The position numbers were made by a program, and so were the translations under genes. Below, piece by piece: positions 1 to 64,000 of a stretch of DNA of 64,000 bases. This stretch comes from Anthopleura xanthogrammica (Eukaryota > Cnidaria > Anthozoa > Actiniaria > Actiniidae): assembly GCA_964019055.1 (NCBI GenBank), contig OZ025207.1:20429617-20493616 (forward strand). Direction: 5' to 3'. Position 1 is the stretch's first letter, and each line of letters opens with the position of its first letter. The notes below the pieces were generated by a model. The model was given only the letters and a program-made list of their open reading frames with translations. It was not told the origin of the DNA and did no database searches.

Positions 1-1140
1 CTCTGGTCATTGTACTGGAAAAGTGATGAAGTATTTGTCAAAACAAGGTAAGTTTAATCAAATATTATTTGAGCATTTGCTTTTTTCTTCATTAACTGAT
101 TTCAGCTGCATTATTTCATAAACTCTAGTTCTCATCAAAAATGTCAATAATTTCTACTTATCCAGGTATATGTGATAAAGACTTAATTGATTAATGCATA
201 ATTTTCATTTATAACCCCTAGGCTTTTTAGACAATATGCGTAATTGTGAAAACAACAGTTCCAACGTCTCTTTGTCCAGTATAAAGGCAAAATGCTCTAA
301 TGCTTGTTTCTGGTTTCAGACCCTGAGATTTGTACTTGATGAGTAGGGTCTGGGTATGAGGATGCAATCTATGCCTTTTTTTAAATAAACTAGTCAGTTG
401 TTTACAAACCACTGCAACTGAATCATTAAACAGAGTATCTACTAATCATTGTCACACATAAGTCCCAAACTAGTTAGTTACTGACTTCTTTTGGATGTTT
501 GCTTTGGGGCTAGCTTTTTACCTGAGGTTTTGACCAATCAAAAGTAATGTTTTAGTTCATCCCTTTAGAAAGGGTGATTAGGGTAGAAGTCAGGGAGGAA
601 TGCCCTACATCATTCTAGCACCAGTACCAGGTCATAGAAATCCTTTTAAATTTAGAGCTCATTACTTAAAAACTTTTTACTGCTTTTGTATACTTTTACT
701 CATTGTTTGGCAGAGGGCTAATATCAGCATTCTCTGTGAATTCTCTTAATTATTCAAATTCTAAATTGCTTTGGAGACTACTAGAAACAATTAGCACTAA
801 TTGCATTACAAACAAAAGTGGGTAAAGCATTCTGGTAGTTGTAGTTCACGACATCGTCATGCAAATCACCTATAGCTCAAAATCTGTCAATGGCAAGTAT
901 CATTGGTATAAAAGATATGTTAGTCACCATAACCAGAACAGGTTTTAACCAGTATTAAATCAATTATTGGAAATTTATATGTTCTGATAGAGCATCCCTT
1001 CTGAAGCAGGGCAGTATTATTAATGTAGTTGCCTACACTATTGAATATTCATTGATTTATAGGAAACCATTAGGGACCCTCCTGAATTCCCAACACATTT
1101 ATTATGTAATTTAAGTAACATTTTTTATTTTACTGTTGTA
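1..1140. other. no recognisable gene
   Basis: AT-rich sequence with only short, unconvincing open frames. I see no domain, no clean exon pair and no obvious terminal repeats. Confidence 0.5.
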
Positions 1141-1322
1141 ATGTTAGGTCCAGTGTACTTGAGAACCTTTTCCGTGGTGGATGTTAGGCTCAAAAGGAGC
1201 TATTCTAAAGACGCAGCCAATGAATCTGACAGTGAAGCGTCATCAGATGATGATTCTGGGCTAATGAAACCAGCTTTTGAAAAATCTACACCAGCTTAAC
1301 CTAATGAAACCATTTGAAAGTC

Positions 1323-2685
1323 AAACAAAATACAGAAGGTAGAAATTAGTGATGATGATGGCCCTTCAACGAGTGGAGTTACAAGTTCCTCAAGCAGCAG
1401 TATGCAGAATAAGCAACCACAAGAAAGCCAAACAACAGCCAGATATAACCACTATGTGGATATGCTTATTTGGGATTCTGATGAAGAGGATGCAGAAATG
1501 GCTGCTGCCATCCAAGCAAGCCTTGAAGAACAAAGCAAAGAAACTGTAAGAAAATCGTCTGCAGCTGAAAGAGTGCCATAGGAAGTGATCAAAGCATTTG
1601 TAAATAAAAACATTGACAAAACCGATGATTATGTCAACAGCATCATAATAAATAGAAAGAATGTACTTACAAGTACATTGAGAGCTATTGACAGAAAACA
1701 GTTTTCTTTCAACAAAGAAGTATTTGTTACATTTTCTGGGGAAGATGGAGTTGATGCAGGTGGACCCAGAAGAGAATATTTTCGTCTACTTATGTTGTCA
1801 CTAAAAAACCTTGGTGTTTTTCAGGGAAACTGGTTCCCCCACAACTTGCAACTGCTGCATAGCAACAGATATGAACTTGCTGGAAAGTTGGTAGCATGGA
1901 GTATTTTGCAAGGAGAACCAGGACTTAAACACTTATCTCGGGATGCGTACTGTGTTATGAATGACCTTCCATATCAAAACAAACATGCAATCCAAGCTGT
2001 TGAGGATAGAAAGATGCAAGATATTTTGTCTGAGTTAGAGAATTGCACTGATGATGAAATGTTTGATGCTTTTAAAGATTCAAAGGCTGATGCAATCGCT
2101 GATCATGGGTATGCTTCCATTTACACTTGTGACAGAAGCAAGAAAGGAAACATTCAGCACTCCCTCTTAAAGCAAGCATTAGTTTTTTCAGTGCATGCAG
2201 AAATTGATCAGTTCAAGAAAGGCCTAAATTCAATTGGTGGATTTGGTGATATTGTAACGGGCAGTGCTGAGGTTTTTAATGTTGTTCTTTCTAAGGATAA
2301 CAATGAAAAACGTAGTCTTCTTAGTATGAAGAAACTGTATCATGTAAACTACTCAGAAGATGGATCCAATAACAGAGAAAAAGAAGAAAAAACAATTTAT
2401 TGTTTTGAACTGTTCTTACAGGATTTAGAAGACAACGAAACTGAAGATCTTTCTTTGCATGATATACTTATTTTCATAACTGGTGCGGACAGCATTCCAC
2501 CACTTGGCTTCGATGATCTTATAACAATAGCTTTCTATGATCAAGAAGACCAAGTTAAGCATCTTCCCTGGCCCTCAACCTGCTCTTTAAGCCTTTACCT
2601 ACCAAGAGCCTTTGAAGACACCCAAGAGTTCAAGCATTTAATCAGTATGGCTTTGATTCATGGTGTGGGATTTGGCAAAAGCTAA
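1323..2685 (+). pseudogene. UIM-HECT E3 ubiquitin ligase-like gene, interrupted
   Basis: The 3' part (from about 1581) encodes a HECT domain like that of the G2E3 group. The N-lobe has the motif DGVDAGGPRREYF, and the C-lobe has LPWPSTCSLSLYLP with the expected catalytic Cys at 2581-2583. In this family that Cys forms a thioester with ubiquitin before transfer to substrate. The same frame upstream (about 1330-1577) reads a Ser-rich stretch and a ubiquitin-interacting motif, AEMAAAIQASLEE. A TAG at 1578-1580 separates the UIM part from the HECT part, and the frame just upstream (1190-1300) has further stops. It is therefore a decayed or captured gene, or TAG lies in an unrecognised intron. The HECT identity is solid; expression is doubtful. 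Confidence 0.75.
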
Positions 2686-2848
2686 GGCTAGCATTTGTTT
2701 GAAAAGACAGTACAATGTGCAGCCCATAAATCCAAACTGTATATTTTTGTTGAATACAAAAAACTTGTGAAATTATACACTTAATTGTATTACATTCTAT
2801 TACACTTTATTGTCTACATTTTAATTGGATTCAGTGTATTATTATAAG

Positions 2849-2985
2849 TAATACCATGGCAATGAGGGATATAAGTGATTAAATTTCCCCGAAGCCGAGG
2901 GAGGTTTAGGTTTAGATAGTTTTACTAAATCTCCCGAGGCAGAGGGACATTTAATCACTAATCTCCCGAAATTGCCATGGTATTA
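2849..2985. repeat. MITE-like palindrome, 137 bp
   Basis: The ends are exact inverted repeats, TAATACCATGGCAAT at 2849 and its complement ending at 2985. The interior is also partly self-complementary (cccGAGG and cctCGGG blocks and ttaatcact/agtgattaa). There is no coding capacity, as expected of a non-autonomous DNA transposon. Confidence 0.75.
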
Positions 2986-3170
2986 GTTTGTAATACCATC
3001 ATTTCCGAGGAAAACATCAAGAATTATGATCTAAATGAGCTTTAAATCAGAATATATTAAAGGGGTTTCGTTGAAAGAGCCTTGATGACTCCCTACTCCG
3101 GGGAATGCTGAGGAATGTTCATTGTTCAATAATGTTCAATAAATTATGTTAAGCCGTCAAAAAATCAGAA

Positions 3171-3397
3171 ATGGCAGAGTGCAGTTGCTTTTCTTTCGTG
3201 AAAGACACAGAAATCGACAAAGTAAGAGATTCGACAGTCCCTGGAAATACAAAGAAGCATACGGCTTAATAACGTGTATAAGAAATGGGTGCAGGCTAGA
3301 GAAAAAGAATTTAAAGACTTTGAATCTGAAAACAAAGAGTTTCCATCTATTCCACCAATAACAGAGTTGAAGGTTAATGAGATGAACTACTGGTTGT
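3171..3397 (+). pseudogene. N-terminal fragment of a Crypton/QRICH1-ZMYM-like (DUF3504) protein
   Basis: From ATG 3171 the frame reads MAECSCFSFVKDTEID then STVPGNTKK. After a shift near 3255 a second frame reads NVYKKWVQAREKEF and ends ITELKVNEMNYWL. This order (short acidic start, NTKK, then YKKWVQAR, then MNYWL) is how Crypton-derived DUF3504 proteins of the QRICH1/ZMYM/KIAA1958 type begin, as I remember them. Two stops and a frameshift show decay. The recombinase domain itself is missing. The family call rests on motif memory. Confidence 0.45.
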
Positions 3398-3940
3398 TAT
3401 TATAATATTGTTATTAAAATATTGCAAGAAGTAAACATGATCGTACACTTACTCGAATGCTAATGAGTTGTCTTGATGTGTCTAATCTATAATGCGTCTC
3501 ATGGGAAAACGTTTTGTTTGAAATCAAATGGTGACCAACAGCATCGTTTACGCATGCACGAATATCGTTTTAGCATGTTCACTCAGGCCCAAAGACAAAT
3601 CATGGTATTACACTTGAATTCGCCTTATTACAGTTCAGTTATCATACTTTGTTTTTCACAGGATTTTGAAAACCAATGAAATTGTTGTCTATGTGATGGG
3701 ATTAAATTGGACCACTTCTTTGGCCCCATTTATGCATCTTATTAATGCATAACAGGTACTGTATCTCTAATTTGTAATACAAACTTGGCCACACCTAGGA
3801 TTTTGTGCATAGAATTTGTGCCTCTTTAAAATTGACCAGGGCATTAGTTGCCAGATTGCATTTGATCAAGCCAATTATGTGAGAAGAAAAACATATTTAA
3901 CTTTTTTCTTCAAAATATTGGAACTACATAATGTATTTAA

Positions 3941-4130
3941 AAGTTTTGTTATTTAATACTTGTTACTGTTATTGATCTGTCGGAGATGATATTTGTGAGA
4001 GCTAGAAATGCTGCCTCTATGAAAAAATGTATAAGTTTATGCTTCCAACCATTAGAACATATTGCATTTCAAAGTTTTGTTATTGAATACTTGTTACTGT
4101 TATTGATCTGTTAGAGATGATATTTGTTAG
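3941..4130. repeat. imperfect direct duplication, 59-bp units
   Basis: The segment at 3941-3999 (aagttttgttatt, then ttgttactgttattgatctg) recurs at 4072-4130 with a few substitutions, an offset of 131 bp. The rest of 3400-4559 is non-coding and otherwise featureless. Confidence 0.7.
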
Positions 4131-4559
4131 TACCCTTTTGGTATTTTCATACGAAAGTAGACGCTCCTGGAGTGTTCACTGGGTTGCCTTTGCAAGAACT
4201 CTCTCACCCTGCAATCCTATAAATTTTACAACTGCACACGAAAATTTTCCTTTTGTCTTCTAATTACCCCTTTATTATTTATATTTAAAAATCTAGTTTT
4301 GTGTTACTTACGCATCAACGCGTATTAGATTTCTACTTGACCTAGGAGAGTACCGGGAGGTTTCAATACTAGGTAATGAAATATATTTAATTCACTATGT
4401 AAACATATCCCTTTCAGAATCAAAGGTTTTCACTTAAAAACAAACATTTTATAAATGTAAATGTTCTAAGCGAAAATTTGTTGAATTTGGAATTTGTTTT
4501 GTCCTTACCCTTTGGTATTTCGTATTTTCATAAACGTATTTATTCAACACCACAACTTA

Positions 4560-4730
4560 CAGTTGATTTCGTAAAACTTCGGCCTCTAAGTTCCCGAAGT
4601 TCGTTCGGAAGTTCATAACTTGTTTCCGAAGTATGCAAATTTTTACGAAGTTCCCGGTGAACATTCGAACTTCGTCGTGAACTTCGTAACGAACTTTGGA
4701 ACGAAATTGCGAAGTTCATTTTGAGCGCGA
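4560..4730 (+). repeat. left terminal inverted repeat with GAAGTTC iterons
   Basis: It matches the complement of 8347-8517 along its length, with a few mismatches. It contains about nine copies or half-copies of CGAAGTTC in both orientations, which look like a transposase-binding array. The accessory gene's ATG (4736) lies 6 bp beyond the inner end, so the repeat probably also supplies its promoter. Confidence 0.88.
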
Positions 4731-4735
4731 GCAAG

Positions 4736-6250
4736 ATGTCTTCACCTCAATGGACTGATGAACTAAGTAAGTGGATGATGTCCTGGATGTCAGACCAACT
4801 GGATGAAGAGACATTTTCCTTTGTATATGGTACTTTAAAGGCAAACCAATTTACTACAAGACTTAAAATCAAACTGATCAGCGATGATCAAGTTACGCTC
4901 ATGTTTCCAAACGCATCACTTGGAACGAAAGCAGTTATAAAATATCAAATTCAACTTCTAAGAGACGAGTCTCCACTTCCAACTAAAACAAAGGTTTCAA
5001 AAGCTCAGTCCACTGTCACTGAAGCAGCAAGCAAAGAAAAGCCAGCTAAAAAGGTTAGTATACTCAGGATTTTAATATAATCCAGAATCATTTTGGCGCC
5101 AATTCAAGGCACGCTGTTTATCAAAACTAATGTGTTTATTTTCGTTTTGACAGAACGTTTTGAAAGCCTTACAATACGAAGAACAAAAATTGACGGATAA
5201 AATCAGAAAGGCCAAAGATGAACTACAAGAATTTGACATAAATATAGAGTCGATGAACATAACAGTGAAAGAGCTGCCGAACTTAGGAACAAGTAGGACT
5301 GTTTGCGGTAATTGCCACCACCGTGGCCACCGAAACCAAAGCACAAACGCTCAGATTACACCTACTGTGGCATACGTGATAAGCACCCCGAGTATTTTAG
5401 CAGATTAAACTCGCTTAAAACAGAAAGAAAAAAGAAGAAAGATTTAATAAATGAGCTAGAGAACGAAGTCAAGTCCATGAATCAATTTTCAAGCAGTAGC
5501 GAACATCAATTTATAAAGAGCTTAACGCCGAGGCTATACAAAGTCGATAACAACTACAGAACAAACAAGCCTAAACTCATGCGAGATGTTCGTATGATAA
5601 GAGAGCACCTTGGTGGCAAAATTCCTCCCGAGACAACAAACGACGAGGAGCAGCTGAGGTTACTTATTAGTAAATGCAAAAAAGGTCTCTCTCTTCATGA
5701 TCATGAGGACTCGGACTCAGAGCTATCTGACTCGTCGACATCATCTGAAAGCAGTGTAGAAGATCGAAAGAGGAAAAAGCACAAGAAAAAGGCGAAGAGA
5801 AAGAAGAAAAGTAAGGGACAACATCGTGATAAATCTAGTTTTCTAGATTCACCTGTTAAAGTAGCGCCTAACAAGTTCCCCAGCTCTACTAGTACAACAA
5901 ATACAGCGTCAACTGATAATGGTAACAGTTATCCACCATACATGAATTATTATAGCCCATTTCTTGGTTATGGAATGGGAACAAATAACTCAGCGGTAAA
6001 TAGTTTGAATAATAATCCTTATAATCAGTTTCCAAATCAATCTTTTCAGATGCCGACTGCTATATACCAGCATTATACACCCCCATTCCAGCATAGTATT
6101 CCGCCTGTTGCTTCTGTAAATACTACTAATATTCATCAGGTTTCCTTGGGGCAGGGATCACCCAACTCAAAAAATAAATTAGAATGTCCAAGCTCGCAGT
6201 TTGGCAATCTGGACACATTAGCCACAGCAGCAGATATGGTTGAGGATTAG
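4736..6250 (+). CDS. accessory protein of the DD38E element (zinc-knuckle-like, basic, Q/N-rich), frameshifted
   Basis: Exon 1 is 4736-5053 (106 codons, starting MSSPQWTDEL). An intron with GTTAGT...TTTTGACAG ends at 5153, and exon 2 continues in phase. Exon 2 has a coiled-coil-like segment and then VCGNCHHRGHRN. At about 5320-5345 the frame must move by one base to continue as YTYCGIRDKHPEYF, which supplies further Cys/His, and on to the stop at 6250. Next come a Lys-rich segment, a Ser/Asp-rich acidic segment, a strongly basic NLS-like run (about 5770-5825) and a Pro/Asn/Gln/Tyr-rich tail. I do not know its function. DNA or RNA binding in support of transposition is plausible from the basic and Cys/His segments. 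The frameshift is either decay of this copy or a recoding site. I used ATG 4736, not upstream non-ATG codons. Confidence 0.7.
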
Positions 6251-7295
6251 TAAATTAGCAAACTACTAGTAGCATGTTTTAACAATGTACATATTTTCTT
6301 GTGAGTGGTTTTATTTAACCCTTGAAAATTTATAGCAAAATCATCAAAAATATTTTATACATCTTTCGTGTTTCTTGCTCCTTATCGCAATATCTTCTTT
6401 TTTCTGATACTTGAATTAGGCCGAAAATATTTTGTCTTTATTATTTTATTCCGGCTTTGCGTAAAGCTACAGTTGATGGCAAGCCATTTTTTTCTTTCAC
6501 GGTTAAAAAAAATCACTTAACGTTATACAAAAGTTGTGTTTTCTTGTGTTGCCTGTCATGGGCTAGTTTGTTCACATTATCATAAGATGACGCATAATTA
6601 GCTACGACTGACGGTATCTTGAAATATTAGAGAGTGAAAACACTAAATACCAAGTGCAGTCGCTCCCAGTAGACTTTGTTTTTATTGTTTAATTGCAACT
6701 CAGTTTTGCACAATTGATCTAAATAACTTAAACCATTATCTTGTTTATAAAATACTAGTCACGAGTCACTAGTCTGATTGTTCATATTTTATTGCTCCCA
6801 TCAGAGTTACTAGCTCTGCTCCCATATTATGATAAAACAATTTGATTTACTGTAAAACTCAACTTTAATTATTTGCTATTAACATGTTTTTACAGTTTGT
6901 AAAACGATTTTATTTAATGAATGTTGTAATAAACTTGATGATAAAAAAACATGGGTGTTTTGATGTCTAGACTTTGACAATCTGCTAATGGTGAGAAAAT
7001 GATCAAACTAATTAACTGGTGAGAAAATGAACTAATTAACTTGTAGATTTCACATCAGATGTTGTTATGAATATAAAAAAACACTACACTTTCCTTTGGT
7101 ATTAACAACAAACTTTTTACGGTTAAAGTGTATAACTATTTGAACTGATACTCATGAGTAGTATGGTAGACAAGTTTTTAAAAATCAAAATTTGAATGAC
7201 AGCTTCAAAACTAATTTCAAATTGTTTTGACTTATTTTCGAGTTGAGGAACTAGTAATTTCTTTGTGATACGCATATGTTTTTCCCGGGGGGAAG
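6251..7295. other. non-coding centre of the DD38E element
   Basis: This is AT-rich sequence between the two convergent stop codons. A short tandem duplication (ggtgagaaaatga...aactaattaact) lies near 6990-7040. No further gene is seen. Confidence 0.6.
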
Positions 7296-8312
7296 CTAGA
7301 GATAACCACAATGCCTGAAGAAGTTCCTTGACATGCCAGGAGTGACCCTGCTCAAACCATCATATATTGCAATTTCTGTGTGATTTTCCGCTAATTCAGT
7401 ATTCCTACGTAGCCACCCTTTCAGCACTCTAAAGCAATATTCACATGGATTGTACACTGGGTGATATGGAGGTAGATATAGTAAATTGCATCCGTTTAGA
7501 GCAAGCATATTTCTTAACACTGGTTCCACTAGCCTCGCGTGATGAAATCCGCAATTGTCCATAATAATAAAGTCATCTTGTTTCAGTACAGGATTACCTA
7601 ATATGTCTAGTTCTTCCAAGGCTTCGGCAAAAAAGTTAAGTAATTCTAAACCGTTAGAAGGTCCTTGAATGATATTCATATGATCAACTCCAAATAAACT
7701 GTGGAGTAAGTTTACAGTAAACGTGGCGTTCGAGGCGTATCTCTGCACTTCAATGGCAGGCTTGCCAACTGGCGCGTGGCCGTAATGTCGATTTCCCGTA
7801 GTTTTTATTACAGACGATTCATCAAAGAAGTGCATTCTTGTCGGATCTATTGACACAATAGCAGATAAATACTGTATTAATCTTTGTTGACAGTCGTTTG
7901 TTAATGATTCTCTTGGAACAACGGTTAGTCGTTTCAAAGAATATCCAAGATCTTCACGAATCGATCGGGAAATTGAAGAAGCGGAAGGGGTATTTTGAGC
8001 CAAACAAACTTGGTTTTCGACCAATTTTCGTTGTATTTCCCTGGCTGTTGTACTTGGCTTTCTCTGCTTACAGTATTCTGTGTAAACAACAACATCATCG
8101 GTGCATACTGTTCGCATATTGTTTCCTCCCGTCGCCCTGTTGCAATTTCTGCGCTTGACAAAGTTATCAATAATGCCCCAAATGGTACTCTTTGCTACTT
8201 TCAAATCTCTTGCAATTTGATTTTGAGTGGTACCGTTCAACCATGTCTCAACTATTTCTTCGCGAACTTTTGCTGGAATTGCTTGACCCTGTTTTATAAA
8301 GGAATTGGCCAT
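7296..8312 (-). CDS. DDE transposase, Tc1/mariner superfamily, DD38E
   Basis: An intact 338-aa frame from ATG 8312. Residues ~15-55 form a paired-like helix-turn-helix (VREEIVETWLNGTTQNQIAR, then KSTIWGII), and a second HTH-like block follows. The DDE_3 catalytic core has FFDESSV (first Asp), IIMDNCGFHH (second Asp) and PPYHPVYNPCEYCF (Glu). I count 38 residues between the second Asp and the Glu, against 34 in Tc1. Related enzymes cut and paste DNA at TA sites, which fits the TA flanks. The start lies about 35 bp inside the right terminal repeat. No stop or frameshift is visible, so this copy may be active. Confidence 0.92.
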   Translation of the reverse strand: MANSFIKQGQAIPAKVREEIVETWLNGTTQNQIARDLKVAKSTIWGIIDNFVKRRNCNRATGGNNMRTVCTDDVVVYTEYCKQRKPSTTAREIQRKLVENQVCLAQNTPSASSISRSIREDLGYSLKRLTVVPRESLTNDCQQRLIQYLSAIVSIDPTRMHFFDESSVIKTTGNRHYGHAPVGKPAIEVQRYASNATFTVNLLHSLFGVDHMNIIQGPSNGLELLNFFAEALEELDILGNPVLKQDDFIIMDNCGFHHARLVEPVLRNMLALNGCNLLYLPPYHPVYNPCEYCFRVLKGWLRRNTELAENHTEIAIYDGLSRVTPGMSRNFFRHCGYL

Positions 8313-8346
8313 GAAATGTACGTATGGGGTACGTATATTTCAGTTT

Positions 8347-8517
8347 TCGCGCTCAAAATAAACTTCGCAACTTCGTTCCAAAGTTCGTTACGAAGTTCAC
8401 GACGAAGTTCGAATGTTCACCGGGAACTTCGTAAAAATTTGCATACTTCGGAAACAAGTTATGAACTTCCGAACGAACTTCGGGAACTTAGAAGCAGAAG
8501 TTTTACGAAATCAACTG
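8347..8517 (-). repeat. right terminal inverted repeat with GAACTTC iterons
   Basis: This is the complement of 4560-4730 with a few differences. It carries the same iteron array, and the transposase start codon lies just inside it. Confidence 0.88.
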
Positions 8518-8729
8518 TAAAAAGAAATATATTTATTGATTGTAAATACTCATGATACATAATAGTAGAAATTATAATTTTTTTGTATTTATCTTAAAAT
8601 ATCATAAAATTTGTATTTGAAAATGTGAAAGCATATTTTTTATGTTATTAAGAGTATATACTATCCAATAATTTGGATGAGAAAGAACATGAACAATTTT
8701 TTATGTAATAGCTATATATGTATTATGTA

Positions 8730-9490
8730 TTAGAAATAACTTTACAGCGCCACGCGCAATTGTACACAGCATTATTTATGTATGACTTCAACTCAAAAAC
8801 GTTACCAGTTGCCTATCTTTTTTTTCTTTTCAGGAAAAATAACAAAAGGCACTCCTATAATACTAGAATCGCTTCAAAATCCACATTTGTCCTTCCCAAA
8901 GCAAGAACAAATTATGGAAAATTCAATATAAAATTTTCTGTAACCCAGATCTGGAATTCAATTGATGAATCTCATAAAGAATTATCCAGACGTAAATTGA
9001 AAGTTAAATTAAGTGATCACCTCGTGATCGTGAATCCTTAACCTCAATCCACATGATTCATCTATAATTTGCACTTAAATAATTTAGTATATTTTCGATG
9101 TATTAGTCATTGTAATTTCATATCTTCTACTAGTCGTTATAATTTCTCACAACTATTAATATTCAATTAGTTCATTTTAGTCAATCTATCTTGCTGATCT
9201 ATGATCTATTATATTACTTTTTTTTTCATAAATATCTTCTATATTGTTTCATTTGTGTAGTTAGTTTTTTTCCCCCTTCTCATCTTTAATTCGTTTGTTA
9301 GTTATGATATCATATAGTATTTCTCTCCTCGACCTTATTGTATGCTATTGTAAATCAAATTTAGAAGCTATCTGTCTTGGTTAAGTTTTATAGTGATTAT
9401 AGATAGCTTGTGTCTCAATTTAGGTTAAATTATAATTCTTTGTAAATGTAGTGTAATAACAAAAAATGACACTAAATACATATATGTATG
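8730..9490 (+). mobile_element. 5'-truncated LINE, 3' end
   Basis: The frame at 8718-9041 ends in a C-terminal block typical of CR1/L2/jockey-like retrotransposons: HSYNTRIASKSTFVLPKART, then IWNSIDES and LKVKLSDHL. An AT-rich 3' UTR of about 440 bp follows and ends in a tetranucleotide run (atgtatgtatgtatg, about 9483-9500), as these LINEs usually do. The endonuclease and catalytic RT core are missing. The run abuts the next small gene, whose start appears to have been cut off by this insertion. Confidence 0.8.
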
Positions 9491-9502
9491 TATGTATGAT
9501 CA

Positions 9503-9725
9503 ACAATTAAACAATGACATTGACAATGCTAACAAGAAAATCAACGATGCTAAGCAAGATAATATCACCACCTTTTATGAAATCGTAATATACACAGTGG
9601 CTGCTATTGCGATTTTCAATACCATCATGATCATCACGTTGACTGTCGTTTTATGCAGAAAACCACATCCACCACAAGCCAACTGTCAACGTTGCAACAA
9701 ACCAAGAAAACGACCTATCAATTGA
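9503..9725 (+). CDS. C-terminal fragment of a single-pass membrane protein
   Basis: Just after the LINE tail the frame reads a polar, Asn/Lys-rich, probably helical stretch. A hydrophobic segment of about 25 residues follows (YEIVIYTVAAIAIFN, then TIMIITLTVVL). The short basic tail has CxxC (NCQRCNKPRKRP). This is the usual layout of the stalk, membrane anchor and cytoplasmic tail of a type I membrane or envelope-like protein. The N-terminal part is absent. I do not recognise the family. With the RING-like ORF downstream it may be part of a large DNA element such as a Polinton, but that is a guess. Confidence 0.4.
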
Positions 9726-9753
9726 TTTTGTTAGCTATTTTTTTCTTTTAGAA

Positions 9754-9957
9754 ATGGCAGCAGCAAGGTTAACACCATAAGAGTTAGAGGAAGTGTCGAA
9801 ATTCATAGAAATAGAGACACATGAATGTTACGTTTGTGGGCCATCGTACGACAGTGCAACTCGACCTCTACCCTGTTGTGGCATAGTCATTCACGAAGAA
9901 AGCCTATGCAATTATTGGTATAATCAAGTATCATTGCGCTGCCCACATTGTATCTAA
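9754..9957 (+). pseudogene. small RING-like zinc-finger protein
   Basis: ATG 9754 starts a frame with a TAA at 9778-9780. The same frame then continues to a stop at 9955-9957 and encodes ETHECYVCGPSYD, LPCCGIVIHEESLC and LRCPHCI. The spacing of C-x2-C, CC, H, C and C-x2-C is that of a RING or RING-variant finger, which often binds an E2 ubiquitin-conjugating enzyme. About 67 codons in all. It sits 28 bp after the membrane-protein fragment on the same strand, so both may belong to one element. The early stop suggests a relic, unless translation begins downstream. Confidence 0.45.
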
Positions 9958-10029
9958 CACCTAAATGAAGGAGACAGCTTGCCCTATTCCCCCTTCCCAG
10001 GCTACCCTTATCAAGTCCTGCGCGACATG

Positions 10030-10600
10030 TTACTTTGTATACGTCCAATGATATGCTTTATACACTCTCCAAGCTCTTTTGTAAAAGTTCCTTACATTGT
10101 CACGACGGATTTGTTGAAATGCGTTCACGATAGCTATCATTGTATTTTCTTTAAAGAAACCAGGTGTGAAACGAACAATTGCTTTGGCCTGTCTGAAGAC
10201 CATTTCAATAGGGTTTAAGTCATAGCTATAACTTGGAAGCTTAACTAGAGTTATGTTTTTCCTAGCAAGAATTCCACACAATTCGATTTCATCGTATACA
10301 CTTGCATTATCGGCCACTAAATAACAGTTTGCAGGCAAAAGTGGCAGCACTTGGTTCTCTATCACTTCAGTAATAAGGGCTGCTGTGAAATTTCCTTCAG
10401 TTAGAATGGCCTGAACTACTCCCTCGTTCAATCTGCAAACAGCTAGAGTGGAATACTTTCCAGCACGCGCCCTGCTTGTCTGACGAAAGACATGCAGATC
10501 CCGAGTCTGTCCTTCCATTTTCGCGCTCGTCGGTTTTGCAATTGAAGTGCATCTCATAAAAAAAGAGTCCTTCTCCACTGAAAATAAAGTTGACGAAGAT
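10030..10600 (-). pseudogene. IS630/Tc1-like DDE transposase fragment (DD34E)
   Basis: On the minus strand the C-terminal half of a DDE_3 transposase is readable to the stop at 10030-10032. It has YLVADNASVYDE (second Asp) and LPSYSYDLNPIEMVF (Glu), with 34 residues between them. The N-terminal HTH region and a convincing first Asp motif are missing. Beyond about 10605 the antisense frame overlaps the RAG1-like gene and is a shadow. No terminal repeats were found. Confidence 0.72.
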
Positions 10601-10604
10601 TGAG

Positions 10605-12354
10605 AATTCAGTTGCTGACCAAGAAAACTTAGAAACTCTTTTGTTTCTTCTGGATAAACTTTGTGCCAGCGATGAATTTTATCATGAACTTTCTGTTTTT
10701 TCAAAAGACTTACCAAGATCTTATTTGATAAAACAGAAATGCAATGATCTTAACAAACTTTGTCACATAGAAGCAACTCCTGGTCAATATCCTGGTGCTC
10801 AGCTCTCATTTTCCAATACTTTACAAGAGCACATTACTCAATTCCTGGAGATAAACCAAAACCATCCAGTGGATGAGCCAATAAAAGTGAAGATCAGTTG
10901 TGATGGTGCAAAAATGTCAAGATCAGCAATTTTATGATCTTGTCATTCTCACTACTGCAAACAGGGGATCTGGTGATGTCATCCAAGGGAAACAGAACTA
11001 TTGGAATAGTGAATGGCCCAGAAGAATATCAAACAATAGAAAAGTCATTTTCAGAAATCATAGAAGAAATAAATAATTTAAATAAAATAGGAAAAGTCCA
11101 AATCAATGACAAAGAAATACCTATAGAACTATTTCTTGGTGGAGACTACAAGTTTCTACTAATGACTATGGGGCTCAGTGGTGCTACTTCAGACTATGCA
11201 TGTCTTTGGTGTAAAGTGTACAAGCTTTTTCGGTGGGATATGTCCAAAGACCTGGATTATTATAACACAGAAATGAAGAGAACCCTTCAGGAATTAAAAG
11301 ATCTCAGTAGTTCGACCAAAAAATTTTCATGTGTACACAGACCACTAATTGACATAGAGCTGGACTATGTCATTCTAGATGAATTGCATTTAATGTTGAG
11401 GATTACTGACCGACTTACTGAAAATCTGATTATAGAAATAATGGAGAAAGATGGCAAACAAGACCAAAATCAGATTCGGAATGAAGAAAATGGTGCTAGT
11501 CTAAAGCAGTTTATTAAAACTGTTAATGAATTAGGCATCACTTTTTCAATATGGGAGAAAAAGAATGCCGACAGAAAAGGAAGTGGTTCTTATGACTGGA
11601 CTAGCCTTGTTGGCTCAGACAAGAAGAAATTGATGAAACTTCTCCCAGCAAGGCTACAAGACCTAGACATGTTATTCCCAGCTGAGACAAAACAAACAAT
11701 TATCAAACTTTGGGAAGATTTTTATTCACTGTACAACCTAATTAACTCTGATTCAAATTCTGATGGCTTTTACCTTGAAATTTTTCAGAAAGCCAAAGAC
11801 TTCATCAATTTGTTTTGTTCACTTGGTAATGTAAGAGTAGGTTATTCTAGGAAGAGAGTTACTCCATACATGCATTCATTAGCCTATCATGTACCCATCT
11901 TCCTTAAAAACTACAAGAACTTCAAACAGTTTACTGGTCAAGGCATTGAAAAAAACAATAATGATGCAAAGAAAATATATTTTCAAAAATCAAACAAATG
12001 GGATGCTGCTCGAGATGTACTGCTTCTGGAACACAGGCAAAAAGCACTCAAACATTGTGAAAGGGGAAAAAGAAAGTATGACAAAAAGGATGCAGCTTAG
12101 GGGGAGGATGGCATCATTGACACGAGGAAAAAAAGAATGAAGGCCAGTTTAAGAGAACCAGGAAATAATGGTGAACCATCATCTAATTTTGAGGAATCCC
12201 AAAACATTGAAGAAGCTTATTACAAGGACATGACTGTTAAGACATTAAGAGAAGCAGTCAAATCAAGAAATATAAAAGCCAAAGGAATTGCAAGAATGAA
12301 AAAATCAGAATTGAACTTTTAAAAGAGCATGATCTTACTTCACATGCCTTATAA
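10605..12354 (+). pseudogene. RAG1-like / Transib-related DDE transposase gene with SAP-like tail, degenerate
   Basis: The core residues of RAG1/Transib transposases are in order: KISCDGAKM (first Asp, GAT at 10902), LGGDYKFLL (second Asp, 11144), YACLWCKVY (Cys at 11201 and 11210), YMHSLAYHV (His at 11873 and 11888) and GQGIEKNNND (Glu, 11948). The spacings match RAG1 as I know it: Asp to C-x2-C at +19/+22, H-x4-H, and Glu 20 residues after the second His. The C-terminal part (about 12137-12320) reads a SAP-like helix pair, MTVKTLREAVKSRNIKAK. Three lesions are visible: a frameshift near 10934, an in-frame TAG at 12098-12100, and a frameshift near 12312. No RAG2-like gene and no clear terminal repeats are adjacent. 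Confidence 0.82.
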
Positions 12355-12735
12355 TCTGACTGTTAATTCTATTTATTATATGATTGACTAGTTTTTCTTT
12401 GTAATTCATAGTGTTTCATATCCCTTATTCCCTGCTCCCTAGGTATATTCTATATATTTATACACTTATTTAAGTACATTGTATAAAATATTTATACTTT
12501 TATTTATAAATATATATTTTTATTAACACTAGATTGTACATATAATCAAACTTATGAAACAATAGCTATGAAAACAATTTGTATAAGTGTATAAATTTAT
12601 AAAAGCTTTTCATTGTACATGTCTCCAGTAGTAAACCTTAAATATTATCACAACCACATGCTCTTCTATTGGCAAAAATTATCACTTTTTCTACTGGAGA
12701 ATTTATAGGAGCAAGCTTGAGTTGTCCATTGGAAA
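12355..12735. other. non-coding spacer
   Basis: Very AT-rich. The only structure seen is a weak inverted pair, TCTCCAGTAG near 12621 and CTACTGGAGA near 12698. Confidence 0.5.
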
Positions 12736-13294
12736 CTATGTATCTTTTTTTCCAAAACTAAGAACAGTTTTCAACTTAACCGGGAAATCAATTGCTATTC
12801 CTTGTCCCAGTTCGTGTAAATAATAATACCAATATTCTGGAAGATCGAATCGAGTAAAATCGTCTTTATCGTAAAGCATGCAGACTTTATTGGCGGCCTT
12901 TACCTCTAAATATATATCTCAAAATATCATGGTCTATTCTGATTTCTGCTGAATAAATAACTTTAACAGCATTTGATTTTAGAATTGTTAAAACGGCCTC
13001 CATAAATGTAGCAGCCCCATGCTGAATCCTTTCCTTTGTAATAACAGGATTATCGTATATCCTACAAGTATAGTAATAAAAATTTCATGACAATTTGATC
13101 TTATTATATGTTATTTTCATGCACAGGAAAGTAAACTTCTTATTATATTATTTTATCAAAACATTAGCTAAAAAATTTCTTTACCTGAGAAGGTTGTCAT
13201 TTAAATGTGAAGAAGGTTCCCAGGTACACGTCCATAGAGGCCAATCCTTCCATTTCACGAGATATTCAAATTCCTTCAAGGTTTCGCTGATGTA
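12736..13294 (-). pseudogene. chromodomain protein gene fragment, two exons
   Basis: Reading the minus strand, exon A (about 13294-13185) encodes FEYLVKWKDWPL followed by TCTWEPSSHL. This is the conserved core of a chromodomain, a module that usually binds methylated histone tails. It ends CAG|GTAAAG. An intron ending TTGTAG leads to exon B (13061-12736), which continues in phase as IYDNPVITKERIQH. Near 12912 a one-base shift moves to a frame reading DFTRFDLPEYWYYYLHELGQ, then AIDFPVKLKTVLSF to a stop. I do not recognise the part after the chromodomain. The frameshift and missing N-terminus indicate a relic, perhaps a transposon-associated chromodomain gene. Confidence 0.6.
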
Positions 13295-13560
13295 ATGTAC
13301 CATGCAAAATGCTTAGTTGGTCTGTACGATAGAGCAAGAAAGTTGAAACTGCCAGCTGCCAAACCTACCAACACCAAGGATAGCCAAGCATGTCTTACAG
13401 TCGCCCAACTAATTTTTTTCAATAATATCTCTCGAGCTGGTGATCCACCCCAGTCTACAAGTAGTACTCATCATATAAGATTTAGGGAGTGTCCTCTTCC
13501 TATTTATAGTGCACTAAAAATTCACGGATCCACCAGAGACAAGGGTCTCTGATAAATTTT
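13291..13560 (+). pseudogene. fragment of the same family as the 56.0-64.0 kb gene
   Basis: The plus strand reads YHAKCLVGLYDRARKL, then AQLIFFNN, then HHIRFRECPLPIYSALKIHG and LIDKFYKLG. These blocks line up with YHLNCLVALYNRRR near 56615 and with PIPIYVGLKIHG / LIDTLFNLG near 62900. Here they are joined without the intron that separates them in the larger copy, which suggests a processed or independently decayed copy. It abuts the chromodomain fragment on the opposite strand at about 13293. The family's function is unknown. Confidence 0.6.
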
Positions 13561-14773
13561 ACAAGCTGGGGATGTGCGGAAACCCAGCAGGAGGAGAGAT
13601 ACAGTAGTGGAAGTACCCTAGAAACTGAGCATACAGAGTAAGATTCACAAAGGAATAAATCCAAAAAATAGAGCTGGTCATCCGAACACATAGAAGAACT
13701 GCTCAAAACGATGAAAGTACAAAAGTCACTGCGAATTTCGAGGAATTGATTTTAATGCTGACAAAGTCGAATTTTTCAAGTATGTCCGAAAATCACTGGC
13801 TGACCAATGGCCGAATCATTTTAGTCTTGTAGAAGCACAACAATCAGATACATTTTTCCATTACCGTACTCTTCCCAGTCCTCTCTCTGACGACCAAATC
13901 GATTGACCCTGGTGATAGGGACCAGTTTTTTCCAATGTAAACGGCCCGTAAGAAGATTATACATACAAGTTAGACTTACATGTAAGCTTATAATTAATGA
14001 AGCATATTTATTTTTGTTAAATTTTCGAAATTTATGAAACTAAGAAAAAATGCAGTTGAAATAACAAACAGTATATATTTATGATTCATTTTATGTCTTA
14101 TCTGTTCCGCCTTATATCGTGTTTGTAATAGATACAATATGAGTGACTGAACTGTATGGTATTTACAATGGAATTTACATTGAAAGTTTTTTAAGACTGG
14201 GAAACAGCAAGGGCAGGCAAATATCCAAGTAATGAAGTTTGTGGATTCAGAGAAGTTGACTTCACTAAAATAGGACCATTATCCTGTCTAATTGAAGAAA
14301 TGTCATCAGATATGTTAAATATGCTATCCACCCAAAACCTTATATCTAGTTGATTGTGGGCTGAATTGTTAATTGGCAGAAACGGAGTATAATATCCTTG
14401 ATAAAAAAGATCGAAGGTGAGTTATTTCTTCGTTTTGTCATGCTGTGACAAGCCGTACACTGTTGCCAACTTATTCATAATGCATATATTCCAGGAGATC
14501 TGAGGAAAAGCGATTAGCCAATCAGATTGCGATTTGTGATATCCAAAAAAGAATCAATCCTATGCATCTTTTTGAGCTCAATCATAAATAAACAGAGGAA
14601 ATCAAAACAAAACCAAATCGCATACAAGGACAATAATGCTAGGAAAAGTGTCATTTAGCCGATTGTTTAAGGCTAAAAATGTTTCTACTTCGAAGAATGT
14701 GTTGTCTAGATGAGATTAAGAATATGTTTTCATCGGTTAGGTTAACATTCATCACTTTTTATTAAAGAATTAT
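13561..14773. other. no clear gene
   Basis: Around 13735-13910 a plus-strand frame reads FNADKVEFFKYVRKSLADQW and so on to LPSPLSDDQI. It looks like a decayed coding fragment, which I do not recognise. The rest is AT-rich non-coding sequence. Confidence 0.4.
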
Positions 14774-15427
14774 TGTAAAGGACGCTTCTTAATAGTTTGA
14801 TTGATTTAATTAGTTAGTTTGTCTTAGTTTAACCCTAGTTACAATATGTTTGTTCCTGTTTTGTTAACCGCGTAATCGGACCCTTCAGCGTCACCACGCG
14901 CATATAAAAGGCTAGTTTTAGCGTTCCTTTTGAGGAATCTGTAGTTGTTCTTTTTGGGTGTAACATTGAAACTTCGCTTCGGAAAACTTCGTCGTAAATC
15001 TTTGGCTTTTAGAGGCAAGCGGGACCGATATGTAAGTACATCTTTGTTGTTTTAATAAGTTTAGTTCTTATTAATAGTACATGTTTGTTACCGATTTCTA
15101 TACAACTCATTCTACTAGTTTAAATTCAGTAAAATTACTTAGCTTTTATAGAGTGCTATATATCGCTTAAAACATAATTATGTATCGCTGTTATTTCAAT
15201 CATTTATATATTTCAATTATGTATTCATGAAGTTTGATTGTTGTATTTTAAATCATTTTTATTGTAAATCGGTCCATTAAGAATCGTAAACGTTATATTT
15301 CAGTTTACGTGTTGGTCGGTACGAATTAATCTTCAATAAACCTACGTTAACCGTCGTTTTTGGTTTCGTTGATCTCGTGGAGAGCTAATTCACCGCCGTT
15401 CCGATCCAGTAAAATACAGTCTTTACA
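14774..15427 (+). mobile_element. possible solo LTR
   Basis: The segment runs from TGTAAAG to CTTTACA, a 7-bp inverted end pair with TG...CA. It contains a TATA box (tataaaag, 14903-14910), a downstream start-like GC-richer region and a polyadenylation signal (aataaa, 15335-15340). A PBS-like TGGTCGCGACACG follows at 15450, 22 bp beyond the proposed end, a little far. No gag-pol follows and no 5-bp target duplication is evident, so this is either a solo LTR or an LTR-like promoter. Confidence 0.35.
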
Positions 15428-16088
15428 TTTAACCTAAGCACTTAGTCAGTGGTCGCGACACGCCCAGTGAATCGTTTATCGCCCGCTAATCACGCCCGTT
15501 GGTCCTTAGGCTAAGCGCCTACAATTATCGTTGAAACAATTTCGAAGAAGCTGCCGAAAAGCTTTCTCGATTCCTTGGCAGGATTTAAATTAAAATTTCC
15601 ACATCTTGCGCTGCTCTTTTGTCCTTGGCAATCTACAGGATGCTTTGACCCTTAATAAAATCCTTTTATCTGTCATTTATAGTGTCTCGTTTTCAATAAG
15701 AAAATACTTATTGGCGAGAAAGTCGCTGATAAATAGCCTATATTCAAGATGGCTGTCATGAAACTCAAGTGAATTGAGCGTACGGTGGATGTTTGGATTG
15801 ATTCTTTTTCAGATCAGGAAATCATGCTTTGCGCGCCTAGTCAGATCACCTGGTTAAGGCATCATTTTCGGAAAAATAAGAAGTTAATGTAAAATTTTCA
15901 AAAAAGTCAAAAAATTAAAGGTAAATATTTAAATATACATAAAATATTATGAATCACGGATAAGGGATCCTACCCAAATGCAATTTGCAAAATGCTTAAA
16001 ATTACTCATTTTAGTTACCCTATATATAGAGTTAAAACAAACGAAAATTTACTAGTGCAACCTACTGAATGATATTGTAACATTCGTT
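15428..16088. other. no recognisable gene
   Basis: Mixed sequence without a convincing frame. The first ~130 bp is GC-richer than its surroundings and may be the leader of the LTR-like unit. Confidence 0.4.
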
Positions 16089-16553
16089 ATGGATGAAATA
16101 GGGTATATTCACAACATATCGGATCTCAGAACCAGTAATTTCCAATTTCAATATACAAATAGCAGAATCTACGTATACAAAAGCAGTGTGCTTTCACCTA
16201 CCCCACAGGACAACTTGCAAAAGTATTCGACATCAGGAAATCCTGTGAAGTTACGCAAAGTATTGCATTAACCCGAATTGGAAAGATGCATCCCAAACAG
16301 ATGTAATAATCAATAATAACCGATCCAAAATAAAAGAGGCAAACAACAAAGATGTGCAATTCGAAAATAATGCTCCACCCACAATTGAAACTCAGTTCCT
16401 TACTACAGAAGAAGAAAAATAAAAAAAAGAAGGTGAGGTGCTGTCTGTTCAAGGTAGTCTAGTAGTTGATACTACAAACATAGAGTATATCCAGTGACAA
16501 GGAGAACAACACAGACTGAATAATGCTGCAGCGATAATTCATACTTTTGGTAA
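16089..16553 (+). pseudogene. unidentified coding fragment (OB-fold-like accessory?)
   Basis: From ATG 16089 the frame reads MDEIGYIHNISDLRTSNFQF, then NPVKLRKV, to a stop at 16269-16271. The sequence downstream in shifted frames still looks coding (DVIINNNRS, then TIETQFLTTEEE) and ends at a splice-donor-like GGTAAGTAA near 16551. The pattern GY-hN-S-L-xxS-FxF then PVKL resembles OB-fold-like accessory proteins I have met in invertebrate repeats, but I cannot name the family. Confidence 0.25.
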
Positions 16554-16850
16554 GTAACTTACAATTTACAGTAAGTAAATACATATTCACATTCATATCA
16601 ATGCATTATTGGAGAAAAACAAAATTAGTTCATTTATATGAAGGCCCATACTGGTCAAAATTACGTCAAAAAATGATAGCATTCTCTTTCATATTGTCAC
16701 ATTATTTTGTTCAGTACCGTAATATAATTTTAACATGTGCCGGTTTTTTTATCACATTCTACTTTTTTTTAATCATACCTATTATTTTTTTTATAAAAAA
16801 TAGGAGTACAAGACATACTCTAATGAAGATAAAATGATTTGGCTGACAGT

Positions 16851-17414
16851 CTTCACAGAAGAACACTCTTTGCTGATGACACCACTCTTTTTCTTAAAGA
16901 TTTAAATTCCTTGGATATGGCTCTCGGGGCATTAAACACCTTTTACCAGCACTCATCACTTAAAGTGAATAATTCGAAATCAGAAGCCGCATGGCTAGGC
17001 AAAGATAATCCAGAGAACCCGAGGACTGATTCGATTAAATGGGTTGACCTTTATCAGCAGAGTGTTAAAATTTTAGGGATTCACTTTTCTTATAATAGAA
17101 ATATTAGGGATGCAAATAACTTTGATAAGGTTTTTGAAAATTTTAAAACAGTGTTATCTATATGGAGAATGCGTAGTTTAACACTTTATGGCAGAATATT
17201 GGTGGTAAAGTCTTTGGCACTATCAAAACTCTATTATATATGCTCAAAAATTGATGTCTCTGATAAATTTATAGCAAGGGTAAAAAAAGAAATAAGTGAT
17301 TTTATTTGGCATGGTAGGAAACCAAAAATCAAATACAATACTTTGATTGGTGACTACAAAGAAGGAGGACTAAGACTACCTGATTTCGAGTCTTACATTA
17401 AAACGAAGAACTAA
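16851..17414 (+). mobile_element. LINE reverse transcriptase fragment
   Basis: The frame opens at the RT catalytic box FADDTTLFL. It continues through the thumb/connection region with LKVNNSKSEAAWLG, VKILGIHFSYN and the block LYGRILVVKSLALSKLYYI, typical of L1/Tx1-like non-LTR elements, then WHGRKPKIKYNTL. It stops at 17412-17414. Everything 5' of the FADD box is gone, so it is 5'-truncated or internally broken. The 16554-16850 stretch before it is low-complexity and non-coding. Confidence 0.8.
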
Positions 17415-18150
17415 AACAACTCATACATCTTACAAATACGCAACCGAATCATGCTGACATTTTTTTGTTTACCAGTTCAGAGACAGAAATTACTGAAGCT
17501 ATTTTGGATTTGGAAGATTTGAATATTCTATATATAGCAAGAGAATTATGTAATTTAGTATTAGTAAGTATTGCGAGATATTGCATGGGAAAAAGAAATT
17601 TTCTATTGTATTTTTTAGTTATTATAAGTATTTTGTTCATTTATAGGTTTAATTTAAAATAATTTTTTTTGCATGTGCTTTTTGATGAAAATTTGAAAAA
17701 CGTATGCAACTTCTTTATCACTTCTGTATATGCGAAGCATAAAAACTAGTAACTTTTTTCATACGTTAATATTTATGTGTACCAAAAGCGAAAATTTGTC
17801 TTAGCTGAGTGTTTTGTTCCATATGTTTTTCTTCATCATCTATCGTCATCTTACAGCATTTTGCAATAATAAAGCATACATCATGGGGTTTCATTGTCAC
17901 AGAGGATATCCCTTAATCCACTTTTAATAACAGATCAATAAGAATGCTGATGATTAAGAAATAGTTTTCAAATGTTAATGTTTACTTATTGAATCAATAT
18001 AGGTGATTACAAACACTTTACAACTAGTTTGTTATCCATCTAGTTTACGAATTTTTATATTTGTTTTTTTCTTTCTCATTCAGTTGTTTTTATTCATAGT
18101 TATATAATAAACGTAAAAAAATAAAATAAAATAAAAGCCTTACGCGAAAG
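17415..18150. other. non-coding, with one short open frame
   Basis: A plus-strand frame at 17420-17570 reads LKQLIHLTNTQPNH, then ETEITEAILDLEDLNILY. It looks coding but is too short to identify. An A-rich run (aaaataaaataaaataaaa, about 18115-18136) may be the tail of another retroelement. Confidence 0.35.
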
Positions 18151-18330
18151 TTAGTGCTTACATGCCTCGAATATAATATCCTGTTCAGGGCAAAACACAT
18201 CAGCGGCAAAAAGAACGACTTCGCTCATAGTCTCTCTCGGTTCCAGGCTTAAACTTCTATAAACTACGATGAGCCTTGAATCAGGAGCTAACTGAGCGCA
18301 CAAAGCAGTCTGGAGGAATATTTGAACAAT
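18151..18330 (-). pseudogene. short unidentified coding fragment
   Basis: The minus strand reads IVQIFLQTALCAQLAPDSRL and then LEPRETMSEVVLFAADVFCP before a stop at 18151-18153. Composition and length suggest an exon remnant. No family recognised. Confidence 0.3.
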
Positions 18331-19654
18331 AGACCATTGTTACTCTGTTTTTTTTATGCAAATGCAAAAGTGATTTCATATATTCACAAATACTCCTACG
18401 AGTATCAGTGAGTCAAAAAATAAAACGGACACACCACACGAAATTATTTCTTCTTTCTCCTTTACTATGCTCAATATGTATTGTATTTTCTTTAACTTTC
18501 TCAGCTATTCCTACCTTTTCTCATTCGTATACACTATTTATTTATGGGTCGTTTCATTGATTTATACAATATGGTTTTTTTTATTTTTTAAATGAATTCA
18601 TTCTTTCTTTGAATTGATTTATAATCTCTCATTATTTCTTTGTTTATCAATTTCTTTATTTATTGATATATATTTTTTTCGTTTATTCTTTCAGTGACTT
18701 TTTTCTTCCCCTCCTTATTTAGCAAGTTCAACGTTCTTTTAAATTAATAAAAGTGTAAAAGATCTAAGTTATACATTTTTTTATATAATTAAGTATTTCT
18801 TTATCAAACTATGATCAGCTAATTGTATTGTGTATAGATTTCATTTTGAATATGAATGAACACGTTTTTAACATGGTTAAAACATTTCTTTCTGAACCCT
18901 AATTTCTGTTTTCAGATTAAAATGTAGTCATCTATAAAGGTATTATTTGATCTTTTTTATTATTTATCCATGTGTTGTACATGAGGTTTTACAATATGTA
19001 AAATACTCACGTAGCACTCATATTTTTAAAACTTATAAAATATCATTTATAATTTTTTTGTAATGAACAGCTTTGAAGCTTATTAATTATCATTGTTTTG
19101 AGTTACCTTTGAGTAATCATATTCTATTTTTTTTCACACTTACAGTTATTGTTAATGTTTGCTCTCATGAAGTCTGACAGCATTATTTAAATGCTACACA
19201 TATATTTTTATTGAATCGTGAGTATAATTACATACACATAATTATATATACATATTTGTATGTATGCATGTATTTATTTTTTAAGTCATGCATTTATCTA
19301 TCCATTTATTTATGGATGCATACAAACTGTTTTACCACATCTAAAAATGCTGAAGTATTGCTAACGTTTTTAAAACTTGTTTAAAAACCCTGCTGTTCGT
19401 GAAGCAACCTTTATAGTTACTGAACACTTATTCCCTGCATTGAGCCCATTGTAAGTTGTGGAAAATAGAACTGTTTTCCATGATGACTAATTGCGTCTAA
19501 GGTTTGTGAATTCCAGTACCTACTGGATTTGATAAATGAAAAACAAATGCTGTAGAAAGAAAGCACAGCAATATGTTATGTTATATTCATTGCTATTACT
19601 AGCTTTAGTTGATATGCCATTCTCATTATGCATTTGAGACATGCATGATTCACC
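18331..19654. other. AT-rich, no gene seen
   Basis: Long T/A-rich stretches with simple repeats (tatttatttat near 18530-18720, tgtatgcatgtattt near 19257). No domain or splice-bounded frame. Confidence 0.55.
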
Positions 19655-20188
19655 AGATGAAGTGCAAGTGGTTTCTAGGTCATTTTCCATCTTACCTAAG
19701 CGAGGACCTGGAACGTTTACAAAAACGCGCCCTATGAATCATTCACCCTTCATTGTCGTACGCTGAAGCACTCGCGAGTCAGGATTACATACACTGGTTG
19801 AAAGAAGAGAAGAAATATCATCAAACGTATTCAACGAGATTTGTAGCAATGAGGATCACAAACTGTACCATTTATTGCCTAAAAAGAACACGTCAATTTA
19901 TTCCTTGAGAAACAAAAGATCGTACAAATTACCAAAGTGCAAGACAGAGCGATGTAAAAACAGTTTTATCTTGAGTCAGTCACATTTATAGTAATTTGAT
20001 TTTTAAATATATATATATATATATATTCTTATTAAGTAGGTTTACTTATTCAACAAATAGATTTCTAAAGTCATTTATAGTTTTATATTGTATTTTTGCT
20101 TATCCATTTTATAAATTTCATGTAAATAGTACATAATTCAGCCTGTAGCTGCAAAGTCTTATTTAAATAAACTATCTATCTATCTAGT
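19655..20188 (+). mobile_element. decayed CR1/L2-like LINE, 3' end
   Basis: In shifting frames the plus strand reads LSEDLERLQKRAL, then SLSYAEALASQDYIHWL, then KLYHLLPKKNTS, YSLRNKRSYKLPKCKTE and KNSFILS. This is the order of the C-terminal region of CR1/L2-like LINE polymerases. An AT-rich 3' UTR follows, with an (AT)n run near 20010, and ends in a tetranucleotide tail (ctatctatctatcta, about 20173-20187). It is inserted into the C76-like gene that follows on the opposite strand. Confidence 0.75.
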
Positions 20189-20572
20189 TGTGTACAGATG
20201 CTGGAAATACTGTATTACGTTATTTAACGTTTGCGCTTCTACCAATACACAAGTACCATTAGAATGGGGCATACCACACGAGTTTCTGGCATGATAGTCA
20301 AATATTTTATATTTACCATCAGGGATACAGTATATGCTTACGGTACTGCATTCAATTGTTAAAAGAAATGACTGGTAATTCTCCCTTAATAATGATTGCA
20401 TAGCATTAGCCAATGGCATACAGTAATCAAAATCTGGTATAGAACAAGTATCACCCATAGTATCATTATAGCTTGGGCTGTATGCAAGCTGAAAGTTATT
20501 ATTAACACACGTTTTGCATGTTGTAGAAATGTATTTAAAATGCAAATGAGATGACGTCAACCCAGGATTCAT
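20189..20572 (-). pseudogene. fragment of a herpes-tegument-like (peptidase C76-like) cysteine protease domain
   Basis: The minus-strand frame (ATG 20572) reads SFLLTIECSTVSIYCI, then KIFDYHARNSCGMP and GTCVLVEAQTLNNVIQYF. The pattern hhTI..sthai, then FDxHxRN..G, then Gtcvl, is that of the C76-type ubiquitin-specific peptidase fold. This fold is found in herpesvirus tegument proteins and in transposon-borne proteins of fish and invertebrates (family knowledge). His in DYHAR would be the catalytic His; the catalytic Cys region is not clearly present. The reading frame runs into the LINE's tetranucleotide tail, which supplies the stop, so the gene is truncated by that insertion. Confidence 0.4.
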
Positions 20573-20739
20573 TCATTTAAAATACGAAATTACTATGGCC
20601 AATTACTACCCTGTAAGGTAATGCTAGTTTTCAATAAATGATTTTTATCACCAAAATATACCAATATCGTACATTAATTCTCAATACAACTGATTATTTG
20701 TTTTTACGCTAAGTTTAGATATATTTGGAGTGTAACAAG

Positions 20740-20835
20740 GACCGCAGAGCACCCTAAAAAGTGGGGGAGGGGGGGCTAAGACTTGAAAATATAGGAGACC
20801 AGTCAAAAAGTTGGGGGGGGGGGGGGGCTTAGCGG
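20740..20835. repeat. G-rich low-complexity tract
   Basis: Two G runs (ggggagggggggg near 20763 and at least 14 G near 20813), separated by about 40 bp. They could form G-quadruplexes or just be assembly-prone homopolymers. 20573-21006 holds nothing else recognisable. Confidence 0.6.
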
Positions 20836-21006
20836 TGCCTGTGTAATCGATTTGTACGATAGTGCATAAGATGCCAAAGAAACTTCTTTTACACAGCCTC
20901 CCGTTTTTTCTTCGAGTCCAATGAATTAAATCCCAGGTGCTGTATAATTATTATAATTGCTATTACAGTATTGACAGTAAGTTTATTATCCTTTCATTTT
21001 GCTTAG

Positions 21007-22508
21007 ACGTCAAAGACCCCGAATTCTGCAATGGTGCAAAAATATTCTTTGATAGTAAAAAGGACGCAAAAGGAGTTCAAATCAAGTATGATGGGGTTCC
21101 CTATATCCACATTGGGGTGAAGACGTTTCCTTGTCATCAGGGAAAGGATAAGCATATAAGGGAGAAGGCTAAATACAGGGAAGCAAAGGAGAAAGAACAG
21201 GTATATTGTATAAGTGCAGCAGTTCTTCTCTTTTTGTCTTTTAAATTATTAATCATTTATTCCTTAATTCAGATTTGTACTTCAAGGAAATATGTATGCC
21301 CTTTTCTATTCTATTTCCATAAATCTATCTTTCTCCACTCTATTCTTTCTTTCTTTCTTTCTTTTCTTCGTTCGTTCAATCTCATCTTCTTTCTTTCTTC
21401 CTTCACTATTTCTATTCAAGGCATTCCTTCAGTTTACTTTTATCATTTTAGTGCGGTCGTTCTTATAATGCAGTCTGTTTCCTATATAAAGACTGTAAAA
21501 ATAAATTTCATTTTCCATTTTATCAACCTGTACAGAGACAAGACCACAACTTCAAAAAAGGAAGATATCTCGCGCAAAACACTAAAAAGTGTGACTGTCC
21601 GGCGATGTTATATGTGCACCAAGTATTAAAGCTTACGAGTTTTAAGGTGAGATTTTGCTACGTCAATTATCATGTGTAGAGAGCAACAGGCATGCGCAGA
21701 ATACTGAAGATGCTTTCTTAAATCACAGATCAAAGAGAATACGGAATGGAAAAGAAAACAAACGTCAAAAGAAATCCTAGCTTATTTGGACACCAATAGG
21801 GAAATTCCTCAAATGGAGCTCCGTTTTTACATCAAACTTCCAGACCCACAAGAACATCAAAACCACATAACAGGAGAGGTATGTGTCACATTTTGTATGA
21901 AAGTCGTACGCCTTTGAAACGACAACACTCTTCAATGATTTTGTCGTCATCTGTCGGAATGCACACGCAATCGTCATACTCATACTTTGGACATCCAGAT
22001 TCGAACATGTATTTATGTAATTCAAACTCAACTTCTAGGCAGCTGGCATCAGGGAATCAGTTGATCCGAGAATTTCCGGGAAAATAGAGGAACTGACAAC
22101 ACAAGGAGTGAGAAAAGTAGTCGAAATGAAGTGCCACCTAGAAACTTTTGAGTTGTTTAACAAAAGAGTTGTTTTCTGGGCGTAGACCTCCCTCCAAGAC
22201 ATGGCGTCGGTTCTATCCTTCCAACAGGGATCTGGCTAACTACATGCAAAGATCAAAGCACCGTCAGCGTCATTCGAAGATAGACCAGGAAAACCTTGAA
22301 ATACTCCTTGAGAAGTGGAAGCAAGAGTGTGCAGAAGACTCTTTCTTCTTTCGACCATACGCCAATAGAGAAGGCGGTAGCAAAACGGAGGAGGAAACAA
22401 GTGATAATCTTCTGTTTTGCTACCAGAGTAAGTGCAGTATCTTCGGAAAAGATATGGCAATGAAATGTGCCTTTTAGACGCCACATATAGAACAACACGC
22501 TATGCTCT
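21007..22508 (+). pseudogene. MULE-like transposase gene, 5' exons with CARF-like N-terminus, truncated
   Basis: Four exons are visible: 21007-21200 (KDPEFCNGAKIFFDSKK), 21536-21646 (with TKKCDCPAMLYVHQVLKL), 21729-21878 (IKENTEWKRKQTSKEIL) and from 22039. Each has AG and GT borders. The CDCPA block resembles calcium-responsive-transcription-factor (CARF)-like proteins. The last part, in shifted frames near 22440-22508, reads RYGNEMCLLDATYRTTRYALP. This is the first catalytic Asp motif of a MULE-type DDE domain. The frame is lost near 22160 and 22430. The gene ends abruptly at 22508 where a minisatellite and then the ISL2EU-type element begin. The rest of the domain is not found after 34233. 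Confidence 0.6.
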
Positions 22509-22660
22509 GCCTTCAGAAGGATCCCCTGGTAATGTATACTACCCCAATCTCCTTGCAAAGGATCCCCTCCTCCTTCAGAAGGATCCCCTGGTAATGTATA
22601 CTACCCCCAACTCCTTGCAAAGGATCCCCTCCTCCTTCAGAAGGATCCCCTTAGGTTCCA
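22507..22660. repeat. 62-bp minisatellite, about 2.5 copies
   Basis: Unit: ccttcagaaggatcccctgg followed by taatgtatacta and ccttgcaaaggatcccctcct. The second copy differs at a couple of bases. Each unit has two GGATCC palindromes. It starts exactly where the MULE-like reading frame breaks off. Confidence 0.8.
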
Positions 22661-22693
22661 AGAAAGGTTAAGCTTAATATCCTTTCATGGTAA

Positions 22694-22786
22694 GAATGGT
22701 TAGGTTGCCGGTTCCCAGGCTCCCTCCAATTTTTTCGATATACGCAAGGGTTTATGGGATTGCCAGGGCGCAAACAAAGCAACGAA
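22694..22786 (+). repeat. left terminal inverted repeat of the ISL2EU-type element
   Basis: Matches the complement of 34141-34233. I saw a single difference (cgatatacg against cgatttacg). Confidence 0.9.
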
Positions 22787-22835
22787 ATTAATATTACTTC
22801 TTTGCTTCGTATGCTTGTTGTTTTTTGCAAGAAAA

Positions 22836-25210
22836 ATGTGGAATAAAACTCATTGGAAGGAAATGGTTGTCTATGGTGATGGTAATTGCTTTTACAGGGC
22901 TATTTCGCTGTGGAATGACAGAACCACCGACCAAAATCACGGAAGAGTGCGAACTTTAATAAATCGTGTATTGGAGAGCTTTCCCCGTAAGTTTGAGCCA
23001 TTCTTATTCCAAGTCTCTTCTATTCCCCTACATCTTGCCAAAAGTAAGCGATCTGGTACTTGGGCAGAAACAGTTGACATTGTGGCGTGTGCTACGCTTT
23101 TCCAACGAAGTGTTTTCGCGTATTCCGTGTTGCAAAGTAAGTGGAATCGTTTTCCTGCTGTAGTGAAATTACAACCCACGTGTCCCTTAGTAGTTCAAAG
23201 TAAATCATGTCAGTGTCCTATCACTCTTGTATTACATGATGAAAATCCTGCTACATCTCATTTTAATCTGCTGTCGCCGTTTGTAAATTGTTGCACAACT
23301 CCACTTCCTTCGAATGTTTTTTTGCAGCCAAATTCATCTGCCAAACAGTCCAATACCTCTACTAAACAGCCACAACAGCCTTCTGGTATACAGCCCAATG
23401 CATCTACTAAACAGCCACAACAGCCTTCTGGTAAACAGCCCAATGCATCTACTAAACAGTCACAACAGCCTTCTGGTAAACAGCCCAATGCATCTACTAA
23501 ACAGCCACAACAGCCTTCTGGTAAACAGCCCAATGCATCTACTAATCAGCCACAACAGCCTTCTGGTAAACAGCCCAATGCATCTACTAAACATTTGCCT
23601 AATCAAGATAATAACCAATCATCTTCTTTCGAGTCACCTCATGAAAATAATGAAAGTACTGGGGGGAAATTTGAAAAAATGAATATCAAAGAGTTAAAAT
23701 TATATATTCAAAGTAGAGGCATTACAGTCTCAGGTTACAACAAGCCAGACCTCATGATTCTAGCAAAAGCCATCTTTAGCATGAAGCTGAATTCAGACCC
23801 CAACTTTGAAAAAGATTCATTAAGTCAATGCTTAAACAACAGGTTGACATTACCAGCAGGCAAAGTTGTAGCTGATCCATTTACTGTGAAGCTTTCAAAT
23901 GATTTCTCAAAACTTCCCCCTTTTGGTTTGATGGATATCTTCAATCATCTTATCCTAAGTAATGCTGAGTATGATCAGGAAAAGCTGGCATCCTTTAGAT
24001 CTTTCGATGAATATACTCTTTTTCAAGATGGCTATGTTAGGTCACTGGGAACAAAAACTATTGAAGATGATGATCGAACCATGTTTTATGTTGTTGTCGG
24101 TGAAGTTATCCCTACACAAAAAGAGCAGACACAAGAAGACACGAAACACTACAAATTATGGTTCATTCTCCGTCCCAATGGGTCAGTTTATTCTGCCTTT
24201 TGTAGATGTAAAGGTGGGGCAGACCAGGGCTGCAGACATCTTGGAGCTGCACTCTTCGAACTTGATGACTTTCTCTCAAATAACAGAATTTCTTGTACAT
24301 CTTTACCAGCATACTGGAATCCTAAACCCACCCCAAACCACAAACCTATTCCTTTTAAACAGATGAAAATTTCCCATTCAAGACCCAAAAAAGGAAAACG
24401 TAAAGTTACTCCAAATGACGAGTCATGGGTTGACTCCTTTGATCCAAAACCAAAGAAGTCTCGGAATGACACCCATCTTTCTGTTAAGGAAACATTTGCA
24501 CAACAGCTTAGAGAAATTGATCCTGGTGCAGCTATTTTGAAATTTCTTCCCTGTACTCCTGAGGAGAAAAATGATCCTGATTGCAACTTTACAAATGCAC
24601 CAATATCTGAAATTTCAGAGCTTGGTTGTAAAGAAGGAAGTTTAAAGGATAAACAAGTAAAAAATACATGTCCCAAGTCCATCCTTTTAAAAGCTGAAGC
24701 CTTTGTAGCAAAAAAAAACATTTGTGTGGAAAATGTTCAAGGACAAGCGAAAGTATTTTGCGATCAATTATCCCTAACAAAGGAAGAAAGAGATACTATC
24801 AATAATTGTACTATTGGACAAAGAGAAAATAAGACATGGATAGAAATGAGACATTTAATGGTTACTGGAACAAAAATCAAACAAATTTATACCAGGCAAA
24901 AAACACTAGAAAAAAGCCCAGAAACTGATGTATCCATCACTTTAAGGAATTTCTTATCCAAACCACAGGAATTCAAAAACGTCCCTACACCAGTTCAGTA
25001 TGGAATAGATAAAGAAAGTGAGGCCAAATCCAGTTATAAAAAATTACTAGAAAAGACTCATCATGGTTTGGTGTTAGAAGAAACTGGACTTATTGTAAGT
25101 GCAGATCACAGCTGGCTTGGAGCAAGTCTCGATTGTGTTAGAAAATGTAAATGTTGTGAACCTCGGGTTGTGGAAATGAAATGTCCATTTACTGGAAGTG
25201 ATCTTGACCC
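22836..25210 (+). pseudogene. OTU-SAP-SWIM-YqaJ protein of the ISL2EU-type element, 5' part
   Basis: From ATG 22836 about 790 codons are open. An N-terminal OTU cysteine-protease domain has VYGDGNCFYRAIS (Asp and catalytic Cys) and SHFNLL (candidate His). Five to six near-perfect 15-residue repeats follow (QPNASTKQPQQPSGK). Next is a SAP-like segment, MNIKELKLYIQSRGITVSG, and a SWIM-type finger, SAFCRCKGGADQGCRHLG. The start of a YqaJ-type exonuclease reads HSWLGASLDC and then VVEMKCPF, where E-x-K is the metal-binding pair. YqaJ nucleases act on DNA ends; in these elements the protein probably aids transposition (inference). The Ngaro insertion at 25211 cuts the nuclease domain in two. Confidence 0.88.
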
Positions 25211-25414
25211 AAATGAAATATTTGTATACAAATAGTATTTTTATGTACTTACTCGAATTTCATAAGATTTAATTTGAATAACCAAGAGAGGGTGAAGGAA
25301 TGAGGTCAATTCGCAATACCCCCTATAGGGTAGTATTGGCTTGCCACGTGACTATCACATTGCTTGCTTCCGTCGCGTGGAGTCATCAGCAAGTCAACAA
25401 CAATACTTTCTTAA
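25211..25414 (+). repeat. A1 terminal repeat of the Ngaro element
   Basis: Begins aaatgaaatatttgtatac and ends caatactttcttaa. It is repeated as A2 at 31441-31644 with about six substitutions. Confidence 0.93.
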
Positions 25415-25435
25415 GGTGAGTTTTTTCAATTTAAT

Positions 25436-25999
25436 ATGTCTTCTGGCTTGCCTGTAGTATTAATATTAGGTCACTCCTTTGTGAAGCGCCTATTTTTGGA
25501 CATTAAAAACCAATCACATCATAGTTTTTCCCTAGATTTTAATCTTAAGGATCGGGCAAGCGTTCGCGTTCATGGCGTGGGCGGGCGAACTGTGCCAAAG
25601 TTGTGGAAACACGACTTATCATATGTTTCTCGTCTTCATCCCGACATTGTTATTTTAGAAGTTGGCACTAATGATCTTTCGGTTGAAGATCCTAACGTCA
25701 TAGCTGCCTCAATCGAAGTTTTAGTTCGTTATTTACACGACAGTTTTGGGGTTAAGATTGTGGGTATTTGTTTAGTGATCCCTCGCCGCTCGTCCACCGA
25801 TTTTAATGGTAAGGTCACAGTTTTCAACCAACTCGTTCATAGTTTATTAGAACCGATTTCGTATGTTTTTTGTTGGTTTCATAAGAGGGTTTCTAGTAAG
25901 TTTCTTTTACGGGATGGGGTTCATTTAAATCACTCTGGTCAGCTTCGCCTGTATCGGAGTTATCGTGGCGCTATTTTAAAGTCACTTTCTATGCTCTAG
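25436..25999 (+). CDS. SGNH/GDSL hydrolase-like ORF of the Ngaro element
   Basis: A 187-aa intact frame from ATG 25436. SGNH-type blocks are visible: ILGHSFVKRLF (block I, with the nucleophile Ser in GHS), VGGRTV (Gly), EVGTNDLS (the GTND box with Asn) and LLRDGVHLNHSGQ (the D-x-x-H dyad). Such hydrolase ORFs have been reported in some Ngaro-like elements and an esterase occurs in CR1 LINEs (family knowledge). The substrate is unknown. It starts 22 bp after the A1 repeat, so A1 probably holds the promoter. Confidence 0.85.
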   Translation: MSSGLPVVLILGHSFVKRLFLDIKNQSHHSFSLDFNLKDRASVRVHGVGGRTVPKLWKHDLSYVSRLHPDIVILEVGTNDLSVEDPNVIAASIEVLVRYLHDSFGVKIVGICLVIPRRSSTDFNGKVTVFNQLVHSLLEPISYVFCWFHKRVSSKFLLRDGVHLNHSGQLRLYRSYRGAILKSLSML

Positions 26000-26289
26000 T
26001 GCTTTGTCCTTATTGTTTGGACATATCCTTTTACTCCGTATATTGTTGTAGTATTAATTTAAGCCACGCGACGCTGGTATTCATTTCATCGGCGTGCAAT
26101 TTGAGTTTAACTACGCTTCGTAGTGCCTCAGTGGTGGTCCACCACGTGGGCCCCTTATTATTTGTAAAATTAAGCGTTTATTTTAGAGCATTGCTGCTCA
26201 ATAATTTACTTTTAATCCTAATGTTAGGCTTAGTATGTTTTCCTATTATTATTCGTTATTCTGAGGGCTTTGTTCCTCTATTATTCATT

Positions 26290-26584
26290 AGAAAAAACCT
26301 ACTAATGGTCTATCACCAATTGAGCCCTGTGATTGGCTGAGCTACTAGGGGTCTATTAGTGATAGACCTCTAGTAGCGAAAAGCGCCGGTTTTGAAAACC
26401 AAAAAAAATATATTTAAAGCAAAATCCAAAACTTTTTGCATCCTTTTATTGGACCGATTAGTAGGTTTTTACTAAAACAATTAGACCTCTCGCCCTCATG
26501 GCCTACGAGTCAATAGCCCATTCGGCCTTCGGCCTCATGGGCTATTGACTTGTAGACCATTCGGACTCGAGGACTAATTGTTAA
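26290..26584. repeat. palindromic MITE inside the minisatellite
   Basis: It holds two nested palindromes. AAAAACCTACTAAT near 26293 pairs with ATTAGTAGGTTTTT near 26457. A longer one of about 110 bp is at 26475-26584 (AACAATTAG...CTAATTGTT, with a core gtcaatagcccat/atgggctattgac). The flanking minisatellite unit (gagggctt...cctct) is split by it, so it inserted after the repeat array had begun to form. Confidence 0.7.
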
Positions 26585-27172
26585 TTACTCTGAGGGCTTC
26601 AATCCTCTATTATATTCATTACTCTGAGGGCTTCGATCCTCTCATTTTATTACTTTGAGGGCTTCGATCCTCTACCATTTTATTCCTTTGAGGGCTTCGA
26701 TCCTTTACATTTTTATTACTTTGAGGGCTTCAATCCTCCACCATTTTATTACTTTGAGGGTTTCAATCCTCTACCATTTTATTACTTTGAGGGCTTCGAT
26801 CCTTTACATTTTTATTACTTTGAGGGCTTCGATCCTCCACCATTTTATTACTTTGAGGGCTTCGATCCTCTACCATTTTATTCCTTTGAGGGCTTCGATC
26901 CTTTACATTTTTATTACTTTGAGGGCTTCAATCCTCCACCATTTTATTACTTTGAGGGTTTCAATCCTCTACCATTTTATTACTTTGAGGGCTTCGATCC
27001 TTTACATTTTTATTACTTTGAGGGCTTCGATCCTCCACCATTTTATTACTTTGAGGGCTTCGATCCTTTACATTTTATTACTTTGAGGGCTTCGATCCTC
27101 TACCATTTTATTACTTTGAGGGTTTCAATCCTCTACCATTTTATTACTTTGAGGGCTTTGATCCAATGGTTA
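26585..27172 (+). repeat. 33-bp minisatellite of the Ngaro element, about 17 copies
   Basis: Unit: gagggcttcgatcctctacc then attttattacttt, with variants at a few positions. One more unit lies before the MITE near 26260. Each unit contains an imperfect dyad (GAGG...CCTC). Since 33 is a multiple of three, frames stay open across it without this being a protein gene. It sits just upstream of the Gag-like ORF. Confidence 0.9.
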
Positions 27173-27223
27173 CTTTGTTTTTGGGTTTTCTTGGTATTTT
27201 CTTCTTTTTATGTTTGTTTTTAG

Positions 27224-28303
27224 ATGCCTACCAGGAGCCGAAAGCGGTCAAACAATTCACAGGCTGCGACAAGGCAATCGAAAAGATTGTCCTCACAGAG
27301 ACCAAGAGAGGATAGCTCTCCTCAGCATGCTCCAATTGTCCAAGATCAACCTCCAGCGGTACAGGAGCAACCTCTAATTGTGCAGGGTCAACCCCCAACT
27401 GTACAGGATCAACCTGTCATTCCTGACAGCCTTATTACAACCATCGTCCAAAGGGTTACCGAGCAGGTAACAAATCAGCTGATGAGGCAGACGCAGCCCT
27501 CCACTGGCTCCTGCAGTGTACCACCTTCAATCCCTTCACTCACCGAGGTTCCCATTGCTTGTGCCCTTGATGATGCTTCAACCCATGTGTCAGGTACCAC
27601 ACCAAATGATTTATTTCAATCATCCACGCTTTCCATTGATGCAAAAAGGAACAACAAAATTAAGGAAAAGATTTGGTCAAACGAGTTTATAGATTTTGGG
27701 AGCCTGCTGGTTAATCCGGTATTGGCCAACAAATTTCATCTGACATTCCAGAATGCAGGGGAGGGGCAATTACCGGCGCTGAGTCTTGAGTCCACGGTAA
27801 AGCCCAAGAAAGTCAATTCCACTGAAATGTGGGGGAATGCTTTTCGTATTTTTGTTGGGGTTTACACCCAGAAATTTCCACATGAAGCCCCCTTTTTAAT
27901 GAAGTATGGTGAAATAATACATGACCTGGCAGCTAGAGGTCACAATTGGCACTATTACGACGAAAATTTTCGTTTTTTAAGGCAAAGCAATTCGGTTTCC
28001 CACCCATGGGGTCAGCTTCATTGGGAGCTATGGCTTCAGTCTCAGATACACCGTACATCTCAGGCCCCCAAACCAGGCACTTCCTCTCAATGTCGTCCTT
28101 ATATGCAAATTCCAAAGGGCTTTTGTTATAATTTTCACATGGGGAGGGAATGTACAGGATGCAGTTATAAACATGAGTGCTTCAAATGTAACGGTCAGCA
28201 CAAAGCTTCATCTTGCACTTTTTGTCCCTATCAAAATACAAGAACTCAACCCCGTGCTGCCAGGTCATTGACAACCACCTCTTCCAACACCAATAAGCCT
28301 TAA
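27224..28303 (+). CDS. Gag-like protein of the Ngaro element
   Basis: A 359-aa frame from ATG 27224. The N-terminus is basic and Ser-rich, then come Gln/Pro/Val repeats (VQDQPPAVQEQP). A central conserved region with IWSNEFIDFGSLLVNPV follows, and near the C-terminus a Cys/His cluster GFCYNFHMGRECTGCSYKHE, then CFKCNGQHKASSC. Gag proteins of DIRS/Ngaro elements bind the RNA template through such clusters. It stops 13 bp before the RT ORF on the same strand. Confidence 0.85.
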   Translation: MPTRSRKRSNNSQAATRQSKRLSSQRPREDSSPQHAPIVQDQPPAVQEQPLIVQGQPPTVQDQPVIPDSLITTIVQRVTEQVTNQLMRQTQPSTGSCSVPPSIPSLTEVPIACALDDASTHVSGTTPNDLFQSSTLSIDAKRNNKIKEKIWSNEFIDFGSLLVNPVLANKFHLTFQNAGEGQLPALSLESTVKPKKVNSTEMWGNAFRIFVGVYTQKFPHEAPFLMKYGEIIHDLAARGHNWHYYDENFRFLRQSNSVSHPWGQLHWELWLQSQIHRTSQAPKPGTSSQCRPYMQIPKGFCYNFHMGRECTGCSYKHECFKCNGQHKASSCTFCPYQNTRTQPRAARSLTTTSSNTNKP

Positions 28304-28316
28304 ATGTTTAGCAAAA

Positions 28317-29835
28317 ATGCTTGACGGGTACACCCCTTCAATTGCTGCTTATCTTACAACAGGTTTTGCTGAGGGTTTTCATCTTGAATTTGAGGGTGAA
28401 AAGGTCTCTTTCAAAGCAAACAATTTGCTGTCAGCCCTGAGTAACCCTGAAGTGGTAGTTTCTAAATTGCATAAGGAGCTCGAAGCTGATAGGCTTGCTG
28501 GACCATTTATCACTCCTCCATTTGAGACATTTCGGGTATCACCACTGGGCATTGTCCCTAAGAAAGTGCCGGGCGAATTTCGGATGATTCACCATTTATC
28601 TTTTCCTAAAGGTTTATCAGTAAATGATGGCATTTTACCAGAAAATTCATCAGTTCGTTACTCTACTGTACAGGATGCAATTATGTCTGTTAAATCCGTT
28701 GGTCAAAATTGTTACCTTGCCAAAACTGATATCAAAAATGCTTTTCGTATAATTCCAGTTCATCCTGATGATTATTCCATTCTCGGCATGTGTTGGGATA
28801 ACCTTTACTATTATGATAAATGCATGCCTATGGGCTGTTCTAGTTCATGCAAGATTTTTGAAACCTTCAGCACTGCAATTGAATGGGTTGCTCGTCACAA
28901 ATGTAGCATTCCAAACATTTTACATTTATTAGATGATTTCTTAATTGTTACCCCTACTGAATCCCTTTGCCAAAAACAATTACAAATTTTTATTGATGTT
29001 TGCAATTATTTGGGTATTCCTATTGCACCTGACAAGACATTTGGGCCTTCTCAAGTTTTATCTTTTGCTGGGATTGAGTTAGATACTTGTCTAATGGAAG
29101 CTAGGCTACCAGCTGAAAAAATTGATAAATGTTTAGGTTTTTTATCTAATTTCCTTAGGAGGAAAAAGGTGACTTTAAAAGAAATTCAAACTTTGATTGG
29201 TTGTACCTGGACGGGCTTTCCTTTGTCGCCTTATTGACTTGACAATTGGCATCCGCGCTCAACATCATTTTATAAGACTAACGCAATCAGTAAAGGAGGA
29301 TTTAAGAGTTTGGTCATCTTTTTTCTCTGAGTACAATTGTAAATCCTTTTTCCTTGATGAAGTGTGGGCTAACTCTCATAAACTAAGTCTGTATACTGAT
29401 GCAGCTGGTTCACTTGGTTATGGAGCGATATTTGGCAATGAATGGTGCTATGGCAGTTGGCCAGATGAATGGGTTGGAATGAATATTGCCATCTTAGAAT
29501 TTTACCCAATAGTTCTTAGCTTATATCTATGGGGTGAACAGCTAAAAAACAAATGCATTTTGTTTTTCACTGATAATGAGGCGCTGGTCCATGTGATCAA
29601 CAAACAATCTTGTCGAGATAAATCTTTGATGTCTTTCGTTCGCAAGCTTGTTGCAATATGTTTAAGGCAGAATATCATGTTCCGAGCTAAACACATACCG
29701 GACATTAAAAACTCTATGGCTGACGCTCTGTCTCGTCAACAGGTTTCCACCTTCAAGCAGTTGGCACCAGCCTCTGTGCACCTGTGCCCCACAACAATCC
29801 CGGTACATCTGTTACCAAAAAATTGGCTAATATAG
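28317..29835 (+). CDS. reverse transcriptase-RNase H of the Ngaro element, frame broken
   Basis: The first frame (28317-29237) holds the RT palm: AKTDIKNAFRIIPVHP (first Asp) and HLLDDFLIVTP (the x-x-DD box). The second frame (29197-29835) carries VVPGRAFLCRLIDLTIG and RNase H: SLYTDAAGSLGYG (Asp), ILEFYPIVLSLYLW (Glu) and LFFTDNEALVH (Asp). The change of frame near 29205, with a few residues apparently missing, looks like a small deletion, so this copy probably does not make a full polymerase. DIRS-group RT-RH is normally one polypeptide. Confidence 0.9.
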
Positions 29836-30743
29836 TCTCCATGTTGATAAAATCTAGCTTACAGCCATCCTCTGTTCCCACCTATAAAAGGGCATGGAAC
29901 CTTTTTCACTTGTTTCTAAGTTCAGTTTTTCAACATGCAGTCGTCACACTGCCCATCTCCCCTTCTACAATTGCTCTTTTCATTGCGTATTTATACGATA
30001 AGAATTATGCACCCTCTACAGTGAACACTTATGTTTCAGCAATTGGCTACACTCACAAGCTTTATCAACTTCCCGATCCATCCAAAGTCTTTTTTGTGTT
30101 ACAACTATTACGCGGTTACAATAAGGTTGGTTTTCGTCTAGATGCTAGACTCCCAATTACTTTGCCTATATTGCACAAATTGTTTTCTGCTTCCTCTCAC
30201 ATAACTGGCAGTCCCTATCAAATTACCATGTTTAAGGCTATGTGTGCTTTGGCCTTTTATGCCTTTCTACGTGTGGGGGAAATGACTATGACTTCAAAGA
30301 ACACCGCTTCTATTTTGCAACTGCATAACCTTGTTAAACTTGTTGATGCGAAGAATTTTGTCTGTGGATTGAAACTTACATTCGGGGATTATAAACATAG
30401 TTACAACCAAACTCCTTTTTCTATAACTATGTCCCGTCAACAGCAATTTTGTCCAGTTGATATTATCTTAGATTACTTGAGAATTAGAGGTTCACAGCCT
30501 GGTCCAATATTTATCACCATATCAGGTGGAATAGTATCGAGGGGAAACTTTTGTAATTGTTTAGCATCTGCTCTCAAATACTGCAGCTTAGATTCCTCCC
30601 GTTACAAAGGTCACAGTTTCCGCATAGGTGCAGCATCGCATGCCGCAGAGAAAGGTTTTTCGGACACACAAATTCGCCTCCTTGGGCGATGGAAATCTAA
30701 TGCTTTCCTTAAATACATCCGAGTTCCAAATCTTACAACTTAG
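29784..30743 (+). CDS. tyrosine recombinase (integrase) of the Ngaro element
   Basis: A 319-aa frame overlapping the end of RT-RH by 52 bp in another phase. The catalytic pattern of tyrosine recombinases is visible: AFYAFLRVGEMTM (first Arg), KGHSFRIGAASHA (HxxR) and LLGRWKSNAFLKYIR (Trp/His position and the nucleophile Tyr). An N-terminal SAM-like DNA-binding part precedes it (SVPTYKRAWNLFHLF). These enzymes integrate the circular DNA form by strand exchange, so the element leaves no ordinary LTR-type ends. The start codon is not certain. Confidence 0.9.
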   Translation: MPHNNPGTSVTKKLANIVSMLIKSSLQPSSVPTYKRAWNLFHLFLSSVFQHAVVTLPISPSTIALFIAYLYDKNYAPSTVNTYVSAIGYTHKLYQLPDPSKVFFVLQLLRGYNKVGFRLDARLPITLPILHKLFSASSHITGSPYQITMFKAMCALAFYAFLRVGEMTMTSKNTASILQLHNLVKLVDAKNFVCGLKLTFGDYKHSYNQTPFSITMSRQQQFCPVDIILDYLRIRGSQPGPIFITISGGIVSRGNFCNCLASALKYCSLDSSRYKGHSFRIGAASHAAEKGFSDTQIRLLGRWKSNAFLKYIRVPNLTT

Positions 30744-30749
30744 TCTTTA

Positions 30750-31180
30750 TTCAGTAGGGGTGACAATATATCCTTGGAATAACCTGCAGGGGCAGTATTC
30801 CGTTTATGATTTAAATTTACACTTACCATATTAACTTTTAGACAATATTTTTACATTGATAATATCTTAGAATGGGGTGTTCTGCAGGGGCAGCACCTCC
30901 TATTTTTATATTTACTATTTAACAAAAAGACTATATTTTATATTGATAATATCTTGAAAATGGGTGTCCTGCAGGGGCAGCACCTACTGTTGTTATAGTT
31001 ACTATATTTACATTATAAAGACTATATTTTATATTGATGATATCTCTAAACTGGGTGTCTTGCAGGGGCAACACCTACTAATTTTATATTTACATCTAGA
31101 CAATATTGTATATTAGTCATATATTTAAATGGGTATCCTGCAAGGGCAGCACCTACTATTGTTATAGTTCCTATATTTTC
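30750..31180 (+). repeat. about 90-bp tandem repeats in the Ngaro 3' region
   Basis: Five degenerate units share ctgcaggggcagcacctac (near 30784, 30882, 30969, 31060 and 31138) and gacaatatttta/ttgataatatctt. They lie between the recombinase stop and repeat B1. Confidence 0.75.
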
Positions 31181-31238
31181 TGTACTGCATAGCCTTGGGT
31201 GGGGCGGCATAATTCCTTTTCAAGAAATCATGCTTTTG

Positions 31239-31880
31239 GCGTTTTGTATACTCACACCTTTACTTGGGTGTAATTTTAGAATTGTATATAATTTGAATTT
31301 TGATATTTGAATTGAATAAACAGGCTATGGGATGTGCCCATAGCCATTGAATGCCAAACATGTGTGATTTATTGCCCAGTAAACAGAGCTAAGGCCATGC
31401 AGTACTTATTAATTATATTTAACATGTGAGAGAAATACATAAATGAAATATTTGTATACAAATAGTATTTTTATGTATTTACTCGAATTTCATAAGATTT
31501 AATTTGAATGACCAAGAGAGGGCGAAGGAATGAGGTCAATTCGCAATACCCCCTATAGGGTAGTATTGGCTTGCCACGTGACTATCACATTGCTTGCTTC
31601 AGTCGCGTGGAGTCATCAGCAAGTCAACAACAATACTTTCTTAATTCCCTCCTCCTCCCCTTGCCTTCCTCTTGGTGCGTTTTGTATGCCCACACCTTTA
31701 CTTGGGCGTAATTTTAGAATTGTATATAATTTGAATTTTGATATTTGAATTGAATAAACAGGCTATGGGATGTGCCCATAGCCATTGAATGCCAAACATG
31801 TGTGATTTATTGCCCAGTAAACAGAGCTAAGGCCATGCAGTACTTATTAATTATATTTAACATGTGAGAGAAATACATAA
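31239..31880 (+). repeat. B1-A2-B2 repeat block of the Ngaro element
   Basis: B1 (31239-31442) begins gcgttttgtat and ends agaaatacataa. A2 (31441-31644) follows, sharing two bases with B1. A 32-bp C-rich linker (attccctcctcctcccc) leads to B2 (31677-31880), nearly identical to B1. B units contain an ataaacaggctatggg / cccatagcc short dyad. Confidence 0.93.
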
Positions 31881-32717
31881 AAGCAGCTTTTTTGTCCGAC
31901 AATGTAGGAGGTACATGCAGTGCTGATGGTCAAACAGAATTAAGGAATTCTCATCCATACTACTATCAAGTCCAGACACAGATGGCTGTTTCAGGACTTA
32001 AGTCATGTGACTTTGTCATATACACCAATAAAGGTATATATATTGTCGAAATAGACTTTAACAAACAATTTTGGGATGACATTATATCTAAAGTGTCTAT
32101 CTTTTATGAAAGTAAGATAATCCCTGCCTTATTGTTGCAATTGTCATCACAATCATTGGAATCATCCCAAAGAAAAAGTGATAAAAGCAACAAGTCAGAT
32201 GATTCCAATACCCAAGCATGCCAAGCATGTTCAGTTTCAAAATATTGCAAGGGATGATTGTATTATGGAAACTGAACACCAAAATTCTGAACAGTCAACT
32301 TTTATAGAAACTAATTGCAGTGATGTTCAGTTTCAAGATATTGCAAGGGATGATTCTATCATAGAAACTGAACACCAAAATTCTGAATAGTCATCTTCTA
32401 TAGAAAACAATGGCAGTGATGTTCAGTTTCAAGATACACGTCTTGCAAGTGATGATTCAAATATAAAATCTGAGTGTTACGACACTAAACTTGGTCTCTC
32501 AGAATTGATGGAGTTTTTAAAGAGAGAAGACACAACAAAGACATTGAAAAATTTTATTGACAGTGGATGTGGTGATATACGACAGTTTTCTTCAAGAAAA
32601 GTTACTTTTGATGTTATAAACGTTATGAAAAAAATTGTTAATGATGATGGTGAAGAAGGTGAAATTTTGGACCAACTTCTGGAACATTGGCTTCAAAACA
32701 AGTGGGATGACTCCTGA
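31881..32717 (+). pseudogene. YqaJ gene of the ISL2EU-type element, 3' part
   Basis: Immediately after B2 the interrupted frame resumes with KAAFLSDNVGGT, then HPYYYQVQTQMAVSGL and CDFVIYTNKGIYIVEIDF, the C-terminal half of a YqaJ nuclease (conserved Q-x-Q). A frameshift near 32200 moves to a frame with three degenerate 32-residue repeats (VQFQDIARDDSIIETEHQN). A TAG at 32388-32390 interrupts this frame, which then reopens to 32717. The tail overlaps the transposase gene's end on the other strand by about 126 bp. Confidence 0.82.
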
Positions 32718-34031
32718 CAAAATACGGAAATGTTTTAATTTCAATATGTACCTTTCAACATGTGATCTCAAAGAAGCAACACGTCGGGTATGCGTAGTTC
32801 CTCTTGCAGACAATCGGCTGCCATGGCAAAATGCAGGAGTTATAAGGTGGACTTTCTTGAAAGTAAGGAGATCTAGTATGAGGAATCCTTTATCAGCCAT
32901 AACAGCATCTCCCTCTTGCAAAATATCAACCAAACCTGTAGCCCTGACAATTTCTTTGTCTGAAACCATAACAGTCCATGAAGAAGAGATAAATGATATA
33001 ATGCCATTTGGAGTAATTCCAATAAGTAGTTTCACTGTATTCCTGTGTTTGTAGTTACTCCATGTAATTTTCTGACTGGAGGGCAGTTTGGCTTTTTGGA
33101 TAAAAAGTTCAAAGCAGTCAATGATGATTCTTAAATTCGGATAATTTCTGAATCTTTCAGGAAGAGTTTTTCTAATTTCACCTCTATTGGGCCAAGGAAC
33201 CAAAAACGAAAGCTCTTCTGATAACAATATCACCCAGGTATTGTAGATTCTTGAAACTTGACCACTAGTGATTCCAAATGTGTCGGCCAAAAAATAAACA
33301 TCCAAACCTTTTCTGGTTCTGATCATTGTCAAAACAAACTCGTCCCACAATGGAAGCAGCCTTTTGATACCTCTATTTCCTTTTCTTTTTGACCGTGCAG
33401 TGGTATCGATGGAACCTTTCCAATATCTCATTTTGCTAGCTTTTTCTTTTACAGTGTTAAAAATTAGATCAAGCTTTTCTTTCGGCAAACCTGTGTATTG
33501 ATAACAGTTTTCTTCTCGAGTTGCTTGTTCAATAAACAGATTCCTTTTCAATTCGGTGACATTGCTCGTCTGACAAATTTGATCTGCTTTTGTGTCTTCA
33601 TGTTGTTGTTCTGCTATTGGCATTTCTTCCACATGGAGCATAGTGCTGACATTGGCTTGCTTTTTTGCTGGTGGCTCTCCCTCTAGTTCTAAAGTCGACG
33701 TTCGCTTTGCTGTTTTTACTGCTGTTGTTGGTACTGTAGATCTGTCTTTTGGTGGAGGTCTCATCTTTGAATTGGTGTCTGGATTCAAGTGTGGATATCC
33801 CTTCATATACAGAGTTGGTTTCCAGCAGGAATCACGTCTGTATCCAACAGCAAAGTGGTTTGAACATACTTTAAAATTGCTTCTATGGAGGCATTTTTCC
33901 CAAGCAGCCACTTCTTTCTTGTTGCGAGGTGAATAACACCTCAAAACTTCGACATGTGGAAGCTTGATTTGCTTCTCTGGATAACGACGGTCATTGTCGC
34001 ATCCATACACAGCACAATGATCACCACCACC
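32592..34031 (-). CDS. THAP-domain DDE transposase of the ISL2EU-type element
   Basis: The first ATG is 34031-34029 (MGGGDHCAVYGCD); the 479-aa frame is intact to 32592. Residues ~6-85 form a THAP finger: C-x4-C (CAVYGC), W and C-x2-H (VCSNHF), which binds the element's ends in related transposases. A helix-turn-helix region (ADTFGITSGQVSRIYN) precedes a DDE_Tnp_4 core: RIIIDCFELFIQ (first Asp), AVMADKGFLI (second Asp) and RSHVERYILKLKHF (Glu). It starts about 110 bp inside the right inverted repeat. No lesions seen, so this enzyme may still work even though its partner gene is broken. Confidence 0.92.
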   Translation of the reverse strand, partial: GGGDHCAVYGCDNDRRYPEKQIKLPHVEVLRCYSPRNKKEVAAWEKCLHRSNFKVCSNHFAVGYRRDSCWKPTLYMKGYPHLNPDTNSKMRPPPKDRSTVPTTAVKTAKRTSTLELEGEPPAKKQANVSTMLHVEEMPIAEQQHEDTKADQICQTSNVTELKRNLFIEQATREENCYQYTGLPKEKLDLIFNTVKEKASKMRYWKGSIDTTARSKRKGNRGIKRLLPLWDEFVLTMIRTRKGLDVYFLADTFGITSGQVSRIYNTWVILLSEELSFLVPWPNRGEIRKTLPERFRNYPNLRIIIDCFELFIQKAKLPSSQKITWSNYKHRNTVKLLIGITPNGIISFISSSWTVMVSDKEIVRATGLVDILQEGDAVMADKGFLILDLLTFKKVHLITPAFCHGSRLSARGTTHTRRVASLRSHVERYILKLKHFRILSGVIPLVLKPMFQKLVQNFTFFTIIINNFFHNVYNIKSNFS

Positions 34032-34140
34032 CATGGGTAGTTCTTCCCCTACACGAAGCTTTCGAGCAAAAAACACAGATATTTTCGGTTTCACGTCGAT
34101 TAAATAACAGAAATTACTTAGAATAGTAAACCTTGGCGAC

Positions 34141-34233
34141 TTCGTTGCTTTGTTTGCGCCCTGGCAATCCCATAAACCCTTGCGTAAATCGAAAAAATTG
34201 GAGGGAGCCTGGGAACCGGCAACCTAACCATTC
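34141..34233 (-). repeat. right terminal inverted repeat of the ISL2EU-type element
   Basis: Complement of 22694-22786; ends ccggcaacctaaccattc at 34233. Confidence 0.9.
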
Positions 34234-35652
34234 CCTGGAACTCTTGAGTAAAATACTTACTTTTACCACTCTTATACCTAAATGGTATTTAAGTTTTTAG
34301 TTAAAAACTGAAGCTTAGCTCGAAGCTTGATTTAAGATTAAGTTTTGAGCTGAATACGAAAAATATGGCGAATATCTTACCTCGATAAACTGGCTAAGTT
34401 CCTTCCTGCATAGTTCTGTCCATTCCGATTTGATATCAACCTAATGATGATCTTGTACTAGTCTCATCAAATTGTCGAAGGTTAGGAACTCGTAAGTATA
34501 TTATGTCCGCCATCTTTGTTCCCGTTCCCGAGTCGACAACCTTCCGAAAACTCCCAGGTTCCAGTCTCCTCTCGTTACCTCCTTTGGAAAGATCCCATCT
34601 AGCCACGACCTTTTGTAAAGGTCTACCGTCAGTAGGACCCATTCTTCCATGAGTTTTGAGCAAGGAACGCCTGCTAACTTTCTCTTCTTCATGTGCATCG
34701 GATTATTCCAACTCTCTTCTATCTCCTGCTTTGTTTCCTTGAATTTTGCTGTTTTATTGCATTCAAAGGTAAGGAAATAGTATGTTTAGATAAACACACA
34801 TCTAGATATACAATTACTGCTTGTTATTTGTAGTTATTATTTTCGCTGCGCGTTTACGAACGTTAAATCCACACGTTGGCCGTGTGTATGCTTGATTATG
34901 AATCATTTACGCCCAAACTGAGGTTTATGCAACGTAGGATCAAATAATTATCGCTAGATAGTGGCCCAACCTAGTATAAACACTGCCACGTAAGCGTCTG
35001 TTGCTCGAGCTTGCACAGAGACACTCTATACTCCGATTTTAATAGCGTATGCAGTGCCTGATTTTGCACACACTCGTAAATAAGCTAGATGTACATTTAA
35101 GAGCAAATGTCTGTAAAAAACGAGTAAAATCGAAAATCGGCGGCCACCATTAAAACCCCGATTTTCTTCATATTTGGACCAAAGATGCCTAATACCATAT
35201 AAATAGACGTGCTGGTGTTTGTTTTTGAAAAACCCAATTTTTCTTTGAGAAAATGGAGAAAATCTGTTTCGGCCGTCAGCGGCCTCAAATCACCCGACTT
35301 CGAGGGGGAAAATAGTAGGTCAACAAAACAAGCTCGCGTATCCTAAAGAAAATCTGTATTCAAATCTTAATTAAGCAATAGTTTAACATTATTTCATGAT
35401 AAATTATAGATAGTAACAGCGATTGAATAATCGAGCAGCAGCTTTTTAAAAACTATTTTTCGCCATAGAAAAATTTTGGATTTCACCCATAGTTTGTAAT
35501 GGACGTTTTCACAGTGTGCACGTACTCAGATTTCTCTGAAATTCCGTCTATAATATCGCAAAACATTGTACTACAACATTTGTAAAATCTAGTTTGGGTT
35601 TTTAAGTTAGCGCTCTACACGAATCTTTCGAATTTGGTGAATTTTAGGTTAA

Positions 35653-35703
35653 AAGCAAAATGCAAATTTATTTGTATTTATTCAATAAATTTGCATTTTG
35701 CTT
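35653..35703. repeat. hairpin with 20-bp perfect arms
   Basis: aagcaaaatgcaaatttatt, an 11-base loop, then its exact complement. It could be a MITE remnant or a local inverted duplication. Confidence 0.85.
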
Positions 35704-35889
35704 AAAAATGACATTACCTACTAAGTAAAGCCACAATTTTATTTAGCAGTTGCAAAATTTTGATATTTTGTTACGTTTTCTTTGCGAAGTTCTATTTTCC
35801 GTATCAAACTGTTACCCGCTGTCGCTTCTTTCGTAGTTTTGTGACCACTCGCGTGACGTAGGTCATCTCCACGACATACCCTTACGAAA

Positions 35890-36110
35890 TTGTGACATGT
35901 TAAAGACATGTTTAAACATGTTTTACATATGTTCTAGTGTTCAAAAACAAATATGAAACATATTTTTAACATGTTTCCTTGATTGCACCAAAAAGCCAAC
36001 ATGTTTTTAATATGTCTTTTAAACATGTTTAAATCATGTTGGTCTGTTGCATGGATTGCATATCACATGTCAACATATTTTAAATATATTTTAAAAACAT
36101 GTTAATTTGA
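35890..36110. repeat. cluster of aaCATGTTt palindromes
   Basis: About ten copies of acatgt or aacatgttt (for example gacatgttaaagacatgttt, then aacatgttttacatatg, and later aaaaacatgtt) occur within 220 bp of otherwise non-repetitive sequence. The spacing is irregular, unlike a tandem repeat. Confidence 0.7.
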
Positions 36111-36398
36111 CATAATAATTTAATTAATCCAAGATGTCCTAAAATTATTTCATTTTTATAAGCTGGAATCTAATTCAAAAACATTATTTCTAAATTTCTT
36201 TCAATAATTATTATTGTTATAAAAGATATATAGGCTCTGGCATTTAATATGTCAACAAAGATACTAAATATTTGACCATTATTATTCATCTTAGAGGTTC
36301 ATTTCCTGATACATAATGTAACTAACACAAATACTGTGTATTGCAAAAACATGCAGTTAAAATAGAAAGGGAGTAGAACAATAAATATAAAAATAGTT

Positions 36399-39300
36399 TC
36401 AATCCTTTTCTATTTTGTTTGGTGAGTGGCAAACATAAGCTGCATTGCAATCATCAATATTAATAAACATCAATACATCCAATATGTGAGATATCAGGAC
36501 AACCTCAACAGCTTCTGAGCAGGGTTTAACCAGACAAATTTCTGGATGGGATACTCTAATTGGAAGATCTGATTCTTCTTGGTTAAAGTTCATTACTGAA
36601 TGGGCTTCATCCAGGCTTTGAAGCTTCAAAATAACAGCCCAGTAAGATGGCTTGTGAAAATTACAGTTGCTAACACATAAGCTATCACAAATCGGAACAT
36701 TCTGTAGAAAAAATGCAACTTGGCCATAACTGATGTTACCATGGATATTTTTGTAACATACTGTATAGTTGTTACGTTTAAGAACACGCTTATAAACTTA
36801 TGCTGTGTACAACTTTTCCATTTACTTGACAGCGAAAAAAGGTCTTGCAATTCCCTACATTTCCTTGAAGAGCAACCAAGATTGCATTGTCTTCAAGTGG
36901 ATTTTGCCCAAGTTCGTGATTTTTTAATGCCCCAATAGCAACACACCCAGGAGCAAATTCAAATCTGCACTCCCTTAAAGAAATGAGCAAAAAAAATGTT
37001 GTTAAATTGATTTGTGACCAAGTATATAATTATAAAGTTTTAATATAATTCAATTAGCCTTGGTGAAACTATTTTGACTCACTAATGGCTATTTTACCTT
37101 TTGCTATGACAGAAAATTAATCAAATTGAAAATTAATTATCATGAGTGTCATTTAATAAGTGAAGAAATCATTAATTAAGCTGAAAGCATTATATTCATC
37201 ATTGCAGGGGAATTTTAACAGTTTGCCTTCGTTTTTATGTCATCTTTTCCAAAACAACTTGTGCACAATTGGCTAATTTTGAGTGGCTGATATCTACAGT
37301 CACAAGTCTCTTTGGTTTGTGCTTCATTCCTAAGGGAGAGAATTAAAGCAGCTAAGAGGCAACATTTTGGGCCCTTTTGGTCACTCCACGAAAAACAAAT
37401 TTCTGGCTGGCTGCTTTTGGCCACTTTAGTAAGTGAATGCAATGCTGTCAACTAAAGGTTCACTCTAAAGCCAGTAAAAAAAGCTGCACCACCAGTTCAA
37501 AGTATCATATTAAATTTATTATACATTGTCACTTGCTGATGATTTGACCTCTGCATAAATGGCTACCCTCGACAGAAAGCATTTTTTTTACTGAAATCTT
37601 ACTTGGATTCTAACTTCTGTGTCATTTTCTTAAATAAGGCATCAGCTGGAGAATCTGGAGGAATCTTGTGTGACAAAGCAGGGATCCCTTGAATTATTGC
37701 CACTGCATAAAAAATCTTAAATTATTCGGGAAAAAGAAATTAGTAATTTAAATAACTTTTAGGCACATTTTAGAGCTTTCTGCTGTTTTGGAATTAGCAC
37801 CAATGATGTAGCATTACAGTCAAACACTTGAGGTAGTTTGACTGTAAGAGTGCTAACACCTTTTACTTTTTACTTAATATACAGGTTTTTTACTTGGATT
37901 TCATTTCTGGACTTCATGTCTCCTGTAGAGTAATGTTGGTAACACCTAGTGCTTCAAGAGGTTTCACTTAGTTTTTTATAGTTTTCCTTCCTCACAAAAA
38001 TTAACATCCAAATTCCAATTTGAATTCACTTTTACCTGTTTAGCAATGTGTTGAGTTCCATGGAATAATTTCTTAGTGTCACCATTAAGGGACTCAAACG
38101 GAAAGCATGAAGTTGCCCAAAGGGGACCCAGCCATATGACTGACTCTGTGAGATGTAGGAGATAGTGTACATTTGCAGTGCAGTACCTTTCACCTGAATT
38201 CAACAAAACACATTTCATTAAGCTGGTATAATTTTAAAAAATCATTTTATTTTTACCAACTTATTATCAGCAAGTTAGAAGCATCATTGTCATGTTGATC
38301 CTTGCAGCTACTTGTAGTTGATCTAAGACTTACCATAAAGGATGTCCATGTAGAAGACAAATGTGGACAGCAAATTAGATGCCTCTGCCAGATCATCTTT
38401 TGAAATAGAATCTTGCAAGAGGAGATAGATACCTCTCACAAGACACATATAGTGTTTTAGATATCTCTTTGGCAAGATGTTTGACATAACAGGTCCTGAA
38501 TAATAATTGAGCCATGCTCGTAGCTCTGAAGCTTTTATAAAAAAAAGGCAAGAAATTCAAAATTATTCATCAAATTATAGCAAAAAAAAAGTATAAGGAA
38601 GATCACAATAAAAAATAATTTGTAAGTTTTAAGTGAAATGGAAAACGTTATTATTTCCATTAACTTTACTTTGAACATGGATTTTCTTGGTCAATCTCCC
38701 TCCAATCTCCAAAATGTTTACCAGAACATGAAATTACAAACCAAGTCATTAATTAAGATCATTAAATATAATAGAGGGACACGTAATAAAAAATTACCTA
38801 AAAGCTGTATACTTTAGTTACTAATAATGTGAACTTACCTTTCCAATACTTGCGGTGTTCTCCTGTGCTTCTTGGTGTGCGTGTGATGTCTGATGTTGGT
38901 TTGATGGATAACAATCTTTTCTCAGCTTGGTCTATATTTTTGCCACAAAAATAAGGTTTACCCTTTTGACCATTGTAGAACCAAAGATGCAACAACATTT
39001 TCGCAACTCCAAGCAACACGCAATGCATATAGTCGACTGCAACACCCTTAATGATGTTGAAGCCCTTTAAGTCATGCAGGACAGAAAAGCCTTTGACACC
39101 ATTCACCTGAAGCACAAGGTATTTATGCAAATCAGTTACTAGTTAAAAAATTATTACAACAAATTTTCATATTCATATATTTGAGCAGACCAATTTATGA
39201 GATATTTTATACGATTTTAAGAACAAATTTATAAGCTGATTGTCTTTCTCATGGTCTACACAACTCAACAGCCAAAAGCATAAAGTCAAAGGCTTAGTTG

Positions 39301-41937
39301 ACTGCTAAATTTTAATTAGACCATGAGGGATAGGGTTTAACTCAAGTAAATTATTTAAAAACACAACATTAAATAATTATTGATACCGGCTTTTTTTGTC
39401 TCACAGCCTTTCTTGCATATCGCGTGGTTGATTCTATGGTTCTTAAAGGTGGATGCCCACTTGGAAGCTCATATTCTTCAAGTGTCATAGGATAAGTATG
39501 GGTGTGCCCTGTTGCTGATGTTGGACAAGTGCAACCAGGTTTCTCACAAATGGAACACCCATAAAAACCGTTGAACTGCTTAAACTCCTGCACCATACAC
39601 TTGGCAGGCAGGTCAAAAGTTCCACTTAAAAGCATGAACTTCATGTTTACTGTGCTTTCAACTTCATTGCACTTTGTAGTTACTTTCAGTCCTGTGTTAA
39701 TTAAGTATTAAACATGAAAAGCATATGATTGATTGGTTTATAATTTCTAGGCCACAACAATTCAGTCACAAAATTCCCTAACCCAATAATTCAAATCATT
39801 TTTTCAATTTTAATGAACAGAAAAATTAAAGCTGCCTATGGCACAAACAGAACACACACTGCATAAAGAGGCAGGTGAACTGTTGACTATAGGAAAAGTG
39901 TTTAGATATGCCAATCTAATTAAAGCAAAATTTCTTCTGATTGCCTTTCAAACTGATGCCAATGATATAAAACTATTAAATTTAATTCCCTTAATTTTGT
40001 TAAAATCTAATTTTCCCTAACCCATGGCACATTACCATATGATATTATCAATTATCAAAATGTTAATTTTTTGCCTATTTCTATATCTATTTTTTAGTAT
40101 TTGTTAAGTGCCATAGAGTACTTAGATATGGCGCTATATAAATTTAAATTATTATTATTATTATTATTAAATGTTTCTAGATATATTGGCCTTTCCGAAA
40201 TTCAAAAAGGGACTGGGGCCGAGTGTAAACAAATAAATACCTTGAGACTGTAAATTCATCAATGACTCTTTAAATGGTTGTAGGAAAGTGTTCATGTATG
40301 GCTTCTTTTCTCCAAACCACAGTCCCGCAAAAATAACATTGCTTGGATTGGACCTAAATCAAAAATAAATTATATTAAATTCAAAAAGTAGATCTTATTA
40401 AGTTAAGAGTAGCGTAATCTTTGGAGTATGGATGAGTGTAGAAGAGCAAGGAGTGCAATACAGTGCAGTGCAGTAGAGTGCAATATCCATGAAACAGTAC
40501 TATATAAATAACACTTAACAGAACCAAATAACACAAGTAATGAAACACAGGAAACAATATAGACATTCTATTTAATACCACTACTTAGTTAGTTGTTTTA
40601 TATTGGTTTTATTGTTAAAATTTACCTTAGATGTGGAGGCAGTTCATTCAACTGAAGATACACTGGCCAAATTGAAAAAGCTGATGAACGAAATATTGCA
40701 ACACCATCGGTGTTGAACATGAAGGAGCAATGGTTCCTAAATGAAAGAAAACCTCCTTTTGCTTTCAGTTTTTTATATTCTGTACCATCTAAAATGCCTT
40801 CTATGTTGCTTTCTTGTTTCTTTACTCTCCTTTCAGGGTATGACAACAACTCATTTAAACCATTTCCTAGAAATTAAAAAAAATATGAATTAAAATTATA
40901 TTATAAGCAGTTTCGGTGGTTTTCCTTTAAAATTAAAGATTTTCTTCCTCTAATCCTCTAAAATTTTCATTTCAGTCTAACATCTCCCTCAAAAGTTCTT
41001 TTCTTAATTCTAGCTCTTTGATTGACGGCTGTTAAAATGCTAGTCGGCGAATGAGACACCAATTTTTAACGCGAAGCGATTTCTGCTGGATAGATTTTAT
41101 CCCAACTGGTTAGAAAAATAATATACTTACTTGAAAGCAAAGTTTTTAACTGCTCTGCTATTGGGCTTTCGATGAAGAAGCTTTTCGATACCTGCTCTTT
41201 GTCCATGTGTAATAAACATTCTCTGCACTGCAAGGTGTTTACATCGACTCTCAAAGCAAAGCAAAATTTACAGTAGTAATGACACACGAGGGGCCTCTTA
41301 AGATTCTCAAAATGTTTCTTGAACATCCTTACACTGAGCGTACAGAGATTAGGAGTTTTGCAATGACAGGCTATCAAGGAAAGTAAGTGCCTCTCCAGTG
41401 AGATTATGAGACAAAGCAAAGGTTATAGTTAAGAGCATACTGGTTCCAACTGATATAGGGGCACCGTCATATAATAAAGAATCGTAAGGATCAGAATCGT
41501 TTTTTTCAACAGCTCCCGAACCCCGAACTTTCGTTTGAAGTAGCTTGCTCTGACTCTGCAATTATTTCTTCAAAGAAACTCACTTCACTATCATCCGCAA
41601 AGCATTCTTCCTTGTCTTGTCGCTCTTCATCCTCCCATTCATAAGATGGCAATGCATCTTCTTCATTAATTTCAAAGTTTGTTTTTCTAGACGCAACTAG
41701 CTCAGGTTAGTCATCCTCGCTGTTGCTGACTAAGCATTCATCAAAGGATGTGCTGAAATTTTCTATTTCTTCTTCATCATTGTCAAGGCTGATTTGACTG
41801 ATTTGACTATTGATAAAAGAATTCTGATTTACATGGACTGCTTGTACATGACGCATCCGGGAATACTTCGTTGTCCTTGGGACATCGTCAGCTTCATCCT
41901 GCTCTAGATACGATTTATATGGACCTCTTTTCGCCAT
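36399..41937 (-). pseudogene. CACTA/TNP2-like DDE transposase gene, multi-exon, degenerate
   Basis: Minus-strand exons run from ATG 41937 (MAKRGPYKSYLEQ) through about 41561-41120, 40866-40626, 40353-40241, 39691-39387, 39106-38839, 38531-38334, 38193-38036 and 37703-37602, to 36985-36399. Most have GT/AG borders. Core residues: FNTDGVAIFRSS (first Asp, 40708-40706), SGTFDLPAKC (second Asp), YGCSICEKPG (C-x2-C at +19/+22), VHYLLHLTES (H-x3-H) and SCFPFESLNGD (Glu, 20 after the second His). The block VDYMHCVLLGVAKML is typical of 'transposase domain-containing' proteins I place near CACTA/TNP2. Lesions: a stop at 41707-41705, frame shifts near 41513 and 41375, a phase clash before the 37.7-kb exon and a shift near 36805. 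Confidence 0.75.
40089..40171 (+). repeat. SINE/LINE-like 3' tail with (ATT)n
   Basis: The sequence tgccatagagtacttagata, then tggcgctatataaattt and a run of att repeats, is the kind of 3' end seen in invertebrate SINEs. It lies in an intron of the CACTA-like gene. Confidence 0.4.
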
Positions 41938-42746
41938 TATTAGATCTAAGTAATCATTGCAAAACGCAACTGCCCATGCTTCTGATTTTCCGAGAAAAAT
42001 TCCGAGCGACTCGAGTGCTTAGTAGGAGCGCGGGCTCAGTTGGGCGCTCAGCGGTATTGTGTCACGTGACAAATCTATCACAATTGATTGGTTGACAGCA
42101 TCTTTTTCCTAAGGCAGGAAAAATGAGACGGAAAGAGCGCGAACTCTCAGTGCAGCTTTTTTCTGTGGCAAGATTGTGGCAAGACCAAAAAAGAGGACCG
42201 TGTAAGCTGCTACCCTGACAGCTTTCCTTCACGGCGTTTGAAAAAAGTGATCTCTAAAACGAATAACATAAGCTTAAACTGAACGGAAATAAGAAAAACT
42301 TTTTAAAACTGAGGTTTGGGAAACGATAATGCTGCCGGTCTGGTTGACTTTCTTTTTCAGGAAGGGTGAAATCACACACACACACACACACAAAAGAATT
42401 TCGTCAACGTCGATTCGGCCGGCAGGAAGCTTCCAACAAATTGGTTTTTGCGAAAGCTTACATAGACAGCTAATACTCACATGCCTCGTGAGTTCCTTGT
42501 CTGTCTCAAGAGCAATACATTTTTTCCAAAAGAGCGAATTTCATGCTTGAATAATAATAATAAAGGCAGTCTACCATTTCCCGTAACTGGCAGACTGTGC
42601 AAGGACGGATTTTTCTTTTCGACTCTCCCATATATACTGGCTATATAAGCTTACTTAAGTTTTCACTTCCAGATAAGCATAGCTTTCAGCATATTTTAAG
42701 CTTACATCATTTTTTAAAAACATTTTTTTTATAGTTTATGTTTTAG
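41938..42746. other. intergenic region, possible divergent promoter
   Basis: Lies between the start of the minus-strand CACTA-like gene and the first visible exon of the plus-strand host gene. It includes a GC-richer stretch (gcgcgggctc...gggcgctcag, about 42020-42060), cacgtg at 42064 and a (CA)n run at about 42373-42391. The host gene's first exon should be here, but I cannot place it. Confidence 0.4.
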
Positions 42747-43862
42747 TTAAATATGTAAAAGATGGAATATACGACGTAGTAGAATCTAAAGACGTGCGTA
42801 TGCAAGATGATGCCACTTCAGGAAAGCTTTGTAAAGCTCTGTGGAAGCCCAACAGGATATTGTACCCGGCCATAATCGTCCAGAAAGACGGTATGTGTGT
42901 TTTTAATTCCACTAAAAAGGCTAGTCCCAAGCATTTAAACTCAACATAACAATATACCAGGATTTCCCTGTACATCAAGTTATGAAATATTTTTTTGGAT
43001 TAACAAAAATGATATGATAAATTATGGTACCAGCAAATGCTAAATTTAATAACTTTCGTTAATCCTCATTCAATTTAAGATTCCTTATTTAAGATTTCTT
43101 TTTTTCCCCTGTTTTTGTGTTTGTTTGTTTGTTTGTTTGTTTTAGTACAGATGTTTTTAAAATTTGATCAACAAATCCAAACGCTTACTAAATCTGAACA
43201 CGAAACTCTTTCAGATGATAAAGATCGGCTACAAAAGTTAAAATCAAAGATATTAAAGCAAGTAAAGGCAGCGAGAGCTAGAAAGGAAGAGTTTGACGTG
43301 TTCAAGTGGTTGAAGGCTGAAACAAGTGACATACCGAGCAAAACGAGCAATACAGTCCAGAAAAAAGACCGCAGCACTTTGAAAAAATGTATTACACATA
43401 AAGAAAGGAAGAATTATGTGAACAGGTTGATGGAAGAAGAAGAAGATTATACCGACGAAGAAGATGAAGAATATGAGGCCTACCTCAAACGCACTAGAGA
43501 AGTTAGCAAAAAAAACAAAGCTGCTGAAAAGAAAGCAATTAGTAGTGCTCTACACTTCAGAAAGAAGAGCATGGCATCTCAAATTAGCGCAGAGGCTCAA
43601 GACAGGAGTGGACAAATGGGAAAACCCGAAACGCATCGTGCTATGAGTTCAAGCCGACCAACCAAAAAAAAAGCTAGCCTCTTGGTTGTAGAAAGCAGCG
43701 ATGATGATGAAGGGGAAGTCCCCTTCGTTGGCGAAGATTTGGCTAATTCATCGGGCATGGACCATATTATTCAGAGAGAAAACAAATATTTGAAAGAGGA
43801 GCTACGCAAGCTAAGGCAGCTGACCATGATCAAAGCTCCAAAACTCACGGAATCGCCAAAAG
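42747..43862 (+). CDS. host gene exons (coiled-coil, acidic and basic), interrupted by the Kolobok element
   Basis: Two exons on the plus strand: 42747-42890 (VKYVKDGIYDVVESKDVRM, then LWKPNRILYPAIIVQ) and 43146-43862. The second encodes a probable coiled coil, an acidic patch (MEEEEDYTDEEDEEYEAY), a Lys-rich region, an SSDDDEGEV acidic motif and a terminal heptad-like segment (KYLKEELRKLRQL). Phases agree across the intron. The exon ends CCAAAAG|GTAGAA with one base of a codon left over, which is completed by an exon at 54511, 68 bp beyond the Kolobok element. I cannot name the protein. The first block resembles the N-terminal region of some BEN-domain-like proteins, but no BEN domain is visible. 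The 5' exon with the start codon is not located. Confidence 0.6.
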
Positions 43863-43957
43863 GTAGAATATAATGTAGAACTAGTCTAATGTATTAATCT
43901 TAAAATGCATGTGACGAGTGAACGAAACAGCTGCTGCTTTGAGTCTTTAGATATTAA

Positions 43958-44014
43958 AGTGCACCTAAATCTTAAATACAGGCCTATTTGAAATTAAAGA
44001 TATAGGCATTAAAA
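43958..44014 (+). repeat. left terminal inverted repeat of the Kolobok-type element
   Basis: AGTGCACCTAAATC...GGCATTAAAA, preceded by TTAA. Complement at 54386-54442. Confidence 0.92.
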
Positions 44015-44232
44015 GTACAAAAAAGTAAAAAAATCGAAAATTGGTTAAATTTAAAATGTTAAATAATTTTTTGAAAGTGCACTGTATTCCTTATAGTACC
44101 GCGCTCATCCGGGAGACTGGGGCGAATACGTCATCAGGGTGGAAGGTCGAAGACATCTTACTGTGATTGTCTTATATTTATCACTTGTACTCGGTGCTTT
44201 TGCATTTTTAAAGTTTGTTTTACCGCAAAACA

Positions 44233-45095
44233 ATGTCAAACACTGACACGAGCTCCTTAGATAGTAAGTCTCTTTCAAATGTTACCGATGTGGACAGTTT
44301 AGCGGTCGAATTTGAAGAGAATATTGCCATAGCCAAAACAAACTATGACGAAGGTGACTCGGACGATGACATTCCGTATTCTGACGAGCCTATTGCTGAT
44401 CCTGAGTGGGTAGCTGAGTACGAAAGAGAAAGAAAAGCCACAGAAGAGCAAGAATTAGAGCTAAAAAAACGTCTGGAAGGAACTGCCGTTGTTAGTTCGT
44501 GGTTAGTTCGTACACCAAAGTAACTCTGACAGCATGAGATTTCACGTCAAAGAAATGTGCGTCCTTTCACGTCAAAGAAGCTTATAATTGTCTTTATTGT
44601 CAGCTAGGTGTTCCTGTAGTAACTGCAATATTGAATATTTGCAAAATATAAGCGAGTGCTACTGCTGTATGGAACTGAGTGGCTGTGAGGAAGCTCTATC
44701 GAGTGATGTGGTAATGTCTGATGTAAACACACAGCCAAAGTGCATCACCGAACACCCAGGATTCCAGCCAGTTTGTTTAGAAAAGTGGAGCCTGCGAATG
44801 GCAGCAGATCGCTACAAAACAAAGGAGAGTACAAGATACAAACAGAGTGGCTGTGAAGAAAAGTAAGTAATCGCTATAAAAATGAATCTAAGCTTATCTG
44901 TTGTTAGCTTTCGATAACGAGTGTGTCATTATATTCTCTAGATTTCTACGTAGTGTATCATATCGTGAATTTTCAAGGATGGTTTATGGCTTATTAGGCA
45001 AGAAACGGATACCGCTACCCGCGTGTGCGTACACAGCAATTAGAAAGAAATTTAAGACGGAAGAGTTCGCAGGATTTGATTTGGATGAAAGCTAA
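44233..45095 (+). CDS. P2X7-intracellular-domain-like protein, Kolobok accessory gene
   Basis: Three exons, 44233-44501, 44608-44862 and 44942-45095, join in phase to 225 residues. The N-terminus is acidic (YDEGDSDDDIPYSDEP) and ends in a Glu/Lys helix. Exons 2-3 match the Cys-rich cytoplasmic 'ballast' domain of P2X7 receptors as I know it: WCSCSNCNIEYLQN, ECYCCMELSGC, ITEHPGFQPVCLEKWSLRMA, then FLRSVSYREFSRMVYGLLGK. There is no membrane segment, so this is not a channel but the zinc-binding domain alone. It is convergent with the transposase. A role in transposition or chromatin binding is inference. The gene is intact. Confidence 0.85.
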
Positions 45096-45199
45096 GGTGA
45101 TATATAATGAATATAATTTGCAGACTTGTTATATATAATACATATAGCTCATAAGCTATATTTTTGTTTTTGTTGTAATTGAAATATCTATAACACCTT

Positions 45200-45300
45200 G
45201 AAATAAATTAATAATAATAATAATATATACTTTATTAAGCATGTTTACAATAAATTTCAAAGTGCTTTACAATAGATAAAATAATGTGGATAATTAAACT
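45200..45300 (-). repeat. SINE/LINE-like 3' tail, reverse orientation
   Basis: A taataataataat run followed by tatatactttattaagcatg and ttcaaagtgctttacaat. On the minus strand this reads as a gtaaagcactttga... tail ending in (TTA)n, like the 3' ends of invertebrate SINEs or RTE-like LINEs. Confidence 0.35.
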
Positions 45301-45563
45301 ATATTTATTTAATACAGCGAGATGTCATTACTCGGCAAACACTGAGCACTTGATCTTTACTTTTGCTTTGAAACGCGACTAAAATCATCAATGAAAACTA
45401 ATAAGAGTGTACTGTAATGTATCTGTCAAGCTTTTGTGTAAAAAGAAGAAAGTAAGACGACATATCAATTATACTGTACATATTTTTGGTAGTTGCATTT
45501 TAGTTTGAATTGTATGTCATGTATATAAGCATAAAATGCCTTACATCATATTCATAATTACAA

Positions 45564-48500
45564 CTATCTTTGGTTTTTAGGACAATCTGTAACTTTGCTA
45601 TGCCCTTTCATAGGTTTTTTACATGTCTTGCAACAAGGCTTTGCTCTGTTCTCTGCGGCAGGCTGTACAACAGGGTTACTCTCAGGAACTGAATATGAAT
45701 AGACACTCTAATGAGCATAATGAAGTGATAAAATTACAAATTTCATTAGACTTTTCAAAAAACTACTATTACTCAAAGTAGAATTGTTTTCATTATCCTG
45801 TAAAACAAAGTGTAAAGTGTATGTAATAGTCATGCAAAGACAATAAAATAGAAATTTGTTTTAAAAGACAACGTAAGTGTAATATCACTAAGTTACACTA
45901 AGTGTGTTTCAGTTTATGACAATAACCTGGTGTTGTTGGTGGTACATCTTTTACAGCTGACATTGACTTTCTGGTCTTTCTTTTTTCAAGGGCCTCTTCT
46001 CTTGGCTGTTTTACCAGCATCGTATTCATTGGCGGTGGTGTCATCATTTCAAGTTCTTCGATTGCATCCTTTAGCTTGTCTTTACTCGCAAGAAATGTTT
46101 GGTATATCTCTTCAACATAGTCTGTTTTGGATGTTTAAACAAAATTTTATATAAGTTATGTTTTATTTTGGTTGTTGATATTGTTATTAGTAAGGAACAT
46201 ACCAAAATTCTGTGTCACCCTTTGTTCTCTCACTGTGGCTTCGCCGTTTTTGAATTTGGGGTACACAATTTTCACCCTTGAATTGCCATTAGCACTGGTT
46301 TTCACCTCTCTGTGCAGGTTCATGTTGAAATGTACAACAGCTAAAATATGTCTAACATAGAAGTGTGAGAACATTAGAACACTAACAACAATCATATACA
46401 TGTTGGTTTATCTCGTAATGTAGTGGCACAACCTAAATGTACATTTAGTTTATTAGTTTTCATCAAAAAAATTCATCACTGTCAACAGACATATACCTGC
46501 AATATTGCCCAGCATAGGAATATGCGATCATCTTAGGGGCAAAGTGGTTTAAAACCGAATGGAATCCCTCAAGACAGCTTGTCTGGTCCGAGGGAGAGGC
46601 CTGTTTGATACCATTAACAAGACTGTATTTTGTTAGGGCTTGGACAACCTTTTCATAAAGTATGCTATCTGCAAATACAAGAATTGAAAGATGTTGGACA
46701 TATATTCTCATGCCAGGTGTATATATGTTGACAAATAATGCATACTAAATGTAATGACACATTATAGATGAATAATCTTTACAGACCACACCCATTTTTT
46801 GAGAAAGTATATAACATACCCTTCTTCAACCATTTTCTGGAAGAGATTTCTCTATGATGACACTTGTTAAAAATTGGATTACTTAGGTTTGTGTGTCTGT
46901 TAATAATGTGATCCAAATAGGATTGAAATTTTGCCCAAATAACCTGACCATTGCCATCATGGGTAGAAGTGGCACTCCAGTGAAGATGGTTTTCAGCAGG
47001 CTTTATCCATTCTGACAAAGCTTCACAGCCTTTCAGTTTTGCTATTTTAGTTAGAACCTTGTGGATCTCTGTCAAAATGATAAAGTCACATTATCATGTA
47101 TGATTATTAACCTATATTACAATGAATTTTATATTACAGTGCACATTTAATTCCCAATAAATATTTAAAAATGTGCATCATGCATCTACAAATTCAAAAC
47201 AATCATTTTATTAGAGTGCAAACAATATATCTGTGAAACATTAGTTACTAACTTGTTCAAAGATGAACAATAGAAAACAATAGGATTGGAATAAAATACC
47301 AAAATTTAGTATAACTAATTTTTCACAGATATATATTGTTTGCACTCTAATGTAAGGATATACAGAATAGACTGAAATGTTATTACTATTTGTATTTATT
47401 TATTCATAACCGGGTTTTATGTAAAGCATTATTGGAAATGTTGAAGAATTCTTATTTACTCTAGTAAAACATACTTTTCTTGAGATGCCATAGGTCATAG
47501 TAGTGTGTTATATTTGTGTAAGTGGTTTTCATACTGCTTGTTATACTAGTGTGCCTGTCAGAAATAAAAGTGTCAATCTCCAATTCCAATGCTAGAAGAA
47601 AGTCCATAGCCTTTTGGAATCCCATGAACTCCATAGCTGGGCTGCTTCCTGCTTGATTTCTCTGTAAGCAACAGTATTCACATTACTTATTTATTCATAT
47701 GTATATGTTAATGCATTTACACTTTGTACTATCAGATCTATATGATGGGGAAGTATAAGTTTCTCAATCTTATAAGAACAGTATTTTTTACATACATAAA
47801 ATAAAACTGAATCTTTAGTACAAACAATTTAGTATTCTAGTACCTGGATCAATTCAAAATGTAGAATCATTGGTAGAGTACAACAAAACATGGTGTATGC
47901 ACCAAATTTGGCACAGTGACCCATACTGTCATGGCGTCCATCTCCAGCCATCACCAGGCGACTCCCAAGATTTTTTACTTTTTCAATGCTTTTGTTTTGG
48001 TAGCATTTCCAATACAGTACAAGTGTTGGGAAGAGTTTAGTCTGGAAGAATGAAAACATACTCGACATGTAAAAAAAGAAAACATAGCTATTTTCAGTTG
48101 TTTTTCTTTAGTTTTTTCTGTTTAAGAGATATAGAAGAGAGCACATGTCTATTTATTGTGATATAAAGACACTGGGAGATGTATAGCACAAGAGAAGCAA
48201 GCATTGAAACAAGCGTAGGACTATAAACAAGTGCGCACTAGAATCAGCCAATCACAGTGCATGTTCTATTTGCCATCTCAATCTCTGTACTTTGTATATC
48301 GACACAGCTGTCAGCCAATCACATAAAACATGTATACATCAATTGTCAAGGTAATAATAATAATAATAATAATAATATGTTTAATTATATTTGGCTGTAT
48401 ACTTACTCTTTGATGATAGAAATATGATGTCAGCGATATACATCTTAGTCCCATATGTTTGAACATAGTGAACACTTTTGTCGCTGAGCCACCACAAAGG

Positions 48501-51500
48501 AGAATTGCCATACAAATTAAAAAATTGCCAGCAGGGACTTTGAAACCTGGCATATTGGGCTGACTAGACCACACAGAATGGCGTTTGGGACACTTCGGGT
48601 TTGAGCAGTCTGTAGAGACCACAATCATTGAACCTAGCTCTTTTGGAGTTACAAGTGGGTCCTTTGCTCCACAGGAATGGCATATGGAAAACAGCAGTTG
48701 CAATTGTGTCCAAAATACAATAAATTTAGGTGTGGTCCTAATATTGTCATTCTCTTCGGTGACTAATCTATAAACAAATATAACAACATTCCTTGTTTAT
48801 GTCATTTCATGCAGACAGTTATTGTCATTTGCTTTAGTTCTTGTCAATGTAAGGCTTATTACGATTTAGCAATTGATAGGAATTTATAGTTTGTAAAAAG
48901 GGATAGGCCAGTACCTTGTAGGATCGTGATCATCCTCTTCGGTTAGGGTACTTTCTGTCTCCGATTCTGTCTCGTACATCTCTTCCTCCATCTCCACATC
49001 TGACTCGTCTGACTCATCTGGAATTTGTTCTAAATCCTCACTGAATTCCATTTCGATTGGCTCTGAGCTACAATCTTCTGCAAAAATAAAGTGCCACTAC
49101 ACCCCTTTCCCCCTTAGCAATGTTGTTCTATGAAGTTTTCGAGCTTATGAAGTGGTTACCGGATAAAATGCATGCGAGACAACATTGCTAGGGGGGTAGA
49201 GGGGGAACGGTGTTCCAGAATAGTACGTGTCCCATTTTATTTTGCTTGAGATTGTATTTGTGACTGATGAAAAGATAAGGTATCGACAAGAAGTACCTAG
49301 CTATGATGACGAGTTTAAGGATGGTGTCGAAAGGTCGAGAAGCTTTGTTTTAGCGTCATGAAAACACGTAATGTTTATGCGCTAATGTTATATTGTTGCT
49401 ATTTCAAAGGTTTATAAATACTTGTAAGTTTTTTTCTTAATTCACACCAGCGAAGTTTTGAGTATTGGTAGTAAGAGATTTAGAGGTTAAACTCTGTGCA
49501 CTTTAACCATGACTATTGACTGTGAAACGAGAGCTCTCATTTATACTTTAACGAGATTTCAAGGCCTTTCTTATCGCAAAGTCGCCAAGGAGTGCAATGT
49601 TTCAAAGACTACAGTTTCAAGAATAGCTAACAAGAAACAGGTCGAGAAGAATTCAGGACCAGAGAGGAGAGGTAGACCAAGAAAACTTAGCGAACGTGAA
49701 CGTAGAAAGCTAAAAAGAGCGCTTTTGTACTTAAGAGAAGCGGAGGGGAGCTTCTCTATAAAACGATTGATGCATCAGGCCCGTGTTGACCATGTGTCAG
49801 AAAGTACAGTGTCAAGATTTTTACACAGTGAGGGATATTTTTACCTTCAAGCACGAAAGAAAGGGTTGATGTCAGAGGACGATACTCGCATGCGATTAGC
49901 ATTCGCAAAAAAAAGTTTGAAGGAGAGGCCTCAAAACTTTTGGACAAGACAGATAGCATTTTACTTAGACGGTACTTCCTTTGCATACAAGCGCAACCCT
50001 ATGGATCAGGCTCGAGCTCCAAAGGGAAGGATTTGGAGGAAAAAAAGCGAAGGGCTAACACGTGGCTGTACAGCTAAAGGAAGAAAAGAGGGTAGTGGAG
50101 GTAAAGTGTTGAAACTCATGGTGGCAATCAGCTATGCTAAGGGCGTGGTTATTTGTGAGCCTTACGAACATATGAATGGATGTTACTTTGCTCGATTCAT
50201 CGAAGAAAACTTTGAAAACATGTTTCGAACTGCAAACAAAGGGAGAAGCCGAATATGGCTCCAAGACGGTGACCCAAGCCAGAATTCTGCGACAGCCAAG
50301 GCAGCTATGAAACGATCAAATTGTGAACTTTTGAAAATACCTCCCAGGAGTCCGGATTTAAACCCCATTGAAAACCTTTTTCATATTTTATCGAAAAAGT
50401 TAAAAGAAAACGCAATAACTAGAAGAATAACACATGAAACATTTGAACAGTTTAAAAATAGAGTGATAGCTACTTTATATTCTATCGATGTATCTACTAT
50501 AAATAATATCATAGCTTCGATGAATAAGCGTATAAGAGAAGTCATTAAGAGTGGTGGTAAACGTATCAAATACTAAACATGCGATCAGTAAATGCAAGGA
50601 GTAAGGGTATGTTTATCAACAATATACGATTTTGGCATGTTTTTTCTTATACGAAATTCATTCCTATTTTTTCACTTTATCACATAATAAACAGGGCGTA
50701 GTAACAACAGCGCACTGAAGTTTATAAATGAAATACCTTAATGAATATATTAATAAAATACGTTAATAAACTGCACATTAATTTCTTTTTGTGAAATTGA
50801 TTTCGTCCGATATCTAAGTTTTATTTGTTTAAATTAGCTTAATTTTTTGCAAACCGAACTCACTTTTTACTTTGCACCCAACCCCTCCCTCCCTAAAGGG
50901 GTAGTAGTGTATCGTACGAATCACAATGGTTCATCGTCTCTACTTAATCAGGCAAAACGACTTGCTCTATTCTCGTAATAATCTCAATCAATGTTTAAAT
51001 ACATAGCTCCTCAACCTACAAACAATGTCGTGGTATGCTTTCATAGATATGTATTAACGGTTGACAGAAAGAAATAACTTGATCATGGTGAACCGTTGAT
51101 GCATAAAATAATATATATACATAAATTAATATTGTATTCTAGCGATTCACCATGGTGAATCGTCTCTAAATAGGAACTCTTTAAATGGGTTTCTATTTTA
51201 ATTCCATAGTATTATTAATCTCGAGCTCTGAAATATTTATCCACTGTGACATAAGCTGAAATTCTAAACTACGGTTAATTATTACAAAGTTTGTCATGGT
51301 GTATCGTTCCTCGCTGAACGCCTTTATGCTAATTATGGATTACAAATTATGAGCTCGGCAAAACATCGCGGGCATGATGGTGTCTCAATTTGTTCTTCCA
51401 AGGGAATTTGAGAAAACAAAGTGAAAGTACGCCAACGGACTCTCATCATCTCCGTCTCCACCTCGTCCACCACTCCTCCCTTGACAAAGCTGAAGTGCTC

Positions 51501-54162
51501 TTTGGACGTACAGAATATGGGGGAGTCTCTATCAAAGACTATGTCCTCTGAATAGTGAGTCTTAGGTGCTGGAAAATGCACAGTCTGCCCTTCTAAAAGC
51601 AATAACAAATTGTGCCATGGGATAATCGCTGCTGACCACCTGAAGTCATTAAGAAATATAACTTCACTTGATTCTACTCCTAGCCACGCGAAGGTGCTCG
51701 TTGCTGGGTTACTAAACGTAGTATAGAGGATAGTCAGCGGATTCAAGAGGAACGTTTTGCCACAATTTGATGGGCCCTTGACGAGAATATTACGATACTT
51801 CCCTCTTCCATTTTCTAGTAGACATCGAACTGCGCCAGAGAATTCTTGAACATTTATTCCGTTACGATGAAGTATGTTTAGTGCCAATCGAAGCCAATTA
51901 TTGTCACACCCATTAGCACAAACGCCAGCACATGCGTTATTTAGCAACTCTATTCGAGACGTACGAGATCTTTTAAGCTTTTCCTCTGCACTTTTCATTT
52001 CCCACTTCTTTTTGCTTATTAGCTAGTGCTAAGAGTTCTAAACGAGTCTTTATTCCTTTATGGACTGCTATTTCCGACACCTCGTAAATGGTAAGTTGTG
52101 CTTTGCGAGTCTTTTTGTTTTTCATTGATTTCCCTCTTATTCTTCCCATCCTCGTTTCCGTTGCTCGTGTAGTTATTGGATCTGTAATATCTGGATGCCC
52201 CTCTGATTTAATATACTCTGAATCATCTTTCGTTGTGTAAACCCACGCTGTATAGTAATTACTATGTCGGTTAGAGAAGTTAACTTCAATTCCGTATTTC
52301 TGGTGGATATAATTCCTAACTTTAAGCCATCTACGACGATTTTGCAGCTTCACAGCCATGTGATAGTGAATCCCTGAGCTTACATGGGGCTCTCTGCTAC
52401 ACACCCAGTGAATAATATTCGCATTTCTACCGACTGTAGGATCACAGTTCTCGAATGCATCTGTTATAATGTTTACGAATGCTTCACGTGTTGGAACTTT
52501 TACTAAGTCACCCTGACTGTAGGTAATCAAGTATACACTTCGCACCTGACGAGTATCCATCTCTCTATCTTCCATGAGGTTATAGAAGCTTTAGAATAGA
52601 TTTTTAACATAAGAAACTCTTCTTCATGCAATCCTGATATATCCGCAACAAATCTCTTGACCTATCTATCGACCGAAGAGTGTTTACAACACATAGCCAA
52701 GGCAATTTACATATAAAATTGTTTAATCAGACATTCATTGTGTCCCTATTCACAAGGGATTGCACGATTTCAAGTGTCTATAGCCCCTACTCAAAGTAAA
52801 AACCCTATTTATCTATTATTTCTATATCAAAAAGCTTAAATTTTTTTCTTTCGTAAAATATAATCAATAGTCAAACAATTTCGTTAAGTAAAACATATAT
52901 AACGATACCCTATCTAACCGATTTTTCACTCTAAACACATGATTTTACGAACCAAATTATGAGTCCGAACTACACATTCCAAACATGCCATTAAAATACA
53001 ATCTTCTGCAAAAATAAAGTGCCACTACACCCCTTTCCCCCTTAGCAATGTTGTTCTATGAAGTTTTCGAGCTTATGAAGTGGTTACCGGATAAAATGCA
53101 TGCGAGACAACATTGCTAGGGGGGTAGAGGGGGAACGGTGTTCCAGAATAGTACGTGTCCCATTTTATTTTGCTTGAGATTGTAGGTCCGTCGGTCGCGT
53201 CTTCAGCGTTGCCTGTGTCGTCGTTGTTGTCCACAGTCAAGGTATCCAACTGAGTCTGCAAGCGTTTACCTGATTACACAAATCAGTCGTAGTGGTTACG
53301 TTGAATTTATTACTATAATATAATACTAATAGATAATGACTTACTTCTTAATTTCTCTCTCCTAAGTTGGTCTTTTCTTGTTTTGAGATGCGAGCGCAAC
53401 GTTATCACTTGATTTCGAAGTTGTCTCTCCTTTGACTGTGGCGGCGGTGTTTGTTTAGTTTGGACCGGTGTTTTGTTTATATCTTCCTGTTGAGAAGTAC
53501 TGGCGACTGGACTGTTGTGCTCTCTTTCCTGTAATAATCGGACAAAAAGAGAATACAGAATTAACATGTTTAAGACAATAAATTAAAAAATCGGGTTAAT
53601 AAAAAGTTGGGAATCGCTTACTTCGATTTCAATAACTTGGTCTATTGATCGGTCGATTTGCTCATCGTCTTGGTCAACTTCAGCTTCCCGATCGACTTCG
53701 GCAGGTCTTGCAGTTATATCTTTCATAATCTTAGAGATTATAAAAAGGGAAAGTAAAATTTAAAAGACAAACAACTTAAATTATTCGGCATTGTCTTCTA
53801 AAACTCACCTTCCTTCGGGTTCGTTCACTTTGCGCTTTCTCCTCGGTTGTGAGGAAGATTGTTGGGAAACTTGTTATCCCGACCTCATCTCTTTTCAATC
53901 TTGGATGCACTGGTGTTTTCAAGCCCTCAATTTTTGAGAACATATTCTCATAAGCATCAGACTTGAAATGTTTAGAGCACACTGCGGACCATTTTGAAGG
54001 ACGCCAGTGTTTACGATGTAGGCTGACAAAGTCAACCCATCGCTTACGTTGCCTCTTTGCTTCAGGTCGATTGTCATCGTAAAACGGAATGGTATGAAGG
54101 CTTATACCTTCCTGCAAGTTGGACTCGCTATTACAGTGTGTTACAACACAATATTTGGGCAT
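45564..54162 (-). CDS. Kolobok-type THAP transposase gene, 12 exons, split by a nested insertion
   Basis: Exons: 54162-53809, 53729-53622, 53528-53345, 53269-53183 plus 49068-48915 (one exon split by the nested unit), 48767-48407, 48041-47844, 47661-47475, 47068-46820, 46668-46497, 46351-46203, 46121-45927, 45688-45564. All have GT/AG borders. Without the nested unit their lengths total 2,523 nt, 841 codons including the stop. Exon 1 is a THAP finger (KYCVVTHC...AVCSKHF), then a coiled coil and an acidic segment. The transposase core has FSICHSCGAKDP, VMAGDGRHDSMGH (Asp), DTFISDRHTSI (Asp) and SCLEGFHSVLNHFAPK (Glu). The C-terminus has a Cys/His knuckle (CCKTCKKPMKGHSKVTDC). The enzyme is probably inactive only because of the insertion. 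Confidence 0.85.
47211..47350. repeat. MITE in a transposase intron
   Basis: TTAGAGTGCAAACAATATAT at 47211 is mirrored by its complement ending at 47350, with arms of about 35 bp that continue through ctgtgaaa/tttcacag. It lies between the exons starting at 47661 and 47068. Confidence 0.8.
49071..49254. repeat. left copy of the 184-bp palindromic end repeat
   Basis: Its own ends are inverted: CAATCTTCTGCAAAAATAAA against the complement of ttttattttgcttgagattg. The inner arms, ccctttcccccttagcaatg and cattgctaggggggtagagg, pair as well. By eye it is identical to 52999-53182. Confidence 0.92.
49509..50576 (+). CDS. DD34E Tc1-like transposase of the nested unit
   Basis: An intact 355-aa frame from ATG 49509. 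The N-terminal HTH reads LSYRKVAKECNVSKTTVSRI, followed by an AT-hook-like GRPRKL and a second HTH (SIKRLMHQA, SESTVSRFLHSEGY). The DDE core has IAFYLDGTSFAYK (first Asp), IWLQDGDPSQNS (second Asp) and IPPRSPDLNPIENLFH (Glu), with 34 residues between the last two. Tc1-type enzymes cut at TA, which fits the TA borders of this unit. It is the only transposase in the unit and the obvious candidate for having moved it. Its own separate terminal repeats are not seen. Confidence 0.92.
   Translation: MTIDCETRALIYTLTRFQGLSYRKVAKECNVSKTTVSRIANKKQVEKNSGPERRGRPRKLSERERRKLKRALLYLREAEGSFSIKRLMHQARVDHVSESTVSRFLHSEGYFYLQARKKGLMSEDDTRMRLAFAKKSLKERPQNFWTRQIAFYLDGTSFAYKRNPMDQARAPKGRIWRKKSEGLTRGCTAKGRKEGSGGKVLKLMVAISYAKGVVICEPYEHMNGCYFARFIEENFENMFRTANKGRSRIWLQDGDPSQNSATAKAAMKRSNCELLKIPPRSPDLNPIENLFHILSKKLKENAITRRITHETFEQFKNRVIATLYSIDVSTINNIIASMNKRIREVIKSGGKRIKY
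50920..51320. repeat. iterated ATGGTGnATCGT motif with a 20-bp perfect palindrome
   Basis: Variants of catggtgaatcgtctct occur near 50924 (ggttcatcgtctct), 51086 (ggtgaaccgttg), 51152 and 51298 (ggtgtatcgttcct). The copy at 51143-51162 is a perfect palindrome, CGATTCACCATGGTGAATCG. This lies between the two genes, next to the end of the Rep gene. It could be a Rep- or transposase-binding array. Confidence 0.65.
51333..52575 (-). pseudogene. CRESS-DNA-type Rep (HUH endonuclease plus SF3 helicase), frame-broken
   Basis: Minus strand, two frames overlapping by 26 bp. The first (52575-51973, 200 aa) has the Rep endonuclease motifs: YLITYSQGD (motif I), GIHYHMAVKL (motif II, H-x-H) and YTAWVYTTKDD (motif III, with Tyr and Lys). 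The second (51998-51333) has the SF3 helicase: VKGPSNCGKTFLL (Walker A), VIFLNDFRW (Walker B) and SPIFCTS (motif C). Such proteins nick a replication origin and unwind it during rolling-circle replication of small circular DNAs. The two parts are out of frame near 51985, and the linker between them seems short, so this copy has a frameshift or small deletion. No TAGTATTAC-type nonanucleotide was found; the closest is TAGTATTAT near 51207. Confidence 0.85.
52999..53182. repeat. right copy of the 184-bp palindromic end repeat
   Basis: Same orientation as, and by eye identical to, 49071-49254. It is preceded by TA (52997-52998) and followed by TA (53183-53184). 52576-52996 before it is AT-rich and non-coding. 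Confidence 0.92.
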
Positions 54163-54385
54163 AACTTCTCAAAGCAAATATAATAAAAACACCAAAATAC
54201 ATGCAGGTTTGTGTAGTAAGGAAAACAGATCTCACCCCGATGACGTATATTTTCGGTCCCAGTACTCGTCGGTGAAAGCGGTACTGAACTTGTGAAAGTG
54301 ACTGGACACTAATATTTTCGCAACTTTAAAGCATCGTAAATGAATGGCGATTTCATGGAAACGCGAAAAAAGTACAAAAAATATT

Positions 54386-54442
54386 TTTTAATGCCTATAT
54401 CTTTAATTTCAAATAGGCCTGTATTTAAGATTTAGGTGCACT
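54386..54442 (-). repeat. right terminal inverted repeat of the Kolobok-type element
   Basis: Ends ...gatttaggtgcact, followed by TTAA. Confidence 0.92.
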
Positions 54443-54510
54443 TTAAAATTATCATTGTCATCATTGCTTCTTCAATGAATATGATTACGATGATTATCTT
54501 ACATTTTTAG

Positions 54511-54611
54511 GAGTTCCGAACGCGGATGGAGATATAACAGATCTAGCAAAGAGTATTAAGATCGAGACAAGTCATGGTCCGGGTGAATACGCTGATGTGG
54601 ATGTTGCTTGA
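54511..54611 (+). CDS. last exon of the interrupted host gene
   Basis: Preceded by acatttttag. It starts with the two bases that complete the codon left open at 43862 and reads GVPNADGDITDLAKSIKIET, then HGPGEYADVDVA and TGA at 54609-54611. The phase match across a 10.6-kb intron filled by the Kolobok element supports one gene. Confidence 0.6.
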
Positions 54612-55266
54612 AAACTAAATGTATGTATACATATGCTTCAAGTTCTAATTTTATTTTTTTCATTTCTAACAAAAATTTAATTATTTATGCTCAGTCATGA
54701 TTGAGTCAGTCAATGAAAAAATTTGTTTATGCATAAAATGTGTTTGTATAGCGGTATATCACATGTGAAGATTGATATACTTATAGTGGGGCTGTTAAGA
54801 TACATAAATTATCCAAATTGTTCGTTTTGTGATACAAACATGAAACTTGGCACAGTTACTCATCTTAATGTACTGATTTATTTGGGATATGGAGGCATCT
54901 GAGATATGACGTATATTTCTAGTAATGCGCATGTCCAAAATCCACCATTTTACTTCAGCATGGAAACGAGGCTGATAAATCACAAGGACATTTTTTAGAG
55001 GATTTGATGCAGGTTGGAGACAAAACTTAGCCGATTAAACATCTGCAACACACAAGGGATTGTTCTTGGCAATTTTCAATCGATCACGTGATCATTCACG
55101 TGATGAGCTGAAAAAAATTGTATTCAGTTTGATAAAAAGGTATAAAAGTTCATTTTCAATTTTATTTGCCTATTTATATTTATTCCTATTCATCAAAATA
55201 TTTTAGATGAATAAGTAAATCTAATAAATAGTATAAGATTGACAGTAAATCTGTTAATCTGTGAAT
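54612..55266. other. intergenic, no gene
   Basis: 3' flank of the host gene and upstream region of the next gene. cacgtgatcattcacgtgat near 55085 is a short palindrome with two CACGTG boxes. Confidence 0.5.
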
Positions 55267-55306
55267 GTCTTAACCGCTAGTGCCCAGTCTTAACCGCTAG
55301 TGCCCA
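55267..55306 (+). repeat. 20-bp tandem duplication upstream of a transcript start
   Basis: gtcttaaccgctagtgccca occurs twice in tandem, just before a likely first exon. Confidence 0.85.
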
Positions 55307-55326
55307 GTTTTCTCTCGTTTTTCAAA

Positions 55327-55349
55327 ATGGCGACTTCCATGTGCTCAAG
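55327..55349 (+). promoter_or_regulatory. probable 5' leader exon with upstream ATG
   Basis: ATG 55327 opens a short frame (MATSMCSR) ending AAG|GTAAGT at 55349. Spliced to the acceptor at 56029/56030 it would stop after about 10 codons, before the main ATG at 56048. That makes it a short upstream ORF that could limit translation. Inference from splice signals only. The intron holds nothing recognisable. Confidence 0.45.
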
Positions 55350-56047
55350 GTAAGTTCGATTCGTCTCTATAATAACTGCCAGTTATTTAGACTATTTGCT
55401 TCATTACAACACTTGTGGCATTTGAAAGTGTGCATAAATAGTTCAATTAACTTGTCCTACTTAAAAAGTACCATTTACGTAACGTTTTGAGTTTCTTTTT
55501 GTAAGTATATTTCAATCACAACTTTCATCGATCTTCAAATGCTTAACCTTGTATTTTCCTTTTTGGACTTGAAGTTATATCATCTTATAGTCCTTATACG
55601 ACTGTACACAAACCAATATGCTCAAATTTATATAAAAATTACTACAAAGAGAGATAATCGCATAAAAATTAAATCAATTCAAATAACTAATAAAATAAAG
55701 GCATATTAAGTTAGAGTACAGTCAATAAACCTTTGGAAGACAAGTTACTTTAGTTGTGCTACTTCATGGGTTTTTGATAGAGTGCGCTTTTCATTAACTT
55801 GAAAATGAAATACTCTTAAGAATATTTAGCACTACTTTTACACTTGGCAATGGGTTCTTTTGTATTTTATTGTCTTTAAATCTATTATAATCTAGTACAC
55901 TCTAGTTATTCATTGGTCAATGAAAACTACTATATTGTCTGCACGTTACTGAACGTCATTGATGACTTATTGTAGCCTTCATACGTTTGTAGTGTACTTC
56001 CCTCTGTTTATGTTATGTTTTGATTTTAGCTTTATGTGAAGTTCAAT

Positions 56048-57106
56048 ATGTCGGAGAATCAAAGCATTTCTGTTGATTGGGCGATCTGTATACTTTGTCA
56101 GCAACAGACAAACGAGTCTTTACAGTGTCCAGCGAATTCTAAAAGGAGTGATGTTGGTGCAGGGTATAGGTCACTTGCCAATAGCATTAGTTCTTTCAAA
56201 GATCTTGACGCAATCCCTTCATTCTTTGATCCTACGAAAGTGGATGACGGGTCGGGAATAGAATGTACTCTGACGAAGCACAAAGCATCCTGGCACAAGT
56301 CTTGTCGAAACAAATTTAATAATACCGAACTCAAGAGAGCTCAAAAACGTAAACTTCAGAGTGAGGAAGAGAAAGAACACACCCCCACAGTCCAGTGAAA
56401 GCTCAAAGATCAAGTACATCTAATATAAAAAGTGTCAATGAAGTATGTTTCTTTTGTGAAAAAAATGACAACACATCAGGCCTTCAAGCTGCATCAACGA
56501 CTGGAATTGACCAAAAAGTCCGCGAATGTGCCTTAGAACTACAGGATGGAAAACTTCTGGCAAAGCTAGCTGCCGGGGATATGGTTGCTTTAGAGGCCAA
56601 GTATCATTTAAATTGTCTTGTTGCGTTGTACAATCGTAGAAGGCAAAGCATGACATCACAGCTTGACGATTCCAAAGAGAAAAAGCTGCAAGGACTTGCC
56701 TTTGCTGCACTAGTGTCTTACATTGACGAATTTTTCGAGTCTAGCAATGCCAATGTCCCAGTTCTCAAGCTGGCAGATCTTGCCAAGTTGTACACAGCAA
56801 AACTTGAAGAGCTTGGAGAATCAACTAGTCGGGTAAACACTACAAGACTGAAAGAGAGAGTTCTTCAAGCATATCCCAGTATCTCAGCTCACACACAGGG
56901 AAGAGATATTCTACTGGTTTTAGATTGTACAATTGGAAATGCTATAAAGGATGCCAGCAATCACGACATCGATGCAGATGGCATGCATTTAGCAAAAGCT
57001 GCCAAAATAGTGCGCAACGAAATCCTTAAGCACCCTCAGTCTTTTAATGGAACATTTCCCTCAGATTGTGAAGATAACTCTATCCCACCATCTTTAAAAG
57101 CTATTA
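56048..57106 (+). CDS. uncharacterised multicopy family gene, 5' part (two Cys/His motifs)
   Basis: From ATG 56048 the frame reads WAICILCQQQTN, then KHKASWHKSCRNKFN, a Cys/His module. After a one-base shift near 56390 a second similar module follows: EVCFFCEKNDNTSGLQ, then AKYHLNCLVALYNRRR. The frame continues through LAFAALVSYIDEFFE to IIGMIMKG, where GTATGATAA near 57107 may be a donor. It seems to continue in the exon at 62819. A 135-codon fragment of the same family lies at 13291. I recognise it only as an abundant invertebrate family. The paired modules suggest zinc and nucleic-acid binding. The frameshift may be decay or a sequencing error. Confidence 0.55.
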
Positions 57107-58282
57107 TAGGTATGATAATGAAAGGTCCATGTTCAGGGCAGAGAGAAATCGAAGAAGTGCATTCAAACCACTCTGGGCTCGCGGGCTCATGGAATACGCG
57201 ATTTAAATGTGTATCTGAAAACAATGAGTTGTCTGTCACCAAGCAACATAAGTCAGATTCTCTGAAGGAAATTCCAATCACCAACGGTTTGTTGAAAATA
57301 AAACATATTTTTTATGGCTTTTCGTTATCGGATGATCACAATTTTCAAGAATTAACACCTACGTTCACCGACCTAAACAATCAACTCAAAAAAATAATAT
57401 GTAAAATCACAAAAAGGGCAAAAAAGCTTTTTTTCAGAAGGCGCTTGTGCTTAATCTCACCTAATCTATGGTTTTGATCAGCTGAATTCCGCACGCAGTC
57501 ACTTATGAAAAATATATTTGTTGTAAATGAATAAAGCATAAATCTGTGAAATTATTCCCAAGAATTTCTTTCTTTCTATTCAAAGATGCTCTCTTGCTTC
57601 TTTCATAAACTTAGACTCAATATTATAAGAGTTATTAAGTAAATTCACACGGTATTTTTCGCTCGAGCTCGGTTCATTTTAGATTCAAGCGACGAAATCC
57701 CGAGGACCCTACGAAAGCTTATAATAAGAACCGACTTTATGATATTCAAAATCAATATTCTTTCGTCCTCTGCTCGAACGATCATCGATTGACAACTGAC
57801 CCAAAGATGAGTCCAAAAAGACCAGCCATGGCGGTACAAGTGCAAGTTGAACTTCCGAACTCTGTTGTTCTGAAAGGAGCCATCGAGCGCGTCGTTATCG
57901 TATTGTTCAAGCGACTGAGAAGCAGAATGAGTATGTTTAACACTAATAAATGTTTTTTTTAAATTCTGAATCGAACAAATTGTAGTATCTTGGTCAAAGG
58001 AAATATTTTGATCGTCTTAGAAATATTGGATCAGCCAGCTTTGAGTTATTAAACTTTTTATTCAACATTCTTCTTCATAGTAAGACATTGCTTGGACTGA
58101 TTCATTCGTAGCCCTTGACCAATAATGTTGTGTTTTTTGAAATCATTCTGGTTATTGATCTTTTTATAGTCATTTTTTTTTTCTTTGATTGTTCTTGAGT
58201 TCCGTAAGATTCAAACCCACAAATGAAAGTGCATGGATTTTCAAAATAACCCTTGTTGGAGCTGACTTTTCGGTGAGGGCTG
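57107..58282. other. intron-like sequence with one possible short exon
   Basis: Open codons persist to 57477 but look unlike the family. ATG 57807 starts a short frame (MSPKRPAMAVQVQVELP) ending near a GTATGTTT donor at about 57929. It could be a 5' exon of the gene at 58283 or unrelated. Confidence 0.35.
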
Positions 58283-60853
58283 ATGGGCCGCAAGAAAACA
58301 AATCAACGATTTGATGTGAATGCCCACAACAAGAAGGTGAAAGAGTTCAAGATACTGAAAGACCAGCTTAAAGGAAAACGTGTACAAGTTCGGAGACTTC
58401 AAGATAAGGTAAAGGTTGACTAATAAACTAGCATCTACTACAGCACAAACTGTAGATATTTTTCATTCGTTGTTAGATTCTTTTCCTCTCTAATCACATA
58501 ATTATATAATTTCACACATGTGCATCTGACTACCTGCTACATAAGCTTATAATAAGAGATTGAGTGGGTTAACTCATGAATGTTAATTTGATTATATTTG
58601 CAGATCAAACAATTGAAGAGTCAACTTCAAGTAAAAAGGTCTTCCACTGTCATTAAGTATTTAACTTTAAAAAAGAAAAATACTAGGCAACACAAGCCAT
58701 CTGAGATAAATGATGCTGGAAAATTAGATTTGCCCGAAAGACGGTCAGAAGAGAGAATTTTAGAAACTCTTGAGTGTGCATCAGTAATTCATGGGGCAAC
58801 TGAACAAAATAAAAAGCCAGCATTAGATGGTATGTGGTGCACAGTAATGGCAAATGCTTCACCTCAGCAATTATCATCATATTTAGAAAAAACACCTAAA
58901 ATTAAGAAATCATTACCAGCATTTGTAAAAAAGAATATCAAACAGTTTGAGAAGAGTGACAGAAATGCTGCCCGTAGCTTGAATGTATTATACAGTGGTG
59001 GGTTAATTAGCAAGAATAAATACAAGCAAATAAGGAGTGCTTCTACCCTGCTTACTAATAGTTCAAATAACAAAAACTTGATTAGTAAGAGTGCTATTCA
59101 ATTTATGGATGGTGTAGCTATTCCAAAGATTTTGCCATATGATAAGTTGATGAGCTATGTTAATAATCTAGACATAGGAGAATTAAATGATATGTCTGTT
59201 TTTTGCCACAACTTGGGTGATGACAATCAGGTTGATGGAAAGTACAGAGACCTTGAAGATCTAGTTATGAGAATGGCAAGGATGTATCTTACTATTGAGA
59301 AAAAATTTTTCAAACCAGAAAGTTCACTTCTTAATTGGTTTGGAGAACAAAAGGGTTCTTTTAAAGTTGCTATTGGTGCTGACGGTGCACCTTTTGGCAA
59401 GGAATCAGAGGCAACAGCTTGGCTTGTTAGTTTTTTAAATGTAGGTAACCGTGTTGCTTCTTGTAATGACAACTTCCTACTTTGTGGTGCCAACTGCAAG
59501 GAAGATCATATTGCAATGGTCAGATATGCCTCACACGTAGTCAGTGAAATCACTACAATTGAGGCAAAAGTCTACACTTTTGAGAATACAACAGTTACTT
59601 TTTCTTTTGAGCTGTTGCCATCTGATATGAAGTGGATAGCATTTTATAGCGGTGAACTGAATAATGCAGCCTATTATTTCTCATCCTTTGCTAATGTAAA
59701 TGATAAAAACAAGGGCAAACTAGGAAGCTCTCTAGGAACTAGTCCTGAAGATACTTGGAGGCCATGGAGGTATAATGATAGGATAAATGTAGCAAATAGT
59801 GTAAGAGAATTCAAAGAGGAGTTAGACCAGAGCAAGTTGGCTGATTCGACTAAACGGAACAAAGTGTTACAGTTTATCAGAGACAAAGAGTCACGCCAAG
59901 AAAATATCCCAATTTTAGGCAGACTAGTAAATAAGGCTTTTGCAGAGCCATTACATAATTGTAATAATGCATGGCAACATTTCAACAAACATCTTTTAAA
60001 CACAGTGCTAGATTTTTCAAATATACCTAAAGGTATAAATGATATAACAGACCTGAAAGAAGATTGTCCTTTTCTTATTTATATGAATGCAATTAAAAAT
60101 AAGGTCAAATGTAACCTGTTATATACTAAACTGAAGAGGTGGTTTCAAAATGGCTATAGCAAATCCTTTGATTACAGGTTCACAGGGAATGAAAGCAGAC
60201 TTTTCTGTCATAACTTTATGTTCATTATTGAAGCTGTTGCAAATCACCCCAATGTAACCCAAAGGGTTCTTTTGAAACTCCATGCACTGGCATTTGTGGG
60301 CTTGAACCTTAGGGATGCAGTTTCATTGTTCTCCAGACAAACTCCCACCCCAAGTTATGTAGCTGATTTGAAAAAAGTTTGTACTATGTATTACAATGCT
60401 TGCTCAATGTTCCTAAACTCTGTAACACCTACTGTATGGACTATTGGTCATGCTATTCCATACCATGCAGAAATCATAAAGAGAAAATTCAACTTGGGAT
60501 TGGGTATAAACACTATGCAAGGGAGGGAGGCAAAGCATATTAAAATAAAAAAATATGCAGAGCATTCTTTGCCATCTAACCGATGGGGTCTTGTCTTCAG
60601 ACATGATCATATTAGCACATTTTATCTCAGGGAAAATGATCCACTTGCTAGTATGTATAAGCACACAGATGTTAGCTATGTCCCAAAGTACTGCACGGAA
60701 AGCAATGAATATTGCTACTGTGGCTTGCCAAAACAGACTGTTCAACAACATTGTCTGTTTTGCGCTCATGCTTTGAGGGGGGCAATCTCAAGAAGTGCTG
60801 AGCAGTGCAAGTTAGATCTGCAAATTTGTCAACTTCTTAGTGTTACTGAATAA
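58283..60853 (+). CDS. intact 791-aa DDE-like transposase of an unnamed family
   Basis: Exon 1 is 58283-58408 (MGRKKTNQRFDVNAHNKKV, a basic coiled coil) and exon 2 is 58604-60853, in phase. Candidate catalytic residues are IGADGAPFGK (Asp302), LLPSDMKW (Asp383), TIGHAIPYHAEI (His658-x4-His663) and MQGREAKHIK (Glu684, 21 after the second His). This is the spacing of RAG/Transib/CACTA-like enzymes. The usual C-x2-C after the second Asp is absent (SSFA at that spot). A Cys/His tail reads CYCGLPKQTVQQHCLFC. The protein belongs to an abundant cnidarian repeat family that I know by its blocks but not by a superfamily name. It has no lesions. Confidence 0.7.
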
Positions 60854-61020
60854 CTACTTACATATTCTTTGAAGGCATTTTGCTGCTTACAATGTACATT
60901 TCTGTACACTTTTTAAACCATTTATCTTACCCATAGTGAAAGAATAAAAAACAAAAAGAAAAAAAAGTATTTCTGATGAAGCTTTGTGTTATTTGTTTGT
61001 AAACATAGTAAGTAGTTTAT

Positions 61021-61135
61021 TAGAATGATTATTTTTGCCAATGAAATAGGCAAATACCTGGGCCTCTTCTTTTTTCATGACTAATAAGATAAAGAACATT
61101 TGTCTCTATTTCACTAGCCAAGTATAATCATTCTA
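61021..61135. repeat. MITE-like palindrome, 115 bp
   Basis: TAGAATGATTAT at 61021 pairs with ATAATCATTCTA ending at 61135; imperfect pairing continues inward (gaaatag/ctatttc). Confidence 0.75.
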
Positions 61136-61204
61136 GTATAATGAACAGATAAGTATAAGTTAAGATAGAGAACTTAGATACAAACATGGGTAGTTTAATT
61201 TAGG

Positions 61205-61612
61205 TATTTTAGATATACCAGCCCAGGGTTACCAATCCCTAGGGAGTAGTGATAGAGTGATTTTCATATGACTGTGAAAGAATATAGACCATTTAGTTTG
61301 TACTAGTTGATAAAGACAAAAGAAAATCATTGGTTTAAAGTTTACTATTTTCAAGTATTTGTTTGCCTATTCTTTCACGGTCATATGAAAGTCACTCTAG
61401 TGTAGATAGTTTAGACTAGATTAGATATACTACGAGCTGGGGTAACCAATCCCTGGGGAGTAGTGATAGTGTAGATAGTTTAGACCAGATTAGATATACT
61501 ACAAGCTGGGGTAACCAATCCCTGGGGAGTAGTGATAGTGTAGATAGTTTAGACTAGATTAGATATATTACAAGCTGGGATAACCAATCCCTGGGGAGTA
61601 GTAATAGTGTAA
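61205..61612 (+). repeat. about 70-bp tandem array, 4 copies, split by a MITE
   Basis: Unit: agattagatatactac, then agctggggtaaccaatccct and ggggagtagtgatagtg. The first, most divergent copy (61205-61252) is separated from the other three (61402-61612) by the inserted MITE. Confidence 0.8.
61253..61399. repeat. MITE, 147 bp, inserted in the tandem array
   Basis: The ends TAGAGTGATTTTCATATGAC and the matching complement (gtcatatgaaagtcactcta) form arms of about 32 bp, continuing through tgtgaaagaata. Confidence 0.85.
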
Positions 61613-62082
61613 TGCACTAGTCAGTGGAATCCCCCACCCCTAACAACCCGGGGAATACGGGGCATTAGCAGGGATATAGCGGGGTATTGGATGGACATTA
61701 GATCACAAGTGCATAAACAGTTTAGATTACACTTGTGTAAGGGAAGGTAAATTTTTTCTTTGATCTGATGTAACTACATTTTGCCTATTGTATATATTAA
61801 AGGGCCCTATTAAATAATAGCATCTCAGTTTGCTCTTTTTCTCTCGTGTCTTTTACTTCAAAATACAAAATATATAAATTGACCAACAAATATATGAAAG
61901 ATTATTTATACCCAACATACAATCATGAAAATCAGAGCAGAATTACAAAATTTAAATATCCATCACTGGGTATTTATAATGTCAACGTTCACAAATACAG
62001 TAAGAAAATGTCTTTAAGCAAATTATCAAGGCGAAGGAAAATTATAGCTAGATGTTAACTTTCACAACAAAAGTAAAGAAAA

Positions 62083-62691
62083 TTATATATGCTGAGGGAT
62101 ACCATATTCATTCCACGCACCATAATAAAAAGAAATTGAAATCAATTCCTTCGTAAACGAATAAATGATTTGAAATGGACGGTCTTGTCTACAGTTGAGA
62201 GCTACATAATCTTTGTTTCTGATTAGCTTGCACATAGAGCGTGGTGATTCCGCAGTAGGTACCAGCTTGGCATGCTGCATCAGGGCATGTATTTTTTCAT
62301 CAGAGGTGAATGTCATTTTGCATCTTCTTTTCGTTTCTATTACTGAATCTGTCAGCCTCTCACATCTTACTTTTAATACATCAAACACCTCAAATGGTAG
62401 GTTTCTCGAAAATGAAATCTTCCAAGGGTTTCTTCCATTTGGCTTTCCACTCATCCTCCTCAAAGCCGTTGTGTTCCACTGTCTCAGTTCCCGAGTAAGT
62501 ATTTTCGAAGGTTGGGCCAAGAAATACTTCGCTTTTTTCTCACATTCCAGAGTATATTTCTTAAGAACGGCTCTAGTAAGTTCTAAGAGTTCTCTTTTGA
62601 TTTCTAAGGTTTTTTTCCTGTCCCAGATATCACTTTCTTGCTCGAATTCCACCAATGCATAATAAACCTTATCGTAAGCGAGAGCCGCCAT
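62083..62691 (-). CDS. intact 202-aa ORF of unknown function
   Basis: From ATG 62691 (MAALAYDKVYYALVEFEQ) the frame is open to 62083. It is mostly helical and charged in the N-terminal half (RKKTLEIKRELLELTRAVL). A basic middle follows (ALRRMSGKPNGRNPWKI) and the C-terminus is mixed (RSMCKLIRNKDYVALNC). I do not recognise it. It is convergent with the 791-aa gene and lies in the same apparent intron. It may be that element's second protein or a separate small gene. Confidence 0.5.
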   Translation of the reverse strand: MAALAYDKVYYALVEFEQESDIWDRKKTLEIKRELLELTRAVLKKYTLECEKKAKYFLAQPSKILTRELRQWNTTALRRMSGKPNGRNPWKISFSRNLPFEVFDVLKVRCERLTDSVIETKRRCKMTFTSDEKIHALMQHAKLVPTAESPRSMCKLIRNKDYVALNCRQDRPFQIIYSFTKELISISFYYGAWNEYGIPQHI

Positions 62692-62818
62692 CTTGGATTT
62701 TGACAACTAAATTTAGCGGAATAACCGCATACTTAACGCGGGCTCGGCGGAATTTAAAGCGCGGATTTCGAATGGCTGACAGCCCACCGTGAACAAAGCA
62801 ACACGTTCAATCTCACAG

Positions 62819-64000
62819 CTAATTGTCTACAACACCACTCTGCGTCAAAGTAAAGCAAATGCATCAGCTACGCGTCACAGCAGAGAAAGAGAAAGCCCAA
62901 TTCCAATTTATGTTGGTCTCAAGATCCATGGCTTGACAAGAGGGAGAAATCTTATTGACACCCTCTTCAACTTGGGACTTTGTATTTCTTACGACAGAGT
63001 TCTTAGCATTTCTACTGATGTTGCCAATGCTGTATGTGAAAGATTTGAAAGAGATGGCATTGTTTGTCCTCCTGTTCTTCGAAATGGGCTGTTCACTACA
63101 GCTGGTTACGACAATATCGATCACAATCCAAGCTCGACAACCTCACGTGACTCATTTCACGGGACCGCAATCTCACTTATTCAACACCCAACCTGTAATG
63201 TTCCTGGTACAATCCGTGAAATAAATGTTATAGATGGATCTCCCCGGCATGAAAGAAAAATTGCATCATTGCCACCACAATTCACTGATGTACAACCATT
63301 AGTTTTGCCAAAAGAAGATTTATTTGCACCACCACTTAGAGTGGTTGAGGCTTTCAGTGACATGGAACCTAATGGATACGAGAAAGAGAAAGAATGGCTT
63401 GATAACGCTTCTGCCCTTTACGAAAAAGAGATCCTAGATGCAAGTGATAACCTTACATGGGCAGCATTTCACGCATCTAAACAGCCCCCAACAAAACCTG
63501 AGCCTGCTGTTACCGCATTGATGCCGATGTTTCAGGAGTCTGCACATTCAGCACCTATGGTTCGACATGGTATGGATATTGTCCATTCTGCTGTACAGCT
63601 TGTAAACCCTGGACAAGTTCCTGTCATAGCAATGGACCAACCTCTCTTTGCCCTTGGGAAACAAATTCAGTGGAAATGGCAGCATATTTATGGAGAAGAC
63701 AAATTTGTCATCATGTTTGGTGGTTTACATATTGAGCTGGCTACACTAAGAGCACTGGGCAAATGGCTGGACAAGAGTGGATGGACAACGGTACTGACGA
63801 ATGCTGGTATCGCATCTCCAGGCGTGGTAGACTCTTTTGTTGGTGCAAGTCATATAGCAAGAACAAGGAGAGCACATATCGTAACTTCTACAGCCCTGCA
63901 CATCCTCCAACAGCGTGCTTACACTGTATACCTCGACACAACAGATGAAGAAATTCCACTTTCGTTTACAAGATGGAAAGATGAACAATCTTCTAAGTAC
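62819..64000 (+). CDS. uncharacterised multicopy family gene, 3' part, runs off the window
   Basis: An acceptor (tctcacag, 62811-62818) opens a frame of about 394 codons with no stop up to the window edge. Conserved blocks: SREREPIPIYV-type start (RHSRERESPIPIYVGLKIHG), LIDTLFNLGLCISYDRVL, GLFTTAGYDNIDHNPSSTTS and SFHGTAISLIQH, later IQWKWQHIYGEDKFVIMFGG and LHIELATLRALGKWLDKSGW. It follows on from the 56.0-57.1 kb part: the fragment at 13291 has the two parts joined. Function unknown. The Asp/His-rich middle (DNIDHN, FHG) could be metal-binding. The 791-aa gene and the 202-aa ORF lie in the 5.7-kb intron. Confidence 0.65.

Follow-up and report, generated by a model that had tools for sequence, protein, structure and literature searches.

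An insertion of about 4.1 kb in the window, the whole 64,000-nt stretch of DNA analysed here, carries a Tc1-type transposase and a Rep gene between two palindromes. It raises the question of whether cut-and-paste and replication functions belong to one mobile unit and, if so, how this unit is built and moves. In our reading, to which we give a probability of about two in three, the unit is a replicon that bears Rep and encodes a DD34E transposase of its own, integrating in terminally redundant form from a multimer, and the solo copies of its palindrome are its MITEs. The unit is probably one member of a family of elements of about 4 kb, in which a Rep with HUH nuclease and SF3 helicase is paired with a Tc1-type DD34E transposase.

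The unit (49071-53182) is composed of a 184-bp palindrome, a cargo of 3.74 kb and an identical second palindrome, and is flanked by TA (Table 1). The stretches 49069-49256 and 52997-53184, each made up of TA, 184 bp and TA, do not differ at any of their 188 bp and lie in direct orientation. This is in agreement with the original prediction of two identical direct repeats with TA flanks, each an inverted-repeat palindrome, of which the first bases are CAATC and the last GATTG. The transposase ORF, on the plus strand, and the Rep ORFs, on the minus strand, are placed tail to tail between the palindromes. Because of the 188-bp identity and the presence of the same layout at other loci, a chance origin of this layout is excluded. 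Another copy of the cargo, about 99% identical (locus L009), was found at G000:C2:20387983-20392152, about 90 kb upstream of the window unit. Its flanks have no similarity to those of the window site, and L009 is therefore a separate insertion.

The search for inverted repeats within the window cargo, as possible separate ends of Rep or transposase, returned ten weak pairs (at most 25 nt, 76-92% complementary). One of them, 49377-49401 with 50614-50638 (25 nt, 76%), encloses the transposase ORF and was judged too weak to represent ends. Chance nesting of the two genes, set against a single unit in the original prediction, is contradicted by the co-occurrence of transposase and Rep elsewhere. 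Four iteron-like motifs of the ATGGTKNAYCGT type were also detected, at 50926, 51085, 51152 and 51296, on one strand and in or near the convergent intergenic space. Three or more such motifs occurred in 0 of 2000 shuffles, and the motif was not found in the cargo of the sister element L023.

Table 1. Features of the inserted unit and of the interrupted host exon, with positions in the window
Feature	Position	Strand	Remark
Host gene exon, left part	48900..49068	-	Frame runs on into 53185-53290 with one TA kept
TA target duplication, left outer	49069..49070	.	Paralogous empty site with single TA
Left 184-bp palindrome, terminal direct repeat 1, TIRs CAATC...GATTG	49071..49254	.	Identical to right copy
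Conserved core hairpin, left copy (GCAATGTTGT ... ACAACATTG), candidate replication origin	49117..49187	.	Origin role inferred
TA, inner side of left palindrome	49255..49256	.	
Cargo	49257..52996	.	
DD34E Tc1-type transposase, 355 aa, open	49509..50576	+	
Four iteron-like copies of the ATGGTKNAYCGT-type motif, between convergent gene ends	50926..51320	+	
Rep C-terminal part, SF3-type helicase, Walker A GPSNCGKT	51333..51998	-	Separate frame
Rep N-terminal part, HUH (HYH) and YxxK motifs	51973..52575	-	
TA, inner side of right palindrome	52997..52998	.	
Right 184-bp palindrome, terminal direct repeat 2	52999..53182	.	
Conserved core hairpin, right copy	53045..53115	.	
TA target duplication, right outer	53183..53184	.	
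Host gene exon, right part	53185..53290	-	

When the flanks of the window unit are joined with one TA, a continuous host reading frame results. A genome search with the joined flanks revealed a contiguous paralogous site, G000:C19:6905174-6905444, which they match through the single TA. The similarity amounts to 97.8% across 627 bp, and the single small gap of the alignment lies elsewhere than the junction. The paralogous site (L067) is uninterrupted, with neither cargo nor palindrome. Since the joined flanks match a contiguous site in this way, the window unit is a true insertion. Both the TA-flanked 4.1-kb insertion that had been predicted and the empty site by which it was to be recognised are thus found, the latter exact and with one TA. 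The unit splits a coding exon of a host gene having an acidic stretch. The ORF at 53776-54162, a neighbour of this exon, encodes what we take to be a THAP-like domain.

The transposase was predicted to be an intact DD34E enzyme, and this was confirmed by its open ORF of 355 aa, its Pfam domain DDE_3 and its invariant catalytic triad. It also possesses the domain HTH_Tnp_Tc3_2 and matches the catalytic domain of Sleeping Beauty (SB100X structure, E 5.3e-11). Residues D154, D253 and E288, which have the DD34E spacing, are invariant in 20 out of the 20 transposases aligned, namely that of the window and 19 of the 120 relatives listed. The ORF is likewise open in L009, L023 and L024. Outside the genome, 1932 relatives of the transposase were detected (best 120 listed), a number that will include ordinary Tc1-type transposases. 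Among the traits of Tc1/mariner elements, the window unit has the DD34E triad and the TA target duplication. It departs from the arrangement of a transposase alone within one TIR pair, as Rep is present too and the ends are duplicated.

The HYH and GPSNCGKT motifs on which the prediction of a Rep gene was based are real; however, the gene is not intact. In the window the two motifs sit in different, overlapping frames of the minus strand. Aligned with a full-length relative, the window Rep falls into a pair of fragments in separate frames and lacks an internal segment. The Rep of L009 is damaged at another place, where a frame change and internal stops were found. Rep is thus broken in either copy of the element, although its motifs are real. 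Residues H101, H103, Y144, K147, K358 and T359 are invariant in 20 out of the 20 full-length Reps aligned, including that of L023, and the aligned Reps carry an HUH nuclease with the catalytic tyrosine (YxxK) and the Walker A motif of an SF3 helicase.

All Pfam matches of these 20 Reps are weak, and correspond to REP_ORF2-G2P (18/20), Parvo_NS1 (9/20), papilloma E1 (8/20) and geminivirus Rep (1/20). PIF1 helicase was absent from the Pfam matches of the 20 relatives, and the best helicase matches are of the SF3 type. Searches of Rep against PDB profiles and PHROGs gave nothing convincing. We refer to the protein as HUH-SF3 Rep, a name that follows its predicted motifs. The label 'CRESS-type', given originally, agrees with the HUH and SF3-type motifs but has loose support, since the helicase matches the profiles of parvovirus NS1 and papillomavirus E1 with weak scores. 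Outside the genome, 93 relatives were found for the N-terminal part and 835 for the full-length Rep (best 120 of the 835 listed), and the named sources include Apostichopus japonicus, Acropora millepora and Desmophyllum pertusum. Relatives were not found in viral contigs or in prokaryote genome contigs, nor were relatives of Rep, searched alone there, among phages and plasmids.

Rep sequence is present at nine places in the 290-Mb genome, and at four out of the nine (window, L009, L023 and L024, belonging to two lineages) it adjoins a transposase. The other five are degraded pieces with neither a transposase match nor a core hairpin in the 9-kb stretches fetched, apart from one stretch that has a weak transposase fragment at its margin. 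A degraded Rep piece at G000:C15:2284294 and a weak transposase piece at C15:2288982 are 4.4 kb apart and divergent. The sister element L023, on contig C19, possesses a Rep in one frame of 520 codons and a transposase in one frame of 368 codons, tail to tail as in the window. Its transposase is 48% identical to that of the window and its Rep parts 38-57%, and its ends are identical 287-bp palindromes in the form of direct repeats. Because the gene pair and the palindrome ends recur in this diverged element, the pairing of Rep and transposase is not due to chance. The further copies with the same genes and 184-bp ends that had been foreseen were found in part: L009 is such a copy, truncated, and L023 has the gene pair but ends of 287 bp.

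Relatives outside the genome point in the same direction, and together with L023 they uphold the original view of transposase and Rep as one mobile unit. The longest contigs of 213 listed Rep matches were compared with those of 120 listed transposase matches, and sizes of at least 5 kb were exactly equal in three cases (18209, 327380 and 14921), whereas the offset controls (n=120) gave 0.04 on average and never more than 1. Over contigs of every size there were 4 coincidences, where the offset controls averaged 2.45 and reached 7, so that the signal lies in long contigs only. A coincidence at 4295, below 5 kb, was no better than chance and was set aside.

In the search with the 287-bp palindrome, 40 out of 167 candidates were scored, all full-length or nearly so, and close pairs in the same orientation were picked. 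The loci L060, L061 and L062 each possess one cargo of 1404 bp between two palindromes, and L063 possesses two such cargos, one of them holding an unrelated insert of about 2.4 kb. The 1404-bp cargo is a deletion derivative of the L023 cargo, in which the start, the end and part of the Rep end are kept and the transposase is lost. A 42-nt inverted repeat is present near the transposase gene of L023 (6085-6126 and 7171-7212), and the deletion endpoints of the derivative (about 6081 and 7212 in L023) are at its edges. An inverted pair near the transposase of L023 was rejected as a TIR because it overlaps the coding start of that gene.

Six two-ended units (window, L023 and L060-L063) were compared, leaving out L009, which is truncated, and L024, which is rearranged. 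In 6/6 units the palindromes are in direct orientation and the two copies have zero mismatches (1622 bp compared), and TA was found outside the palindromes on 12/12 sides. The inner edges are GA/TC on 10/10 sides of the five 287-type units (TTTTCAGA-palindrome-TCTGA), which are one lineage and whose edges are not independent observations; inner TA was found in the window unit alone. Among the five 287-type units, empty sites were searched with the flanks of L060. Once joined, these match 36 places, two of which are its own flanks, and 15 matches, not aligned base by base, cross the junction with at least 50 bases per side. Judging from these matches, the L060 unit seems to have been inserted in one piece into a repeat copy that was previously empty.

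The 184-bp palindrome matches 39 further rows in the genome beyond the two cargo copies, a lower bound, which are full or partial and 69-96% identical. Solo palindromes were sampled by reading 34 loci, 11 of which proved to be unit ends or the rearranged L024, and the 184-type is represented by 4 of the 39 further rows. TA is present on both sides in 16/19 solo palindromes of the 287-type and 4/4 of the 184-type. The solo copies are short, possess TIRs and TA flanks and occur in many copies, which are the traits of MITEs. Their divergence from the unit palindrome is 1-6% in the 287-type (40 scored) and at least 4% in the 184-type.

A third palindrome, of 256 bp, was found directly upstream of a transposase at C2:2357003, which was detected by protein search, without use of the core, and is 53% identical. 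This palindrome has other TIRs and the same core, in which a C-rich stem and CAATGTTGTG are separated by a loop from CCAACATTG and a G-rich stem. Similar to the 287-type units, its edges are TA outside and TCTGAAA on the transposase side. The locus (L066) possesses a single palindrome and no Rep, and the loose core appeared in 0 of 2000 mononucleotide shuffles of it. The core hairpin is common to three lineages with different TIRs. Genome-wide, the strict core has 75+68 matches against 0 for the reversed pattern, which is not an element count, as copies of the 184-type are hit on either strand and another family of hairpins is included. This family (GCAATGTTGTATGGGATATACAATCACGAGC...), found at G000:C2:21622859, C3:9017624 and other places, matches the core pattern and may be unrelated to the palindromes.

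In an alignment of 30 palindromes of the 287-type, unit ends among them, variation is lowest in the stems and the TIRs. The core is more conserved between lineages than the ends, and this suggests that it serves a function beyond end recognition. Ambisense Rep replicons keep their origin between divergent genes. In a circle, both genes would point away from the palindrome, which would therefore sit at the position of such an origin, and by this analogy the core hairpin is probably the replication origin of Rep. A Rep nick motif was not identified in the conserved core of the three lineages.

Two junctions lack a palindrome. In L009 the cargo runs head to tail into a repeated piece of itself, 166-179 bp long, and ATTAAAA-TA-CAG-TA-TTTGTG stands in the place expected for the palindrome; in L063 the two cargos are joined as TTTTCAGA-CAG-TCTGAAAA. 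Tc1-type transposases cut three bases inside the end and produce 3-nt overhangs. A palindrome with CAG ends cut in this manner leaves the scar CAG or CTG, and the CAA ends of the window palindrome permit C/T, A/T and A/G at the three scar positions, CAG included. Both palindrome-less junctions (2/2, two cases only) are CAG and fit a 3-nt scar of the Tc1 type. L009 has no TA outside its left palindrome and is truncated on the right, which counts against a clean picture. Dimers could also arise by unequal crossing-over between integrated palindromes.

The unit length is 3928 bp in the window and 4166 bp in L023. Among the relatives outside the genome, the longest contig measures 3.8-4.4 kb in 25 of the 120 listed transposase clusters and in 13 of the 120 listed full-length Rep clusters, as part of a broader rise. 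This peak fits circles, but could also come from the assembly collapse of identical multicopy insertions. No extrachromosomal circle was observed among the sequences and collections searched.

From the integrated copies we infer circularity, replication, the origin role of the hairpin and the action of this particular transposase, in the following manner. The native form would be a circle of about 3.93 kb, or a multimer of such units joined head to tail, in which each unit has a single palindrome and the transposase and Rep genes point away from it. This palindrome would comprise both transposon ends (TIRs) and the inner hairpin as probable origin. Replication driven by Rep would make the circle or concatemer, and the transposase would bring together the left end of a palindrome and the right end of the following one, so that palindrome-cargo-palindrome is inserted at TA. 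If the two ends of a single palindrome were paired instead, the palindrome would move alone, giving a solo MITE and a 3-nt scar at the donor.

Four other explanations were considered, among them both routes proposed originally, neither of which fits entirely. The strongest of them, although unlikely, is the homologous recombination of a Rep replicon circle with one palindrome into a resident solo palindrome, one of the two routes proposed originally. Solo copies are abundant and mostly TA-flanked, and such an event would yield an identical layout, with TA outside and the native edges on the inner side. Yet the repeats have zero mismatches in 6/6 units over 1622 bp, although the solos diverge by 1-6% (287-type) or at least 4% (184-type), and the empty sites found are without a palindrome. 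These results favour insertion of the whole unit, and from that route only the circular replicon is kept, in conditional form. Next to this stands, also unlikely, a purely chromosomal tandem layout, formed by unequal crossing-over and gene conversion without any replicating form, with Rep as a relic. Recombination between direct repeats accounts for dimers, conversion can homogenise repeats, and the Rep copies are broken; nevertheless, derivative units with the same deletion structure at separate TA sites require a mobile unit.

Less probable still is the other route proposed originally, an ordinary composite transposon in which two MITEs flank a cargo by chance and move it, with Rep passive. 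The palindromes are MITE-like and occur alone, Rep is broken in the window and in L009, and the inner edges of the window unit are TA, so that the window copy alone fits a MITE-flanked composite. However, each inserted MITE would bring TA on both sides, and the five 287-type units have GA/TC at their inner edges without TA. A two-MITE origin is therefore unlikely for that lineage, which speaks against the proposal of MITE ends mobilising Rep cargo. It is also opposed by the same gene pair and layout in a lineage with a 48% identical transposase, by the 835 full-length Rep relatives, and by the invariance of HUH, YxxK and Walker A residues in the 20 aligned. A parvovirus-like rolling-hairpin element, with the palindromes as telomeres of a linear form and an NS1-like Rep, is very improbable. 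The weak helicase matches (Parvo_NS1 9/20, papilloma E1 8/20), the terminal palindromes and the size of about 4 kb are in agreement with it, but the palindromes are direct in 6/6 units, neither inverted nor flipped, and the cargo junctions are head to tail.

With regard to known systems, the replicon with its own transposase is nearest to Teratorn by its working logic and to Tc1/mariner by its enzyme. Tc1/mariner elements possess a DD34E transposase, a TA target, TIRs, 3-nt scars and short non-coding derivatives (MITEs). The window family shares all of these; in contrast, its ends are doubled as direct palindromes and a Rep partner is present in at least two lineages. CRESS viruses have an ambisense circle with a hairpin between divergent genes, similar to the circle we would assign to the window family. 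Unlike in these viruses, a transposase stands in the place of the capsid gene (none was noted among the ORFs of at least 60 aa, of which only transposase and Rep were scanned), the hairpin is flanked by transposon TIRs, and Rep matches known profiles weakly. The palindromes of the family differ from those of parvoviruses in being direct (6/6 units) rather than inverted or flipped. Helitrons and Replitrons are eukaryotic mobile elements with an HUH protein and are held to move by that protein itself; in Helitrons, Rep is fused to a PIF1-type helicase and insertion occurs at AT without duplication. The window family is also a eukaryotic mobile element with an HUH protein, whereas its insertions have TA duplications of the cut-and-paste type and PIF1 was absent from the Pfam matches of the 20 Reps.

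A Rep with HUH nuclease and SF3-type helicase is shared with CRESS-DNA viruses and parvoviruses, as far as the available portion of the source describes them (PMC6668415). Teratorn, according to the excerpted description, is a 180-kb fusion of piggyBac and herpesvirus in fish, for which it was proposed that a concatemer from rolling-circle replication gives rise to a unit with a transposon copy at either side, which is integrated by transposition (PMC10175614). In that account a DDE transposase travels with a replicon and the concatemer geometry is the same as here (PMC10175614). The window unit differs from the herpesvirus and piggyBac combination of the excerpt in its size of about 4 kb, its Tc1-type transposase, its HUH-SF3 Rep and its two recognised genes. 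The short element at its flanks is, unlike that of Teratorn as excerpted, a palindrome without a transposase gene, which may carry the origin. Coral CMITEs are described, in the text available, as piggyBac-type elements with interiors more conserved than their TIRs and with tandem arrays (PMC2872659). The conserved interior and the tandem arrays resemble those of our palindromes, while the piggyBac type is a difference and a link to Rep was not found in that text (PMC2872659).

In the literature covered by titles and abstract openings, with preprints and most subscription journals outside the scope, no element combining Rep with a Tc1-type transposase was found. The chances seem even to us that these elements form a class of their own among animal mobile elements, namely small circles that replicate themselves and encode a DD34E integrase. 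In such a class one palindromic module would serve at the same time as origin, end pair and MITE, and a single enzyme would spread solo origins as well as terminally redundant genomes through the chromosomes of the hosts, among them at least several marine animals. If so, a single compact element would combine cut-and-paste transposition with Rep-type replication. Such an element, which has many relatives in public data, would be a small parallel to the logic of Teratorn that is open to testing. A class of MITEs would originate as excised replication-origin modules, and Rep genes would have a route into animal chromosomes at TA sites by means of their own integrase. It would also give a reason for MITE interiors being more conserved than TIRs, a puzzle stated for coral CMITEs in the available text (PMC2872659).

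Derivative and rearranged copies of the L023 lineage were also observed. Three derivative cargos, at G000:C1:20627552, 20642738 and 20658325, are about 15 kb apart and have one listed palindrome core each, for which reason they were not counted as units; they are perhaps a tandem segmental duplication. L024, on C20, is a 99.6% identical partial copy of L023 with the left side rearranged. A direct duplication of 565 bp (98.6%) is present on either side of this rearranged element, at 2721-3285 and 6647-7211 of L024. It resembles what we take to be retrotransposon sequence, and is possibly host DNA captured in a circle.
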